Source: Porphyrobacter sp.
Lineage (GTDB): Bacteria > Pseudomonadota > Alphaproteobacteria > Sphingomonadales > Sphingomonadaceae
Assembly: GCA_016125555.1 (NCBI GenBank)
Contig: WGLN01000006.1
Location: 1-64,000 of the forward strand
DNA length: 64,000 bases
Direction of reading: 5' to 3'
Every line of letters begins with the position of its first letter. Within the stretch, counting starts at the first letter, position 1. Both the position numbers and the translations under genes were made by a program. This document shows, piece after piece, positions 1 through 64,000 of the stretch. The notes beneath the pieces were generated by a model. That model was not told the DNA's origin, did no database searches, and was given only the letters and a program-made list of their open reading frames with translations.

Positions 1-128
1 CCGTGATCAAACAGCTGCCCAGCTGGTTCCACCACTACAACACCGTCCACCCGCATCGCGCCCTTGGCTACCTCGCCCCGCGCGAATACATCACCCAATC
101 AACCAGTGAGGAACTGTCCGGGAATTAA
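1..128 (+). CDS. IS3-family transposase (OrfB), C-terminal end, cut by window edge
   Basis: The frame is open from base 3 to a TAA at 126-128 and gives about 41 residues. The stretch HHYNTVHPHRALGYLAPREY is the typical end of the rve-type integrase domain of IS3-family OrfB transposases, which insert the element by a DDE mechanism. Only the C-terminus is visible, so the catalytic residues, the rest of the element and its intactness cannot be judged. The bases just after the stop presumably include the right inverted repeat, but without the left end it cannot be defined. The element lies at the outer flank of the photosynthesis region and marks past mobility there. The subgroup within IS3 is not certain. 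Confidence 0.85.
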   Translation, partial: VIKQLPSWFHHYNTVHPHRALGYLAPREYITQSTSEELSGN

Positions 129-265
129 GGGGCAACAACATAAATGCCCTTCCGGGCCGAAGTTTACGGACAGGGGGGTGGAGCGAAAAAATGCGGTTTC
201 GGTGCGCCATGATCGGGGAATGCCATTCAAGCCACCGGTAGGAAAGCGCCGCCGGGCTCGCCTCC

Positions 266-1024
266 TCAGGACAGCGTGAGCCCCCCGTCGACCACCAGCG
301 TCTGGCCGGTGACGTAGGCGGAAAGCGGCGAGGCGAGGAACAGGGCGGCACCGGCCATGTCCTCGGGCGTGCCCATGCGGCGCAGGGGGATGCGCTTGAG
401 GCTGGCTTCGAGCCGCTCGGGGTGATCGGTGGTGACGGCGGTGAGCTTGGTCGGCACCAGCCCCGGGGCGATGCCGTTGACGCGGATGCCGTCGCGCGCC
501 CAGGCCTCGCCCAGCGTCTTGGTAAGGCTCGCCGCGCCCGCCTTCGAGGCGGCATAGGCGGGCGTGCCGATGGTCGATTTGAAGGCTGCGACGCTGGAGA
601 CGATGATGACCCTGCCCTTCGCCTCGGCCAGCGCGGGGTGGAAGGCGCGGGCGGCGTCCATCACCGAATTGAGGTTGATGTCGACCACCTGGTCCCAGCC
701 CTCGCGGGTGAATTCCTGCCGGCCATAGCGCACCGTGCCCTGACACAGCACCAGCACATCGAGCGCGCCCGTCTCGCCCGCCAGCCGGTCGGCGGCGTGG
801 CGATCGGTGAGATCGAGCTGCCGGTAATCGAGGCCGGTGAAGTCCGAATCCTCGGCTTCGAGATAGTCCCCCGCATCGGGCCGGGTGCCGGTGACGGTCA
901 CCTGCGCCCCGCGCCCGCGGAAGCCGTGGGCGATGCCGTTGCCGATCCCCGACGATCCGCCGATGACGAGGACGCACTGGCCGGTGAAATCGAGGGGGTC
1001 GGTCATGGGCTTTTGCTCCGCCAT
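266..1024 (-). CDS. SDR-family short-chain dehydrogenase/reductase
   Basis: A 252-residue classical short-chain dehydrogenase, usual length for the family. It has the nucleotide-binding glycine motif GGSSGIG at residues 22-28, a catalytic Ser near 143, Tyr157 and Lys161 in the YAASK motif, and a C-terminal GQTLVVDGGLTLS. These show an NAD(P)-dependent cytosolic oxidoreductase; the substrate cannot be read from the sequence. The ATG at 1024 is chosen because a purine-rich AAGGGAAGGGG lies a few bases upstream; an in-frame ATG at 1006 is the alternative. It is followed upstream, on the same strand, by an acyl-CoA dehydrogenase, which hints at a role in acyl-CoA or lipid oxidation, but this is inference. 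Confidence 0.88.
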   Translation of the reverse strand: MAEQKPMTDPLDFTGQCVLVIGGSSGIGNGIAHGFRGRGAQVTVTGTRPDAGDYLEAEDSDFTGLDYRQLDLTDRHAADRLAGETGALDVLVLCQGTVRYGRQEFTREGWDQVVDINLNSVMDAARAFHPALAEAKGRVIIVSSVAAFKSTIGTPAYAASKAGAASLTKTLGEAWARDGIRVNGIAPGLVPTKLTAVTTDHPERLEASLKRIPLRRMGTPEDMAGAALFLASPLSAYVTGQTLVVDGGLTLS

Positions 1025-1030
1025 GTGAAG

Positions 1031-1122
1031 CCCCTTCCCTTGGGGAAAGGGGTTGGGGATGGGGGTTCTGCCGTCGATAGGGCGCAAGCCCCCACCCCCA
1101 GCCCCTCCCCGTCGAGGAGGGG
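1031..1122. repeat. REP-like composite of GC-rich hairpins
   Basis: Two hairpin units lie in the gap between the SDR and acyl-CoA dehydrogenase genes. One is CCCCTTCCC with GGGGAAAGGGG (1031-1052) and the other CCCCTCC/GGAGGGG (1102-1122). The intervening G-rich stretch and the later C-rich stretch are roughly inverted copies of each other. This resembles the dispersed REP/BIME palindromes of sphingomonads. It could end transcription or stabilise mRNA; there is no T-run. Confidence 0.6.
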
Positions 1123-1132
1123 AGAAGGAAGG

Positions 1133-2275
1133 TCAGATACTCCGCGAGATCACTTCCTTCATGATCTCGTTCGTCCCGCCGAAGATGCGCGTCACGCGCG
1201 CGTCGCGCCACAGGCGGGCGATGGCATATTCGTTCATGTAGCCCGCCCCGCCGTGGAGCTGCAGCGCGGTGTCGCAGCATTCCCATTGCAGGTCAGTGTG
1301 CCACAGCTTGGCCGCGGAGGCCTCGTCGGTGGTGAGCTCGCCCGCGAGGTGCTTCTTGATCGCCCAGTCGAGGTGTGCCCAGCCCACCTGCAACTTGGCC
1401 TTCAAGTCCGCGAGGGTGAACTTGGTGTTCTGGAACTCGAACACAGTCTTGCCGAAGGCCTTGCGGTCCTTGGTGAATGTCACCGCCTCGTCGAAGGCCC
1501 GCTGCGCCGCCGCCTGCGCGCCGACCGCGATGCCGAGGCGTTCCTGCGGCAGTTCCTCCATCAGGTGCACGAAGCCCATGCCCTCTGCGCCCAAGATATT
1601 GGTCATCGGCACGCGGCAGTCGTTGAAGAACAGCTCGGAGGTGTCGGCGGCGTGCTGGCCGATCTTGTCGAGATTGCGCCCGCGCTCGAAGCCGGGGGTG
1701 TCGGCGTCGACCAGCACGAGGCTAATGCCCTTGGCGCCCTTCTCGGGATCGGTCTTGGCGACCACGATCACGCAATCGGCGTTCTGGCCGTTGGTGATGT
1801 AGGTCTTGGAGCCGTTGATGACGAGGTGGTTGCCGTCCTTCTTCGCGGTGGTGCGGATGACCTGAAGGTCGCTGCCTGCGCCCGGTTCGGTCATGGCGAT
1901 CGCGGTGATGATGTCGCCGCTGACCATGCCGGGGAGATACTTGGCGCGCTGTTCGGGGGTGCCGAGCCGCTCGAAATAGTTGGCGGTGATGTCGTTCTGG
2001 AGCGTGAAACCCGCCGAAGAACCGAGGTAGCTAAGTTCCTCGGTCAGCACGCAGTTGAAGCCGAAATCGAGGCCGAGGCCGCCATTCTCCTCCTTCACCG
2101 TCATGCACAGCATCCCGGCATCGCCCATTGTCTTCCAGACGTCGCGCGGCACGATGCCGTTGGCCTCGTGCTCGTCCATGTGCGGGGTCAGATGTTCGGC
2201 GAAGACCTTGCGGACGGTGTCGCGGAAGGCCTCGTGGTCTTCGTTATAGGCGGTGCGATGGGAGGTCGCGAGCAT
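1133..2275 (-). CDS. acyl-CoA dehydrogenase
   Basis: A 380-residue flavoprotein of the acyl-CoA dehydrogenase family, full length for the group. It would catalyse FAD-dependent alpha,beta-desaturation of an acyl-CoA in beta-oxidation or amino-acid breakdown, passing electrons to an ETF. Diagnostic segments are AMTEPGAGSDL and TYITNGQNAD in the middle domain, DRKAFGKTVFEFQNTKF in the C-terminal helical domain, and LHGGAGYMNEY followed by IFGGTNEIMKEVI near the end. The start at 2275 has GGAGAG upstream. The chain length of the substrate cannot be told. The SDR gene downstream on the same strand is separated by a REP-like repeat, so a common transcript is possible but not shown. Confidence 0.92.
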   Translation of the reverse strand: MLATSHRTAYNEDHEAFRDTVRKVFAEHLTPHMDEHEANGIVPRDVWKTMGDAGMLCMTVKEENGGLGLDFGFNCVLTEELSYLGSSAGFTLQNDITANYFERLGTPEQRAKYLPGMVSGDIITAIAMTEPGAGSDLQVIRTTAKKDGNHLVINGSKTYITNGQNADCVIVVAKTDPEKGAKGISLVLVDADTPGFERGRNLDKIGQHAADTSELFFNDCRVPMTNILGAEGMGFVHLMEELPQERLGIAVGAQAAAQRAFDEAVTFTKDRKAFGKTVFEFQNTKFTLADLKAKLQVGWAHLDWAIKKHLAGELTTDEASAAKLWHTDLQWECCDTALQLHGGAGYMNEYAIARLWRDARVTRIFGGTNEIMKEVISRSI

Positions 2276-2393
2276 GGGGGTTCTCTCCGGGCAAATGGGT
2301 TTTGATTTGCCACGATAGAAGCCCGCACGCGGGCGGGGGTCAAGCGCGAAAGTGGGGTGGGGAGATGGATTGAGCGACCTCCCCCTTTCGTCA

Positions 2394-2473
2394 CCCCGGA
2401 CTTGATCCGGGGCTAGGCTTCTTCTTCGCAACCCGAGGCCAAAAGGCAGCCAAGCCCCGTGTCAAGCACGGGG
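2394..2473. repeat. Pair of dispersed palindromes in opposite orientation
   Basis: CCCCGGA-CTTGA-TCCGGGG (2394-2412) and CCCCGTG-TCAAG-CACGGGG (2455-2473) are two perfect 7-bp-stem hairpins whose 5-base loops are reverse complements. The first belongs to the CCCCGGACTTGATCCGGGG repeat common in genomes of sphingomonads and other alphaproteobacteria. Together they form a BIME-like pair between the acyl-CoA dehydrogenase and ferredoxin reductase genes. They may act in mRNA stability or as termination or nucleoid sites. Confidence 0.7.
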
Positions 2474-2487
2474 CGACGGGAGGGGTC

Positions 2488-3303
2488 TTACCCCACAAAC
2501 GCCCGTTCAATCACGAACTGCCCCGGCTTGTTGTTCGCGCCTTCCTCGAAACCGCGCTTCTCAAGATCGGCGGCGTGGTCCTTGATCATCGCCATGCTTC
2601 CGCACAGCATCACGCGGTCCTCCTCGGGCACGAAGCGCTGCGGGCCCTTGGACTGCTCGAACAGCCGCCCATCGTCGATCAGCGCCTGGATGCGGCCTTG
2701 CGTGCGGAAGGGTTCGCGGGTCACGGTGGGGACGTAGATCATCCGCGCGCGGTCCTCATCCTCGAGCAGCGGGTCGCCTTCGAGCTTGCTCTCCAGCAGC
2801 TCGCGATAGGCCAGTTCGGCGACGTGGCGCACCGAGTGGACGACGATCACTTCCTCGAACATCTGGTAGACCTCGGGGTCGCGCACGAGGCTCATGAAGG
2901 GCGCAAGGCCGGTGCCGGTCGAGAGCATGAACAGCCGCTTGCCCGGCAGCAGCGCGTCGGTAACGAGCGTGCCGGTCGGCTTCTTGCCGAGATAGATCGG
3001 ATCGCCCGGCTGGATGTGCTGCAGGCGCGAGGTCAGGGGGCCGTCCTGCACCTTGATCGAGAGGAATTCCAGCTCCTCGGCGTAAGACGGCGAGGCGACC
3101 GAATAGGCGCGCAGCAGCGGCTTGCCGTTGTCGCCCGGCAGGCCGATCATCACGAATTCGCCCGAACGGAAGCGGAAGGCCGCGGGCCGCGTCATCTTGA
3201 GGCTGAACAGACCCTCGGTCCAGTGGTGGACATGGGTGACGGTCTCGACCGACAGCGCGGCGCTTTCGGTGAACTGGTCGCGGTCGATGATGGGCTGGTT
3301 CAA
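2488..3303 (-). CDS. ferredoxin--NADP+ reductase
   Basis: A 271-residue FAD-containing oxidoreductase of the bacterial plant-type FNR family. It moves electrons between NADP(H) and ferredoxin or flavodoxin. The FAD-binding RAYSVASP motif and the NADP-binding STGTGLAPFMS motif are both present, and the C-terminus ends in a long IERAFVG segment as in proteobacterial FPR proteins. The start is taken as TTG at 3303, giving LNQPIIDRDQF, which fits the family's usual N-terminus; an ATG farther up (3366) would add a cysteine-rich, unlikely leader. It stands alone between the acyl-CoA dehydrogenase and the iron transporter. It could supply reduced ferredoxin to photosynthesis or iron-sulfur chemistry, which is inference. 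Confidence 0.9.
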   Translation of the reverse strand: MNQPIIDRDQFTESAALSVETVTHVHHWTEGLFSLKMTRPAAFRFRSGEFVMIGLPGDNGKPLLRAYSVASPSYAEELEFLSIKVQDGPLTSRLQHIQPGDPIYLGKKPTGTLVTDALLPGKRLFMLSTGTGLAPFMSLVRDPEVYQMFEEVIVVHSVRHVAELAYRELLESKLEGDPLLEDEDRARMIYVPTVTREPFRTQGRIQALIDDGRLFEQSKGPQRFVPEEDRVMLCGSMAMIKDHAADLEKRGFEEGANNKPGQFVIERAFVG

Positions 3304-3436
3304 GACGGGCCTCGGATGCAATGATCTGCGCCGCCCCCAAAGGCAGCAGGAAACGGGGCCGCACATGGCCGACAAGCGCGGCCCCTTCAAGACAGTTTAG
3401 TGATAAGGGCTGAAAGCGGGCCTTGATCTGCCGCAA

Positions 3437-4477
3437 TCAGTTCCAGCCCGCGCGGTCGAACAGGCGCACCGCCTCGGCCTCGTTCTCGCCGATTGCCGAG
3501 GCCCCCAGCGTGTCGGCGCGGAAGGTGCCGAGCTTCTCCACCGCCGAGGTCGGGGCAACGCCCTTGGCGGCCGGGTATTCGTTGTTGCCGTTGGCAAGGT
3601 AGCGCTGGGCGCTGTCCGAGGTCAGGTATTCGAGGAACCTGACCGCATTGGCGCGGTTGGGCGCGGTCTTGACCACCCCTGCCCCGCTCATGTTGACATG
3701 GGTGCCGGTGGTGGCCCGGTTGGGGAAGACGATCCCCACCGCATCGAGCACACTGCGCTTCTCGGGCGTGTCGAAGCGCGCGAGGTAATAGGTGTTGACC
3801 AGCGAGATGTCGCACTCGCCCGCCGCCACCGCCTCGATGTTCGACATGTCGTTGCCCTGCGGGGGGCGTTCGAAATTGGCGACCACGCCCTTGGCCCACT
3901 CGCCGGCCTTCGCGGCGCCGTCGTGGGCGATGATGCTGGCGAGCAGCGCGACGTTGTAGACGCTCGAGGACGAGCGCATGCAGATGCGCCCCTTGAACGC
4001 GGGATCGGCGAGGTCCTCGTAGGTGTCGAGGCCCTCGGGCTTTCCCTTGGCCTTGTTGTAGATGATGATCCGTGCCCTGGTGGTCAGCGCGAACCAGCGG
4101 TCCTGCGGGTCGCGCAGGTGCGCGGGGATGCGCTCCTCGAGCACCTTGGAATCCACCGGCGCGAGAATGCCCGCCTGCTCGGCGCGCCACAGCCGCCCGG
4201 CATCGACGGTGACGAACACGTCGGCGGGGCTGAACTCGCCTTCGGATTCGATGCGCTCGATCAGCGCGTCGGCATCGGCCTCGATGCGGTTGACCTTGAT
4301 CCCGGTCTGGCGGGTGAAATCCTCGTAGAGCGCAAGGTCGGTGTCGTAATGGCGCGAGGAATAGATGTTGACCTCGCCGGTGATGGCGGGCGCGGCCGGG
4401 TCGGCGCCGCCCTGCGAGCAGGCGGCGAGGCCGGAAAGGCTGACGCAGGCGACGAGGCCGAGGAGCAGTTTTCTCAT
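3437..4477 (-). CDS. fbpA: ferric iron ABC transporter, substrate-binding lipoprotein
   Basis: A 346-residue periplasmic binding protein of the FbpA/FutA (iron(III)) type. It begins with a lipoprotein signal, MRKLLLGLVACVSLSGLAAC, with the lipobox LAAC, so it is probably tethered to the membrane. EVNIYSSRHYDTD at the mature N-terminus and the NTYYLARF segment are typical of ferric-ion receptors, which bind iron through adjacent tyrosines. The gene follows fbpC on the same strand, and the permease fbpB lies on the other strand beyond fbpC. The ATG at 4477 is preceded by pyrimidines rather than a Shine-Dalgarno sequence. A palindrome at 4493-4516 just upstream suggests iron-responsive control. 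Confidence 0.9.
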   Translation of the reverse strand: MRKLLLGLVACVSLSGLAACSQGGADPAAPAITGEVNIYSSRHYDTDLALYEDFTRQTGIKVNRIEADADALIERIESEGEFSPADVFVTVDAGRLWRAEQAGILAPVDSKVLEERIPAHLRDPQDRWFALTTRARIIIYNKAKGKPEGLDTYEDLADPAFKGRICMRSSSSVYNVALLASIIAHDGAAKAGEWAKGVVANFERPPQGNDMSNIEAVAAGECDISLVNTYYLARFDTPEKRSVLDAVGIVFPNRATTGTHVNMSGAGVVKTAPNRANAVRFLEYLTSDSAQRYLANGNNEYPAAKGVAPTSAVEKLGTFRADTLGASAIGENEAEAVRLFDRAGWN

Positions 4478-4492
4478 GGGGAGGAGGTCCGA

Positions 4493-4516
4493 TTGCAAGT
4501 TGAGAATGACTTGCAA
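4493..4516. promoter_or_regulatory. Perfect inverted repeat, Fur-like operator of the iron transporter
   Basis: TTGCAAGT (4493-4500) and ACTTGCAA (4509-4516) form a perfect 8+8 inverted repeat 15 bases upstream of the fbpA start, in a locally AT-rich gap. The inner part, TTGAGAATGACTTGCAA, resembles the TTGC-AAT-ATT-GCAA style of alphaproteobacterial Fur boxes. A similar TTGGGAATGAC occurs at 5595-5605 between the divergent fbpC and fbpB starts. The regulator's identity is inferred. Confidence 0.55.
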
Positions 4517-4552
4517 TATTATGTCGGCGAACGCAAGTCCTATCTCCCGGCC

Positions 4553-5572
4553 CTATCCCCGCGCGAAGGCCCGCAGCGTGCCGGGGCGCGGGGTGACCCG
4601 GTAACGCGCCGCGGGATCGACCGGGGACTCGGTCTCGGCGGTGATCTCCGCACCATCGGGCGCGACCAGCACCACCCGCACGCCGCGCCCCTGCACGTGG
4701 CAATCGCGCACCCGCAAGCCGCCTTCCTCGGCCGCGAGGTCGAGCGCATCGGCATGGACCAGCAGGTCTAGCGCGCCGCCCGCCGGCACCGCGCCCGCCG
4801 CGCAGCGCGCCGGCCACAGCCCGAAGCTGGTCGCAAAGCCGCCCTCGCCGCGCGTGCCGGGCACCACCTGCGCGCCCCCGAACATCGCGCCCACGGCTGC
4901 GCTTGCCGGATGGTCGCGCAATTCCTGGGGGCTGGCGAACTGGACGATCCGCCCCGCCTCCATCACCGCGATCCGGTCGGCGATGTCGAGCGCCTCGGCC
5001 GGGTCGTGCGTCACCAGCACCGTGGTCGCGCCGCGTTCGCGCAGGATGATGCGGCAATCGCGGCGCAGCTTGCGGCGCAGCACGATGTCGACGCTGGCGA
5101 AGGGTTCGTCCATCAACAGCACCCGCGGCCCCGGCGCCATCGCCCGGGCGAGCGCGGCGCGCTGCTGCTGCCCGCCCGAAAGTTCATGCGGATAGCGCCC
5201 GCCCAGCCCGGCCAGCCCGACCTGCGCGAGCCAGTCCTCGGCCTCGCCGCGGCGCGGCTTGGGCAGCCCGAAGGCGACATTGGCGGCAAGGTCCATGTGC
5301 GGGAACAGGGCGCCGTCCTGGAACACGAGGCCGACGGGCCGGTCCTCGGGCGGGGGGCTCACCCGCGCATCGGCGATCACCTCGCCGCCGATCAGGATGC
5401 TGCCCTGTTGCAGCCGCAGCATCCCCGCTGCGAGCGCGAGCAGAGTTGACTTCCCGCAGCCCGAAGCGCCAAGCAGGCAGGTGATCTCTCCCGCGGGCGC
5501 GGTGAAGCTGACATCCTCCAGCGCCCGCACCTGGCCATAGACATGGGCGATATGACGAAACTCGAGGCTCAA
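4553..5572 (-). CDS. fbpC: ferric iron ABC transporter, ATP-binding protein
   Basis: A 339-residue ABC ATPase that would power iron import together with FbpB. The Walker A motif GASGCGKST is at residues 35-43, followed by LSGGQQQR (ABC signature), VLLMDEPF (Walker B) and a switch histidine in TVLVTHD. The C-terminal third is a TOBE-like regulatory extension, as in FbpC/PotA proteins. The start is a TTG at 5572 giving SLEFRHIAH, with GGCGGGA upstream. It is divergent from the permease gene with only 35 bases between the starts, and 75 bases upstream of fbpA. Substrate assignment rests on the neighbouring FbpA-type receptor. Confidence 0.9.
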   Translation of the reverse strand: MSLEFRHIAHVYGQVRALEDVSFTAPAGEITCLLGASGCGKSTLLALAAGMLRLQQGSILIGGEVIADARVSPPPEDRPVGLVFQDGALFPHMDLAANVAFGLPKPRRGEAEDWLAQVGLAGLGGRYPHELSGGQQQRAALARAMAPGPRVLLMDEPFASVDIVLRRKLRRDCRIILRERGATTVLVTHDPAEALDIADRIAVMEAGRIVQFASPQELRDHPASAAVGAMFGGAQVVPGTRGEGGFATSFGLWPARCAAGAVPAGGALDLLVHADALDLAAEEGGLRVRDCHVQGRGVRVVLVAPDGAEITAETESPVDPAARYRVTPRPGTLRAFARG

Positions 5573-5607
5573 TGCGTGATCCCGCCCGTGATGCTTGGGA
5601 ATGACAG

Positions 5608-7272
5608 GTGAGCCGCCTTAGGCAATTTGCCACCTCGCAGGCAAGCGCACCGGCAGGCGCGGCTTCGGGATGGAGCCTCGCCGCGCTCGGCGTGGCCGCG
5701 CTGGCGGGGCTGCCGATCGCCGCGATCCTCGTCGAGGCGACCAGCGGCGGGCTTACCGCGCTCGCGCATCTCGCGCGCACGGTGCTGGGCGAATATCTGC
5801 GCGACACCGGCCTGCTGATGCTGCTCGCAGGGGGATTTGCCGCGGTGGTGGGAACGGGCTGCGGCTGGCTGGTCGCGGCGAGCGACCTGCCGGGCCGGCG
5901 CCTCCTCGGCTGGGCGCTGGTGCTGCCGCTCGGCGTGCCCGCCTACATCGCCGCCTATGTCTATGCCGACATGCTCGATTTCGCGGGGCCGGTGCAGCGC
6001 GGCCTGCGGAGCCTCACCGGCTGGGGACCCGGCGACTATGCCTTCCCGGAGATCCGCTCGCTGGGCGGAGCCGCGCTGGTGCTGGGGCTGGTGCTCTACC
6101 CTTACGTCTACCTGCTGGCGCGCACCGCCTTCGCCACCCAGAGCGTGAGCCAGTTCCGCGCCGCGCGCAGTCTCGGCGCAGGGCCGTGGCGCGCCTTTCG
6201 GCAGGTCGCCCTGCCCGCCGCGCGTCCCGCCATCGCCGGCGGTCTCGCGCTGGTGCTGATGGAGGTGCTCGCCGATTTCGGGGTGGCCGACTATTTCGCA
6301 ATCCCCACCTTCTCCACCGGGATCTTCCGCAGCTGGCTGGCGATGGGCGACAAGCCCGCGGCGCTCAAGCTGGCGGCGGTGATGCTGCTGTTCGTGGTGG
6401 CGCTGGTGGCGCTCGAGGCGGCGACCCGGCAGGGCCGCAGCGACAGCCGCGACGGGCTGGCACGCCACGAATCCGGGCCGCTGGTGAGGCTCACGCCGCT
6501 CGGCAAGGCGCTCGCGCTTGCCGCCTGCGCGCTGCCCGTGCTGCTCGGTTTCGTGCTCCCCGCCGCCTATCTTGCCGCGATGGCATTGACGCCGGTCGCG
6601 CAGGCGGCTGCCGGGGATCTTGCGACCTATGCCGGGGACAGCCTCAAGCTGGGCCTCGCGGCGAGCGCGACCTGCCTCGTCGCCGCGCTGCTGCTCACCT
6701 TCGCCCGCGCGCGCTCGACCTCGCGGCTGACCGCGGGCGCGATCCGGCTGGGGACATTGGGCTATGCCCTGCCGGGAGCGCTGCTCGCGGTCGGCCTGCT
6801 CGCGCCGCTCGGCAGTCTCGACCAGGGCCTCACCCGCTTTCTGCGCGACAATTTCGGGTGGAGCGGCGGGCTGCTGCTCACCGGCACCAGCCTGATCCTC
6901 GTCTACGCGCTGTCGGTGCGGTTCCTGACGGTCGCCTACAATGCCGTCGGCGGCGGCCTTGCGCGCATTCCCCCGGGGCTCGATTCGGCGGCGCGCTCGC
7001 TCGGGGCCCGGCCGGCGCGGGTGCTCGCGCGCATCTACGCCCCCCTGCTCGCCCCGAGCCTGCTGGGCGCCGCCGCGCTGGTGTTCATCGACGCGCTGCG
7101 CGAATTGCCGGCGACGCTGATCCTGCGCCCCTTCAACCTCGAAACCCTCGCCACGCGCACCTATCGCCTCGCCGGGGACGAGCGGCTGATCGAGGCCTCG
7201 ATCCCCGCGCTGATCCTGCTCGCCGCGGGGCTGCTGCCGGTGCTGGTGCTGAACCGGCTCGGGAAGCGCTAG
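5608..7272 (+). CDS. fbpB: ferric iron ABC transporter, permease (two fused TM domains)
   Basis: A 554-residue inner-membrane permease with about twelve hydrophobic helices, made of two similar halves each with a BPD_transp_1 EAA-type loop: RAARSLGAGPWRAFRQVALP in the first half and SAARSLGARPARVLARIYAP in the second. This duplicated form is typical of FbpB iron(III) permeases. The start is GTG at 5608. Its divergence from fbpC is unusual, as these genes normally form one operon; the short shared intergenic stretch may carry a common operator. bchI begins 82 bases downstream on the same strand, so read-through from an iron-regulated promoter into bchIDO is possible but unproven. Confidence 0.9.
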   Translation: MSRLRQFATSQASAPAGAASGWSLAALGVAALAGLPIAAILVEATSGGLTALAHLARTVLGEYLRDTGLLMLLAGGFAAVVGTGCGWLVAASDLPGRRLLGWALVLPLGVPAYIAAYVYADMLDFAGPVQRGLRSLTGWGPGDYAFPEIRSLGGAALVLGLVLYPYVYLLARTAFATQSVSQFRAARSLGAGPWRAFRQVALPAARPAIAGGLALVLMEVLADFGVADYFAIPTFSTGIFRSWLAMGDKPAALKLAAVMLLFVVALVALEAATRQGRSDSRDGLARHESGPLVRLTPLGKALALAACALPVLLGFVLPAAYLAAMALTPVAQAAAGDLATYAGDSLKLGLAASATCLVAALLLTFARARSTSRLTAGAIRLGTLGYALPGALLAVGLLAPLGSLDQGLTRFLRDNFGWSGGLLLTGTSLILVYALSVRFLTVAYNAVGGGLARIPPGLDSAARSLGARPARVLARIYAPLLAPSLLGAAALVFIDALRELPATLILRPFNLETLATRTYRLAGDERLIEASIPALILLAAGLLPVLVLNRLGKR

Positions 7273-7354
7273 ACGAGTGTAAAGCGCACTGGACGGAGCC
7301 GCTGTCCAACTTGCTGCTTGTTCCGCCGCGCCGCCGCGCTACAACCGGGGGCCT

Positions 7355-8356
7355 ATGGCACGTTTCCCGTTTTCCGCGATCGTCGGTCAGGACGAAATGA
7401 AGCAGGCCCTGCTGATGGCGGCAGTCGATCCGAGCATCGGCGGGGTGATGGTGTTCGGCGACCGCGGCACGGGCAAGAGCACCGCCGCGCGCGCGCTGGC
7501 GAGCCTGCTGCCGCCGATCATGGCGGCCGAGAACTGCCCCTATGGCTGCTCGAAGGAGGATCAGGCGCGCTATCCCGAGGTGTGCGGACAGGGGAAGATG
7601 GTGAAGCGGCCCGTGCCTTTCGTCGACATGCCGCTGGGCGCGACCGAGGACCGGGTGATCGGCAGCCTCGATCTCGAACGCGCGCTGCGCTCGGGCGAGA
7701 AGGCCTTCGAACCCGGCCTGCTCGCCAAGGCGCATCGCGGATTTCTCTATATCGACGAGATCAACCTGCTCGAAGATCACCTCGTCGACCTGCTGCTCGA
7801 TGTCGCCGCCTCTGGCGAGAACGTGGTCGAGCGCGAGGGGCTGTCGGTGCGCCACCCGGCGAAGTTCGTGCTGATCGGCAGCGGCAACCCCGAAGAGGGC
7901 GAATTGCGCCCGCAGCTGCTCGACCGCTTCGGCCTGTCGGTGGAGGTGAGGACGCCCAAGGACATCGAGGTGCGCATCGCGATCATGCGCCTCGTCGCCG
8001 AGAGCGAGGCCGACCCGCAGGCTTTCGCCGAACGCTGGGCAGGCGAGGACGAGAAGATCCTGAAGAAGATCGCGCGCGGCAAGGCGAAGCTGGCGAAGCT
8101 CGAGCCCGGCGAGGAGGTGCTGCGCGATGCCGCCAACCTGTGCCTCGCGGTGGGGGCGGACGGTTTGCGCGGAGAGCTCACCCTGATGCGCGCCGCGCGC
8201 GCGCTGGCCGCGCTCGAGGGCGCGAAGGCGGTCACCCGCAAGCATCTCGTCGCCATCGCCCCGTCCGCGCTCAGGCACCGCCTGCGCCGCGACGTGCTCG
8301 ACGAGACCGGCTCGACCGCGCGCATCGCCCGCGCGATCGACGAATTGTTCGGATGA
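7355..8356 (+). CDS. bchI: magnesium chelatase ATPase subunit I
   Basis: A 333-residue AAA+ ATPase that, with BchD and BchH, inserts Mg2+ into protoporphyrin IX, the first committed step of bacteriochlorophyll synthesis. Walker A is GDRGTGKST at residues 35-43, and the sequences ENCPYGCS, FLYIDEINLL (Walker B) and GSGNPEEGELRPQLLDRFGL are hallmarks of BchI/ChlI. Length is normal for the family. The gene opens a bchI-bchD-bchO array with four-base overlaps at each junction. A TACAAC -10-like hexamer lies only about 9 bases from the ATG, behind a weak TTGTTC. A TGT-N12-ACG sequence at 7278-7295 is a poor match to a PpsR site. Confidence 0.97.
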   Translation: MARFPFSAIVGQDEMKQALLMAAVDPSIGGVMVFGDRGTGKSTAARALASLLPPIMAAENCPYGCSKEDQARYPEVCGQGKMVKRPVPFVDMPLGATEDRVIGSLDLERALRSGEKAFEPGLLAKAHRGFLYIDEINLLEDHLVDLLLDVAASGENVVEREGLSVRHPAKFVLIGSGNPEEGELRPQLLDRFGLSVEVRTPKDIEVRIAIMRLVAESEADPQAFAERWAGEDEKILKKIARGKAKLAKLEPGEEVLRDAANLCLAVGADGLRGELTLMRAARALAALEGAKAVTRKHLVAIAPSALRHRLRRDVLDETGSTARIARAIDELFG

Positions 8357-10050
8357 GCGAAGCCGAGCCGCCTGCCGATCCGCTCGACGCGGCGGTGCTG
8401 GCGGCCCGCCTGTTCCTCCTCGCTCCGCGGCTGTTCGGCGGCATGGCGCTGCGCGGAAGCAGCCCGGCTCGCGAGGCGCTGGTGGCGGCGCTGGCAGGGC
8501 GGATCGCGCTGCGCCGCCTGCCCGGCCATGTCGACGACGAGCACCTGCTGGGCGGGATCGACCTCGCCGCCAGCCTCGCCGCGGGAAAGCCCGTGCGCCA
8601 GCGCGGGCTGATCGAGGAGGCGCAGGGCGGCGCGCTCCTCGCTGGCATGGCCGAGCGGATGGATGCCGGCATCGCCGGGCGTTTGTCGCAGGCGCTCGAC
8701 GAGGGCCAGACGGCGCTGGTGCTGCTCGACGATGCGGTGGAGCCCGATGACGCCCCGCCTGCAAGCCTTACTGAACGGCTCGCCTTCGCCTGCGACCTGA
8801 CCCATTCGCGCCGCTGGCAAGGGGTGGAGCTTGCGCCTCCGTCGGGCCGGCTCGCCGATGTCGCACCGCTGGACGACGCCGCGATGAAGGCACTCGCCGC
8901 GACCGCCGCGATGCTGGGGGTGGACTCCTTGCGCGCGCTGATCTTTGCAGGCGAGGCAGCGCGCGGGCTCGCGGCGCTGGAGGGGCGCGGCCATGTGACG
9001 GAAGGCGACCTTTCGGGCGCCGTCCGCCTCGTCCTCGCCCCGCGTGCCACCCGCCTGCCGCCGCAGGAGGCCGAGGAGCCGCCTCCGCCCGAGGAACCCG
9101 ACCAGCCGCCCCCCGACAGCGAGCAGGACAACCACGACGAGAGCGACCGCCAGCAGCCCGAGCCCGACCTCTCCGAAATCCTCGTCGAGGCGGCCAAGGC
9201 GGCGATCCCGGCGGGGCTGCTCGACCTCTTGGCGCAGGGCAAGGCACCGCGCCGCGCATCGAGCAGCGGCACCGGGCAGAAGCGCAAGGCCGCGACCCGC
9301 GGCAAGCCCTTGGGCGCGCGCCCGGGAATGCCGCGCGGCGGGACGAAGCTCGCGCTGATCGACTCGCTTCGGGCCGCCGTGCCGTGGCAGCAGGTCCGCC
9401 GCCGCGAACAGGGCGCCGACGCGAACGCGCCGATCATCATGCGCAAGGAGGACCTGCGCATCCGCCGTTTCGAGGAACGCGCCGCGCGCGTCACCATCTT
9501 CGCGGTCGATGCCAGCGGCTCGGCGGCGGCGGCGCGGCTGGCCGAGGCCAAGGGCGCGGTCGAACTGATGCTCGCGCAGGCCTATGTCACCCGTTCCGAG
9601 GTCGCGCTGGTCGCCTTTCGCGGCACCTCCGCCGAACTGCTCCTGCCCCCCACCCGCTCGCTGACTCGGGCGCGCCGAAGCCTTGCCGAACTGCCCGGCG
9701 GGGGCGGCACGCCGCTCGCCATGGGCCTCAACGCGGCGCGCGAGGTCGCCGAGGCGGTGATCGCGCGCGGGCGCAGCGCGGCGCTCGTCATCCTCACCGA
9801 CGGGCGCGGCAACATCGCCGCCGACGGCGCGCCGGGCCGCGCGCAGGCCAAGGAGGATGCCGAGGCCGCCGCCAAGGCCATCGCCGCGCGCGGGATCGAT
9901 GCGCTGGTGGTCGACATCTCCGCCCGCCCCGGCCCGGAAGGCGCGGCGCTGGCCGCAGCGATGGCCGGGCGCTTCCTCGCCCTGCCCCGCGCCGATGCGC
10001 GTACGCTGCAGGCTGCGATCAGCGCCGTCCAGCCACAGCTTGCCGCATGA
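8353..10050 (+). CDS. bchD: magnesium chelatase ATPase subunit D
   Basis: A 565-residue partner of BchI in the Mg-chelatase motor. The N-terminal third is an AAA+ fold without a proper Walker A, followed by a proline/acid-rich linker (about residues 237-270, with PPPPEEPDQPPPDSEQ). The C-terminal half is an integrin-I/von Willebrand A domain with the metal site DASGS at residues 386-390 and DGRGN near 480. This three-part design is characteristic of BchD/ChlD. Its ATG overlaps the bchI stop (ATGA), so translation is probably coupled. Length is close to other proteobacterial BchD proteins. Confidence 0.96.
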   Translation: MSEAEPPADPLDAAVLAARLFLLAPRLFGGMALRGSSPAREALVAALAGRIALRRLPGHVDDEHLLGGIDLAASLAAGKPVRQRGLIEEAQGGALLAGMAERMDAGIAGRLSQALDEGQTALVLLDDAVEPDDAPPASLTERLAFACDLTHSRRWQGVELAPPSGRLADVAPLDDAAMKALAATAAMLGVDSLRALIFAGEAARGLAALEGRGHVTEGDLSGAVRLVLAPRATRLPPQEAEEPPPPEEPDQPPPDSEQDNHDESDRQQPEPDLSEILVEAAKAAIPAGLLDLLAQGKAPRRASSSGTGQKRKAATRGKPLGARPGMPRGGTKLALIDSLRAAVPWQQVRRREQGADANAPIIMRKEDLRIRRFEERAARVTIFAVDASGSAAAARLAEAKGAVELMLAQAYVTRSEVALVAFRGTSAELLLPPTRSLTRARRSLAELPGGGGTPLAMGLNAAREVAEAVIARGRSAALVILTDGRGNIAADGAPGRAQAKEDAEAAAKAIAARGIDALVVDISARPGPEGAALAAAMAGRFLALPRADARTLQAAISAVQPQLAA

Positions 10051-10919
10051 GCGCGCTCGACTGGAACCGCGAAGGCCTGATCTGGCCCCATCGCGAGGCG
10101 AGCAGTTTCGTGACCGTGGGCAAGGCGCGCTGGCACGTGCAACGCATGGGGAGCGGGCCGGTGCTGCTACTGCTCCACGGCACCGGCGCCTCGGTCCATT
10201 CCTGGCGCGGGGTGATGCCGCTCCTGGCGCAGCACTACACGGTGATCGCCCCCGACCTGCCGCGCCACGCCTTCACCCGCGGCCACGATGCCTATGCGAT
10301 GAGCCTGCCCGCGATGGCGGAGGAGATCGCCGCACTATTGCGCGCGCTCGCCGTCGAACCGGTGGCAATCGTCGGCCATTCGGCAGGCGCGGCGCTGGCG
10401 CTGCAACTGGCGCTGGAGCATGGCTTTGCCGGGCCGATCGTCGGGCTGAGCGCCGCGCTGCGCCCCTTTCCCGGACCGATGGCGCAGATCTTTCCGGCGA
10501 TCGCCAAGGCGCTGTTCGTCAATCCGCTGGTGCCGCGCTTGTTCGCCGGGACCATCGACCTTGCCGGAGGCACCCGGCGGTTCATGTGGCGATCCACCGG
10601 CTCGCGCATCGATGCCGCCGGAATGGCCTGCTACCGCACGCTGCTCAAGAACCCCGAGCACGCTGGCGGGGGCCTGGCGATGATGGCGAACTGGGACCTG
10701 CCGTCCTTGCGCGAAAGGATGGGCGAGGTCCGCAACCCGCTGCTGCTGGTGCATGGCGCCAGAGACCCGGCGATCCCGCTCGAATGGGCGCGCGATGCCG
10801 CCGGCTGGCTGCCCGATGCACGGCTGGACGTGCTCGCCGGGCTCGGCCATCTTGCCCACGAGGAAGCGCCCGAGAAGGCCGCGGCGCTGATCGCCGCCTT
10901 CCTCGCCGGGCAGGACTAA
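10047..10919 (+). CDS. bchO: alpha/beta hydrolase BchO, Mg-chelatase-associated
   Basis: A 290-residue alpha/beta-hydrolase-fold protein of the BchO family. LLLLHGTGASVHSW gives the oxyanion-hole region, GHSAGAA carries the nucleophile serine, and HGARDPAIPLEW and GLGHLAHEEAPE supply the acid and histidine. BchO is always found with bchI and bchD and is thought to act in Mg-porphyrin formation, but its reaction is not established. The ATG overlaps the bchD stop by four bases. The assignment rests on both the fold and this conserved neighbourhood. Confidence 0.94.
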   Translation: MSALDWNREGLIWPHREASSFVTVGKARWHVQRMGSGPVLLLLHGTGASVHSWRGVMPLLAQHYTVIAPDLPRHAFTRGHDAYAMSLPAMAEEIAALLRALAVEPVAIVGHSAGAALALQLALEHGFAGPIVGLSAALRPFPGPMAQIFPAIAKALFVNPLVPRLFAGTIDLAGGTRRFMWRSTGSRIDAAGMACYRTLLKNPEHAGGGLAMMANWDLPSLRERMGEVRNPLLLVHGARDPAIPLEWARDAAGWLPDARLDVLAGLGHLAHEEAPEKAAALIAAFLAGQD

Positions 10920-10930
10920 GGAGACACGCC

Positions 10931-11098
10931 ATGGCAAGCGGGACCTTCGGCTGGGTCGAACTGGTGATGTTCTACGGCCTCGCGATCGGTTTCGGCGTGT
11001 GGCAGTGGGTGGCGATGGACCGCCGGCTGAAGCGCACCCGTGCCGAGCGCGAGGCGAAGGAAGCGACCGAACGCGAGCGCGAACCGCCCGCCGACTAG
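10931..11098 (+). CDS. Small single-helix membrane protein behind bchO
   Basis: A 55-residue protein with one predicted membrane helix (about residues 8-28, around VELVMFYGLAIGFGVWQWVA) and a highly charged Arg/Glu-rich tail. A good AAGGAGA lies 7 bases before the ATG and the start is only 11 bases after the bchO stop, so it is probably the last gene of bchIDO. Its TAG stop shares the CTAG at 11095-11098 with the stop of the convergent cyoD. I do not recognise the family. It could assist Mg-chelatase at the membrane, or be a small partner of the neighbouring oxidase; both are guesses. Confidence 0.75.
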   Translation: MASGTFGWVELVMFYGLAIGFGVWQWVAMDRRLKRTRAEREAKEATEREREPPAD

Positions 11099-11505
11099 CG
11101 CGGCGCGCCGACCTCCTCGGCCGGGGCGGCTTCCACCATCGTCCCGCGCGCGAGGTGGTCCATGATCCAGATCGACCCGAACAGCACCAGCGCGCAGACC
11201 AGCACGCCGAAAGCCAGCGCAAGCACGTTGTTGGTGTCGTCCGGCCCGGTGGTGACGTGGAGGAAGAACACCAGGTGCACCCCCATCTGCGCCACCGCCA
11301 GCACGATCAGCGCCATCGGCACCGCAGGGCCCCACACAAAGGGCACGTCGAGCACCAGGAAGGACAGCCCGGTCAGCAGCGCGGCGAGCAGCAGCCCGGT
11401 GAGGTAGCTCTTCAGCCCCCCGCCGAACTCGCGCGCGTCGAGCCGTTCCTCGCCCGGCGGCGCGTCGGCGGCATCGCCCTGCTCGGTTCCGCTCGGCCCG
11501 CTCAC
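11095..11505 (-). CDS. cyoD: cytochrome o ubiquinol oxidase subunit IV
   Basis: A 136-residue membrane protein with three hydrophobic helices, matching the small CyoD subunit that helps assemble the bo-type quinol oxidase. LKSYLTGLLLAALLT, QMGVHLVFFLHV and LVLFGSIWIMDHL are the typical CyoD helices. The start is GTG at 11505, overlapping the cyoC stop in GTGA. The N-terminus has a Gly/Asp-rich stretch of about 30 residues before the first helix, longer than usual. It is the final gene of the minus-strand array and converges with the small gene behind bchO with overlapping stop codons. Confidence 0.9.
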   Translation of the reverse strand: MSGPSGTEQGDAADAPPGEERLDAREFGGGLKSYLTGLLLAALLTGLSFLVLDVPFVWGPAVPMALIVLAVAQMGVHLVFFLHVTTGPDDTNNVLALAFGVLVCALVLFGSIWIMDHLARGTMVEAAPAEEVGAPR

Positions 11506-12191
11506 CCCGCCAGCCCCAGCAGGTAAACGACGGTGAAGATCCCCACCCACACGATGTCGAGCGCGTGCCAGAACAGCGCGAAGCACATCAGCCGCCGCTC
11601 GATCGCCGGCCGGAAGCCCTTGACCGCGAGCTGCGCCATCATCGTGCCCGCCCACAGCAGGCCCGCGGCGATGTGCAGCCCGTGGAGGCCGACCAGCGCG
11701 AAAAAGGCCGAGAGGAAGGCGCTGCGCTGCGGCCCGGCGCCCTCGGCGACCAGCGTGGCGAACTCCTGCACCTCCAGCCCCAGGAACACGGCGCCGAGCA
11801 GGCCCGTGACCAGCAGCCAGCCTTGCGTGCGCAGCATCGCGCCCCGTCCCGCCGCGATGCCGGCAAGCCCGCAGGTGAAGCTCGATATCAGCAGCGCCGC
11901 GGTCTCGAGGGCGAGGCGGCGCTGTTCGAAGAGCTCTTGCGGCCCCGGACCACCGGCAAGGTCGCCCGACAGCACCGCATAGGCGGCGAAGAAGCCGGCA
12001 AACAGGATGATGTCGCTGAGCAGGTAGATCCAGAAGCCGTAGCCGACTACGGTGCGCTTGGGCGCCGGACCGCCCTCGCCGCGACCGCTCGGCCGCGCAT
12101 CGTCCCCGCCCCTGCCCTCGCCAGCGGCGTCGGCACCACCGCGCCCGCGGCCCAGCACATAGGGGTCCTCCTGCGCCTCGGCCGCGCTCAT
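11502..12191 (-). CDS. cyoC: cytochrome o ubiquinol oxidase subunit III
   Basis: A 229-residue subunit III of the haem-copper quinol oxidase with five membrane helices, as in CyoC. YGFWIYLLSDIILFAGFFAAY and LHGLHIAAGLLW are family signatures. It starts at ATG 12191, four bases inside the end of cyoB. About 45 residues at the N-terminus form a Gly/Arg/Glu-rich low-complexity extension with no equivalent in enterobacterial CyoC. Its role is unknown and it is probably disordered on the cytoplasmic side. The gene sits between cyoB and cyoD in the usual order. Confidence 0.92.
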   Translation of the reverse strand: MSAAEAQEDPYVLGRGRGGADAAGEGRGGDDARPSGRGEGGPAPKRTVVGYGFWIYLLSDIILFAGFFAAYAVLSGDLAGGPGPQELFEQRRLALETAALLISSFTCGLAGIAAGRGAMLRTQGWLLVTGLLGAVFLGLEVQEFATLVAEGAGPQRSAFLSAFFALVGLHGLHIAAGLLWAGTMMAQLAVKGFRPAIERRLMCFALFWHALDIVWVGIFTVVYLLGLAG

Positions 12192-14170
12192 GCCGCAGCC
12201 CCGCGCCGCGCGCGCTCGATCCGCGCGACCTCCTCGGCGGAGAAGGTGTCCTCGTTCTCGTCGCGCCAGGCGAAGGCGACGAAGGCGCCATAGGCGCAGA
12301 CCAGACCGAGCGCGGCGAGCCACCAGATCTGCCACACCATCGCGAAACCGATCACCGTCGCGAAGAAGGCGGTGACGAAGCCGGTGGCGCTGCGCCGCGG
12401 CATGGTGATCGGCTCGTAATCCGAAGCCGAGCGTTCCTGCTGGCTGGCGATGGCGCGTTCCTTGATCCGCCAATAGGGCTCCTCCCCGCCGACCTCGGGA
12501 AGCGTCGCGAAGTTGAAAGCGGGCGGCGGCGAGGGGGTCGCCCATTCGAGCGAGCGGCCCTCCCACGGATCGCCGGTGTCATCGCGCAAGGCATCGCGAC
12601 GACGGATGCTGACGACGAGCTGCGTGATCTGCGCCGCGACCCCGGCGATCATCACCGCCACGCCCGCCACCGAGACATAGAGCAGCGGCCCCCATTGGGC
12701 GACGGCGACGTGCTGGAGCCGCCGCGTCATGCCCTCCAGCCCGGCGATGTAGAGCGCGCCGAAGACGATCACGAACCCGGCGAGCGAGAGCCAGAAGGCG
12801 CGTTTCCCCCACCGCTCGTCGAGCGTGAAGCCGAAGGCCTTGGGAAACCAGAAGGTGTAGCCGGCAATCGCGCCGAACACGGTGCCCGAGACGATCACAT
12901 TGTGGAAATGCGCGACCAGGAACAGGCTGTTGTGGAGGATGAAATCGGCCGCGGGCACGGCCAGCAGCACGCCGGTCATCCCGCCGATGATGAAGGTGAA
13001 GAGAAAGCCCAGCGACCACAGCATCGGCGTGGGAAAGCGCAGCCGCCCCCCATACATGGTGAACAGCCAGTTGTAGATCTTCACCCCCGTGCCCACCGCG
13101 ATGATGCTGGTGGCGATCCCGAAGGCGGCGTTGACGTTCGCGCCTGCGCCCATCGTGAAGAAGTGGTGCAGCCACACCATGAAGCTGACCACGGTGATGA
13201 ACAGCGTCGCCGCGACCATCGAGCGGTATCCGAACAGCGGCTTGCCCGAGAAGGTCGCGATCACTTCCGAGAACACCCCGAAGGCCGGCAGGATCAGGAT
13301 GTAGACCTCCGGGTGGCCCCAGGCCCAGATCAGGTTGACGAACATCATCGGGCTGCCGCCCGCGGCGTTGGTGAAGAAGTGGAAGCCGAGATAGCGGTCG
13401 AGCGTCAGCATCGTCAGCGTCGCGGTGAGGATCGGGAAGGCGGCGACGATCAGCATGCTCGCGCACAGCGCGGTCCAGCAGAACATCGGCATGCGCAGGT
13501 AGCCCATCCCCGGCGCGCGGGTCTTGACGATGGTGGTGACGATGTTGATCCCCGCCATCAGCGTGCCCACCCCTCCGATCTGCACCGCCCACAGGTAGTA
13601 ATCGACCCCGACGCCCGGCGAATAGCTGCGTTCGCTGAGCGGCGCGTAGGGCAGCCAGCCGGTCCGCGCGAATTCGCCCAGCACCAGGCTGAGATTGACC
13701 AGCAGCGCCCCGCTCGCGGTCAGCCAGAAGGCGGTCGAATTGAGCCGCGGGAAGGCGACGTCGCGCACCCCGAGTTGCAGCGGGACCACGAAGTTCATCA
13801 GCCCGACCATGAAGGGCATCGCCCCGAAGAAGATCATGATCGTGCCGTGCGCGGAGAAGATCTGGTTGAAATGCTCGGGCGGCAGATAGCCGCTGCCCCC
13901 GCCCACGGTGAGCGCCTGGTGGGTGCGCATCATGATCGCATCGATGAAGCCGCGCACCAGCATCGCCAGCGCAAGCACGACATACATCACCCCGATGCGC
14001 TTGTGATCGACCGAGGTGATCCATTCGCGCCAAAGATACGGCCAGTGGCCCTTCACCGTCACCCACCCGAGCGCGGCGAGCATCAGCGCGATCGCCCCGC
14101 CCCCCGCGGCGAGCGGGATCGGCTGGTCGATCGGGATCGCCGACCAGTCGAGCTTGCCGAGCACGCTCAT
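12188..14170 (-). CDS. cyoB: cytochrome o ubiquinol oxidase subunit I
   Basis: The 660-residue catalytic subunit of a proton-pumping quinol oxidase in the inner membrane. The haem-copper ligands are visible in WGHPEVYIL (His and cross-linked Tyr), LHHFFTMG (two Cu histidines) and HFHNVIV (haem ligands). The proton-path region FNQIFSAHGTIMIFF is also present. Length fits CyoB (about 660) and the C-terminus has the extra helices of the quinol branch. It is translationally coupled to cyoA upstream and cyoC downstream. The ubiquinol-oxidising rather than cytochrome c type follows from cyoA lacking copper-A ligands. A haem O synthase (cyoE) is not in this window. Confidence 0.96.
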   Translation of the reverse strand: MSVLGKLDWSAIPIDQPIPLAAGGGAIALMLAALGWVTVKGHWPYLWREWITSVDHKRIGVMYVVLALAMLVRGFIDAIMMRTHQALTVGGGSGYLPPEHFNQIFSAHGTIMIFFGAMPFMVGLMNFVVPLQLGVRDVAFPRLNSTAFWLTASGALLVNLSLVLGEFARTGWLPYAPLSERSYSPGVGVDYYLWAVQIGGVGTLMAGINIVTTIVKTRAPGMGYLRMPMFCWTALCASMLIVAAFPILTATLTMLTLDRYLGFHFFTNAAGGSPMMFVNLIWAWGHPEVYILILPAFGVFSEVIATFSGKPLFGYRSMVAATLFITVVSFMVWLHHFFTMGAGANVNAAFGIATSIIAVGTGVKIYNWLFTMYGGRLRFPTPMLWSLGFLFTFIIGGMTGVLLAVPAADFILHNSLFLVAHFHNVIVSGTVFGAIAGYTFWFPKAFGFTLDERWGKRAFWLSLAGFVIVFGALYIAGLEGMTRRLQHVAVAQWGPLLYVSVAGVAVMIAGVAAQITQLVVSIRRRDALRDDTGDPWEGRSLEWATPSPPPAFNFATLPEVGGEEPYWRIKERAIASQQERSASDYEPITMPRRSATGFVTAFFATVIGFAMVWQIWWLAALGLVCAYGAFVAFAWRDENEDTFSAEEVARIERARRGAAA

Positions 14171-15060
14171 CCCGACACCTGCTGCCCGCCGGGTGCCGGC
14201 TTCGGACCGGCCGCGGGCGGGATGGCCTGGGTGACGATCGCGCCGAACAGACCCGGATCGACCCGGCCGAAGGCGAGCCCGCGCGCCGCATGGCCCTGCT
14301 GCGCCAGTGCGCGGTAGCTGGTGCGGTCGAGCGTTCGTCCGGTGCCGCGGATCTCCGCCGTCCAGCGCGCGAATTCCGGCGGCGGCACGGCTTGAAGCGT
14401 GAAGTGCATGTCGGCAAAGCCGTCACCGCTGAACTGGGCGGACTGCCCGTAATAGCGCCCCGGCCGGTCGGCCTGCAGGTGGAGGTGCGTCTCCATCCCG
14501 TTCATCGCGTAGATCATGCTGCCCAGCCGCGGGACGAAGAAGGCGTTCATCACGCTTGCGGAGGTCAGGCGGAAGCGGATCGGGCGCCCGGCGGGCACCA
14601 CCAGCCGGTCGACCGTCGCGATGCCCTCGTCGGGGTAGATGAACAGCCATTTCCAGTCGAGCGACACCACCTGCACCTCGAGCGCCCGACCCGCGGGGCC
14701 AAGCGGCGCCTCGGGCGCGAGGCGGTGACTGCCGATCCAGATCACCCCGGACAGGAACAGGATGACCAGCAGCGGGATCGACCAGACGACGAGCTCGATC
14801 CGCCCGGAAAACACGAATTCGGGGCGATGCTTCGCCCGCGGATTGCCGGCCCGGAACCACCACGCGAAGGCGATGATCGCGATCAGCGTCGGCACCACGA
14901 TGGCGAGCATGATCGCGAGCGCGCTCAGCAGGTTGGCGCGATTGCCCTCGGCCACCGGCCCCGCAGGGTCGAGCACGCTGGCGCCGCTGCACCCGCTCGC
15001 CAGCCCCGCCAGCGCGAGCGCCAGCGCAGCCCGCGGCACGCGCGGCGCAATGACGCTCAC
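14167..15060 (-). CDS. cyoA: cytochrome o ubiquinol oxidase subunit II
   Basis: A 297-residue subunit II with a lipoprotein-like signal ending LAGLASGC, two membrane helices and a periplasmic cupredoxin domain. SLDWKWLFIYPDEGIATV is the CyoA signature. Where cytochrome c oxidases carry the copper-A cysteines, this protein reads FSGDGFADMHF, so it is a quinol oxidase subunit. The start is GTG at 15060, overlapping the stop of the cation-efflux gene by four bases, so the oxidase operon is translationally coupled to a transporter. Quinol reduced by the PQQ dehydrogenase encoded just upstream would be a natural substrate. Confidence 0.93.
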   Translation of the reverse strand: MSVIAPRVPRAALALALAGLASGCSGASVLDPAGPVAEGNRANLLSALAIMLAIVVPTLIAIIAFAWWFRAGNPRAKHRPEFVFSGRIELVVWSIPLLVILFLSGVIWIGSHRLAPEAPLGPAGRALEVQVVSLDWKWLFIYPDEGIATVDRLVVPAGRPIRFRLTSASVMNAFFVPRLGSMIYAMNGMETHLHLQADRPGRYYGQSAQFSGDGFADMHFTLQAVPPPEFARWTAEIRGTGRTLDRTSYRALAQQGHAARGLAFGRVDPGLFGAIVTQAIPPAAGPKPAPGGQQVSG

Positions 15061-16001
15061 TTTTCCTCGCCGCCCGCCGGCGCCGCGCCGAGCGGCACTG
15101 CGTCGGCCTCCTTTTCGGGGCGCACATAGATCGACGACAGCTCGCTGAACTCCGCGCGCAGCGCCTGTTCGATCCGCTCGATCAGCGCCTCGCCCTCGCC
15201 CATGCTGAGATCGTCGGCGAAATCCGCGCTGATCGCGGCGAACACGGAGTCGGGCGCAGTGTGGACGGTGCGCACGTGATTGACCGCGGTGACCCCCTCG
15301 CTCGCGCCCACCACCTCGCGCACCCGGGTGACCATGCGATCGTCGGCGCCCTCGCCGATCAGCAGCCCCTTGGCCTCGCGCGCCAGCAGCACCGCCACCG
15401 CCGCCAGCACCGCGCCGATCGCGAGCGAGGCGACGCCGTCAATGCGCGAATCCCCGAAGCTGTGGCTCGCCCACACCCCGAGCGCGGCGATGGCGAGCCC
15501 GGTCAGCGCGGCCGAATCCTCGAACAGCACGATGAAGGTCGCCGGGTCCTTCGATGAGCGGATCGCCTGCCACCAGCCCTCCTCGCCCTTGGAGCGCGCG
15601 AACTCGCGGAGCGCGATGCTCCACGAGGTGCCCTCGAGCAGGAAGGCGACGCCGAGCACGGCGTAGTTCCAGGTCGGGTCCTTGAGCGGTTCGGGCTCCT
15701 GGATGTGCAGCCAGCCTTCATAGGCGGAAATCCCCGCCCCCAGCGCGAAGATCAGGATCGCGACCACGAAGGCCCAGAAATAGAGTTCGCGGCCATAGCC
15801 GAAGGGGTGCTTGTCGTCGGGCGGACGCTTCGCCCGGTGCTGGCCGAACAGCAGCAGCACCTGGTTGCCGGTGTCGACCAGCGAGTGGAACCCTTCCGAG
15901 ATCATCGAGGAGGACCCGGTGAATCCCGCCGCGACGAACTTCGCGATGGCGATGCCGAGGTTCGCGGCGAGCGCCCCGTACAGCACGATGTTCTCGCGCA
16001 T
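15057..16001 (-). CDS. cation diffusion facilitator family transporter
   Basis: A 314-residue cation-efflux protein with about six membrane helices and a C-terminal cytoplasmic domain. The sequence SEGFHSLVDTGNQ in the second helix and the later helix with SRIDGVASLAIG fit the CDF metal site of Zn/Fe/Mn exporters. The HxxxD form in the first motif does not fix the metal. It lies between the PQQ dehydrogenase and cyoA with a 25-base gap and a four-base overlap, so it is probably co-transcribed with them. Supplying or removing a metal for the oxidase is possible but not shown. Confidence 0.87.
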   Translation of the reverse strand: MRENIVLYGALAANLGIAIAKFVAAGFTGSSSMISEGFHSLVDTGNQVLLLFGQHRAKRPPDDKHPFGYGRELYFWAFVVAILIFALGAGISAYEGWLHIQEPEPLKDPTWNYAVLGVAFLLEGTSWSIALREFARSKGEEGWWQAIRSSKDPATFIVLFEDSAALTGLAIAALGVWASHSFGDSRIDGVASLAIGAVLAAVAVLLAREAKGLLIGEGADDRMVTRVREVVGASEGVTAVNHVRTVHTAPDSVFAAISADFADDLSMGEGEALIERIEQALRAEFSELSSIYVRPEKEADAVPLGAAPAGGEEK

Positions 16002-16026
16002 CAGCCCGCCCCCTCGCCCCGCGCGC

Positions 16027-18414
16027 TCACGGCAGCGCGTAGGCGATCACTTCGTCGCCGACCGGCGTCTCCATGAAGTGGTGCCCGCCCGCGTAGATCA
16101 CGACATATTGCTTGCCGCCCACCGAATAGGTCATCGGCGTGGCCTGTCCGCCGGCGGGAAGCACGTCGCTCCACAGCTGCTTGCCGGTCGCAAGGTCGAT
16201 GGCGCGGATCAGGTTGTCGGTCGATGCGGCGATGAAGATGAGGCCGCTGGCGGTCACCACCGCGCCGCCGTTGTTGGGGGTGCCGATGGTCACCGGCAGC
16301 ATCGAGGGGATGCCGAAAGGCCCGTTGGTGCGCGCCTCGCCGAAGGGGCGGTCCCAGATCGTCTTGCCGGTCGCCATGTCGATCGCGCGGATCCCGCCAT
16401 AGGGGGGTCGCTTGCACAGCAGCCCGGTGAAGGGCAGCCGCCAGCCGGCGTTGACGTTGACCGCATAGGGCGTGTTGGCCTGCGGCGAGCCCGCGCCCTC
16501 GTTCCCGCCGATCTCGCCGTTCGTCTGGTCGCGCGGCGTCCAGCCGCGCCTTTGCGCCACCTTGCGCGGGACCAGCCTGACATAGTTGGGCATGTCGTTG
16601 TAATTGGCGACGATCACCCCGCGCCGCGGATCGACCGCGATCCCGCCCCAGTCGGTCCCGCCGTTGTAGCCGGGATATTCGATCGAGTGGCGATCGGCGG
16701 TGGGCGGAGTGAAATAGCCGTCATAGGCGGCCTCGCGATACTGGATGCGGCAGACCATCTGGTCGATCGGGGTCATCCCCCACATGTCGCGCTCGGTCAG
16801 CGGCGGCTGGCGCAGCGTGTGCCAGCGCGACACCGGCTGGGTGGGGCTGCGCTCGGCGGGTTCGACCCCGCCCTGCGGCACCTTCATCTCGGCCACCGGG
16901 GTGAGCGGCTTGCCGGTGCGGCGGTCGAGCACGAACAGGTCGCCCTGCTTGGAGGGCAGGATCATCGCGGGCGTGCCCTTCCAGTCGACCAGCGTCGCCT
17001 GCGCGCCGAAATCATAGTCCCACACCCCCTTGTGCACCGCCTGGAACCGCCAGCGCGGCTTGCCGGTCGTGACATCGAGCGCGACCAGCGAGGTGGCGTA
17101 GAAATTCTCCGGCGGACGGCGCTTGCCCGACCAGTAATCGACCGAGGCATTGCCCATCGGCAGATAGACCAGCCCCAGCGCCTCGTCGCCGCTGGCGATG
17201 GTCCACATGTTGGGTGTGCCGCGCGCCCAGATCTGGCCCTCGGGCGGATAGCCGTCCCAGTCGGGGTGCATCATGTCCCATGCCCAGCTGAGCTTGCCTG
17301 TCTTGGCATCGAAGCCGCGGATCACGCCCGAGGGCTCCCAGCGGTTCTGTCCGTCGAGCACCTGGTGGCCGGTCACCACCACCCCGCGCACGATCGTGGG
17401 GGGCGAGTTGATCGAGACGTAGCCGGGCGGGGTGCGCCCCATGCCGATCTTGGTGTCGACCTCGCCATTGGTGCCGAAATCGCGGCACCGCGCGCCGCTG
17501 TGCGCGTCGATCGCGAAAAGCCGCGCGTCGAGCGTGCCGAAGATGATCCGCTGTGCGCACGGGGCGTTCGCCGGGGCGCCGGGCACCGCGTAGTAATCGA
17601 CCCCGCGGCAGGCGGCGGTGTAGGGGATCGCCTTGTCGGGCACCTCGGGATCGAAGCGCCAGCGTTCGCGCCCCGTCGCCGGATCGAGCGCGAGGATCTG
17701 GTCCTTGGGCGTGCAGACGTAGAGCGTGTTGCCGACCTTGAGCGGGGTGTTCTCCGCGCCGTAGGTGCCCTCTGCCGCTTTGGAAGGCAGGTCGCCGGTA
17801 TGGGTCAGCCAGGCGCGGTGAAGCTGATCGACATTGGCGGGCGTGATCTGGCCGAGCGGCGAGAAACGCCGGGCGCTGTAGCTGCCGCCATAGGCCGGCC
17901 AGTCCGCCCCCGGGCTCATCGGTGCGGGGTCGCTCGCGGTGTGGGCCAGCGCGGGAAGCGGCCCGCGCGCCGCCTGCGCGCCGTTATGGGTGAAGAACAC
18001 CGCGAAGACGGCGGCGAGCGCGACCACGCTGAGGCTCGCCCCGATCGACCAGCCCCAGCGGTGCGCGGCGCGGGTCAGCGTCGGCATCACCAGCAGGACC
18101 GCGATCAGCAGCAGCAGCGGTGCGAACAGGCGCGGCACCAGCGCCCAGCCATCGGTGCCGACCTCGGCCAGGGCCCAGATCAGGGTTCCCACGAAGATCG
18201 CGACATAGAGCCATGCGCCGATCATGTTGCCACGCCACAGCAGCACGCCCGAGGCGATCATCGCGATGCCGGTGATGACGTAATAGGCCGACCCGCCGAG
18301 CGATGCGAGCCACGCCCCGCCCGCGGCGAGCACCGCTCCGATGAGGACGAGGAGGACCGCGAGGACCCGCGCGGCGATGGAGTGGCGGTGGCTATCGGTA
18401 TCGGGCATGGGCAT
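16027..18414 (-). CDS. gcd: membrane-bound PQQ-dependent dehydrogenase, glucose/quinate/shikimate family
   Basis: A 795-residue enzyme with four to five N-terminal membrane helices (about residues 15-135) followed by an eight-bladed quinoprotein propeller in the periplasm. DWPAYGGSYSARRFSPL opens the propeller, and VHKGVWDYDFGAQ lies where the catalytic aspartate is found in Gcd. Such enzymes oxidise glucose (or quinate/shikimate) with PQQ and pass electrons to ubiquinone; the quinol oxidase genes directly downstream suit that. The start at 18414 (MPMPDTD) is preferred; 18408 is an alternative. The exact substrate is not certain, and no pqq synthesis genes are seen here. Confidence 0.9.
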   Translation of the reverse strand: MPMPDTDSHRHSIAARVLAVLLVLIGAVLAAGGAWLASLGGSAYYVITGIAMIASGVLLWRGNMIGAWLYVAIFVGTLIWALAEVGTDGWALVPRLFAPLLLLIAVLLVMPTLTRAAHRWGWSIGASLSVVALAAVFAVFFTHNGAQAARGPLPALAHTASDPAPMSPGADWPAYGGSYSARRFSPLGQITPANVDQLHRAWLTHTGDLPSKAAEGTYGAENTPLKVGNTLYVCTPKDQILALDPATGRERWRFDPEVPDKAIPYTAACRGVDYYAVPGAPANAPCAQRIIFGTLDARLFAIDAHSGARCRDFGTNGEVDTKIGMGRTPPGYVSINSPPTIVRGVVVTGHQVLDGQNRWEPSGVIRGFDAKTGKLSWAWDMMHPDWDGYPPEGQIWARGTPNMWTIASGDEALGLVYLPMGNASVDYWSGKRRPPENFYATSLVALDVTTGKPRWRFQAVHKGVWDYDFGAQATLVDWKGTPAMILPSKQGDLFVLDRRTGKPLTPVAEMKVPQGGVEPAERSPTQPVSRWHTLRQPPLTERDMWGMTPIDQMVCRIQYREAAYDGYFTPPTADRHSIEYPGYNGGTDWGGIAVDPRRGVIVANYNDMPNYVRLVPRKVAQRRGWTPRDQTNGEIGGNEGAGSPQANTPYAVNVNAGWRLPFTGLLCKRPPYGGIRAIDMATGKTIWDRPFGEARTNGPFGIPSMLPVTIGTPNNGGAVVTASGLIFIAASTDNLIRAIDLATGKQLWSDVLPAGGQATPMTYSVGGKQYVVIYAGGHHFMETPVGDEVIAYALP

Positions 18415-18801
18415 TCCAGTATTTCTCGCCCCGTTGTTTCTCGCCGCCACGCTTACGGGCGGCGGCAGGGCGGTGTTCCGCGGATTTGGGCGCCTGGGGC
18501 CGGTTCGGCAGGCGGGATCGGCTTAACGGGGCGGTCAGGTGCCCGAACCCACCGGTTTCAGCCACGCAGTTCGCTAACCTGGGTTGGAGACAAGGCGTGT
18601 CGGGCACGGGACGATGCGTGGTTGGGCGCGCAGCCCCGGCCGCGCCAGCAATCGGCTTTACCGTGCAGCTTTCGGGGCGAGCCGCGCCTTGCGGGTTGCG
18701 GCGCGGGCAACATCGTGGTTGCTGGTGCGTTCATCGTTCTCAGCACCGCGCGGCCTCCCTCCGCCTCGCCAGTCCCCGCCGCAAGGAGCAACGGCCCACC
18801 C
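18415..18801. other. Divergent intergenic region between gcd and the antiporter gene
   Basis: 387 bases with no gene I can support. It must hold both divergent promoters, but no convincing -35/-10 pair was found. One hairpin, CGCCGCC (18442-18448) with GGCGGCG (18458-18464), lies 28-50 bases upstream of the gcd start and could fold in its 5' leader. The rest is GC-rich without repeats or RNA genes that I recognise. Confidence 0.5.
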
Positions 18802-21285
18802 ATGCAGGAACAGGCGATCGTCATCGCGTTGGTGGGGGTGCTGGGCATCGGTGCGCAGTGGCTCGCGTGGCGCACCAACCGCCCGGCGATCGTGCTGATG
18901 CTGGGGGCGGGCTTCCTCGCCGGGCCGGTGCTGGGCGTCTTCGATCCCGAGCACGCCTTCGGGGGACTGCTCGAATCGATGGTCGCGATCGGGGTTGCGC
19001 TGGTGCTGTTCGAAGGCGGTCTCAGCCTCAATTTCGCAGAGCTGCGGCACACCAGCAACGCGGTGTGGCGCATGGCGACGATCGGGGTCGCGCTGGGCTG
19101 GCTGTTCGGCGCGCTTGCCGCCAACGCGATCGCGGGGCTGGTGTGGCCGGTGGCGGTGCTGTTCGGCGGCATCCTGGTGGTGACCGGACCGACGGTGGTG
19201 ATGCCGCTGCTGCGCCAGGCGACGGTGCAGCCGCGCCCTGCCTCGCTGCTCAAGTGGGAGGCGATCGTCAACGACCCCACCGGCGCGCTGTGCGCGGTCG
19301 CCGCCTACGAATATTTCCGCCTCTCGGCCGCCGGGGCGACCTGGATCGAGATCATCCCGCCGCTGCTGATGGCCGCTGCATTGGCGGGCGTGCTCGGCTA
19401 TCTCGCGGCGCGCTTCGTGGCCTGGGCCTATCCGCGCGGACTGGTGCCCGAATATCTCAAGGTGCCGGTGCTGTTCGTGATCGTCATCGCGCTGTTCGTC
19501 GTCTGCAACGCGATCGAGCACGAGGCGGGGCTGGTCGCGGTGACGGTGATGGGGGTCGCGCTCGCCAACATGAACGTCCAGTCGCTGCGCTCGATCCACC
19601 CCTTCAAGGAAACCGTGGCGGTGCTGATGGTGTCGGGCATCTTCGTGCTGCTGTCGGCCTCGCTCAAGTGGTCGGACCTCGCCTATCTCAACTGGCGCTT
19701 CGGGCTGTTCCTGCTCGCGCTGCTGTTCATCGTCCGGCCAGCGACGGTGCTGATCACCCTGCTGGGCACCTCGATCCCCTGGAAGGAGCGGCTGTTCGTC
19801 GCCTGGATCGCCCCGCGCGGGATCGTGCTGGTGGCGATCAGCGGGTTGTTCGCGCTGCGCCTCACCGAGCTCGGCTATGCCGATGGCAACGTGCTGATCG
19901 GCCTCAGTTTCGCGGTGGTGGTGGCGACCGTGCTGGCGCACGGCTTCACCGTCGATCTCGCTGCGCGGGTGTTCGGCGTGACCGGCGAGACGCGCCCGGG
20001 CCTGCTGCTGGTCGGCAGCACCCGCTGGACCATCGCGCTCGCCGAGTTGATGCGCGATTTGAAGACCCCGGTGATGATCGTCGATTCGAGCTGGCAGCGG
20101 CTCACCCCGGCGCGGCGCAAGGACCTGCCCTACTACCACGGCGAGATCCTCAACGAGGCGACCGAGCACAATCTCGATCTCACGCCCTACGAGGCGCTGG
20201 TCGCGGCGACCGAGAACGAGGCCTACAACACGCTGGTGTGCAGCGAGTTCGCCTACGAGATCGGGCGCGATGCGGTCTACCAGATCGGCGAGCCGGGGGA
20301 CGAGGACGATCCCCAGGCCATGCCCGAGGCGCTGCGCGGGCGGGCGCTGTTCGAATCCGGCTACGGGGTGGACGACATTTCGCAAAGGCTCGAACAAGGC
20401 TGGGAGCTGCGCAAGACCAAGCTTTCGGAAAACTTCCGCTTCGAGGATGCCAAGGACGTGCTGCCCCCCGCCGCCAACATGCTGATGCTGCTCAAGGAGG
20501 ATGGTCGCATGCAGTTCTTCACCCACGCCGCCCGCCCCAAGCCCGGCCCCGGCGACACCGTGATCAGCTTCGCCCCGCCCAAGGACCGTTCGGCCCCCAA
20601 GCGCGATGCCAAGCGCGACCCCAAGGGCGACCCGAAAGGCGCCAAGCCTGCGGCGAAGGGCGTCGCGATCATGCCTGTCGTGCTCGCCTGCGCGATGCTC
20701 GCCGGCTGCGACGGGATGCGGCAGGACCGCGCCCCCGCGCCCGCGCCCACCGCCAGCCCCTCGCCCGCGCCGTCCTCGATCGTGGCGCCGACCCCGACGC
20801 CGACCCCGACCTCGATCATGCGCCCCGACGTGATCGAACAGAGCCCGCCCCCGCCGCCCGCGCCGCCGCTGCACGTCACGATCGGCTTCGCGGAAGGCGG
20901 CGCCGAATTGTCGGAGGCGGCGGTCGCCAAGCTCGAGAAGATCCTCGCCAGCCCGCGACTTGCCGAGGGCGCCGAGCTTTACATCGGTGCGCACAGCGAT
21001 TCGGGCGGCAGCGACCGGGCCAACATGAAGGTCTCGCGCCAGCGCGGGCAGCTGGTGGAGGACTGGTTCGTCGCCCACGGCATCGCCGAGGACCGCATAA
21101 CGCTGGTCGCCTTTGGCGAGCAGAACCCGGTCGAGCCCAATGCCCTGCCGGACGGCACCCCGAACGAGGAAGGCCGCCGGGCCAATCGCCGGGTCGAGGT
21201 GCGGGTGATCGCTCCCGATGCGGACGCGGCGGACAAGGCCCCGGCGCGCGAGGCGACGCTGGTGGAGATGCTCGACGACCAGTAG
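18802..21285 (+). CDS. Na+/H+ antiporter (CPA1/NhaP-like) continuous with an OmpA-like lipoprotein domain
   Basis: An open frame of 827 residues. Residues 1 to about 395 form a dozen membrane helices of a sodium/proton exchanger, with FEGGLSLN, GPTVVMPLLRQ, NDPTGAL and APRGIVL as family motifs. Residues 396-590 are a TrkA-N-like nucleotide-binding domain. A Lys/Arg/Pro-rich stretch (594-620) follows, then MPVVLACAMLAGC (624-636), which looks like a lipoprotein signal end, a Pro-rich linker, and an OmpA_C peptidoglycan-binding domain (about 691-815, ending NEEGRRANRRVEVRV). No stop separates the two parts. Either this is a fusion, or the OmpA part starts independently at the ATG at 20671 (204 residues). 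Confidence 0.8.
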   Translation: MQEQAIVIALVGVLGIGAQWLAWRTNRPAIVLMLGAGFLAGPVLGVFDPEHAFGGLLESMVAIGVALVLFEGGLSLNFAELRHTSNAVWRMATIGVALGWLFGALAANAIAGLVWPVAVLFGGILVVTGPTVVMPLLRQATVQPRPASLLKWEAIVNDPTGALCAVAAYEYFRLSAAGATWIEIIPPLLMAAALAGVLGYLAARFVAWAYPRGLVPEYLKVPVLFVIVIALFVVCNAIEHEAGLVAVTVMGVALANMNVQSLRSIHPFKETVAVLMVSGIFVLLSASLKWSDLAYLNWRFGLFLLALLFIVRPATVLITLLGTSIPWKERLFVAWIAPRGIVLVAISGLFALRLTELGYADGNVLIGLSFAVVVATVLAHGFTVDLAARVFGVTGETRPGLLLVGSTRWTIALAELMRDLKTPVMIVDSSWQRLTPARRKDLPYYHGEILNEATEHNLDLTPYEALVAATENEAYNTLVCSEFAYEIGRDAVYQIGEPGDEDDPQAMPEALRGRALFESGYGVDDISQRLEQGWELRKTKLSENFRFEDAKDVLPPAANMLMLLKEDGRMQFFTHAARPKPGPGDTVISFAPPKDRSAPKRDAKRDPKGDPKGAKPAAKGVAIMPVVLACAMLAGCDGMRQDRAPAPAPTASPSPAPSSIVAPTPTPTPTSIMRPDVIEQSPPPPPAPPLHVTIGFAEGGAELSEAAVAKLEKILASPRLAEGAELYIGAHSDSGGSDRANMKVSRQRGQLVEDWFVAHGIAEDRITLVAFGEQNPVEPNALPDGTPNEEGRRANRRVEVRVIAPDADAADKAPAREATLVEMLDDQ

Positions 21286-21291
21286 GCGCGG

Positions 21292-22302
21292 CTAGGCGCG
21301 GCGGCGCGGCATCCGGTAGGGCAGCATGAACTGGACGAGGGGCGAGGAGAAGCGCCGCATGTCGAGGCTTTCCTGCACCGCGACCACCTCCTCGCCCGCA
21401 AAGCGCGAGGCCAGCTCGCTGCGCGCGTAGAAGGGCGTATCCTCCCAGGTGCGGCGCACCTCGGCCACCCCGATATCGGAGCGGGTGCGGCGCTCGACCC
21501 GCCACTTGCTCGGTGGCAATTGCGCGATCGGCGGCAGATCGACCGGCTCGGGCACGCCGCTGCGGTCGAACCGCAGCGCGCTGGCGAACAGCGACCCGTC
21601 GCCGCGCTCACCCTCGTAGCACACCGCTGCGCCTTCCTTCAGGTGCGCGCGCGACCAGTGCCAGGTGTTGAACCCCTTCTCGAGCGGCTCGGCCCCGCGG
21701 TTGTGGTCGAGATAGCCCCGGCCCTGCCACGCAATGCCCGGCGATTGCATCTCCACCTCGATCCGCGCGGCGGGCGCGAGGCAGTGCCAGATATGGCTTT
21801 CCCGCCCGTCGAGCGCGAAGGCGGCGCGGTTCAGGGCCTCGGGAAACACCCGCACCGTGCCGCGCACGCGGCGCTGCCACGGCACGAACAGGCGCGTGTC
21901 GCCCTCGTCGATGTCGATGGTGAGCGCCCCGCCCTCCCAGCGCACGCTGCTCGGGCCGATAACGAGGTTCGCCGCATCGCGCTCCACCGCGCCGCGGGTG
22001 CGCTCGGTCATCGCCCAGCGCGCCTGCGGGCCGTAGAGCGCGACGTTGAGCGCGCAGTGGTTGAGCGGATCGCTGCGCCCGCTCTTCTTGTAATAGGGCG
22101 AGAACACGCTGCCCAAGAAGGCGATGATCGTCAGCCCGTGCTGCCCGTCGTCGGAGATGGCGTCGACATACCACCAGGAATAGCCGCCGGGCGGGATCGC
22201 CTCGTCGAAGCGCGGTCCTTCGCGATCACCCGTGCTGCCAGCTGCCCGGACAAGGCTGCCATGGGCACCCCAGCCGCCGGATGGGTCGCGCCCCCGCTGC
22301 AA
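21292..22302 (-). CDS. crtC: carotenoid 1,2-hydratase
   Basis: CrtC adds water across the 1,2 double bond of acyclic carotenoids in the spheroidene/spirilloxanthin routes. Recognised from PPGGYSWWYVDAISDDG, LTIIAFLGSVFSPYY, NVALYG and the tryptophan-rich FNTWHWSRAH region. It lies directly behind crtD with a long overlap. The start is uncertain: the frame contains no ATG or GTG near the expected N-terminus. The only nearby upstream option is TTG at 22302 (336 residues, given here); a TTG at 22116 would remove the conserved GGYSWWYVDA segment. A GTG at about 22230 opens the crtD frame instead. The stop is 6 bases from that of the convergent antiporter/OmpA frame. Confidence 0.85.
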   Translation of the reverse strand: MQRGRDPSGGWGAHGSLVRAAGSTGDREGPRFDEAIPPGGYSWWYVDAISDDGQHGLTIIAFLGSVFSPYYKKSGRSDPLNHCALNVALYGPQARWAMTERTRGAVERDAANLVIGPSSVRWEGGALTIDIDEGDTRLFVPWQRRVRGTVRVFPEALNRAAFALDGRESHIWHCLAPAARIEVEMQSPGIAWQGRGYLDHNRGAEPLEKGFNTWHWSRAHLKEGAAVCYEGERGDGSLFASALRFDRSGVPEPVDLPPIAQLPPSKWRVERRTRSDIGVAEVRRTWEDTPFYARSELASRFAGEEVVAVQESLDMRRFSSPLVQFMLPYRMPRRRA

Positions 22303-23693
22303 TAGAGCCCGGGAAGCCGCGTCCTCGGCCCCTGCCGCTGGAAGGAAGCCGCCCAGCCGTGCGACGCTCTGCCATAGAGCGCGCCGCCCGTGGCCGGGAA
22401 CAGCGCCTCCCAGTCCTGCGGGGTCATCAGCCGGTGGGGGAAAGGGTCTTCCAGCATGAGGCCGCAGCGCCTCAGCGTGGCCGTCATGGCCCTTGTGCAT
22501 CGCTCTCTCTCCTCGGGGCTGTAGTGGTGGACGTCTCCGTCGGCGGGGGCGTTGACGATGATCTGGAGCCGCTCGCGGCCTTCGGGCGCGGGGTCGCCGG
22601 CACGCGCGCCGCGGTCCATCGCGCAGACATAGACGGTCGGCTCGGTGGGAGTGCGGCCGGCGCCGATGTCGCGGAACTCGGCGGCGTAATCGCGCGAGAA
22701 GAACACGTTGTGGTGGGTGAGGTCGAAGCCCGATGTGGCGGTGTGGGCATACCACACCAGCGCCGAGAGCGAGCGTTTGCCGGGCGGGATCGCCGGCACG
22801 GCGCGCGCCGCCGCTTCACCGAAGCGCCCGGTGGCGAGCGCGGACGGATCGCCGTTCATGATGACGATGTCGGCCGCGATGACCTCGCCGCTCACCAGCC
22901 TGACGCCGCTGGCGCGTCCATTGGCGGTCAGCACCTCCGACACGGCTGCGCCGGTGCGCACGCGCGCGCCCTGCCGCTCGCCCAGCCCGGCGAGCGCCTT
23001 CGCCAGCGCATGGATGCCGCCCTCGATCAGCCACACCCCGCGCGCCTCGAGATGGGCGATCAGCATCAGCGTGGCGGGCGCGGCGAAGGGCGAGGAACCG
23101 CAATAGGTGGCATAGCGCCCGAACAATTGCTGCAGCCGCGGATCGGCGAAATGCGCGCCCAGCGCGGTACACATCCGGTCGAAGGGCCGCATGGCGAGCA
23201 GGTCGCGGACCTTCCACGGCCCGATCCGCCACATCATCGGGAAGGGGGTCGCGGCCTTGCCGCCGCGCAGGAACGGGCCCTCGAGCACCTCGAAGATGCG
23301 CTGCGCCTCGGCGGCGAAGGCGCGGTAGCCGGACGCCGCCGCGGGTCCGGCAAAGGCACCCACGGCCGCGGCGCTTCGTTCCGGGTCGGCGAAGAGGTCG
23401 AGATGGCCCGCCGCGTCCCAGGCGTGGCGGGCGAGAACTTCGGCACGGGCGATGCTCACATGGTCCTCGAGCCGCTCCCCGCAGGCGGCGAAGACCTCGT
23501 CGAACACGCTGCGATAGGTGAAAACGGTCGGGCCGCCGTCGATCTCCGCGCCGTCGAGGCTCACGCGCCGCGCCTTCCCGCCGACCCAGGCTTCCTTTTC
23601 GAGCACGATGACCTCGCAGCCGCGGGCGGCGAGCAGCGCGGCGCTGGTCAACCCGCCGATACCGGCCCCGATCACGGCGACTCGTCCGCTCAC
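22131..23693 (-). CDS. crtD: methoxyneurosporene/hydroxy-carotenoid 3,4-desaturase
   Basis: A 520-residue FAD-dependent desaturase that introduces the 3,4 double bond after CrtC. The N-terminal dinucleotide fold is VAVIGAGIGG at residues 5-14, followed by KEAWVGGKARRVSLDG. The C-terminal phytoene-desaturase signature PGLYCSGGATHPAAGVPMAA is intact. The GTG at 23693 is chosen because GGGGAGGA lies directly upstream; an ATG at 23765 would add 24 unrelated residues and overlap the PpsR operator. It shares a promoter region with the divergent crtF. The last 20 or so codons overlap the crtC frame. Confidence 0.93.
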   Translation of the reverse strand: MSGRVAVIGAGIGGLTSAALLAARGCEVIVLEKEAWVGGKARRVSLDGAEIDGGPTVFTYRSVFDEVFAACGERLEDHVSIARAEVLARHAWDAAGHLDLFADPERSAAAVGAFAGPAAASGYRAFAAEAQRIFEVLEGPFLRGGKAATPFPMMWRIGPWKVRDLLAMRPFDRMCTALGAHFADPRLQQLFGRYATYCGSSPFAAPATLMLIAHLEARGVWLIEGGIHALAKALAGLGERQGARVRTGAAVSEVLTANGRASGVRLVSGEVIAADIVIMNGDPSALATGRFGEAAARAVPAIPPGKRSLSALVWYAHTATSGFDLTHHNVFFSRDYAAEFRDIGAGRTPTEPTVYVCAMDRGARAGDPAPEGRERLQIIVNAPADGDVHHYSPEERERCTRAMTATLRRCGLMLEDPFPHRLMTPQDWEALFPATGGALYGRASHGWAASFQRQGPRTRLPGLYCSGGATHPAAGVPMAALSGQLAARVIAKDRASTRRSRPAAIPGGMSTPSPTTGSTG

Positions 23694-23746
23694 CCGTCCT
23701 CCCCGTAGGTCCGTCGCGACAATATCATTGACCTTGTCACTCCATC

Positions 23747-23764
23747 TGTCCAATTGTTTAGACA
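23747..23764. promoter_or_regulatory. PpsR operator (TGT-N12-ACA) between crtD and crtF
   Basis: TGTCCAATTGTTTAGACA is a perfect TGT-N12-ACA palindrome-type site for PpsR/CrtJ, in the gap between the divergent crtD and crtF. On the + strand a TTGTCA (23734-23739), 17-base spacer and TTTAGA (23757-23762) make a plausible crtF promoter whose -10 lies inside the site. On the - strand TTGGAC within the site could be the crtD -35. Binding by PpsR would therefore block both genes. Confidence 0.85.
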
Positions 23765-23788
23765 TATGCCCCGCGAAAACTCCCGCTC

Positions 23789-24913
23789 GTGACCGATTGG
23801 ACGGCCATCTGCACCGGCTGGATCGCGCGCCGCAACCGGGTTTTCGCCAGTCCCCGCTTTCAGCACTGGGCCGCGCGCCTGCCGCTGATCCGCCGCATCG
23901 CGCGCAGCCGCGCCGACGCCGCCTTCGATCTGCTCGCAGGCTTCGCCTATTCGCAGGTCCTGCGCGCCTGGGTCGAGGGCGGACTGTTCGACATCCTGCA
24001 AGACGGCCCCTTGCCCGCCGCGACAGTCGCCGAACGCATGGCGCTGAGCGAGGAGGCGGCACTCACCCTGCTGCGCGCCGGCCGCGCGCTGACGCTCGCC
24101 GAGGAAGCCGGGCCGGACCGCTGGATGCTGGGCGAACAGGGCGCGGTGTTCGCCGCCAATGCCGGCGTGCAGGCGATGGTGCGCCACCACCGGCTGCTCT
24201 ATGCCGATCTTGCCGATCCGCTGGCGCTGCTGCGCGCCGATCGCAAGGAGCCGACCGCGCTGTCGCGCTTCTGGACCTATGCCGGGGCGCTCCACGGGGC
24301 GGGCGAGCGGGGCGAGGACACAAGCGAATATTCCGAGTTGATGGCCGCCTCGCAGCACATCGTGGCGGACGAGGTGCTCGCCTCGGTCGGGTTCCGCGAT
24401 GTCCGCCGGCTGCTCGATGTCGGCGGGGGGCACGGCGCCTTCCTCAAGGCGATCGGCAGCGCCTGGCCGCATCTCGAACTCGGGCTGTTCGACCTGCCCG
24501 AAGTGGCGGAAAAAGGCGGCGCAGTGCTCGCCGAGGCGTTCGGTGCGGCGCGCGTTACGGCGCACCCGGGCAACTTCTTCAGCGACCCGATTCCCGCAGG
24601 CTACGACATGGTGTCGCTGATCCGGATCCTCCACGATCATGACGACGAACCCGCACAAGCCCTGCTCGCCAATATCCGCGCCAGCCTCGTCCCCGGCGCG
24701 CGGCTGCTGATCGCCGAGCCGATGGCGCGCATCCCCGGCGCCGAGCCGATGGGGGAGGCGTTTTTCGGGCTCTACCTGTGGGCGATGGGATCGGGCCGTC
24801 CGCGCAGCCCGGCCGAAATCACGGCGATGCTGACCAAGGCGGGTTTCACGCAGGCTCGGGTCGTCGCAACTGCGCAACCGGTCAACGCAAGCGTGATTAT
24901 TGCACAGGCCTGA
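23789..24913 (+). CDS. crtF: hydroxyneurosporene O-methyltransferase
   Basis: A 374-residue S-adenosylmethionine-dependent methyltransferase that methylates the 1-hydroxyl formed by CrtC. The SAM-binding motif LLDVGGGHGAFL begins at residue 208, and DMVSLIRILHDHDDE is the catalytic region of the plant-type O-methyltransferase family, with the histidine expected for the general base. An N-terminal dimerisation domain (about 40-140) precedes it. The start is GTG at 23789. It is the first gene of the + strand array ahead of bchC, from which it is separated by its own PpsR site and promoter. Confidence 0.93.
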   Translation: MTDWTAICTGWIARRNRVFASPRFQHWAARLPLIRRIARSRADAAFDLLAGFAYSQVLRAWVEGGLFDILQDGPLPAATVAERMALSEEAALTLLRAGRALTLAEEAGPDRWMLGEQGAVFAANAGVQAMVRHHRLLYADLADPLALLRADRKEPTALSRFWTYAGALHGAGERGEDTSEYSELMAASQHIVADEVLASVGFRDVRRLLDVGGGHGAFLKAIGSAWPHLELGLFDLPEVAEKGGAVLAEAFGAARVTAHPGNFFSDPIPAGYDMVSLIRILHDHDDEPAQALLANIRASLVPGARLLIAEPMARIPGAEPMGEAFFGLYLWAMGSGRPRSPAEITAMLTKAGFTQARVVATAQPVNASVIIAQA

Positions 24914-24921
24914 GGGAAAAT

Positions 24922-24939
24922 TGTCCATAAAAATTGACA
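24922..24939 (+). promoter_or_regulatory. PpsR operator overlapping the bchC promoter
   Basis: TGTCCATAAAAATTGACA is a perfect TGT-N12-ACA site in an AT-rich island. Its right half forms a consensus -35, TTGACA (24934-24939), followed by 17 bases and TAGCAC (24957-24962) as a -10. Repressor binding would cover the -35 of the bchCXYZ-puf transcript. The bchC start is about 80 bases downstream. Confidence 0.88.
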
Positions 24940-25040
24940 GTGCTAGGCGTAAAGCGTAGCACACAGTCGGGAGAACGTATCAACGGATTATTCGAGTCGA
25001 CGTTTTCGGCCTCGAATATCCGGGCGGAGAGCGCACACCG

Positions 25041-25988
25041 ATGGACACGCTGGCAGTCATACTCGAAGCACCGGAGCGCCTGGCGCTGCGGCCGCTCGAG
25101 ATGAAGCCGGTCGAGGCGGGCGACGTCGTCGTCGACATCGCGTGGAGCGGAATCAGCACCGGCACCGAGAAGCTGCTGTGGACCGGCAGGATGCCGCCCT
25201 TCCCCGGCCTCGGCTATCCGCTTGTCCCCGGCTACGAATCGGTCGGCCGCATCGTCGATGCGGGCCCTGAGGCGCGCGGGCGGATCGGCGACTGGGTCTT
25301 CGTTCCGGGGGCCAGCTGCTACGTCGCGGCGCGCGGGCTGTTCGGCGGCACCGCAAGGCGGGCGATCGTGCCCTCGGCGCGGGCGCTGCCGATCCCCGAA
25401 CACCTCGGCGATGCCGGCGTGCTCTGCGCGCTCGCGGCGACCGCGCTCCACGCCATCAAGGGCGGCTTCCACCACCGCGACGCGCTGCCCGATCTCATCA
25501 TCGGCCACGGCGTGCTCGGTCGGCTGCTCGCGCGGCTCACGCTGGCGCTGGGCGGCAAGCCGCCGACGGTCTGGGAACTGAACCCCGCCCGCCGCGCCGG
25601 GGCGGAAGGCTATGCCGCGATCGACCCGGCCGAGGACGAGCGCCGCGATTACCACGCGATCTACGATGCCAGCGGCGATGCGGGCCTCATCGATAGCCTC
25701 GTGATGCGGCTCGCCAAGGGCGGCGAGATCGTGCTCGCGGGCTTCTATTCCGAGCGGGTCAGCTTCGCCTTCCCGCCCGCCTTCATGAAGGAGGCCCACT
25801 TCCGCGTCGCGGCCGAATGGCAGCCCGGCGACATCGCCGAAACCCGCGCGCTGATCGAATGCGGCAGGCTCGATTTGAAGGGCCTCGTCACCAACCGGCG
25901 GTCCGCGGGCGAGGCGACCGAGGCCTATCCGCAGGCCTTCGCCGATCCCGATTGTCTCAAGATGGTTCTCGATTGGAGCGATTGCTGA
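25041..25988 (+). CDS. bchC: 3-hydroxyethyl bacteriochlorophyllide a dehydrogenase
   Basis: A 315-residue zinc-alcohol-dehydrogenase-like enzyme that oxidises the 3-hydroxyethyl group made by BchF to the 3-acetyl group of bacteriochlorophyllide a. [21 protein letters not shown] and [19 protein letters not shown] are BchC signatures, and [10 protein letters not shown] is the nucleotide-binding glycine motif. The length is normal. The ATG at 25041 follows the PpsR-controlled promoter, and the TGA overlaps the bchX start. In many purple bacteria this promoter drives transcription through bchXYZ into puf. Confidence 0.95.
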
Positions 25989-26977
25989 TGTCCGTGCTCG
26001 ACACCCAGACCGCCGCATTGCGCGATGAGGCGAGCCACGAGCCCGATCCGGTGCACACCGGAGAGGTGACCAAGGAAACGCAGATCATCGCGATCTACGG
26101 CAAGGGCGGCAGCGGCAAGAGCTTCGCGCTCGCCAACTTGAGCTACATGATGGCCCAGCAGGGCAAGCGCGTGCTGCTGATCGGCTGCGATCCCAAGTCC
26201 GACACCACTTCGCTGCTGTTCGGCGGCAAGGCGACCCCTTCGATCATCGAGACCTCCTCGAAGAAGAAACTGGCGGGTGAGGAAGTGCGAATCGAGGACG
26301 TGTGCTTCCAGCGCGACGGGGTCTTCGCGATGGAACTCGGCGGACCCGAAGTCGGGCGCGGCTGCGGCGGGCGCGGGATCATCCACGGTTTCGAAACGCT
26401 CGAGAAGCTCGGCTTCCACGACTGGGGCTTCGATTACGTGCTGCTCGATTTCCTCGGCGACGTGGTGTGCGGCGGCTTCGGCCTGCCGATCGCCCGCGAC
26501 ATGTGCCAGAAGGTGATCGTGGTCGGCTCGAACGACCTGCAATCGCTCTACGTCGCCAACAACGTGTGCCAGGCGGTCGAATATTTCCGCAAGATGGGCG
26601 GCAACGTCGGCGTGGCGGGCATGATCGTCAACAAGGACGACGGCACGGGCGAGGCCAAGGCCTTTGCCGACGCGGTCGGCATTCCGGTGCTCACCGCGAT
26701 CCCCGCCAACGAGGACATCCGCCGCAAGAGCGCCAATTACCAGATCATCGGCATTCCCGGCGGCGAATGGGGCAGCCTGTTCGAGGAGCTGGCGGAAAAT
26801 GTCGCCAGCGCCCCGCCGCTGCGCCCCACCCCGCTCGATCAGGACGGGTTGCTCGGCCTGTTCAGCCCCGACGAGACCGGCGGCAATGTCGAGCTGGTCC
26901 CCGCCACCCAGGCCGACATGCGCGGCGGCGTGTTCGAAACCCGTCCCAGCCTCGAAGTGATCTACGACGAGGCGTGA
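25988..26977 (+). CDS. bchX: chlorophyllide a reductase iron protein subunit X
   Basis: A 329-residue nitrogenase-iron-protein homologue that delivers electrons to BchYZ for reduction of ring B of chlorophyllide a. The P-loop GKGGSGKS lies at residues 38-45 and the subunit-bridging 4Fe-4S cysteines are Cys126 (GRGCGGRG) and Cys161 (DVVCGGFG). The N-terminal extension of about 30 residues and the C-terminal tail distinguish it from BchL in the same window. The start overlaps the bchC stop in TGATG, so translation is probably coupled. Confidence 0.96.
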   Translation: MSVLDTQTAALRDEASHEPDPVHTGEVTKETQIIAIYGKGGSGKSFALANLSYMMAQQGKRVLLIGCDPKSDTTSLLFGGKATPSIIETSSKKKLAGEEVRIEDVCFQRDGVFAMELGGPEVGRGCGGRGIIHGFETLEKLGFHDWGFDYVLLDFLGDVVCGGFGLPIARDMCQKVIVVGSNDLQSLYVANNVCQAVEYFRKMGGNVGVAGMIVNKDDGTGEAKAFADAVGIPVLTAIPANEDIRRKSANYQIIGIPGGEWGSLFEELAENVASAPPLRPTPLDQDGLLGLFSPDETGGNVELVPATQADMRGGVFETRPSLEVIYDEA

Positions 26978-28518
26978 TGCACGATCTCGATCCCTCGAAC
27001 GCGCAGCGCACCCCTGACCGGATCGCACTCGATCCCGGCGCCCCGGCGGGCGAAGGCGGCGGCTGCGCATCGAAGGACACAATGCGCGAAGCCGCGCGCG
27101 AGGCGGGCAAGAGCGACATCCTCGATCGCTATGCCGCCGATTACCCGGTCGGCCCCCACGACCAACCCCAATCCATGTGCCCTGCGTTCGGGTCACTAAG
27201 GGTGGGCCTGAGAATGCGGCGCACCGCGACCGTGCTCTCAGGCTCGGCCTGCTGCGTCTATGGCCTGACCTTCACCTCGCACTTCTACGGCGCGCGGCGG
27301 ACGGTCGGCTATGTGCCCTTTTCCTCGGAAACGCTCGTCACCGGCAAGCTGTTCGAGGACATCAAGGAGGCCGTCGAGGGGCTGGCCGATCCCGAACTCT
27401 ATGACGCGATCGTGGTCACCAACCTGTGCGTTCCCACCGCTAGCGGCGTGCCGCTGCGCCTGCTCAAAAAGCAGATCAACGGCGTGCGCATCATCGGCAT
27501 CGACGTGCCGGGCTTCGGCATTCCGACCCATGCCGAGGCGAAGGACGTGCTCGCCGGCGCGATGCTGCAATATGCGCGCGAGGAAGTCATGTCCGGCCCG
27601 GTCGCCGCCCCGCGCGAACGCTCCGACAAGCCGACGGTCACCCTGCTGGGCGAGATGTTCCCGGCCGATCCGGTGGTGATCGGACAAATGCTCGCGCCCT
27701 TGGGCCTTGCCGCAGGGCCGGTTGTGCCGACCCGCGAATGGCGCGAACTCTACGCCGCGCTCGACTGCGCCGTGGTCGCCGCGATCCATCCCTTCTACAC
27801 CGCCTCGATCCGCGAATTCGAGGCCGCCGGACGCCCGATTATCGGGTCGGCCCCGGTCGGCGCGGACGGCACCGCCGCCTGGCTGCAATCGCTGGGTGAC
27901 ACGCTCGGCCTGCCGCAGGCGCAGGTCGACGGGGTCAAGAACGCCATGATCGGCGCGTGCAAGGGCGCGCTCGAAAAGATGCCGATCAAGGGGCGCATCA
28001 CCGTCTCGGGCTATGAAGGCTCGGAGTTGCTGGTCGCCCGCCTGCTGGTCGAAAGCGGCGCGGAAGTGGCTTACGTCGGCTCGGCGTGCCCGCGCACGAA
28101 GTGGTCGGACCACGACCGCGAATGGCTCGAAGCGCGCGGCGTGCATGTGCAGTTCCGCGCCAGCCTCGAACAGGACATCGCCGCGGTCGAGGAATACCGC
28201 CCGGATCTCGCGATCGGCACCACCCCGGTGGTGCAGCACGCCAAGGCGAAGGCGATCCCGGCGCTCTACTTCACCAACCTCATCTCCGCGCGCCCGCTGA
28301 TGGGCCCGGCGGGCGCCGGCAGCCTCGCGACGGTGATCAACGCGGCAATGGCGAACAAGACCCGCTTCGATGCGATGCGCGACTTCTTCGAAGGCGTCGG
28401 CACCGAGCACGCGGCGGGAGTGTGGGAAGACCTTCCGGTCGACCGGCCCAAGTTCCGCAAGAAATACGCGGCCTTGAACGAAGCGGCGCGCAAGGCGTCG
28501 GAGGCGGTCGGCACATGA
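26977..28518 (+). CDS. bchY: chlorophyllide a reductase subunit Y
   Basis: A 513-residue NifD-like subunit that, with BchZ, forms the catalytic part of chlorophyllide a oxidoreductase. Conserved cysteines appear in [20 protein letters not shown] and VTNLCVPT, which supply cluster ligands. The C-terminal half shows [15 protein letters not shown] and FFEGVG. The N-terminal 50 residues are variable and rich in charged residues, as in other BchY proteins. The ATG overlaps the bchX TGA, and the end overlaps bchZ by four bases. Confidence 0.95.
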
Positions 28519-29960
28519 CGCTCGTCCTCGATCACGATCGCGCCGGCGGCTACTGGGGCGCCACCTATGTCTTCACCGCGGTGAAGGGGCTGCAGGTCAT
28601 CATCGACGGTCCGGTGGGCTGCGAGAACCTGCCCGTCACCAGCGTGCTGCACTACACCGACGCGCTCCCCCCGCACGAACTCCCGATCGTCGTCACCGGA
28701 CTTGCGGAGGAGGAGCTCGGCAAGACCGGTACCGAAGGCGCGATGAAGCGCGCCTGGCAGACGCTCGATCCCGAACTGCCCGCAGTGGTGGTGACCGGCT
28801 CGATCGCCGAGATGATCGGCGGCGGCGTGACGCCCGAGGGCACCAACATCAAGCGCTTCCTGCCGCGCACCATCGACGAGGACCAGTGGCAGAGCGCCGA
28901 CCGCGCGCTCACCTGGCTGTGGACCGAGTTCGGCCCCAAGAAGATGCCCGCCCGGCGCGAGCGGCGCGAGGGCGAGAAGCCGGTCGTCAACATCATCGGG
29001 CCGTCCTACGGCATGTTCAACATGCCATCCGACCTCGCCGAGATCCGGCGGCTGGTCGAAGGCATCGGCGCCGAGGTGGGCATGGTCTTCCCGCTCGGCA
29101 GCCACCTTGCCGACATCCGCGACCTTGCGACCTCCGACGCGAACATCTGCATGTACCGCGAGTTCGGCCGCAACCTGTGCGAGACGCTCGAACGGCCCTA
29201 TTTCCAGGCGCCGGTCGGCCTCAGCCAGACCACCAAGTTCCTGCGCGCGCTGGGGGCGGAACTCGGCCTCGATCCCGAACCCTTCATCGAGCGCGAGAAG
29301 CACACCACGATCAAGCCGCTATGGGACCTGTGGCGCTCGGTCACGCAGGACTTCTTCGGCACGGCGAGCTTCGGCATCGTCGCCAACGAGACCTATGCCC
29401 GCGGCATCCGTCACTTCCTCGAAGATGACATGGGCCTGCCCTGCACCTTCGCCTTTTCGCGCTGCGCAGGCGTGAAGCCCAAGAACGACGAGGTGCGCGC
29501 CGCGATCCACGCCAACCCGCCGCTGGTGATGTTCGGCAGCTACAACGAGCGGATGTACATGGCCGAAGTGGGTGCGCGGGGGATGTACATCCCGGCAAGC
29601 TTCCCGGGCGCGGCGATCCGCCGCCACACCGGCACGCCCTTCATGGGCTATTCGGGCGCGACCTATCTGGTGCAGGAAGTGTGCAATGCGCTGTTCGACG
29701 CGCTGTTCCACATCCTCCCGCTCGCCACCGAGATGGACAAGGTCGACAAGACCCCGGCACGCAACCTCGCCGAGCTCGCCTGGGACGGCGAGGCCAAGGC
29801 GCGGCTCGACCAACTGGTCGAGGCCCAGCCGGTGCTGATCCGCATTTCCGCCGCCAAGCGCCTGCGCGACGCGGCCGAGCGCAGCGCGCGCCAGCGCGGC
29901 GCCGATACCGTCACCGCAGACTGCCTCGAAGAGGCGCTGCTCGAGGGAGCCGGGGCATGA
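28515..29960 (+). CDS. bchZ: chlorophyllide a reductase subunit Z
   Basis: A 481-residue NifK-like subunit of chlorophyllide a reductase. [20 protein letters not shown] and [20 protein letters not shown] near the N-terminus are BchZ signatures with the cluster cysteine. The C-terminal part ends in a PCP_red-type segment ([13 protein letters not shown]) also seen in BchB. It overlaps bchY by four bases and is followed, after a 168-base gap with a hairpin, by pufB. No pufQ was found in that gap. Confidence 0.96.
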
Positions 29961-30025
29961 ACCGCCGACCGCTCCCCAACCTGTTGCTGCCGCAGCGGAC
30001 GCTTTCCGCCACGGCGCATGCCCAT

Positions 30026-30042
30026 GCCCCCTCGCCGGGGGC
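30026..30042 (+). other. Hairpin between bchZ and pufB
   Basis: GCCCCC-TCGCC-GGGGGC forms a perfect 6-bp stem in the 168-base bchZ-pufB gap. There is no T-run, so it is more likely to protect the 5' end of the puf message or slow read-through than to be a terminator. The rest of the gap is GC-rich; no consensus promoter or PpsR site was seen in it. Confidence 0.55.
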
Positions 30043-30128
30043 TCTCCAATCCACGTGGGGGATCACGCGGGGATGCCGACGGGGGCCTTCGGGTTCCCAT
30101 TCACACCCAACTGAACGGAGACATACTT

Positions 30129-30284
30129 ATGGCTGATCCGACTCCCGGAGAACGCGTCGGGACTTACCTGACGCCCGAAGAGGCGCAGGAGATCCACAAG
30201 GGCTTCATGGGGACCTTCGTCCTCTATGTGGCGATCGCGCTGGTCGCTCATGCCCTGATGTGGGCCTATAAGCCCTGGCTCTAA
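30129..30284 (+). CDS. pufB: light-harvesting 1 (B870) beta subunit
   Basis: The 51-residue LH1 beta polypeptide, which pairs with PufA and binds bacteriochlorophyll in the ring around the reaction centre. A soluble N-terminus (residues 1-25, TPEEAQEIHKGF) precedes one membrane helix with the BChl-ligating histidine in VAHALMWAYKPWL, the standard beta C-terminus. ACGGAGA lies a few bases before the ATG. It is the first gene of pufBALM. A 77-base gap with a hairpin separates it from pufA, longer than the spacing in Rhodobacter. Confidence 0.97.
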   Translation: MADPTPGERVGTYLTPEEAQEIHKGFMGTFVLYVAIALVAHALMWAYKPWL

Positions 30285-30298
30285 TCACCGAAAAGAAC

Positions 30299-30329
30299 GG
30301 GCGTTTCCTGCGCGTTGCAGGCCGCGCCC
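30299..30329 (+). other. Two-part hairpin between pufB and pufA
   Basis: An outer stem GGGCG (30299-30303)/CGCCC (30325-30329) encloses an inner stem CCTGC (30307-30311)/GCAGG (30317-30321) with a five-base loop. It fills the pufB-pufA gap and lacks a T-run. It may act as an mRNA-stability element affecting the pufB to pufA ratio. Confidence 0.55.
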
Positions 30330-30361
30330 AATCCTGACCGGTTCAAGGAAGGAATTTTCCC

Positions 30362-30556
30362 ATGTGGAGAATCTGGTTCTACTTTGATATCCGCCGCGCG
30401 CTCGTGGCCCTGCATGTGGGTCTCGCGGTGCTGGCGTTCACCATCCACTTCATCCTGCTCAGCACGGATCGCTACAACTGGCTCGAGCGCGCTCCCGGCG
30501 CGCCTGCGCCGGCGCAGGCGGCTATCGAATCGTCGGAAAGCCCGGCGGCGGGATAG
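30362..30556 (+). CDS. pufA: light-harvesting 1 (B870) alpha subunit
   Basis: The 64-residue LH1 alpha polypeptide. MWRIWFYFDIRRALVALHVG is the typical amphipathic start, and the single membrane helix carries the BChl ligand histidine in FTIHFILLST, followed by RYNWLE. The C-terminal 20 residues are Ala/Pro-rich. A strong AAGGAAGGA precedes the ATG. It makes the alpha-beta pair with PufB encoded just upstream. Confidence 0.97.
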   Translation: MWRIWFYFDIRRALVALHVGLAVLAFTIHFILLSTDRYNWLERAPGAPAPAQAAIESSESPAAG

Positions 30557-30576
30557 TCCTGCTCGAAATGTGAGGG

Positions 30577-30592
30577 GGCAGGTTCGCCTGCC
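30577..30592 (+). other. UUCG-loop hairpin behind pufA
   Basis: GGCAGG-TTCG-CCTGCC is a perfect 6-bp stem with the very stable UUCG tetraloop, 21 bases after the pufA stop. The pufA-pufL hairpin of purple bacteria protects the pufBA segment from 3' decay and so sets the antenna to reaction-centre ratio. This is its likely counterpart. Confidence 0.75.
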
Positions 30593-30625
30593 TGCCTCCT
30601 AACACTTGTCGAACAACCTATAGCA

Positions 30626-30642
30626 CCCGCCCTTGCGGCGGG
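30626..30642 (+). other. Hairpin touching the pufL ribosome-binding site
   Basis: CCCGCC-CTTGC-GGCGGG (30626-30642) is a perfect 6-bp stem whose last base overlaps the start of GGAGG (30642-30646), the ribosome-binding site of pufL. It could lower pufL translation relative to pufA, or form a second barrier with the UUCG hairpin. Confidence 0.5.
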
Positions 30643-30654
30643 GAGGATGGACCT

Positions 30655-31479
30655 ATGGCGCTCCTTAGTTTCGAGCGGAAATACCGCGTGCGCGGTGGCA
30701 CATTGATCGGCGGCGACCTCTTCGACTTCTGGGTCGGGCCGTTTTATGTCGGATTCTTCGGAGTGACGACGGCAATCGCGGCGCTGCTTGGCACGGCGCT
30801 GATCTTCGCCGCGGCGACCCAGGGTCCGACCCTCAACCCCTGGCTGATCTCGATCAATCCACCATCGATCGATTCCGGCCTCGCCTTCGCCCCGCTGAGG
30901 GAAGGCGGATACTGGCAGATCATCACCGCCTGCGCGGTGGTCGCCTTTTCCTCGTGGGTTCTCCGCCAGGCGGAAATCTCGCGCAAGCTGGGCATGAGCT
31001 ACCACGTTCCGATCGCCTTCAGCGTGGCGGTTTTCGCCTACATCACGCTCAACGTCATCCGTCCCTTCTGGATGGGCGCGTGGGGCAACGGCTTTCCCTA
31101 CGGCATCTTCACCCACCTCGAGTGGGTTTCGAACGTCGGCTACGCCTTCGGCAACTTCCACTACAACCCCGTGCACATGATCGCGATCACGTTCTTCTTC
31201 ACGAACTGTCTCGCGCTCGCGCTGCATGGCGGCCTGGTGCTCATGGCGGTCAATCCGTCCGGCGGCACCGACGTGAAATCGCCCGAATATGAAGACACCT
31301 ATTTCCGGGACTTCATCGGCTATTCGGTCGGCACGCTGGGCATTCACCGGGTGGGGCTCTTCCTCGCGCTCAGCGCGGGGTTCTGGAGCGCCGTCTGCAT
31401 CGTCATCTCCGGCACCCTGTATGTCGGCAGCTGGATCGAGTTCTGGGACTTCTGGAAGAAGATCCCGATCTGGTCCTAA
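30655..31479 (+). CDS. pufL: photosynthetic reaction centre L subunit
   Basis: The 274-residue L subunit of the type-II reaction centre with five membrane helices. Counting from the Met, His174 and His154 match the special-pair and accessory bacteriochlorophyll ligands, and His191 and His231 the non-haem iron ligands; all are shifted by exactly one from the Rhodobacter numbering of the mature protein. [14 protein letters not shown] and [10 protein letters not shown] are the surrounding motifs. A glutamate region at SPEYED near QB is present. It is followed after 14 bases by pufM. Confidence 0.98.
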
Positions 31480-31493
31480 GGAGCACCTGAACC

Positions 31494-32465
31494 ATGGCGA
31501 CATATCAGAACATCTTCACCCAGGTGCAGGTCAAGGGGCCCCCGGAAATGGGGATCCCGCTGCCGGCGGGCGAGGACATCCGCATCCCCACCACGGGATA
31601 CACCTACTGGCTCGGCAAGATCGGACAGGCGCAGTTCGGCCCGATCTATCTCGGCACGCTGGGGACCATCAGCCTCGCCTTCGGGACGCTGGCGATCCTC
31701 ATCATCGGGTTCAACTTCTGGGCCCAGGTCGGGTGGAGCCCGCAGGGCTTCGTGCGCGAGTTCTTCTGGCTTTCGCTCAACCCTCCGGGGCCGGAATACG
31801 GCTTCAGCCCCTTCGTCCCCCTCAAGGAGGGCGGATGGTGGATCTGGGCGGGCTTCTGCCTGACCGTATCGATCCTCACCTGGTGGGCGCGAACCTATCG
31901 CCGGGCCAAGGCGCTGGGCATGGGGATGCACATCCCCTGGGCCTTCGCATCCGCGATCTGGCTCTACCTGGTGCTCGGCTTCATCCGCCCGATGCTGCTG
32001 GGCAGCTGGTCGGAGGCGGTGCCCTTCGGCATCTTCCCGCACCTCGACTGGACGAACAACTTCTCGCTGCGTTACGGGAACCTGTTCTACAACCCCTTCC
32101 ACGCGCTCTCGATCGTCTTCCTCTACGGGTCGGCGCTGCTGTTCGCGATGCACGGGGCGACGATCCTGGCACTCGGCCGCTATGGCGGGGAGCGCGAGAT
32201 CGAGCAGATCACCGACCGCGGCACCGCCGCGGAGCGCGGGGCGCTGTTCTGGCGCTGGGTGATGGGCTTCAACGCCAGCTTCGAGTCCATCCACCGCTGG
32301 GCCTGGTGGTTCGCGGTGCTGACCACGCTGACCGGCGGGATCGGCATCCTGCTCACCGGCACCGTGGTCGACAACTGGTACCTGTGGGCGCAGGAACACC
32401 ACTACGCCCCGACCACCGACAACTACGACCCGAGCGGCGCGATCGCCGGCGCGACCGGTCAGTAG
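31494..32465 (+). CDS. pufM: photosynthetic reaction centre M subunit
   Basis: The 323-residue M subunit, partner of PufL. His183 and His203 ligate bacteriochlorophylls, and His220 and His267 ligate the iron, each offset by one from Rhodobacter numbering. Tyr211 corresponds to the conserved tyrosine beside the special pair. [20 protein letters not shown] is the signature helix. The C-terminus is about 15 residues longer than in Rhodobacter and rich in Gly/Ala. pufC does not follow; a terminator does, so a soluble or separately encoded cytochrome must reduce the special pair. Confidence 0.98.
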
Positions 32466-32473
32466 AAGGCTTG

Positions 32474-32554
32474 CCGGGCCCGCGCGGCCCGGACAGTCTG
32501 CCGCTTCGGCACACGAAAAACCCGGCCAGGCCAGCGCGGCCCGGCCGGGTTTTT
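32474..32554 (+). terminator. Terminator of the puf operon (two hairpins, second with T-run)
   Basis: A first hairpin, CCGGGCC-CGCGC-GGCCCGG (32474-32492), is followed by a second: CCCGGCC (32521-32527), a one-base mismatch and GGCC, a five-base loop, then the complement, directly followed by TTTTT (32550-32554). AAAAA precedes it, so it can also work on the opposite strand for the convergent gene ending at 32579. It closes the bchC-to-pufM transcription unit. Confidence 0.92.
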
Positions 32555-32578
32555 CTCGGCCCGCGAGCATACGAAGGC

Positions 32579-32833
32579 TCAGCGCGCGAGCCGGTCCCTC
32601 AGATCGAAAAGGTGGAGCGGCAGCGAGGCGGCGAGCGGCAGGGCGATCCACCACCACGCCGCCCCGGTGAGCGCGCCGCGCAGCCCGAGCACGATCAGTG
32701 CCGCCGGTCCGAGCAGGCCGGCGATTCTCCCCCACCCCCAGCCGCGCCGCCAGCGCAGCCACGCGCCCTCGGCCGCCAGCACCCCGAGCACGAGGTCGGC
32801 GGCATGGCCCGAGGCGAACAGCCATTCCATCAT
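32579..32833 (-). CDS. Small conserved-looking membrane protein next to tspO
   Basis: An 84-residue hydrophobic protein with about three short membrane segments. It begins MMEWLFASGHAADLVLGVL and ends HLFDLRDRLAR; the middle has WRRGWGWGRIAGLLG. It lies 35 bases behind tspO on the same strand and probably shares its transcript, ending at the bidirectional puf terminator. I do not recognise a functional family, although proteins with a WLFxSGxAADLVL start occur as uncharacterised membrane proteins in proteobacteria. Coding is supported by the long hydrophobic pattern and tight packing. A link to pigment or quinone traffic is only suggested by position. Confidence 0.72.
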   Translation of the reverse strand: MMEWLFASGHAADLVLGVLAAEGAWLRWRRGWGWGRIAGLLGPAALIVLGLRGALTGAAWWWIALPLAASLPLHLFDLRDRLAR

Positions 32834-32868
32834 GGGATACGCGCCTCCCGCGCACGCGCCTTGCGGCC

Positions 32869-33351
32869 TCAGCCGAAGGGTGCGTTCAATTCGACCACCG
32901 CCCAGTTGAGCGCCCCGGCAAAGCTCACCCAGGCGAGGTAGGGCACCAGCAGCGCCGCCGCGGTGCGCGAGAAACGCCCGCAATAGATCATCAGCACGAT
33001 GATCGAGAGCCACAGCAACACCAGCTCGCCGAAGGCCCAGTCGGGGCGCTGCAGCCGGAAGAAGATCAGGCTCCAGGTGATGTTGAGGAAGCCGTTGGCG
33101 GCAAACAGCCCGATCACCCATTCCGATGCCGCTGCGGTCGGCGCCTGCCGCCAAGCGGTGATCGCGGAAATGGTGATGAGCGCATAGATCAGCGTCCAGC
33201 CCATCGGGAACACCACGTCGGGCGGGTTCCAGGCCGGTTTCGCCAGCGCCTGATACCACGGCCCCAGGTCGGTGATGGTCGCGCCCAGCGCCGCCACGCA
33301 CAGTGCCGCGACGGTCGCCACGGTCACCGGCAGGATCATCATTCTGTTCAT
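32869..33351 (-). CDS. tspO: TspO/MBR family outer-membrane tryptophan-rich sensory protein
   Basis: A 160-residue five-helix membrane protein of the TspO/peripheral-benzodiazepine-receptor family (CrtK in older literature). LGPWYQALAKPAWNPPDVVFPMGWTLIYAL is spread over the first loop and helix and is the family signature; NFLNITWSLIFF-like and LVPYLAWVSFAGALNW segments follow. In Rhodobacter, TspO exports or senses tetrapyrroles and dampens photosynthesis gene expression through the PpsR/AppA route. It lies 11 bases after bchP on the same strand, so it is part of the bchG-to-tspO array. Confidence 0.93.
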   Translation of the reverse strand: MNRMMILPVTVATVAALCVAALGATITDLGPWYQALAKPAWNPPDVVFPMGWTLIYALITISAITAWRQAPTAAASEWVIGLFAANGFLNITWSLIFFRLQRPDWAFGELVLLWLSIIVLMIYCGRFSRTAAALLVPYLAWVSFAGALNWAVVELNAPFG

Positions 33352-33362
33352 GGGCCGGCGGT

Positions 33363-34559
33363 TTAGCGCGTCGCGGGCCTCAAGCCTAGCAGGTGCGCGG
33401 TGTCCTTGATGAAGATCTTGACGTGCGCCATCGGCCGCGCGCGCACCAGCTTCTTGTGCATGTAGGCCTGCCAGGTCAGCTCCTGCACGTCCTTGTCGTC
33501 GCACATGGTGACGAAGCGTTCGCGCCGCTTGTCCGAGGAATACCAGAAATACTGCATGATCCCGAGCACCCAGAACACCCGGCCGTGCTCCTTCATGAAG
33601 GTCTTGCGCGCGCTGCGCAGGTGCCGCGCCTCGCCGGTCCTGAGAAATGCGCCCGCGGCCTCGGCCACCAGCCGCCCGCCGACCATCGCGTAATAGATGC
33701 CCTCGCCCGAGGCCGGGGCGACGATCCCCGCGGCATCGCCCGCGACGATCACGTCCGCCCCGTTGTCCCAGCGCTTCAGCGGCTTCAAGGGGATCGGCGC
33801 GCCCTCGCGGCGCACGGTCTCGCAGCGCGCGAGCCCGAGATCGTCGCGCATCGTGGCGATCGCGCCGCGCAGGGAGAAGCCCTTGTTGGCGCTGCCCACC
33901 CCGATGCTCGCGGTCTCGCCGTGGGGGAACACCCAGGCATAGAAATCGGGCGAGAGGCGGCCCTGGTAGAAGACGTCGCAGCGCGAGGCGTCGAAGGCCT
34001 CCGAATTGCTCTCGGGCGACTTGATGATCTCGTGATAGGCGAACACGCAAGGGACGCGCTCGGCACCCGGAAGACACTGCTTGGCGACCGCCGAACGCGC
34101 CCCGTCGGCGCCGATGACGACGCGCGCGCGCACGCTCTCGAGCGGCCCGCCGCGGCTGCGGCGAAAGGTGACGATGGGGTGGGGCTGGTCGTCGCGCTCG
34201 ATCTTCTCGAAGGTCGCGGTGAGGCGTTCGGCGCCCGAATGGCGCGCGCGTTCGCGCAGCCATTCGTCGAACTCGTCGCGATCGACCATGCCGACATAGC
34301 CGATCTCGCCCACCGGCATGTCGACCGCGCGCCCCGAGGGCGCGATCATGCGGGCCGAGCGCGCCTTCGCGACCAGCAGCGACTGGGGAATGTCGAAATC
34401 CGCGAGCAGGCGCGGCGGCACCGCGCCGCCGCAGGGCTTGATCCGCCCGCCGCGCTCGAGCAGCAGCACCGAATGGCCCGCCAGCGCGAGTTCGGTCGCA
34501 GCGGTCGAACCCGAAGGCCCGCCGCCGATCACCACGGCGTCATAGATCGTCTGGTTCAT
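33363..34559 (-). CDS. bchP: geranylgeranyl diphosphate/bacteriochlorophyll reductase
   Basis: A 398-residue FAD-dependent reductase that saturates three double bonds of the geranylgeranyl tail of bacteriochlorophyll to phytyl. The dinucleotide fold VVIGGGPSGSTAATELA is at residues 9-25, and IKPCGGAVPPRLL, GVGSANKGF and DAAGIVAPASGEGI are hallmarks of the BchP/ChlP family. The ATG overlaps the stop of the PucC-like gene (ATGA). It acts after BchG, encoded two genes upstream. Confidence 0.96.
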   Translation of the reverse strand: MNQTIYDAVVIGGGPSGSTAATELALAGHSVLLLERGGRIKPCGGAVPPRLLADFDIPQSLLVAKARSARMIAPSGRAVDMPVGEIGYVGMVDRDEFDEWLRERARHSGAERLTATFEKIERDDQPHPIVTFRRSRGGPLESVRARVVIGADGARSAVAKQCLPGAERVPCVFAYHEIIKSPESNSEAFDASRCDVFYQGRLSPDFYAWVFPHGETASIGVGSANKGFSLRGAIATMRDDLGLARCETVRREGAPIPLKPLKRWDNGADVIVAGDAAGIVAPASGEGIYYAMVGGRLVAEAAGAFLRTGEARHLRSARKTFMKEHGRVFWVLGIMQYFWYSSDKRRERFVTMCDDKDVQELTWQAYMHKKLVRARPMAHVKIFIKDTAHLLGLRPATR

Positions 34560-35920
34560 GCGAAAACCTCCCTCGTTTCCCGTTGCGCGCCCGCGCGCAT
34601 CGCCTCCGGCCCGGTCGCCTTGATCGCGAGCAGCGCGGCGAGCAGGAAAGCCGCCGCCTCCACCGCGAAGACCAGCTGGAATGCCGCGCCGTCGGCGCCG
34701 AGCAGGTGGCGCGCCGCGTCGAGCCCGACCGCGCCGATCAGGCCGCCCAATCCGAAGGCGATCGCCTGTGATGCGCCCCAAACGCCCATGCGCACGCCCT
34801 CGCGCGTGGTTTCGCCCGCACCCGCAAGCCCCATCATCGCGCCGATCGCGGCGACCGCGAAGACCCCGTTGCCGAAACCCAGCACGAAGAGGTTCGCGCC
34901 CAACGGCCACGGCGGTCCGCTGATCGCCGCAAGGCCCAGCGCCCCCAGCCCCAGCGCCGAGGCGAGGCAGCCGCCCACCACCCAGGGGCGCAGCCCGTGG
35001 GCGCGCTTTTCCGAAAAGGCGCTGCCGCCAACCCCTGCGACGATCATCCCGATCAGGATGCCGCCCTGGTGGAACTGGCCGACGGTCGCGGTCGATTCGC
35101 CGGGCGCCAAGCCGAAGACGAGGCCGGCAAAGGGTTCGAGGATCAGATCCTGCATCGAGAAGGCGATCATCGAGACGAAGATGAAGATGGTGAAGCGCCG
35201 CGCCGCTGCCTCGCGCCAGATCTCGGCCAGCGCGGCGCGGAAACCGGGGGGCGGCGCCGCGTCCTGCGCATCGCGGAATTGCCCCGCCTGCCGTTCCAGC
35301 CGGAAGGTGGCGATGATCGTCAGCAGGACAATCGCCAGCGCGAGCCCCGTCGCCACCCACATCAGCCGCGCGAAGGAGAAGGGCTCGATCAGCTTGCCCA
35401 CGGTGATTGCCGAGGCGACGATCCCCGCCACCATCATGATCCAGGTCACCGCCGCCGCCGCCGCGCGGCGCTGCGGCGCGACGCCGCTCGCAAGCAGCGC
35501 CAGCGCCGAGGTGCCGCCTGCCCCCACGCCCGCACCGATCATCGTGTAGGCGACCAGCGCCAGCGCGAAGCCGGGACCGAACGCGCTCCCCATCCAGATC
35601 GTCGCGCGGGTCGCAAGCAGGCCGCCCGCCGCCAGCACCGCCACCCCGCCGATGATCCAGCGGGAGCGGCTGCCGCCCTGGTCGGAGGCATGGCCCCACA
35701 GCGGGCGGGCCAGCTGCACCGCGTAATGCCACGCCACCAGCCCCGCCGGAAGCGCCGCGAGCAGCCCCAGTTCGACCACCATGATGCGGTTCAGCACTGT
35801 GGTCGCCAGCATCACCAGCGCACCGATCGCCGCCTGGACCATGCCGATGCGGATGATCCCGAGCCAGCCGAACCCCGCGCTCGCCGTCCCTTCGGGAGGA
35901 GTGGCGAGCGGCGCGTGCAT
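34556..35920 (-). CDS. PucC/LhaA-like major-facilitator protein (bch2 type)
   Basis: A 454-residue membrane protein with about twelve helices of the BCD (bacteriochlorophyll delivery) branch of the major facilitator superfamily. LNRIMVVELGLLAALPAGLVAWHY and SMQDLILEPFAGLVFGL match the same motifs in LhaA encoded elsewhere in the window. The gene between bchG and bchP in purple bacteria is usually called bch2 or orf428. Such proteins are thought to hand bacteriochlorophyll to antenna assembly sites or help the BchG/BchP step. It overlaps bchG by one base and bchP by four. A specific substrate has not been shown. Confidence 0.92.
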   Translation of the reverse strand: MHAPLATPPEGTASAGFGWLGIIRIGMVQAAIGALVMLATTVLNRIMVVELGLLAALPAGLVAWHYAVQLARPLWGHASDQGGSRSRWIIGGVAVLAAGGLLATRATIWMGSAFGPGFALALVAYTMIGAGVGAGGTSALALLASGVAPQRRAAAAAVTWIMMVAGIVASAITVGKLIEPFSFARLMWVATGLALAIVLLTIIATFRLERQAGQFRDAQDAAPPPGFRAALAEIWREAAARRFTIFIFVSMIAFSMQDLILEPFAGLVFGLAPGESTATVGQFHQGGILIGMIVAGVGGSAFSEKRAHGLRPWVVGGCLASALGLGALGLAAISGPPWPLGANLFVLGFGNGVFAVAAIGAMMGLAGAGETTREGVRMGVWGASQAIAFGLGGLIGAVGLDAARHLLGADGAAFQLVFAVEAAAFLLAALLAIKATGPEAMRAGAQRETREVFA

Positions 35921-36870
35921 CAGATGTATCCGCCCAGGCCAAGCGCCGCGGCGAGCATCCCCAGCACGTAGAGCGTCACGCCCACCCCGTTGTACCACGG
36001 GGCGTATTTCGCCGGGTCGCGAATCAGGCGCGGCATGGCGGCGATCTGCGCCACCAGCACGCCGCTGACGATCAGCGCCGAAAGTCCATGGCTCCAGATC
36101 GCGAGCAGGCAGATGACCACGATCTGCGCACTCGCCATGGTGGTGCAGGCGAAACGCGCCGCGTCGGTCACGCCCATCGTGACCGGCAGCGAGGTGAGCC
36201 CCGCCTGGCGGTCGCCCTCCACCGCCTTGAAATCGTTGAGAACCATGATGCCGTGCGCGCCGAGCGAATACATGAACAGGATGATTGCGACCTCGACCCG
36301 CGGCAGCGCGCCGAGCATCACGGCGGCCCCGGTGAACCAGCTCAGCCCCTCGTAGGTCATTCCGCACACCAGCGGGCCGAGCAGGCCGTTGGCCTTGAAG
36401 CGGAAGGGCGGCGCCGAATAGGCCCAGGCGAAGGCGAGGCCGACCAGCGCCGCGCCGAACACGATCGGGCCGAGCAGCCAGCCGACGCTTGCCGAGACCA
36501 GCGAGGCGAGGGCCGCGATATAGAGCCCCCAGCGGCCCGGAATGCGGCCCGAGGGGATCGGCCGGCCCGGCTCGTTGATGGCATCGACCTCGCGGTCGAA
36601 CCAGTCGTTGACCGCCTGACTGGTGCCGACCACCAGCGGCCCGGCCAGCAGCACGCCGCCCGCCACGAACCACCAGCGCCCTTCCAGCCCCGCACCCGAG
36701 GAGACCGCGCCGCACATGAAGGCCCACATCGGCGGGAACCAGGTGATCGGCTTCAGCAGTTCGAGCACGTCGCGCGGTCTAGTCCGCTGCGCGCTGCGCG
36801 ATGGCGGGTTCGGCCGGGTCAGCGCCTCGGGAACGGGCGCGGAGCGAGTCGTGGGCACCGGATGTTCCAT
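35920..36870 (-). CDS. bchG: bacteriochlorophyll synthase (geranylgeranyl transferase)
   Basis: A 316-residue membrane prenyltransferase of the UbiA superfamily that esterifies bacteriochlorophyllide a with geranylgeranyl diphosphate. The two aspartate-rich motifs are NDWFDREVD (residues 88-96) and NDFKAVEGD (212-220), with about nine membrane helices. The first 35 residues are Pro/Arg-rich and variable. The ATG at 36870 is the only ATG before MWAFM. A PpsR-like site and TTGACG-N17-TAGCCT promoter lie directly upstream, leaving about 6 bases between the -10 and the ATG, so its message may be leaderless. It heads the bchG-pucC-like-bchP-tspO array. Confidence 0.96.
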   Translation of the reverse strand: MEHPVPTTRSAPVPEALTRPNPPSRSAQRTRPRDVLELLKPITWFPPMWAFMCGAVSSGAGLEGRWWFVAGGVLLAGPLVVGTSQAVNDWFDREVDAINEPGRPIPSGRIPGRWGLYIAALASLVSASVGWLLGPIVFGAALVGLAFAWAYSAPPFRFKANGLLGPLVCGMTYEGLSWFTGAAVMLGALPRVEVAIILFMYSLGAHGIMVLNDFKAVEGDRQAGLTSLPVTMGVTDAARFACTTMASAQIVVICLLAIWSHGLSALIVSGVLVAQIAAMPRLIRDPAKYAPWYNGVGVTLYVLGMLAAALGLGGYI

Positions 36871-36899
36871 GGGGAAAGGCTATGCCTGACAAGCTACAG

Positions 36900-36917
36900 C
36901 GTCAATTTATTTTGACA
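36900..36917 (-). promoter_or_regulatory. PpsR-like operator and promoter of bchG
   Basis: On the - strand the sequence is TGTCAAAATAAATTGACG, a TGT-N12-ACG site with one changed base, in a short AT-rich island. Its end forms a -35 (TTGACG), followed by 17 bases and TAGCCT as -10, and then six bases to the bchG ATG at 36870. The arrangement copies the bchC and bchF promoters. Confidence 0.72.
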
Positions 36918-37157
36918 CCCCATGTCCATCACAGTGTCATTTTGCACCGATTTCGTCCGCCTGTGGGAAAGGCACTGTCCATTGTGACCCTCTCCGGCAG
37001 CTTGACAGGCGGAGCCAGGGGCCGGTTCCGCAGGCAATCGCTGCGGGGGTTCGTGCAGGCGTGCATCGGCGGGGCACAAGGCGGTGCCTGGGCGTGGCCA
37101 GGGGTGCCTTGGGCGGCACTAGGGTCGGTTGCGAGGCGGGGTGGCCGGGGCCGCCAA

Positions 37158-37181
37158 AACCCTAAGGGCGCAGCGCCCTCA
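37158..37181 (-). terminator. Hairpin at the ppsR stop codon
   Basis: AGGGCG-CAG-CGCCCT (37165-37179) is a perfect stem beginning at the ppsR stop codon. Read on the - strand it is followed by TTAGGGTTTTGG. The T-run is short and offset, so this is a weak intrinsic terminator. It would separate ppaA-ppsR from bchG. The remaining 290 bases to bchG hold only the bchG promoter and a TGACAC/GTGTCA repeat (36913-36939). Confidence 0.45.
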
Positions 37182-38600
37182 GTCGTTGTCCCCGGCGAGG
37201 TTGCCGAGCCCGTAGCGGTGCAGCTTGGAATAGAGGCTCTGGCGCGAAAGCCCGAGGATTTCCGCCGCCGAGGCGCGGTTGTCCGAGGTGTAGGACAGGG
37301 CCGCCTCGATGCACAGGCGCTCGATCAGGTCGGTGCTTTCGCGCACGATGTCCTTGAGGCTCATCCGGCCCACCAGTTCGGTGAGCTGCTCGACCGAGCG
37401 CGGCAGGTCCTGCGATCCCGGCGGCAGGTCGCGCAACCGGCGCCCAATGGGGCGGATCACGAAGGCGTAGAAGGGATCGTCGCCGCCGGTCCTGACCGCC
37501 GACAATTCCACCGGCTCGCCCTCGACATCATGCCCCACGCGCAGCACCGTGCTGACATTGCGCGCCGCGCCGTGCTGGTCGATCTGGCCTTCGATGAGGT
37601 CAAGGTCGATGCCCGGACGCCCGACCGATTCCGAAAGGTGGCGCCCGCGCAGCTGATCGACGCTAGCCGCCTGAAGAAGCTCGACAAAAGCGGCGTTGGC
37701 GGTGACGATCTCGAGATTGGCGTCGGCCACCACGAAGGCGTCGGGCATCTGGTCGACAAGCTCGATCACGGGCGAAACCGGGCCGACCGCACGTTCGCTG
37801 ACGGGGACCAGCCGGACCAGCAGGAACTGGCCGCGGTCCTGGGTGAACCCGGTCACCGAGGCCATGACGTCGCGTGCGCCGCGGGCGAGGCTGATGCGCG
37901 CGGGGCTCACCGTGTCGGACACCAGCGCCGCGCCGACCAGCGCCTGCAAGGCATCGTGGGAGGCCTTGTCGAGCACGCTCGGCAGCTTCTTGCCCGGCAG
38001 GCTCCCCGCGCGCGCACCGACAAGGGTGTGCGCGGCCGGATTGGCCTCGCGGATCCGCAGGGACGCCGCCTCGATGATCATCACCGCCTCGGTCGAGCGT
38101 TCGAACAGCATCCGGTAGCGCGCCTCGAGCTGGCGCATCCTGAGGTAGTCGCGCTCGAGCGATTGCTGGACCTGGAGCAGGCGCTGCTGGAGCTTGCCCG
38201 CCTCGCGCAGGTCGCGTCCGAAGGCGATGCGGTGCGCGCCGCCATCGACGCTCAGCACGGCATAGCGGATCGGCACCTCGCCATCGCGCGAGGGGTGGTT
38301 GACCTGCCGCCAGTGCTGCACCTCGCCGCGCCGGGCGGCGGCGAGCATCTCCATGATCTTGGGGCGACTTTCGTCGGTGACGGTCTCGATCCAGTTGCTC
38401 CCGACCCAGCCCGCGCAGCCCGGAAATTCGCGCGGGTCGAAGGCCGCGTCGAGGATCGTGCCGGTGTCGTCGAGCACCAGCGTCACGTCGCCTGCCATCA
38501 TCGCCAGCTTCATCGCCGCGTCGGCGTCGAGCGACTGGAACAGCTCCGCTGCCTTCTCGAACGGATGCTTGCCATCAATGCTGTGCTTGCGGGTGAGCAT
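37179..38600 (-). CDS. ppsR: transcriptional repressor PpsR/CrtJ
   Basis: A 473-residue regulator with an N-terminal sensor region, two PAS domains (roughly residues 155-270 and 280-390), and a Fis-type helix-turn-helix at the C-terminus (about 428-465, ASAAEILGLSRQSLYSKLHR). PpsR binds TGT-N12-ACA and represses bch, crt and puc/puf genes under oxygen. Cys430 in ERLCIEAAL matches the conserved HTH cysteine (Cys420 of Rhodobacter capsulatus CrtJ). The only other cysteine is Cys62; there is none in the linker where the second redox cysteine (Cys249) normally sits. The ATG is 13 bases behind ppaA, so the two are probably co-transcribed. Confidence 0.95.
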   Translation of the reverse strand: MLTRKHSIDGKHPFEKAAELFQSLDADAAMKLAMMAGDVTLVLDDTGTILDAAFDPREFPGCAGWVGSNWIETVTDESRPKIMEMLAAARRGEVQHWRQVNHPSRDGEVPIRYAVLSVDGGAHRIAFGRDLREAGKLQQRLLQVQQSLERDYLRMRQLEARYRMLFERSTEAVMIIEAASLRIREANPAAHTLVGARAGSLPGKKLPSVLDKASHDALQALVGAALVSDTVSPARISLARGARDVMASVTGFTQDRGQFLLVRLVPVSERAVGPVSPVIELVDQMPDAFVVADANLEIVTANAAFVELLQAASVDQLRGRHLSESVGRPGIDLDLIEGQIDQHGAARNVSTVLRVGHDVEGEPVELSAVRTGGDDPFYAFVIRPIGRRLRDLPPGSQDLPRSVEQLTELVGRMSLKDIVRESTDLIERLCIEAALSYTSDNRASAAEILGLSRQSLYSKLHRYGLGNLAGDND

Positions 38601-38613
38601 GGGCGGCCCGGAC

Positions 38614-39513
38614 CTATCGCAGGGTCTGGGTGCTGAGGGCGGTGACCTTCACAAGTTTTTCGGCCGTCTCGAGCGCGGCAAGCGCATCGGCTCCGGTGCC
38701 ATCGGCCCCGACTTCTTCAACGATGCCGGGGTTTTCGTTTATCATTCTTCCGCCAACAAGCACGGCAATTCGGGGATTGGCCGATGCGTTGCGCATCGCC
38801 CGGACGAGGTTTGCGAGGGCGGCGCTAGGGCAATCGCGGGACAGCGTCAATCCTGCCAGATCGAAGGGCCTTGCGGCGAGCCGATCGAGCAGGTCGCGGC
38901 GTTCCGGCTTGACCAGCGCCTCGCTGTGCCAGCCCGCGCGCGAGAACACTTCCTCGATCATCAGGGCCCCGAAATTGTGCTGATCTCCGGGCATCGGCGC
39001 GAACAGCGCGCTGCGCGGGACCTTGAGCGAGGGCAGGTCGGCAGGCGCGCGTGCGGCGATCTCGCGCATCACTTCCTGCAGGCGCCACAGCCCCATGGTG
39101 ACGTCGAGGAAATCGCATTCGTCGCGGTCCCACATCTCGCCGAGCATCCGCGCCGCGGGGGCGAGCAGGGCGAGGCAGATGGTCTCGACGCTGGAGCCCT
39201 CGGCGATGAAGGCGTCGACCTCTTCCAGCAGGCTCGCGGCTTCGAGCCGCAGCGGGAGCATGGCGAAGCGCGAGGCGTCCTCGGGATGGATCGGCCGGGT
39301 GCGGCGCGACTTGGGGCTGGCGGCGCCGGTGTGGTGCGCCATCAGCAGGCGCGGGATGATCTCGCACTCGATGATGGCGTTGACGTGATCGCGCGATTCC
39401 TCGGGCGGCGGACCCGATGCCCTGCGGCGAACCCGTTCGAGCGGCGCGGAAATGACCCCCCTAAAGACCGCCGAACCGGCACCGAACATGCTCGAAGCCT
39501 TGGAATCTCCCAT
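38614..39513 (-). CDS. ppaA: PpaA/AerR family photosynthesis regulator with B12-binding-like domain
   Basis: A 299-residue protein of the PpaA/AerR family, which works with PpsR/CrtJ and modifies its DNA binding in response to light or cobalamin. The C-terminal half is a cobalamin-binding-like (SCHIC) domain with the DxHxxG motif GDQHNFG at residues 176-182 and a late GGRMINENPGI loop. The ATG at 39513 is chosen for the GGGGAGGG 8-9 bases upstream; an in-frame ATG at 39594 lacks such a site and would add a basic, Cys-containing leader. It diverges from bchF and precedes ppsR on the - strand. Confidence 0.92.
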   Translation of the reverse strand: MGDSKASSMFGAGSAVFRGVISAPLERVRRRASGPPPEESRDHVNAIIECEIIPRLLMAHHTGAASPKSRRTRPIHPEDASRFAMLPLRLEAASLLEEVDAFIAEGSSVETICLALLAPAARMLGEMWDRDECDFLDVTMGLWRLQEVMREIAARAPADLPSLKVPRSALFAPMPGDQHNFGALMIEEVFSRAGWHSEALVKPERRDLLDRLAARPFDLAGLTLSRDCPSAALANLVRAMRNASANPRIAVLVGGRMINENPGIVEEVGADGTGADALAALETAEKLVKVTALSTQTLR

Positions 39514-39685
39514 TCGCCAGACCCTCCCCAGGTCGTGCGGACACCTTCCGCAGGAGGTAACGGTCGCACCCGCGCGGCGCGCCCTTTTGGCCATGATCCC
39601 GAAAGCCAGCGAATCCTTCTACGCCTTTTACGGGGCAGGCGCAAACAACGTTACAACCGGGTTGGAAATCGTCAACAGAACTAAA

Positions 39686-41618
<1,933 letters not shown>

Positions 41619-41622
41619 CGCC

Positions 41623-43224
41623 ATGCAGCTCGCCGTCTGGACCTATGAAGGGCCGCCCCATGTCGGCGCCATGCGGGTCGCGACGGCGATGGAAAAGCTG
41701 CACTACGTCCTCCATGCCCCGCAGGGCGACACCTATGCCGACCTGCTGTTCACCATGATCGAGCGCCGCAACAAGCGCCCGCCGGTGACCTACACCACCT
41801 TCGAGGCACGCGACCTCGGCAAGGACACCGCGCAGATCTTCCAGGACGCCGCGCGCGAGGCGGTGGCCCGCTTCGATCCGCAGGCGATCATCGTCGGCGC
41901 CTCGTGCACCGCCGAACTGATCCAGGACGACCCGGCGGGGCTTGCCGAGGCGATGGGGCTGCCGGTCCCGGCGATCCCGCTCGAACTGCCGAGCTATCAG
42001 CGCAAGGAAAACTGGGGCGCGGCGGAGACCTTCTACCAGATCGTCCGCAACCTCGCCGACAAGTCGGTGGTGCGCGAGCCGCGGGAAGGCCGCCCGGCAC
42101 GCGCCAACATCCTCGGTCCGACGGCGCTGGGCTTCCGCCACCGCGACGACCTCGTCGAGATCCGCAAGATCCTCGACCAGCTCGGTGTCGAGGTGAACCT
42201 TGTCGCCCCGCTGGGCGCAACGCCTGAGGACATCGCGAGAATCGGCGCCGCCGACTTCAACATCGTCCTCTATCCCGAAATCGCAGATGAGGCCGCCCGC
42301 TGGCTTGAGCGCACTTTCGCTCAGCCGGCTGTGCGGACCGTCCCTATCGGCGTGGGAGCAACCCGCTCCTTCATCGCCGACGTCGCCGAGCTGGCAGGTG
42401 CAGATCCCACGCCTGCCCTCGGCGACACCTCTTCCCGGATGCCGTGGTGGTCACGCTCGGTCGATTCGACCTACCTGACCGGCAAGCGCGTCTTCATCTT
42501 CGGCGACGCGACCCACGCCGTCGCCGCCGCCCGCATCGCCCGCGAGGAGCTCGGCTTCGAGGTCTGCGGCCTGGGCTGCTACAACCGCGAATTCGCCCGC
42601 GACATCCGCAAGGCCGCCGCCGAATGCGGGGTCGAACCGCTGATCACCGACGATCACCTCGCGGTCGAGGACGCGATCGCCGCGGCCGCCTGCGAACTGG
42701 TGCTCGGCACGCAGATGGAGCGGCACATCGCCAAGCGCCTCGGCCTGCCCTGCGCGGTCATCTCCGCGCCGGTGCACGTGCAGGACTTCCCCGCGCGTCA
42801 CTCGCCGCAGATGGGGTTCGAGGGCGCGAACGTGATCTTCGACACCTGGGTCCACCCGCTGGTGATGGGGCTGGAGGAGCACCTGCTCACCATGTTCCGC
42901 GAGGATTTCGAATTCGCCGACGAGCACGGGCCGAGCCACCTCGCCGCGAACTCCCCGCGCCCTATGGCCCGGCCGGCAAGCGCCGACGAGGCCGAGCCGG
43001 TCGCGCTTGTCGAAGCGCCGCTTGCCGAGGCGCAGGCACCTGCCGCGACCGAGGCCCCCGGCGCGCTGGCCTGGACCGCCGAGGCCGAGCGCGAGCTCAA
43101 GAAGATCCCCTTCTTCGTGCGCGGCAAGGCGCGCCGCAACACCGAGAACTTCGCCGCCCAGGAGGGACGCGGCGCGATCGATCTCGAGACGCTCTACGAT
43201 GCGAAGGCGCATTATGCACGGTAG
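41623..43224 (+). CDS. bchB: light-independent protochlorophyllide reductase subunit B
   Basis: A 533-residue NifK-like subunit of DPOR. Asp36 in [10 protein letters not shown] is the unusual aspartate ligand of the NB cluster. The catalytic core runs to about residue 430 and is joined to a C-terminal PCP_red domain ([20 protein letters not shown] and beyond) by an Ala/Glu/Pro-rich linker of some 40 residues (about 445-485). It starts five bases after bchN. The end overlaps bchH by 11 bases. Confidence 0.97.
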
Positions 43225-46200
43225 CATCCCCTCCGCCTCGTCGGTCGATCCGCACGCGCCCGTGAGGGTGGTGATCGTCACGCTCGACAACCACCTGAAG
43301 GGCGCGGTCGACAGGGCGGAAGCGGTGCTCGCGCCGGAAGGCATTTCGCTGAGCCTCCACGCGGCGGCCGAATGGGGCAGCGATCCGGAACAGCTCGAAC
43401 AGGTCATCGCCGCCATCGCCGCGGCCGACATCGTCATTGCCACGATGCTGTTCCTCGACGATCACATCCGCATGATCCTGCCCGCCCTCGAGGCGCGGCG
43501 CGAGGAATGCGACGCGATGGTCTGCCTGATGAGCGCGGGCGAGGTCGTCCGGCTCACCCGCCTCGGCAATTACCGCATGGATGCCCCGGCCAAGGGTCCG
43601 CTGGCGCTGCTCAAGAGGCTGCGCGGCAATGCCGGCAAGGGCGGCAAGCCCAATTCGGGTGCCGGGCAGATGAAAATGCTGCGCCGCCTGCCCAAGATCC
43701 TCAAGTTCATCCCCGGCACCGCGCAGGACGTGCGCGCCTATTTCCTCACCCTGCAATACTGGCTGGCCGGATCGGACGAGAACGTCGTGGCGATGGTGCG
43801 CGCGCTCATCGATCGCTACGCTGCGGGCGAGCGGATGTATCGCCGCGGCATCACCAAGGCGGACGCGCCGGTCGAATATCCCGAGAACGGCGTCTACCAC
43901 CCGCGCACCCAGCAGCGCATTTCCGAGAGCCTGCGCCTGCTCCCGCCGGCCAAGGGCGATGCCGGGCGCGAAGGCACGGTCGGGCTCGTGCTGCTGCGCT
44001 CCTACCTGCTGGGCCGCGACAGCGCGCATTACGACGGCGCGATCGCCGCTTTCGAGGCCGCCGGGCTGAAGGTCGTGCCGGTGTTCGCCGCCGGGCTCGA
44101 CGCGCGGCCCGCGATCGAGGCGTTCTTCATCGGCCCCGACGGGCGGCCCACCGTCGATGCGATCGTCAATCTCACCGGCTTCTCGCTGGTCGGCGGCCCG
44201 GCCTATTCCGATGCGGCCGCCGCGCGCGAGGTGCTGGGGCGGCTCGACCTGCCCTATCTCGCCGCCCACGCGATCGAGTTCCAGACCATCGAGGACTGGG
44301 CGCAGCGGCCGCAGGGCCTGCTCCCGCTCGAGGCGACGATGATGGTCGCCCTGCCCGAACTCGATGGGTCCACCGTGCCGCACGTGTTCGGCGGGCGGGC
44401 GGCCAATTCGGGCCCGTGCTGCAAGGGGTGCGACCGCCACTGCCCGCGTCCCGCTTCGGAAAAGGCGCGCCCGATGCAGGCCTGCCCGGAACGCGCCGAG
44501 GCGCTCGCCGCGAAAACGGTCAAGCTGATCCGCCTGCGCCGCGCCGAGCGCAGCGCACGCAATCTCGCCATCGTGGTGTTCAACTTCCCGCCCAATTCGG
44601 GCGCAACCGGCACGGCCGCCTTCATGGCGGTGCACGAATCGCTCTACGCGACGCTCCAGCGGCTCGCCGCGGAAGGTTACGACGTCGACGTGCCCGAAAG
44701 CCTCGAGGCGATGCGCGCGGCGCTGCTCGAGGGCAATTCGGAACGCTTCGGCACCGATGCCAACGTCGCAGCCCGCATCCCCGCCGACGAACACGTGCGG
44801 CGCGAGCCCCATCTTGCCGAGATCGAAGCGGCCTGGGGCCCCGCGCCGGGCAAGCAACTGGCCGACGGCGGGCACATCCTCGTGCAGGGCGCGCATTTCG
44901 GGAAGGTCTTCGTCGGGGTGCAGCCGGCCTTCGGCATCGAGGGCGATCCGATGCGGCTGCTGTTCGAGGGCGGTTTCGCCCCCACCCACGCCTTCAGCGC
45001 CTTCTACCGCTGGCTGCGCGAGGACTTCGGCGCGCACGCGATCCTCCATTTCGGCACTCACGGCGCGCTCGAATTCATGCCGGGCAAGCAGGCGGGAATG
45101 TCGGGCAAATGCTGGCCGGACCGGCTGATCGGCGACACCCCCAATTTCTACCTCTACGCCGCCAACAACCCGTCGGAAGGGATGCTCGCCAAGCGCCGCT
45201 CGGGGGCGACGCTGATCAGCTACCTCACCCCGCCGCTGGCGCAAGCCGGGCTCTACAAGGGCCTGTCCGAACTCAAGGCGAGCGTGGAACGCTGGCGCGC
45301 GACCATCGACGATCCCGACCATGCGGAAGAGCGCGCGGACCTCGAGGCGCTGATCGCCGACCAGTGCGAGGCGCTCGACATTTCCTGCGCGGACATGAGC
45401 ACCCTCTACGACCGTCTCTACGAGATGGAGGAGGCGCTGATCCCGCACGGGCTGCACGTCTTCGGCCGCAACCCGCACGGGGCCGAACGCGAGGACATGC
45501 TCGACGCCATGATGGAGGCCGCCGGGCACGAGGACGCCGCGCCCGATCGCGCCGCGCTGGCCGCGAAGCTCGATTCCTCGGACGAACTCGGCGCACTCAT
45601 CCACGCGCTCGACGGCGGCTATGTGCTTCCCGCCCCGGGCGGCGACGTGGTCGTCAATCCCGAGGTGCTGCCCACCGGGCGCAACATCCACGGCTTCGAT
45701 CCCTTCCTGCTGCCTTCCGCCTTCGCCTGTCGGCTGGGCAGCGAGCAGTCCGAGCGGCTGATCGCCCGCCATGTCGAAAGCGGCGAGCCCTTCCCCGAAA
45801 GCATCGCCATGGTGCTGTGGGGGACGGACAACATGAAGTCCGAAGGCGTGCAGATCGCCCAGGCGATGACCCTGATGGGTGCCCGGCCCCGCCGCGACAG
45901 CTATGGCCGGCTGTGCGGCGCGGAACTCATCCCGCTCGAGGACCTTGGCCGGCCACGGATCGACGTGGTGATGACCCTTTCGGGCATCTTCCGCGACCTC
46001 TTGCCGATGCAGACCCGGATGCTCGCCGAAGCCGCGCTGCTCGCCAGCGCCGCCGAGGAACCGCCGGAGGCCAACTTCATCCGCAAGCACACGCTCAGCG
46101 CAATGGAAAAGCACGGCTGCGACCTCGAAACCGCGGCGCTGCGCGTGTTCTCAAACGCGGAAGGGGCCTACGGGGCGAACGTCAACCAGATGATCGCGGG

Positions 46201-46864
46201 CGGCGTGTGGGCCGACCCGGACGAACTCGCCAATGCCTTCGAGGTCAACAAGGGCTTCGCCTACGGGGTCTCGGGCAAGCCGGTCCAGCAGCGCGAACTG
46301 CTGCAGAGCGCGCTCGGGACGGTCGATTTCACCTACCAGAACCTCGAGAGCATCGAACTCGGCATCAACGACGTCGACCAATATGTCGACGGGCTCGGCG
46401 GTGTGACCCGTTCGGTCGCCCGGGCCAAGGGCGCGGAGACTCCGGTCTACATCCTCGATGCGACCCGCGGGAACACCAAGGTGCGCACGCTCGCCGAACA
46501 GATCGACCTCGAGACCCGCACCCGCACCTTGAACCCGAAGTGGTTCGAGGGGCTGCTCGAGCACGGCTACGAGGGCGTGCGCCAGATCGAGGGGCACGTG
46601 ACCAGCACGCTGGGCTGGTCGGCCACCACCGGGCAGGTCGCGCCGTGGGTCTACCAGAAGATTTCCGAGACCTTCGTGCTCGACGAGGCGATGCGGCGCC
46701 GGCTCTCCGCACTCAACCCCAAGGCCTCCGCGCGGGTCGCGAACCGCCTGCTCGAGGCCTGCGACCGCCACCTGTGGGAGCCCGACGAGGCCACGCTCGC
46801 CGCGCTGCGCGAGGCCAATGACGAGCTCGAGGACCGCCTTGAAGGCGTGTTCGCGGCCGAATGA
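43214..46864 (+). CDS. bchH: magnesium chelatase catalytic subunit H
   Basis: A 1216-residue CobN-like protein that binds protoporphyrin IX and is the site of Mg2+ insertion, driven by BchI/BchD. Signatures include [20 protein letters not shown] (a cysteine-rich patch seen in aerobic-phototroph BchH), [15 protein letters not shown] and [19 protein letters not shown]. Length fits the family (about 1200). Its ATG lies within the end of bchB. This is the branch point between haem and bacteriochlorophyll. BchI and BchD are encoded about 33 kb away at the other end of the cluster. Confidence 0.97.
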
Positions 46865-46880
46865 CAACGAGGGATCGTAA

Positions 46881-47779
<899 letters not shown>

Positions 47780-47780
<1 letters not shown>

Positions 47781-48484
47781 TGGCGACGCGGCTTCCCACC
47801 GATTACGACACCCGCCGCGAGGCGCTGGCGACCTATTTCGACAGCACCGCGCGCCAGGCGTGGATCGACCTCACGTCCGATGCCAAGGTCAGCGGCATCC
47901 GCGCCACGGTGCGCGCCGGGCGCGAGGAAATGCGCGGCCTGCTGCTGTCGTGGCTGCCCGACGACCTTAGGCGCACGCACGTGCTCGATGCCGGCTGCGG
48001 CACCGGCGCGCTGACGATCGCGGCGGCCTGCCGCGGGGCGGAAGTGACCGGGATCGACGTCGCCGCCGGGCTCGTCGAGGTGGCGCGCGAACGCACCCCC
48101 TCGTTCATCGGTCACGGGCGCATTCACTGGAAAAGCGGCGACATGCTCGACCCGGCCCTGGGCAGTTTCGCCCACGTGGTGGCGATGGATTCGCTGATCC
48201 ACTACCAACCCGAGGATCTCGTCGCCGCGCTTGCCGAGCTGGCGCAGCGCACCACCCGCTCGATCCTGTTCACCTTCGCGCCGCGCACCCGGCTGCTGGC
48301 GACGATGCACAGCATCGGCAAGGCCTTCCCCAAGTCGGACCGCTCGCCCGCGATCGTCCCCACTGCCGAGGATGACCTGCGCGAGCGGCTCGCCGCACTG
48401 CCGGGCTGGAGCATCGGGCGCTCGCGGCGCGTGTCGAGCGGGTTCTACACCTCGCAGGCGCTCGAACTGGTGAGGCACGGATGA
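47780..48484 (+). CDS. bchM: magnesium protoporphyrin IX methyltransferase
   Basis: A 234-residue S-adenosylmethionine-dependent enzyme that methylates the ring-C propionate of Mg-protoporphyrin, making the substrate for AcsF. The SAM motif is HVLDAGCGTGALTIAA (about residue 67 on), and FAHVVAMDSLIHY and RSRRVSSGFYTSQALELVR are BchM signatures. It overlaps bchL by one base and lhaA by four. The length is normal. Confidence 0.96.
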
Positions 48485-49917
48485 CCCGCCCCGCCCGCCC
48501 CAAGCCGCCGCACTGGACGGAGATCGCCTTCCGCCTGCTGCCCTTTGCCGATGCGGCGAGCGACGACCTGCCGCTGGGCCGCCTGCTGCGCCTTTCGCTG
48601 TTCCAGGTGACCGTGGGGATGGCCACCGTGCTGCTCAACGGCACCTTGAACCGCGTGATGGTGGTCGAGCTGGGCACTCCGACGTGGCTTGTCGCCCTGC
48701 TGATCGCGGTGCCGCTGCTCGCCGCACCGTTCCGCGCGCTCATCGGGCACAAGTCCGACACCCACCGCTCGGTGCTCGGCTGGCGGCGCGTGCCCTATAT
48801 CTGGTTCGGCACGCTGATGCAGTTCGGCGGGCTGGCGATCATGCCCTTCGCGCTGCTGCTGCTCGGCACGCCCGAGCGCTTCGAGATCGGCCTCATTGGC
48901 GCGGCGGTCGCCTTCCTGCTGACCGGGACGGGCTTCCACGTGACCCAGACCGCGGGTCTGGCGCTCGCCAACGACCTTGCACCCGAGGACAAGCGCCCGC
49001 GCGCGGTGGCGCTGCTTTACGTGATGCTGCTGGTCGGCATGATGTTCGCCGCCTTCGTGATCGGCGGCCTCCTGATGGATTACAGCGCGACCAAGCTGGT
49101 GCAGGTGATCCAGGGCTGCGCGCTGTTCACCATCGTTCTCAACGTCGTCGCGCTTTGGAAGCAGGAAGCGCGCAATCCGCAGGTGACCGCGCCCGACCGC
49201 GAGACGCCGAACTTCTCGGAACTGTGGCACGGCTTCGTCAACGACGGGCGCAATGCCCGGCTGCTGATCGCGATCGGCATCGGGGCGATGGGCTTCGCGA
49301 TGCAGGACGCGCTGCTCGAACCCTATGGCGGCGAGATTCTCGGCCTGTCGGTCGGGGCGACCACCGGTCTGACTGGCGCCTGGGCGGGCGGCTCGCTGCT
49401 CGGCTTCATGATCTGCGGACGCCAGCTGGCGCGCGGGTGGGACCAGCTGCGGCTGGCGGGCGCAGGGCTGGTGATCGGCATCAACGCCTTCCTGCTGGTG
49501 CTGTTCGCCGGACCCTTCGCTGCGCCCGCGATGCTCTATTGCGGCGCGCTCGGCATCGGTCTGGGGCTCGGGCTGTTCTCGGTCGGCACGCTGATGGAGG
49601 CGATGAGCATCGCCAAGAGCGAGACCGCCGGCCTTGCGCTGGGCGCCTGGGGCGCGGTGCAGGCGAGCTGCGCGGGCGCGGGGATCGCGATTGGCGGCCT
49701 GCTGCGCGATCTCGTCGCGGTGCTGGTGCGCAGCGGCGATGCCGGCGCCACCATGGCGACCCGCGCGAGCGGCTATGCCACCGTCTACACGCTCGAGGTC
49801 GCGCTGTTGCTGGCCGGCCTGGCCGCGCTCGGCCCCCTGGTCGGCCCGCGCCCGAACCGCGAGCCCGGAGAGAGCGATCCCCAGAGCCGCTTCGGTCTCA
49901 GGGAGTTTCCGACATGA
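48481..49917 (+). CDS. lhaA: LH1 assembly protein LhaA (PucC family)
   Basis: A 478-residue twelve-helix membrane protein of the major facilitator superfamily BCD branch. In Rhodobacter LhaA is required for LH1 assembly, probably delivering bacteriochlorophyll to PufBA. LNGTLNRVMVVELGTPTWLV, RALIGHKSDTHRSVLGWRRVP (spread over loop 2-3) and AMQDALLEPYGGEILGLSV are signatures. It overlaps bchM by four bases and sits ahead of puhA, where the puhA promoter is often found inside lhaA. Confidence 0.94.
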   Translation: MTRPARPKPPHWTEIAFRLLPFADAASDDLPLGRLLRLSLFQVTVGMATVLLNGTLNRVMVVELGTPTWLVALLIAVPLLAAPFRALIGHKSDTHRSVLGWRRVPYIWFGTLMQFGGLAIMPFALLLLGTPERFEIGLIGAAVAFLLTGTGFHVTQTAGLALANDLAPEDKRPRAVALLYVMLLVGMMFAAFVIGGLLMDYSATKLVQVIQGCALFTIVLNVVALWKQEARNPQVTAPDRETPNFSELWHGFVNDGRNARLLIAIGIGAMGFAMQDALLEPYGGEILGLSVGATTGLTGAWAGGSLLGFMICGRQLARGWDQLRLAGAGLVIGINAFLLVLFAGPFAAPAMLYCGALGIGLGLGLFSVGTLMEAMSIAKSETAGLALGAWGAVQASCAGAGIAIGGLLRDLVAVLVRSGDAGATMATRASGYATVYTLEVALLLAGLAALGPLVGPRPNREPGESDPQSRFGLREFPT

Positions 49918-49986
49918 TTGCCCGTGCCTGCCCTTCCATCCTTCCGGCTCCGCCTCAGCCGCCCGTTTTCATGAGAGGAACGTGAA

Positions 49987-50772
49987 ATGAACACCGCCTA
50001 TATCGCCGGCACATTCGACGTCGCCGAGCTCGCATTCCTGCTGTTCTTCGGATTCTTCATCCTGCTGGTCGTCTACCTCAACCGCGAAAGCCGGCGCGAG
50101 GGCTACCCGCTCGAGGACGAGCTGACCGGGCGCGTCCACCCGCTCAAGCTGGGCGACGGCGACAAGAAGGTCTTCAAGCTGCCCAACGGCCGCGGCACCT
50201 ATGTTCCCGAAGACGTCGCGCGCGACGCGATCGACGTGCCGGGCAAGCGCGCCTTCAACTCGGCCGGCGCGCCCTACGTGCCCACGGGCAACCCGATGAA
50301 GGACGGCATGGGTCCGGCCGCCTGGGCCAATCGCGCCAAGTATCCCGACCTCACCTTCGATGGCCGTCCGCGGATCGTTCCCCTCGCGCACAGCCACGAC
50401 CTCGTGATCTCGCCCAATGACCCGCAGCTGATCGGCTGGCCGGTGATCGCGGCGGACAAGACCACGGTGGGCAAGGTCAGCGACATCTGGGTCGACCAGG
50501 CCGAACACATCATCCGCTATCTGGAGGTCGAGACGACCACCGGCCGGAAGGTGCTCGCCCCGATGACCGTCGCCGCGGTGCAGACCAAGGGCTTCTTCGA
50601 CGACCGCGCCGAGCTGGTCGAGATCGATGCGATCACCGCCGCGCAGTTCGATGACGTGCCCACGCTCGAGACGCCCGGCATCATCACCCGCTACGAGGAA
50701 GACCGCATCCAGGCCTATTTCGGCGGCGGCTACATGTATGCGACGCCGGAGAGGGCCGAGCCGTGGCTCTGA
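49987..50772 (+). CDS. puhA: photosynthetic reaction centre H subunit
   Basis: The 261-residue H subunit, which caps the cytoplasmic face of PufLM and shapes proton entry to QB. One N-terminal membrane helix (about residues 12-30), then YPLEDE and a soluble beta-rich domain containing RAKYPDLTFDG, IVPLAHSH and GWPVIAADKTTVGKVSDIWVD in two pieces. GAGAGGAACGTGAA precedes the ATG. It lies 69 bases after lhaA and overlaps puhB by 10 bases. Confidence 0.97.
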   Translation: MNTAYIAGTFDVAELAFLLFFGFFILLVVYLNRESRREGYPLEDELTGRVHPLKLGDGDKKVFKLPNGRGTYVPEDVARDAIDVPGKRAFNSAGAPYVPTGNPMKDGMGPAAWANRAKYPDLTFDGRPRIVPLAHSHDLVISPNDPQLIGWPVIAADKTTVGKVSDIWVDQAEHIIRYLEVETTTGRKVLAPMTVAAVQTKGFFDDRAELVEIDAITAAQFDDVPTLETPGIITRYEEDRIQAYFGGGYMYATPERAEPWL

Positions 50773-51539
50773 CCGACACCGCGAACCGGGCGGCGGAGGC
50801 GCTGCCGCTGCCCGGGGGGATCGACCACGCCGAGCTCGAAAACGACGGTCCGACCGCACATGGCGACCGGCTCGGCACCCCGGCACCCGACGAGACCGTG
50901 CTGTGGAAGGGCCGCCCGAACCTTGCGCTGCTGGCGCGCACCGCGTTTCACACCCGCAGCCTCGGGCTTTACATGGCCGCGCTCGCCGCGGTCGCGCTGC
51001 TGCTCGGCAACACGCAGGCGGCGCTGGTGGCGGCGGGGCTCGGCATCGCGCTCGTCGCGTTGCTTTACCTGCTCGCCTGGCTGAGCGCGCGCAGCACGCT
51101 CTACATCCTCACCGACGCGCGGCTGATCATGCGCATCGGGATTGCGATCGAAACGCGGATCAACATCCCGCTCAAGCAGGTCCGCGCCGCGCAGCTGCGC
51201 CCGCGAGCGGGCGCGCACGGCGACATCGCGCTCGAGATCGGCGGCGAGCGGCTGCTCGGCGTGGTGCTGCTGTGGCCGCACGTGCGCCCGTGGCACTTCA
51301 ACCACCCGCAGCCGATGCTGCGCGCGGTACCCGATGCGGCGCGGCTCGCCGGCATGATCGCCGAGGTGCGTGCGCGCTACGGCGCGATCGAGTGCAATTT
51401 GACCGAGATCAAGGATGAGGCCGTCAGCACCGGCCATCAGGGTCCCCGTCCCGCCGCACTCGCCCCGCGGATGGCGGCGGCGGGCCTGGCCGGCGACGCA
51501 GGCCTTGGCGACAAGGGACTGGAGGGAGCGGCCGCATGA
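50763..51539 (+). CDS. puhB: photosynthetic complex assembly protein PuhB
   Basis: A 258-residue membrane protein with a bacterial PH-like domain. PuhB assists reaction-centre assembly in Rhodobacter. WKGRPNLALLARTAFHTRSL precedes two or three membrane helices (about 65-112), followed by STLYILTDARLIMRIGIAIE and LWPHVRPWHFNHPQPMLRAV, which are family signatures. The start is GTG at 50763, inside the end of puhA, and the stop overlaps puhC by four bases. The C-terminal 40 residues are Ala/Gly-rich and poorly conserved. Confidence 0.93.
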   Translation: MALTDTANRAAEALPLPGGIDHAELENDGPTAHGDRLGTPAPDETVLWKGRPNLALLARTAFHTRSLGLYMAALAAVALLLGNTQAALVAAGLGIALVALLYLLAWLSARSTLYILTDARLIMRIGIAIETRINIPLKQVRAAQLRPRAGAHGDIALEIGGERLLGVVLLWPHVRPWHFNHPQPMLRAVPDAARLAGMIAEVRARYGAIECNLTEIKDEAVSTGHQGPRPAALAPRMAAAGLAGDAGLGDKGLEGAAA

Positions 51540-52021
51540 TCGTTCGCGAGTACGAGAAGGACGAAATCACCGTCCACAAGACGCCGCTCATGCTGATGGG
51601 CGGGATCGTCGTGATCTCGCTGCTGCTGGTGATCGGCGTCCGCGTCGGTCTGTTCGAGCGCAGCGCGGTTCCCGAGGTCGCGCGTGCCGAGGCGGGCACG
51701 CGCGTCACCGCCATGCGCAGCTTGCGCTTCTTCGACGAAGCGGACGGAACGGTCCGCGCCGAGGACGGCGCCACCGGCGAGGTGCTGCGCCGCTTCGCGC
51801 CCGGCGAAGGCGGCTTCGTGCGCGCCAGCGTGCGCAGCCTCGTCCACCAGCGCCGCATTCGCGGGGAAGGACCGGCGGTGCCCTTCGAGCTCACCCAATG
51901 GGAAGACGGGGCGCTGACGCTGCGCGATCCGGTTACCGGCGAGACGGTCGAGGTCGGCGCCTTCGGGCCCGACAACCGCGCGGTCTTCGCGGGCATGCTG
52001 CCGGACGGAAAGGCGCGCTGA
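51536..52021 (+). CDS. puhC: photosynthetic complex assembly protein PuhC
   Basis: A 161-residue protein with one N-terminal membrane helix (about residues 18-38) and a periplasmic domain. PuhC helps organise the RC-LH1 core. [19 protein letters not shown] at the start and [25 protein letters not shown] are recognisable. It overlaps puhB by four bases and the next small gene by one. Confidence 0.92.
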
Positions 52022-52329
52022 TGGCCCTCTTGTTCCTCGGCCAGCCTGCGCACTCCTTCGATGTGCCCTGCACGATCACGGTCGAGCAGAGCCCCGAGCA
52101 TTTCCACGCCCATGTCGAGCTGCCCGAGGACGTGACGATGGAGCCGGGCGACAAGGTGCGCGTCCACGGCGCGCCGATTTCGATCCCCTTCGGCAGCCGC
52201 GAGGTGTTCCGCCGCACCGCCACCGTCACCCGCGCCGGCCCGCTGACCCGCGCCGCGATCCGCTGCGCGGCCTATTTCGACCTCGCCGAGCTCTACGAGG
52301 TCAGCTTCAACGCCGGGAGGATCAAATGA
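52021..52329 (+). CDS. Small PGC protein between puhC and acsF, function unknown
   Basis: A 102-residue soluble protein with no membrane helix. Segments are [39 protein letters not shown] and [20 protein letters not shown]. It has the look of a small beta-rich domain, with histidines clustered in HFHAH. It starts on the base where puhC stops and overlaps acsF by four bases, so it is firmly inside the operon. Similar-sized proteins lie at this position in other proteobacterial PGCs, but I cannot name a role. Partnering AcsF or PuhC is a reasonable guess from position. Confidence 0.82.
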
Positions 52330-53387
52330 ACGCCTACAAGCCGATGACCAGCGAAGAGGCGATGGCGCTCGCCACGCAGGACACGATGCTGACCCCGCGC
52401 TTCTACACCACCGATTTCGACGCGCTCGACGCGATCGACGTCTCGCCGGTGCGCGCCGAGTGGGACCAGCTGATCGCGGATATGGTGGGCGATCCCAACA
52501 AGCTGCACTTCAAGCACAACGACAGCTTCCAGGGGGTGATCGAGGGGCTGGAACCGGCCTTGCGCAAGGAGTTCACCGATTTCCTCGTCAGCTCGATGAC
52601 CTCGGAGTTCTCGGGCTGCGTGCTCTATGCCGAAATCGCGCGGCGCACCAAGAACCCCGACATCAAGCAGCTGTTCAAGCTGCTCGCCCGCGACGAGAGC
52701 CGCCATGCCGGCTTCATCAACGAAAGCCTCAAGGACGCGGGGATCGGGGTCGATCTCGGCTATCTGACCAAGACCAAGAAATACACCTTCTTCAAGCCGA
52801 AGTTCATCTTCTACGCCGTCTACCTGTCGGAGAAGATCGGCTATGCGCGCTACATCACGATCTTCCGCCACCTCGCGCAGAACCCGCAGCACAAGTTCCA
52901 CCCGATCTTCGACTGGTTCGAGGAGTGGTGCAACGACGAGTTCCGGCATGGCGAGGCCTTCGCCATGCTGCTGCGTTCCGATCCCAAGCTGCTCAAGGGC
53001 GCGAACAAGCTGTGGGTGCGCTTCTTCCTGCTGTCGGTCTACGCGACGATGTATGTGCGCGATCACAATCGCCCGGTGTTCCACGCGGCGCTGGGGGTCG
53101 ACCCGACCGAGTACGACTACAAGGTCTTCGCGATCTGCAACCAGATCAGCCGTCAGGTCTTCCCGGTCGAACTCGACATCGATGCGCCCGCCTTCCGCCG
53201 GCAGATGGAAAAGCTGCGGCTCGCCGCGGCGCGGATCGAGGAAGGCAAGGCGCGCGGCGGCATCGCCGGCCTTGCGCAGCGCATCTCCGGCGCGGCCGGG
53301 GCCGGTCTCGCCTTTGCGCGGATGTACCTGCACCGCACGCGCCCCAACACTCTTCCCGCAACGATCAGGCTGCAACCGGCGTGGTAA
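52326..53387 (+). CDS. acsF: Mg-protoporphyrin IX monomethyl ester oxidative cyclase (aerobic)
   Basis: A 353-residue diiron enzyme that forms the isocyclic ring E using O2. The ferritin-like diiron motifs are visible: Glu103, ExxH at 124-127 (DESRHAGF) and ExxH at 205-208 ([10 protein letters not shown]). [12 protein letters not shown] and [20 protein letters not shown] belong to the family. The anaerobic enzyme BchE is not encoded in the window, so bacteriochlorophyll synthesis should need oxygen. It overlaps the upstream small gene by four bases and puhE by seven. Confidence 0.97.
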
Positions 53388-54184
53388 GCTGGGAGGGCCA
53401 TATCGTTCCGTTCATCGTGACCGTGGCGATCTGGTTCGTCGCCACGGGCCTGATCGCCTGGGCGGACAACCGCGAGCGGGCGACCTTCACGCGCAGCCTG
53501 ACGATCGGCGGCGCGGCGGGGATCACGGGGCTCGTGGTGATCCTGCTCGCCTCGCTTTCGGCCGAGGTCTGGGCGGTCTACCTCGCCTTTGTCGGCGCGC
53601 TGATGGTCTGGGGCTGGCACGAGCTCAGCTTTCTCACCGGCGCTGCCGCGGGCCCGCGCCGGGGCCCGAGCGATCCCGAACTCGTCGGCATGGCACGCTT
53701 CCGCCAGGCTGCTGCGACGGTGATGCATCACGAGGTCGCGCTGGCGCTCACCGCGCTGCTGCTGATCTCGCTGTCGTGGACCGTACCCAACCAGATCGGC
53801 GCGACGGTGTTCGTGCTGATGTTCGCGATGCGGCTGACGTCGAAGATCAACCTGTTCGTGGGGGTGCCCAACAGCACATCGGAAATGCTCCCCGAACACC
53901 TCGCCTATCTGAAGACCTATTTCGGCCCCAACCGCATGACCCTGCTGCTGGCCGCCTCGATCGCGGGAATCGCCGCGGCGATGGCGTGGTTCGCCTCGCT
54001 GGCGCTGGCCGCGCCGGTGGGCAGCGCCGAGATGGTGGGGGCGAGCCTGCTCACCACGCTGGCGCTGCTCGGCGTGCTCGAACACCTCTTTCTGGCCCTG
54101 CCGTTCCGTGACGGGATGCTGTGGGGCTGGGCGCTGCCCCGGCGCAAGGCCGCGGCCGCGCGACGCGGGAACATCACGACATGA
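53381..54184 (+). CDS. puhE: photosynthetic complex assembly protein PuhE
   Basis: A 267-residue membrane protein with about seven hydrophobic helices. [20 protein letters not shown] and [23 protein letters not shown] (in two parts) are typical of the PuhE (orf292) family, which affects reaction-centre and bacteriochlorophyll formation in Rhodobacter; the mechanism is not known. [17 protein letters not shown] is the best conserved stretch. The start is GTG at 53381, within the end of acsF, and the stop touches the upstream hemA ATG candidate at 54181. Confidence 0.92.
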
Positions 54185-54207
54185 CCATGACTGACAAGGA
54201 ATACCCG

Positions 54208-55428
54208 ATGGATTTCGAAGCCTTCTTCGCCGGCGAGCTGGACACGGTGCGCGCCGATGGCCGTTACCGGGTGTTCACCGACATCAAGCGCCACCGCGGC
54301 CGCTTCCCGCACGCCACCCGCTTCATCGCGGAAGACACCCAGGCGGTGACGGTGTGGTGTTCGAACGACTATCTCGGCATGGGCCAGCACCCCGCGGTGC
54401 TCGAGGCGATGCACGAGTGCCTCGACGAATGCGGCGCGGGCGCGGGCGGCACGCGCAACATCTCGGGCACCAACCACTACCACGTGCTGCTCGAACGCGA
54501 ACTCGCCGATCTCCACGGCAAGGAAGCCGCGCTGCTGTTCACCTCGGGCTATGTCTCGAACTGGGCGGGCCTCGGCACGCTGGCGAGCAAGATTCCCGGC
54601 TGCGTGGTGTTCTCCGATGCGCTCAATCACGCCTCGATGATCGAGGGCATCCGCTATTCCCGCGCGCCCTACAAGATCTGGCGCCACAACGACGTCGCGC
54701 ATCTCGACGAGCTGCTGTCGCAATACGGCCCCGAGGTTCCCAAGCTGGTCGCTTTCGAAAGCGTCTATTCGATGGACGGCGACATCGCCCCCATCGCCGA
54801 GATCCTCGACATCTGCGAGAAGCACGGCGCGATGAGCTATATCGACGAGGTCCACGCCGTCGGCCTCTACGGCCCGCGCGGCGGCGGCATCGCCGAGCGC
54901 GAGGGGCTGATGGACCGCATCACCGTGATCGAGGGCACGCTCGGCAAGGCCTTCGGGGTGATGGGCGGCTATATCGCCGCGAGCCGCAACCTCGTCGACT
55001 TCGTGCGCTCTTTCGCCAGCGGCTTCATCTTCTCGACCGCGCTTCCCCCTGCCGTGGCGGCGGGCGCGGCGGCGAGCATCCGCCACCTCAAGACCTCGAA
55101 TGCGGAGCGAGAATTGCAGCAGGAGCGCGTCGCGCAGGTGCGCCGCAAGCTCGACATGATGGGCATCCCGCACCTCGACAACCCGAGCCACATCATCCCG
55201 GTGATGGTCGGCGATGCCAAGAAGTGCAAGATGATCAGCGACTGGCTGATGGACAACCACGGCATCTACGTGCAGCCGATCAACTATCCGACCGTGCCGG
55301 TGGGCACGGAGCGGCTGCGCATCACGCCGTCGCCCGTCCACAACGACGGCGACATCGACCGGCTGATCAAGGCTCTGTCGGAAATCTGGTCGCATTGCGA
55401 GCTCGCGAGAATGGCGAGCGCCGCCTAG
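54208..55428 (+). CDS. hemA: 5-aminolevulinate synthase
   Basis: A 406-residue pyridoxal-phosphate enzyme that condenses glycine and succinyl-CoA, the entry to all tetrapyrroles in alphaproteobacteria. The PLP lysine is Lys247 in EGTLGKAFG, and [12 protein letters not shown] and [11 protein letters not shown] are signatures. The ATG at 54208 gives the standard MDFEAFF start with AAGGA 7 bases upstream; ATGs at 54181 (overlapping the puhE stop) and 54187 are alternatives. As the last gene of the bchF operon it ties precursor supply to photosynthesis gene expression. Confidence 0.97.
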
Positions 55429-55473
55429 CACGGTCGGAACGGACCACCGGTTCTCCCTTGGACGGGAGTGCGT

Positions 55474-55507
55474 GAGGGCGGATGCCTTGGGGGAGGCGTC
55501 CGCCCTC
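55474..55507 (+). terminator. Terminator behind hemA
   Basis: GAGGGCGGA (55474-55482) pairs with TCCGCCCTC (55499-55507), extended by GCC/GGC after a T-G mismatch, with an 8-base loop, and is followed by TATTATT. It is a strong intrinsic-type hairpin that closes the 15.7-kb bchF-to-hemA unit. It also separates it from the convergent GH97 gene, whose stop codon is three bases away. Confidence 0.88.
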
Positions 55508-55509
55508 TA

Positions 55510-57600
55510 TTATTGCGCCATCGGCAGGAACCGCACCGCCACCCCGCCCGAGGAGGCGAGGTGGACCGCGAAGGTCTCGCCGCCGGTGACGGTCTTCTTC
55601 TCGATGACGATGTCATAGGGATTGGTGTCCCAATCGGCGTCCGGCCCGTCGCGATAGATTTCCGCGGTGTAGCGCCGGCCCTTCTCGAGGAAATCAAGCG
55701 GCAGCGTGAGGTCGCGGGGGTGCTCGTCGGTCAGCGCGCCGAGGAACCAGTTCTTCGACTTGCGCCCCTGCCGCGCGAAGGCGACATATTCGCCGACCTC
55801 GCCCGCGAGCGCGATCGACTGCTCCCAATCGGTCTCGACGTCCTTGATGAACTGGAAGGCGTCCGGGCGCGCCTCGTAATTCTCGGGCAGGTCCGCGGCC
55901 ATCTGCAGCGGGGAATAGAGCACCACGTAGAGCGCCAGCTGCTTCGCCAGCGTCGTCTGCGGGCGGTTGGCCGGATCGCCGCGCGGCATGACGGGGCGCA
56001 GCGGCGGACGCTCGTTGGGCCTCAGGTCGAAGATGCCGGGGGTGAAATCCATCGGCCCCGCCAGCATCCGGGTGAAGGCCAGCATCGCCTCGTGGCTCGG
56101 CGGGTTGGGCGGGGACCCCCAGGCGTTGAACTCCATGCCGCGCGCGCCCTCGCGCGTCATCCAGTTGGGATAGGTGCGCCTCAACCCCGTGTCCTTGACC
56201 GGCTCGTGCGCGTCGATCGCGATGTGCCGCCGGGCGGCTTCCTGCACCACCTTGAGGTGATGGCGTACCATGAACTGGCTGTCGTGCCACTCGTAGTGGC
56301 GAATGCCCTTCTCGTCGATGCGCACCGCATCGCCCGCATCGGCGACATAGCCGGTCTTGACCACCCGCACGCCGACCTTCTCCATCAGGTCGAGCGCGGC
56401 CTCCAGCTGGTTTTCGTAATTGGTGATGTTCGCCGAGGTTTCGTGATGGCCGATCAGCCGCACCCCCTTCGAACGGGCATAGCGACCGACCTCCGCGATG
56501 TCGAAATCGGGCATGGCTTGGGTGAAGTTGAACTGGTCGCCGTTGTTGAACCAGTCGCCATCCCAGCCGATGTTCCAGCCTTCGACCAGCACGCCCGAAA
56601 AGCCGTTCTTCGCCGCAAAGTCGATGTAGCGCTTGGCCTCTTCCGTGGTCGCGCCGTGAATGCCGTCGCGGCCCCACGTGCGGTCCTTGATGTGCATCGC
56701 CCACCAGATGCCGACATATTTGCCCGGCTCCACCCACGACACATCGCCCAGCTTGTTCGGTTCGTTGAGATTGAGGATAATGTCCGAATTGATCAGGCCG
56801 ACGGCGTCGGGCGCAACCTGGACGGTGCGCCACGGGCTCTTGAACGGGGCTTTCGTCCTGACCTTCGGTCCGCCCTGCCAGCTCCTCAGCCGCGCCTCGA
56901 AGGTGCCGGGCCGCAGCGCGCCGAGCGACATCGCCGAGTAATCGACGAGCGCGGCTTCGTGGATCGCGAAGTGGATGCCGTCCGCCTTGCGGAAGGTCGC
57001 AGGCGTGTGCGCGTTCGCGACCTTCCCGGCCGGCCCCGTGCGGGTGATGTATTCGTAGCGGTTGAACTCGTCGGACGGCGTGTACCACATGGCGGTATCC
57101 TCGCCGACGGCGAACTGGGTGAGTTCGTCGACGATTGCGAGGTCGCCTTCGAGGGCGGGCTGTTCGGGAATCTCGTAGCGGAAGCCAATGCCGGTATCGA
57201 AGGCGCGGAAGCGCACCACCATGCGCCGCGCAGGGCCCCGGCTGGCGGCAAAGGTGACCGCGAGTTCGTTGTGCCGGTCGCGCACCAGGCGGCGTTCGCC
57301 CCAGGGCTGCTCCCAGGTCGTGTCGCTGCTGTCGCGGGTCGACCCCGCGATGGCGAGGCCGCGTTCAAGGCCATGATGCTCGGAGAAAAGGAGGCCGAGC
57401 TTCGATGGCGCGATCACCGTCTCGCCCCGATAGGCGACGGCATAGGTTGCCTGCCCCTCGTCGTCGCTGACGGTCACGGTGATCTGCCCGTCGGGCGAGG
57501 CCAGCGTCAGGCTCTCGGCAAGGGCGGGTGCTGTCGCCGCCAAGGCCGCCCATGCGATCGTCGCCAGCGCCACGAGCGGCTTCCAGTGCTTGGTCATCAT
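55510..57600 (-). CDS. GH97 alpha-glucosidase (SusB-like), secreted
   Basis: A 696-residue glycoside hydrolase of family 97 with a signal peptide (about residues 1-29, ending APALA). The catalytic barrel has HHETSANITNYENQLEAALD, VKTGYVADAG, IAIDAHEPV and RGMEFNAWG. The glutamates in HHETS, AHEPV and GMEF match those of the inverting SusB alpha-glucosidase branch rather than the retaining branch. It would release glucose from malto-oligosaccharides in the periplasm. Two ATGs are possible; with AGGAG upstream the second (57597) has the better spacing. It lies 25 bases behind the GH13 gene on the same strand. Confidence 0.93.
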   Translation of the reverse strand: MMTKHWKPLVALATIAWAALAATAPALAESLTLASPDGQITVTVSDDEGQATYAVAYRGETVIAPSKLGLLFSEHHGLERGLAIAGSTRDSSDTTWEQPWGERRLVRDRHNELAVTFAASRGPARRMVVRFRAFDTGIGFRYEIPEQPALEGDLAIVDELTQFAVGEDTAMWYTPSDEFNRYEYITRTGPAGKVANAHTPATFRKADGIHFAIHEAALVDYSAMSLGALRPGTFEARLRSWQGGPKVRTKAPFKSPWRTVQVAPDAVGLINSDIILNLNEPNKLGDVSWVEPGKYVGIWWAMHIKDRTWGRDGIHGATTEEAKRYIDFAAKNGFSGVLVEGWNIGWDGDWFNNGDQFNFTQAMPDFDIAEVGRYARSKGVRLIGHHETSANITNYENQLEAALDLMEKVGVRVVKTGYVADAGDAVRIDEKGIRHYEWHDSQFMVRHHLKVVQEAARRHIAIDAHEPVKDTGLRRTYPNWMTREGARGMEFNAWGSPPNPPSHEAMLAFTRMLAGPMDFTPGIFDLRPNERPPLRPVMPRGDPANRPQTTLAKQLALYVVLYSPLQMAADLPENYEARPDAFQFIKDVETDWEQSIALAGEVGEYVAFARQGRKSKNWFLGALTDEHPRDLTLPLDFLEKGRRYTAEIYRDGPDADWDTNPYDIVIEKKTVTGGETFAVHLASSGGVAVRFLPMAQ

Positions 57601-57625
57601 TCCTCTCCTGCGCCTGTTCGGCGCC

Positions 57626-58990
57626 TCAATCGATCTCTTTGAAGATGCGGTAACCCCAGGCGGGCAGATCGAGCGTCTCGTCCCCTGCGAAGGTCGCCGC
57701 CTCGCCGGTCAGTGCATCGACATAGCGGCCATGATGGCGCGCCTTCGCGAACGCGACCGCGTGCGGGCGGGGGCTGAGGTTGAACACCGCGAACACCCGT
57801 GCGCCCTTGTCCCCGCGGGTGAAGGCATAGACGTCGGCGGTCTCGCTGGTCGGCACCTCGACCATCGGTGCGCCGAAGCGCCCGTTATGAAGCGCCGGGC
57901 TCGCGGTCTTGAGCGCGATCAGCTTGCGAAACAGGTCGGAATACCGGCCTTCCTTCCAGACGATCGGATCGCGTTCGAAGAACTTGAGCTGGCGGTCATT
58001 GTCCGCTTCCTGCCCATTATAGATCAGCGGCAGGCCCGAACCTGTGAAGGACAGCGCGATGGCGGCTTCGTAGGCGGGGCCGTAGATCTCCGCCGCCACC
58101 CCGTCCCACGAATTCTGGTCGTGGTTCTCCGTGTAGACCATCCGCATCGCCGCGCGGGGCCAGGTTTCGGCCTGCCCGGCGTAATAGCCGCGGATCGGCC
58201 CTGCGCCCTCGCGGCTTTTGACGAGGCGCTGCATCGCCTCCTTCCAGCCCCAGGCATAGGTCGCGTCGAAGGCATGCTCGTGGAGGTCGCGCTGCTCCCA
58301 TTCGGCGAGCATGAAGACCGGCTTGATCTTCTCCAGCTCGGCCCGCGCGGTTTCCCAGAAATCGGTCGGGACATAGCCCGCGACATCGGCGCGGTAGCCG
58401 TCGATCCCGAATTCGCGGACCCAGTAGACGAGGCTCTCGGTCATGTAGCGCCTGAGGCCGGGCTGCGAGTAATCGAAATCCGCCACGTCCGACCAGTCGG
58501 TGCCGGCGGGTGGCACCAGCGCGCCTTCGGGGCTGTGCGTGTACCATTCGGGGTGGCTCTGCGTCAGCGGGTTGTCGTGCGCCGAATGGTTGGCCACCCA
58601 ATCGAGGATCACCTTCATCCCCAGCCGGTGCGCCGCGGCGACGAAGGCCCTGAGGTCCGCCTCGGTGCCCAGTTCCGGATTGACCGCGCGATAGTCGCGC
58701 ACCGCGTAGGGGCTGCCGAGCGGACCCTTGCGGTTTTCGATCCCGATCGGATGGATCGGCATCAGCCAGATGATGTCGATCCCCATGCCGGCGAGGCGCG
58801 GCAGCTGCTTCTCCGCGGCCGACAGGGTGCCTTCGGGCGTGAACTGGCGGGTGTTGAGCTGGTAGAGCACCGCATCGCGCGTCCAATCGGCGTTGTGCAC
58901 CTCCACCATCGCTCGCGGCGTGTAGTCGGGCTCGGCTAGTGCAGGTGTCGCCGCCAGCAGCGCGAGTGCCGTGGCAATCGCAAGGCGCAT
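57626..58990 (-). CDS. GH13 alpha-amylase family glycosidase, secreted
   Basis: A 454-residue member of glycoside hydrolase family 13 with a signal peptide (MRLAIATALALLAATPALA). The conserved regions are VILDWVANHSAHD (I), GYRADVAG with the nucleophile Asp (II), MLAEWE with the acid Glu (III) and ENHDQNSW with the third Asp (IV). It probably cleaves alpha-1,4-glucans outside the cytoplasm. The ATG overlaps the stop of the MFS gene (ATGA), so transporter and enzyme are translationally coupled. The exact specificity is open. Confidence 0.92.
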   Translation of the reverse strand: MRLAIATALALLAATPALAEPDYTPRAMVEVHNADWTRDAVLYQLNTRQFTPEGTLSAAEKQLPRLAGMGIDIIWLMPIHPIGIENRKGPLGSPYAVRDYRAVNPELGTEADLRAFVAAAHRLGMKVILDWVANHSAHDNPLTQSHPEWYTHSPEGALVPPAGTDWSDVADFDYSQPGLRRYMTESLVYWVREFGIDGYRADVAGYVPTDFWETARAELEKIKPVFMLAEWEQRDLHEHAFDATYAWGWKEAMQRLVKSREGAGPIRGYYAGQAETWPRAAMRMVYTENHDQNSWDGVAAEIYGPAYEAAIALSFTGSGLPLIYNGQEADNDRQLKFFERDPIVWKEGRYSDLFRKLIALKTASPALHNGRFGAPMVEVPTSETADVYAFTRGDKGARVFAVFNLSPRPHAVAFAKARHHGRYVDALTGEAATFAGDETLDLPAWGYRIFKEID

Positions 58991-60576
58991 CACGCTTCTC
59001 CCGTGCGCAGCGCCGGCACGGTCTCGACCTTGTCTTCGCCAACGAACAGGGTCGCCACCGCCGCCAGCACGAAGCTCACGGCCGCAATCAGCATCGCGTA
59101 GATTGCCTCGCCGCCGAACAGGTTGGTGACGAGAAAGCCCAGCAGCGTCGCCGCGAGCAGCTGCGGCACGACGATGAAGATGTTGAACACCCCCATGTAG
59201 ATGCCCATTTTCTCGGCCGGAACGGAGCCGGCGAGGATCGCGTAGGGCAGCGAGACGATCGAGGCCCAGGCGATGCCGATGCCGATTTGCGAAACCCACA
59301 GGAATGCCGGATCGCGGATCAGCAGCATCGCGGCAAAGCCCGCCGCGCCCAGCATCAGGTTGATCGCGTGCAGGCGGGTTCGGTCGATCCTCGCGGCGAC
59401 CAGCACGAAACCCAGCGCGGCGGCGGCGGCAAGGCCGTTGCGCACCGAACCCATCAGGCTCCACCAGTCGGCCCCGTCCTGATAGGCCTTGCTCGCCGCG
59501 TCGGTCGCGCCGAAGTGGTATTCGGTCACCCCGGGTGTGCCGAGGATCCACAGCGCGAACATCGCGAACCAGCTGAAGAACTGCACCACCGCGAGCCTGC
59601 GCATGGTGAGCGGCATGGCGAACAGGTCGTTCACCACCTCCATGAAGCCGTTCTGGTTGCGGCCCTGCGCGCGCAGCATGCTCGCGACCAGCTGGAGAAC
59701 TCCGAAGCCGGCAATCAGCGCGGCCAGAACGTAGAGATCCTTGGCGACCTCGATCGTGCCGAGGAACGCCGGACGGCTCTCGCCCCGCGCCAGCGCCACC
59801 AGCGCGGCCACCATTGCCCCGGCGACCATCCAGATCACGCCGCCGGCGGCAAACTGCGCGGAGCTCCGCTGCGGGTGGGCCGCGGTCTGCGCGACATGGC
59901 CCTGCGCCGCGGCAAAGCTGCGCATTTCCTCGGGCGAATATTCCTTCGTGGTGAACACGGTCCAGCACACCGCCGCCAGCAGCGCCGCCCCGCCGATGTA
60001 GAACGACCAGTGAACGGTCTCGGGGATCGCGCCCGCCGGCGCAACATTGCTGAGGCCGAGCCAATTGGTCATCACCCACGGCAGGGCCCCCGCCAGCACT
60101 GCCCCGGCACCGATGAAGAAGCTCTGCATCGCATAGCCGACGGTGCGCTGGCGATCGGGCAGGTTGTCGCCGACGAAGGCGCGAAACGGCTCCATGGTGA
60201 TGTTCAGCGAGGCGTCCATCACCCACAGCAACCCCGCCGCGACCCACAGCACCGGCGCGTTCGGCATCAGGAACAGCGCGAGGCTGGCGAGCAGCGCCCC
60301 GGTGAGGAAGTAGGGCCGTCTCCGCCCGAGCGGACCCCAGGTCTTGTCCGAAAGGTGGCCGATGATCGGCTGCACCAGCAGCCCCGTCATCGGCGCAGCG
60401 ATCCACAGGATCGCGAGGCTACCGACATCCGCGCCCAGCGTCTGGAAAATGCGGCTGACATTGCCGTTCTGCAGCTCGAAGCCGATCTGGATGCCGAGAA
60501 AGCCGAAGCTCATGTTCCAAATCTGGCCTGCGCCCAGACTGGGCTTGGCCGCGGGCGTGTGGCCGGCTTGGGTCAT
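58990..60576 (-). CDS. MFS sugar transporter (SLC45/maltose-sucrose type)
   Basis: A 528-residue inner-membrane carrier with twelve helices. NMSFGFLGIQIGFELQNGNVSRIFQTLG and PIIGHLSDKTWGPLGRRRPYFLTG (each in a loop or helix pair) are typical of the bacterial sucrose/maltose:cation symporter group common in sphingomonads and Xanthomonas sugar loci. A long central loop (about 225-290) follows helix 6. The ATG at 60576 has GGAGAGGA about 10 bases upstream; ATG codons farther up give a non-conserved leader. It heads the MFS-GH13-GH97 array, so it likely imports maltose or maltodextrins. Confidence 0.9.
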   Translation of the reverse strand: MTQAGHTPAAKPSLGAGQIWNMSFGFLGIQIGFELQNGNVSRIFQTLGADVGSLAILWIAAPMTGLLVQPIIGHLSDKTWGPLGRRRPYFLTGALLASLALFLMPNAPVLWVAAGLLWVMDASLNITMEPFRAFVGDNLPDRQRTVGYAMQSFFIGAGAVLAGALPWVMTNWLGLSNVAPAGAIPETVHWSFYIGGAALLAAVCWTVFTTKEYSPEEMRSFAAAQGHVAQTAAHPQRSSAQFAAGGVIWMVAGAMVAALVALARGESRPAFLGTIEVAKDLYVLAALIAGFGVLQLVASMLRAQGRNQNGFMEVVNDLFAMPLTMRRLAVVQFFSWFAMFALWILGTPGVTEYHFGATDAASKAYQDGADWWSLMGSVRNGLAAAAALGFVLVAARIDRTRLHAINLMLGAAGFAAMLLIRDPAFLWVSQIGIGIAWASIVSLPYAILAGSVPAEKMGIYMGVFNIFIVVPQLLAATLLGFLVTNLFGGEAIYAMLIAAVSFVLAAVATLFVGEDKVETVPALRTGEA

Positions 60577-60886
60577 CTCGTCACGTCCTCTCCCCCGCGC
60601 GTCCCGACTTGCCGGGGTGACGCGGCTCCCTGCGGGCTGTAGCATTCCGGCTCTGCCGTCCGAATGGTGCGCGCTTCCCGCTCGCTGACAGTCTGGACGC
60701 CCTGCAAAAATATGCAAGAAACTTTCCGGTTCGGGGCGCAAAAATTGCCGGCTGCGCTCTTCGCATGGCCCTTTTCATCGTCTTTACAGAAGTTTGAATA
60801 GGCGAACCCATGGACACACCGGAGAATACAAAGGTTTGCAATATCTCTCCCATGCTGTCACAAAAGACGGCGGAGGGAGTTGGGTC
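60577..60886. promoter_or_regulatory. Divergent control region of the maltodextrin locus
   Basis: 310 bases between the MFS gene (-) and the GH13 gene (+). No gene is seen. Two small palindromes stand out: TGCA-AAAATA-TGCA (60703-60716) and CAAAAATTG (about 60739-60747) flanked by GGCG/CCGG. A related TTTGCAATAT occurs at 60836-60845. They are candidates for a LacI-type sugar repressor, but the regulator is not in this window. GGAGGGAG before 60887 is the downstream ribosome-binding site. Confidence 0.4.
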
Positions 60887-62728
60887 ATGACGCGAATCTT
60901 CGTGGGAATAGCGGCTGCGCTGTGCGCGGGCAGCGCACTGGCGGCTGCCCCCGCCCCATCCCAGGTCTCCCCCGAGCCCGCACCCATTGCCGAGCGCGGG
61001 GTCGAGGACGAGATCATCTACTTCGTCCTGCCCGACCGATTCGCCAACGGCGATCCCTCGAACGATCGCGGGGGGCTGAAGGGCGGTCCGCTCAAGACCG
61101 GCTTCGACCCGGCGCACAAGGGCTTCTACCACGGCGGAGACCTCAAGGGGCTGACCGAGAAGCTCGACTATATCCAGGGCATGGGCGTGACCGCGATCTG
61201 GTTCGCGCCGATCTTCAAGAACAAGCCCGTGCAAGGCAAGCCGGGCGAGGAAAGCGCAGGCTATCACGGTTACTGGGTCACCGATTTCACCAGCGTCGAC
61301 CCGCATTTCGGGACCAACGCCGATTTCAAGGCCTTCGTCGATGCCGCCCATGCACGGGGCATGAAGGTCTACATGGACATCATCGTCAACCACACGGCCG
61401 ACGTGATCGACTATGCCGAGGGCGAGCAGACCGGCTACGCCTACCGCAGCAAGGGCGAATATCCCTTCACGCGCCGCGGCGGGCCGGAGGGCACGCCGAT
61501 CAACGAGGGCTTCGCGGGCGACGATAACCCCGACCCCGCGAATTGGGCCAAGCTCACCGATCCGCGCTTTGCCTACACCCCCTTCGTGCGCCCCGAGGAG
61601 CGCGACATCAAGGTTCCCGGCTGGCTCAACGATCCGATTTACTACCACAACCGCGGCAATTCGCACTGGGTCGGCGAGAGCAATCTCTACGGCGATTTCT
61701 CGGGACTGGACGATCTGGCCACCGAGAACCCGAGGGTCGTCTCCGGCATGATCGACATCTTCGGCGATTGGATCGACCAATACGGGATCGACGGCTTCCG
61801 GATCGACACCGCCCGGCACGTGAACCCCGAGTTCTGGCAGGCTTTCGTGCCTGCCATGCTCGCCCGCGCCGAGGCGAGGGGGATCGGGCATTTCCACATC
61901 TTCGGCGAGATCGCCTATGAGCAGCCGACCGCGACGACCGCCGCGCGGGTAATGGCGGAAAGCCACCTGCCGTATGCGCTCGACATGGGCTTTGCCAAGG
62001 CGGCGCAGCTCGTCGCCAGCGGCAAGGCGGCCCCGCGCGTGATGGCCGAACTCCTCGCCGAGGACGCGATCTATCCCGGCGGGGCGACAACCGCGCTCGG
62101 CCTGCCGACTTTTCTCGGCAACCACGATTTCGGCCGCTTTTCGATGTATGTGCGCGAAATGAGCGGGTCCGACGATCCCGACGAACTGCTCGCCCGGGTA
62201 AAGCTCGGCCATGCGATGCTGTTCCTGCTGCGCGGCGTGCCGACGATCTATTACGGCGACGAACAGGGCTTCATCTCCGATGGCAACGACCAGCTGGCGC
62301 GCGAGGACATGTTCCCGAGCCGGGTCGCCGCCTATAACGACAACGACCTGCTCGGCACGGATGCGACCACCGCGCAGAGCAACTTCGACGCCGCCCATCC
62401 GCTCTACCGCCTGATCGGCGAGCTGGCGCAGGCGCGCACCGCCAGCCCGGCGCTGCGCCGCGGGCTGAGCACGGTGCGCGCATTCGCGGAAGACGGTCCC
62501 GGCCTGCTTGCGGTCGAGCGTCACGACCCCGCCAGCGGCGAGCGGGTGATCGTGCTGTTCAACACCGGCGAAACGCCACTTTCCCGCCATGTCGAGGTCA
62601 GCTACCGGGCGAAGCGAGTCGCACCGCTACTCGGCGCGTGCCCCGCTACCCTTTCCGCGCCCGGATCGCTGCGGGTCGACCTGCCGCCCTTCGGCTTTGC
62701 CGCCTGCCTCCTGGAGACCGACGACTGA
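60887..62728 (+). CDS. GH13 alpha-amylase, secreted
   Basis: A 613-residue GH13 enzyme with a signal peptide (MTRIFVGIAAALCAGSALAA). DIIVNHTADV (region I), GFRIDTARH with the nucleophile (II), HIFGEIAYE with the acid (III) and FLGNHDFGR (IV) are complete. Before the catalytic core is EDEIIYFVLPDRFANGDPSND, common to amylase and cyclodextrinase-type secreted enzymes. An extra loop with calcium-binding look (about 195-250) precedes region II. The ATG at 60887 has GGAGGGAG upstream. The stop overlaps the next gene by one base. Confidence 0.92.
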   Translation: MTRIFVGIAAALCAGSALAAAPAPSQVSPEPAPIAERGVEDEIIYFVLPDRFANGDPSNDRGGLKGGPLKTGFDPAHKGFYHGGDLKGLTEKLDYIQGMGVTAIWFAPIFKNKPVQGKPGEESAGYHGYWVTDFTSVDPHFGTNADFKAFVDAAHARGMKVYMDIIVNHTADVIDYAEGEQTGYAYRSKGEYPFTRRGGPEGTPINEGFAGDDNPDPANWAKLTDPRFAYTPFVRPEERDIKVPGWLNDPIYYHNRGNSHWVGESNLYGDFSGLDDLATENPRVVSGMIDIFGDWIDQYGIDGFRIDTARHVNPEFWQAFVPAMLARAEARGIGHFHIFGEIAYEQPTATTAARVMAESHLPYALDMGFAKAAQLVASGKAAPRVMAELLAEDAIYPGGATTALGLPTFLGNHDFGRFSMYVREMSGSDDPDELLARVKLGHAMLFLLRGVPTIYYGDEQGFISDGNDQLAREDMFPSRVAAYNDNDLLGTDATTAQSNFDAAHPLYRLIGELAQARTASPALRRGLSTVRAFAEDGPGLLAVERHDPASGERVIVLFNTGETPLSRHVEVSYRAKRVAPLLGACPATLSAPGSLRVDLPPFGFAACLLETDD

Positions 62729-64000
62729 TGGCGACCGCACTTGCCGCGACCGCTTCCGCAACCACTACGCTCGCGTGGTGGCGCGGCGCCGTCATCTACC
62801 AGATCTACCCGCGGTCATTCCGCGACACCAATGGCGACGGGATCGGCGACCTCGCCGGCATCGCCGAAGGGCTGGACTACATCGCCGGCCTCGGTGTCGA
62901 CGGCATCTGGATTTCGCCCTTCTTCACCTCGCCGATGAAGGATTTCGGCTACGACGTTGCCGATTACTGCGGGATCGACCCCTCGTTCGGCAGCTTCGAG
63001 GATTTCGACCGGATCATCGCCAAGGCGCATGCGCTGGGCCTCAAGGTGATCATCGACCAGGTCTATTCGCACACCTCGGACGAGCACGCCTGGTTCCGGG
63101 AAAGTCGGCAGGACCGCACCAATCCCAAGGCCGACTGGTACGTCTGGGCCGATCCCAAACCCGACGGTTCGCCGCCGTCGAACTGGCAATCGGTGTTCGG
63201 CGGCTCGGCGTGGCAGTGGGACGGGCCGAGGAAGCAGTATTACCTGCACAACTTCCTCACCAGCCAGCCCGATCTCAACGTCCATAACGCGCAAGTGCAG
63301 GACGCGCTGCTCGATGTCGCGCGGTTCTGGCTGGGGCGCGGGGTCGACGGGTTCCGGCTCGATGCGCTCAATTTCGCGATGCACGATCCCGAGCTGCGCG
63401 ACAATCCGCCCTCGGGCCTGCCGATGAGTCAGGTGACGCGCCCCTTCGACATGCAGATCAAGCGCTTCAACCAGTCGCACCCCGACATCACCGCCTTTCT
63501 CGAGCGCATCCGGGCGACGATCGACGAGTTCCCGGGCCGGTTCACCGTCGCCGAAGTCGGCGGGCCGGAGCCGCTCGCCGAGATGAAGGCCTTCACCCAC
63601 GGCGGCAAGCGGCTGGATTCGGCCTACAATTTCGATTTCCTCTACGCCCCGCGGCTGACCGCGCCGCTGGTCCGCGCAAGCCTTGCGCAGTGGAGCGGGG
63701 AGCCGGACGAGGGCTGGCCGTCCTGGGCCTTCTCCAACCACGATGCCCCGCGCGCGGTGACCCGCTGGACGCTCGACGGCGACATGGCGCGCGCCGCGCG
63801 GCTCAACATGCTGCTGCTGCTGAGCCTGCGGGGCAACCCGATCATCTATCAGGGCGAGGAGCTGGGTCTGCCGCAGGGCGAGGTCGCCTTCGAGGACCTG
63901 CTCGATCCCGAGGCGATCGCCAATTGGCCGCACACGCTCGGCCGCGACGGGGCGCGCACCCCGATGCCGTGGCAGGCGGGCGCACCGCAGGCGGGCTTTT
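62728..64000 (+). CDS. GH13 alpha-glucosidase, 3' end beyond window
   Basis: The first 424 residues of a GH13 alpha-glucosidase; the window ends inside the gene. There is no signal peptide, so it should be cytoplasmic. WWRGAVIYQIYPRSFRDTNGDGIGDL is the classic oligo-1,6-/alpha-1,4-glucosidase N-terminus (in two short pieces). Regions I-IV read IIDQVYSHTS, GFRLDALNF, TVAEVGG and SNHDAPR. It would hydrolyse imported maltose or maltodextrins after the MFS carrier. The ATG overlaps the preceding GH13 stop (TGATG), implying one operon. Confidence 0.93.
   Translation, partial: MATALAATASATTTLAWWRGAVIYQIYPRSFRDTNGDGIGDLAGIAEGLDYIAGLGVDGIWISPFFTSPMKDFGYDVADYCGIDPSFGSFEDFDRIIAKAHALGLKVIIDQVYSHTSDEHAWFRESRQDRTNPKADWYVWADPKPDGSPPSNWQSVFGGSAWQWDGPRKQYYLHNFLTSQPDLNVHNAQVQDALLDVARFWLGRGVDGFRLDALNFAMHDPELRDNPPSGLPMSQVTRPFDMQIKRFNQSHPDITAFLERIRATIDEFPGRFTVAEVGGPEPLAEMKAFTHGGKRLDSAYNFDFLYAPRLTAPLVRASLAQWSGEPDEGWPSWAFSNHDAPRAVTRWTLDGDMARAARLNMLLLLSLRGNPIIYQGEELGLPQGEVAFEDLLDPEAIANWPHTLGRDGARTPMPWQAGAPQAGF

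Follow-up and report, generated by a model that had tools for sequence, protein, structure and literature searches.

Merger of a Na+/H+ exchanger gene with an OmpA-family lipoprotein gene in an Erythrobacter subclade, with a putative internal lipoprotein signal at the junction

Can one bacterial reading frame encode both a polytopic ion exchanger and an OmpA-type lipoprotein, and would the two parts then stay in a single chain? The question is raised by a frame in the draft genome of a Porphyrobacter sp. (3.07-Mb assembly, 20 contigs, 99.99% complete), which we analysed within a window, the whole 64,000-nucleotide stretch at the beginning of contig WGLN01000006.1. The frame opens at ATG 18802 and closes with TAG 21283-21285 on the forward strand (18802..21285), comprising 827 codons plus the stop. 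Its start matches that of the fused relatives described below, with which the protein shares the N-terminal residues MQE(Q/E)A.

From the N- to the C-terminus, all on the forward strand, the protein is composed of a Na_H_Exchanger membrane domain (residues 21-385, 18862..19956; Pfam E=2.1e-32, 112.9 bits against a cut-off of 26.2), a TrkA_N nucleotide-binding-type domain (residues 402-481, 20005..20244; E=5.7e-7, 30.3 bits against 23.8), a Lys/Arg-rich spacer placed by alignment (residues 593-619, 20578..20658), a hydrophobic stretch ending in the lipobox LAGC, delimited by alignment and hydropathy and resembling an internal lipoprotein signal (residues 620-636, 20659..20709, with Cys636 at 20707-20709), a Pro-rich linker, also placed by alignment (residues 637-690, 20710..20871), and an OmpA-like domain supported by Pfam and alignment (residues 696-786, 20887..21159; E=1.2e-12, 48.4 bits against 27.2). 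Both halves belong to ordinary families, and cation/proton exchange by the first is predicted from its domains. A preliminary description of the locus had noted the stop-free run of the antiporter frame into the OmpA domain, the basic spacer, LAGC with Cys636, the Pro-rich linker and an in-frame ATG at 20671; each was found as described, with the Pfam domains above their cut-offs.

The arrangement recurs in other organisms. An unbroken frame from exchanger through OmpA is present in Erythrobacter sp. MSM4 (L034, a MAG; the same locus as G028), Sphingomonadales bacterium BRH_c3 (L035, G015; a MAG) and Erythrobacter fulvus sf7 (L036, G068; its record titled as a strain). Among 61 near genomes, three carry the unbroken match, the window's own included (G000, G028, G015). 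Across the genus, 54 of 114 genomes have the exchanger (E <= 1e-100) and four the unbroken match (G000, G028, G015, G068); the DNA itself was read for 37 of these, and the other 17 were judged from the match table, where the match stops before residue 690 or contains a stop. In a family-wide sample the exchanger occurs in 70 of 199 genomes (E <= 1e-200), and the unbroken match, by the match table, only in G000. The named loci came from a genome scan in which three (L034, L035, L036) are fused among the best 80 of 277. Two further genomes, G095 and G124, were considered as fusions for their long open frames and stop-free matches and were rejected, since their DNA contains a stop (TGA and TAG) with a separate lipoprotein gene behind it.

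A protein search with residues 575-827, scoring the 7992 database candidates that shared most words, yielded among long proteins that of the window and at least eight others. Seven of those eight carry exchanger, TrkA_N and OmpA domains. In the remaining one (P0008, 515 aa), TrkA_N and OmpA follow a foreign N-terminal domain; it is probably a misassembly and was left out of the trees and alignment. Eleven fused sequences were thereby compared (the window, L034, L035, L036, P0002, P0003, P0004, P0005, P0006, P0007 and P0009), P0004 being nearly identical to L035 and both counted. Invariant across them are N157-D158 of the exchanger, presumably the ion-site motif; S671, I672 and R674 of the linker; and D733, N741 and R748 of the OmpA domain, of which we take D733 and R748 to be the Asp and Arg of the binding site by analogy with Pal/OmpA. 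The window's spacer is 12 residues longer than those of the other fused sequences.

Outside this group, exchanger and lipoprotein are ordinarily encoded by two genes, the exchanger having its own stop, as the preliminary description had proposed to verify among orthologues. The two are adjacent genes in 106 of the 116 loci sorted, the OmpA gene coming after the exchanger gene; the remainder comprise four fused loci, five without a same-strand OmpA match (the distant exchangers L020-L024) and one (L025) whose stretch lacks an exchanger. Five loci whose exchanger is identical to another row (L034, L035, L077, L114, L124) had been removed before these counts and before the 122-row tree. The steady neighbourhood of the two genes suggests that exchanger and OmpA protein may share a role in envelope or salt homeostasis. 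A conserved location beside carotenoid genes was dropped as a feature, because tblastn with four neighbouring proteins, of which two had been trimmed, found nothing at 1e-10 in L034, L035, L036, L038, L041 and L045, whose stretches include ~4 kb on each side.

In 62 of the 105 separate loci with a possible lipoprotein start, the first such start overlaps the exchanger stop as ATGA (or GTGA), and this type of overlap is also found in L038, the sister to the fused clade. Since the overlap sets the second gene in a different frame, the merger, if the overlap is ancestral, would have needed a small insertion or deletion beyond a mere change of the stop to a sense codon. Separate exchangers end in a basic tail (a median of 29 residues after the S-F-x-P site, with 6 Lys/Arg and 3 Asp/Glu; 97 measured), from which the spacer of the fusion is taken to descend. 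The eleven fused sequences form one clade in the tree of 122 exchangers (support 100, FastTree) and in a 15-row tree (100/100, IQ-TREE), which points to a single merger. As the identity of the OmpA domain within the clade averages 68% and falls to 50%, this merger is old and long retained. At the sequence level, a gene fusion ancestral to a single Erythrobacter subclade is thus demonstrated, and the preliminary view of the frame as a true fusion is borne out by the three other genomes and the eight or more database proteins.

The joined frame also seems to be under constraint. For six pairs of the four DNA sequences, dN/dS is 0.19-0.34 over spacer and signal, ratios that are rough because dS in this part exceeds 1, and 0.16-0.26 over OmpA. 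The former values indicate purifying selection over spacer and signal and argue that the junction is translated. Together with the missing stop in all fused sequences, they strongly imply translation of the joined frame.

What, then, has become of the lipoprotein's own start and signal? The former start survives as Met-Lys in five of the eleven fused sequences (L034, L036, P0002, P0003, P0009) and is replaced in six, by Val621 in the window (GTC, 20662..20664, the position of the old ATG in L034 and L036), Ser in L035, P0004 and P0007, Ala in P0005 and Gly in P0006; these residues were placed by eye on the alignment, in which L035 and P0004 are near-copies. In L035, the codon at the old start is AGC, and no ATG, GTG or TTG occurs between residue 587 and GTG 614, the latter lying inside the hydrophobic stretch. 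The group that lost the ATG is weakly supported (48/81), and a single change is obtained in 75% of 200 bootstrap trees.

The lipobox, by comparison, is kept. Published work gives its consensus as [LV][ASTVI][GAS]C (PMC8048626) and describes the h-regions of lipoprotein signals as short (PMC9360617); the fused sequences fit the description available in these sources, that is, a positive n-region, a short h-region and this consensus (PMC8048626, PMC9360617). Cys636 is present in all eleven, ten of which have the strict pattern; the exception, P0005, reads LFGC and is broken at -2. An uncharged run of 13-16 residues precedes the Cys, and the mean hydropathy of the 13 residues before it, 2.16-2.67, is similar to that of the exchanger helices (1.15-3.65). 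The 30 residues before it hold 4-7 Lys/Arg in ten sequences and 3 in P0009, with 1-2 Asp/Glu. Of the separate lipoproteins, 91 of 106 have the strict lipobox and 102 a looser one, the four that do not fit (L007, L052, L071, L104, picked by eye) have a Cys after a hydrophobic stretch, and the uncharged run has a median of 15 residues (range 4-24, automatic count). Within the fused clade the signal (mean identity 0.58) is no better conserved than the spacer (0.59), so that only its pattern is kept. Loss of the separate start with retention of the signal is what a cut polyprotein predicts.

The preliminary description had weighed an independent lipoprotein starting at the in-frame ATG 20671 (residue 624, 20671..20673) and remarked that its signal would lack any positive charge. 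This start was rejected: it has no Lys/Arg up to the Cys, its Shine-Dalgarno (SD) pairing is weak (-4.7), and it is not the ancestral start, because the other fused sequences have Leu there, bar P0009 with Met. The objection about charge is well founded, as an n-region without Lys/Arg is found in 1 of 105 separate orthologues counted automatically from the first possible start, and in 17 of 102 in a deliberately harsh automatic count from the last possible ATG; the fused chain, in contrast, has a charged n-region. A start at GTG 587 was discarded as well, the codon being GTG in two of the four DNA sequences and GTC in the others.

The topology of the two parts bears on the hydrophobic stretch between them. 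AlphaFold on a 12-row alignment gave a mean pLDDT of 41, with the OmpA domain mostly at 60-89 and the exchanger and TrkA_N mostly at 26-49, and its helix limits were used solely for charge and hydropathy counts. With helix limits from this low-confidence model, 13 helices with N out and C in place 9 Lys/Arg inside and 1 outside. We take the TrkA_N domain to face the cytoplasm as in CPA/RCK proteins, and it is expected to lie there with the basic spacer. The OmpA domain binds peptidoglycan in its relatives. With TrkA_N inside and OmpA outside, residues 620-635 would have to cross the membrane, in agreement with the crossing that the preliminary description had thought necessary for 620-634.

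The sequences thus show that the stop of the exchanger gene disappeared and that the downstream OmpA lipoprotein gene was brought into the same frame, the exchanger chain running on into the lipoprotein in all fused sequences found. For what follows we propose a scheme. The 13-helix exchanger would insert with its TrkA_N domain in the cytoplasm, and the basic spacer would stay inside and serve as the n-region of the signal. Acting as an internal lipoprotein signal, residues 620-635 would span the membrane and bring the OmpA part to the periplasm; Lgt would attach diacylglycerol to Cys636, and LspA would cut before it. The products would be formed 1:1, namely the exchanger (residues 1-635, 68.4 kDa) and a lipidated peptidoglycan-binding OmpA protein (residues 636-827, 20.2 kDa). 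The source genome has one match each for LspA (PF01252) and Lgt (PF01790). The invariant lipobox Cys and the uncharged run of 13-16 residues together point to cutting before Cys636, and the kept lipobox and the length of the signal make lipidation and cutting there reasonably likely. We consider the protein to be probably a bacterial polyprotein that arose by merger of neighbouring genes and is lipidated and cut at this residue. The fuller account, in which the exchanger's tail doubles as the n-region of the internal signal of an LspA-cut polyprotein and the lipoprotein's own start has since been lost in part of the lineage, seems to us evenly balanced. To our knowledge, signals cut by LspA are known only near N-termini, whereas this one begins near residue 620 of 827. 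A membrane and globular part of 620 residues ahead of an LspA signal is unusual and counts against cutting. On the same side stand the broken lipobox of P0005, the weak tree support of the lost-ATG group, the level of identity of the signal, and an SD-like site before residue 570 in three of the four DNA sequences, from which some lipoprotein could be made separately (see below).

The fused chain might instead remain uncut, residues 620-635 forming a 14th helix and the OmpA domain holding the exchanger to peptidoglycan in the manner of MotB, perhaps with the Cys lipidated. A single frame and the retention of D733 and R748 are compatible with such a tether, as is the precedent of PsaB of 7f4v, a polytopic membrane protein whose C-terminus is OmpA-like; in addition, the best 19-residue hydropathy near the signal (1.43-1.93) falls within that of the exchanger helices (0.92-2.60). 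However, a tether needs no Cys, and this one is invariant despite its drifting flanks; the uncharged run is also short for the purpose, and the genome encodes both processing enzymes. We therefore regard a lasting tether as unlikely. Among the parts of the preliminary interpretation, the fusion, the two-gene norm, the crossing and the chargeless signal at 20671 stand, while the lasting link of exchanger to wall is not the likeliest end state, given the signal length and the kept Cys, and a sequencing error is ruled out. The last option, that an error of sequencing or assembly conceals a stop, draws on the draft state of the genome, but its probability is negligible, since the stop-free fusion recurs in three other genomes and in database proteins of various origins. 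Separation of the products by frameshift or premature ending during translation is very improbable too: shifted-frame stops do occur within residues 586-650 of all four DNA sequences, but no slippery heptamer X XXY YYZ, the one type examined, is present in residues 586-640 of the four, and the window has a single shifted-frame stop in that span, at 587, before the spacer. Programmed frameshifting at the four junctions was rejected on this basis.

Somewhat different is a mixed output, in which most of the OmpA lipoprotein would come from a start at ATG 20509 (residue 570) and the fused chain would be a by-product or would also be cut. In the window, AAGGAGG (20494-20500) lies 8 nt ahead of this ATG (20494..20511, forward strand) with an SD pairing of -11.6; AAAGGAG takes its place in L034 (-8.7) and L035 (-8.0). 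In these three of the four DNA sequences, no in-frame ATG other than ATG 570 has a 5-nt SD core, although GTG codons with such a core number 3, 1 and 1, respectively. Met570 is found in all eleven fused sequences versus 32 of 106 separate exchangers, the rest having Leu or Ile. A start here could give a pre-lipoprotein of 258 residues, the first 66 of which would form a long basic presequence that would be removed at Cys636. On the other hand, L036 has no SD site before residue 570 (-2.8), though the old ATG is kept there, pairing of -8.2 or better occurs at one in ten codon positions of the window's frame, and a pairing of -8.0 is attained at position 570 in 8 of 106 separate exchangers. The window's site exceeds the one-in-ten level, those of L034 and L035 do not clearly do so, and coding chance may account for the site. 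Moreover, an internal start could add lipoprotein but not release the exchanger, because the exchanger gains no stop of its own, so the fusion stands. Mixed output is thus a possibility that we consider doubtful. As a candidate for an internal start, ATG 20509 with its AAGGAGG is better than 20671 and was missed by the preliminary description.

The polyprotein that we favor can be set beside several known systems. Its domain order and membrane part are those of antiporters of the CPA1 type (Na+/H+ or K+/H+) that carry TrkA_N (PF00999 and PF02254); separate orthologues stop after the nucleotide domain and basic tail, whereas the fusion frame continues. Among solved structures, the closest in sequence are 4czb and 4cza, Na+/H+ antiporters which we take to be NhaP-type, and NCBIfam models of potassium/proton antiporters score far under their cut-off (best 116.8 against 355 bits). 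With OmpA-family lipoproteins such as Pal and YiaD, the fusion shares the lipobox, the Pro-rich linker and the OmpA domain with its Asp and Arg, but it has no gene start of its own for this part, the signal being internal; the best NCBIfam lipoprotein match, YiaD_Gzip_OmpA, is far under its cut-off (64.2 against 175).

FbcH of Bradyrhizobium, in which cytochrome b is joined to cytochrome c1, is a polyprotein cut at an internal signal peptide by signal peptidase I. There as here, the frame of a polytopic membrane protein runs on into the signal peptide of an exported partner, which in other organisms has a gene to itself; in our case, 106 loci hold the parts separately and four genomes hold them in one frame. 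The difference is that signal peptidase I and a cytochrome are involved in FbcH, while the lipobox predicts Lgt/LspA and a lipoprotein in the fusion. MotB and TssL, whose OmpA-like domains were matched in models and structures, are membrane proteins in which this domain is uncut. Like them and PsaB of 7f4v, presumably that of Gloeobacter, the fusion is an inner-membrane protein ending in an OmpA-like domain; none of the three is known to us to carry a lipobox between its membrane part and that domain. According to the passages available from the report on Gloeobacter photosystem I, the model of PsaB covers no more than residues 3-727, and these passages make no mention of peptidoglycan (PMC9000952). 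The open-licence literature searched yielded no report of an antiporter-OmpA fusion, nor of a lipobox, or a cut at one, within a polytopic protein.

The relatives can be arranged in a natural series, from two genes, often with an ATGA overlap, through a fusion that kept the old start to one that lost it, and therefore the steps by which a bacterial polyprotein arises can be traced. Because Erythrobacter fulvus sf7 is a named strain, the question of cutting is directly testable. If the chain is not cut, an ion exchanger would be anchored to the cell wall, which would be likewise unusual. If it is cut, LspA and Lgt would be able to process a signal lying hundreds of residues from the N-terminus of a polytopic membrane protein; the rule of N-terminal placement for such signals would then be loosened, and annotation tools would miss internal signals of this kind.

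The linker of the fused gene (18802-21285, plus strand) carries a short motif, S-I-[MIF]-R (residues 671-674, 20812-20823), in which S, I and R are invariant across the 11 exchanger-OmpA fusion sequences compared, and around which the linker otherwise drifts. Inspection by eye also spotted this motif in many of the OmpA lipoproteins that are encoded by their own gene adjoining the exchanger gene in unfused relatives. Alignment of the fusion sequences demonstrates that the spacer in the window (20578-20658) exceeds that of the other fusions by 12 residues; a KRD/KGD-like repeat is present in this longer spacer. In the 515-residue database protein P0008, the C-terminal portion corresponds to the second half of the fusion but is preceded by an unrelated domain (PF08543) at the N-terminus; this joint is probably a contig misjoin.

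Upstream, a PQQ-dependent glucose/alcohol-type dehydrogenase gene (16027-18450, minus strand) is divergent to the fused gene. On the other side, 6 bases separate its end from that of the convergent gene for a CrtC-like carotenoid 1,2-hydratase, which is followed by CrtD (21292-24062, minus strand; NCBIfam scores below the cut-off for CrtC-like and above it for CrtD). An O-methyltransferase gene (23789-24913, plus strand) and a TspO-like match scoring below the cut-off (within 32872-34263, minus strand) are also found, and this downstream neighbourhood appears to lie at the margin of a photosynthesis/carotenoid cluster.

Within the genus of the window's own genome, the distribution of the exchanger is patchy, with 60 of the 114 genomes searched lacking a match at E <= 1e-100.
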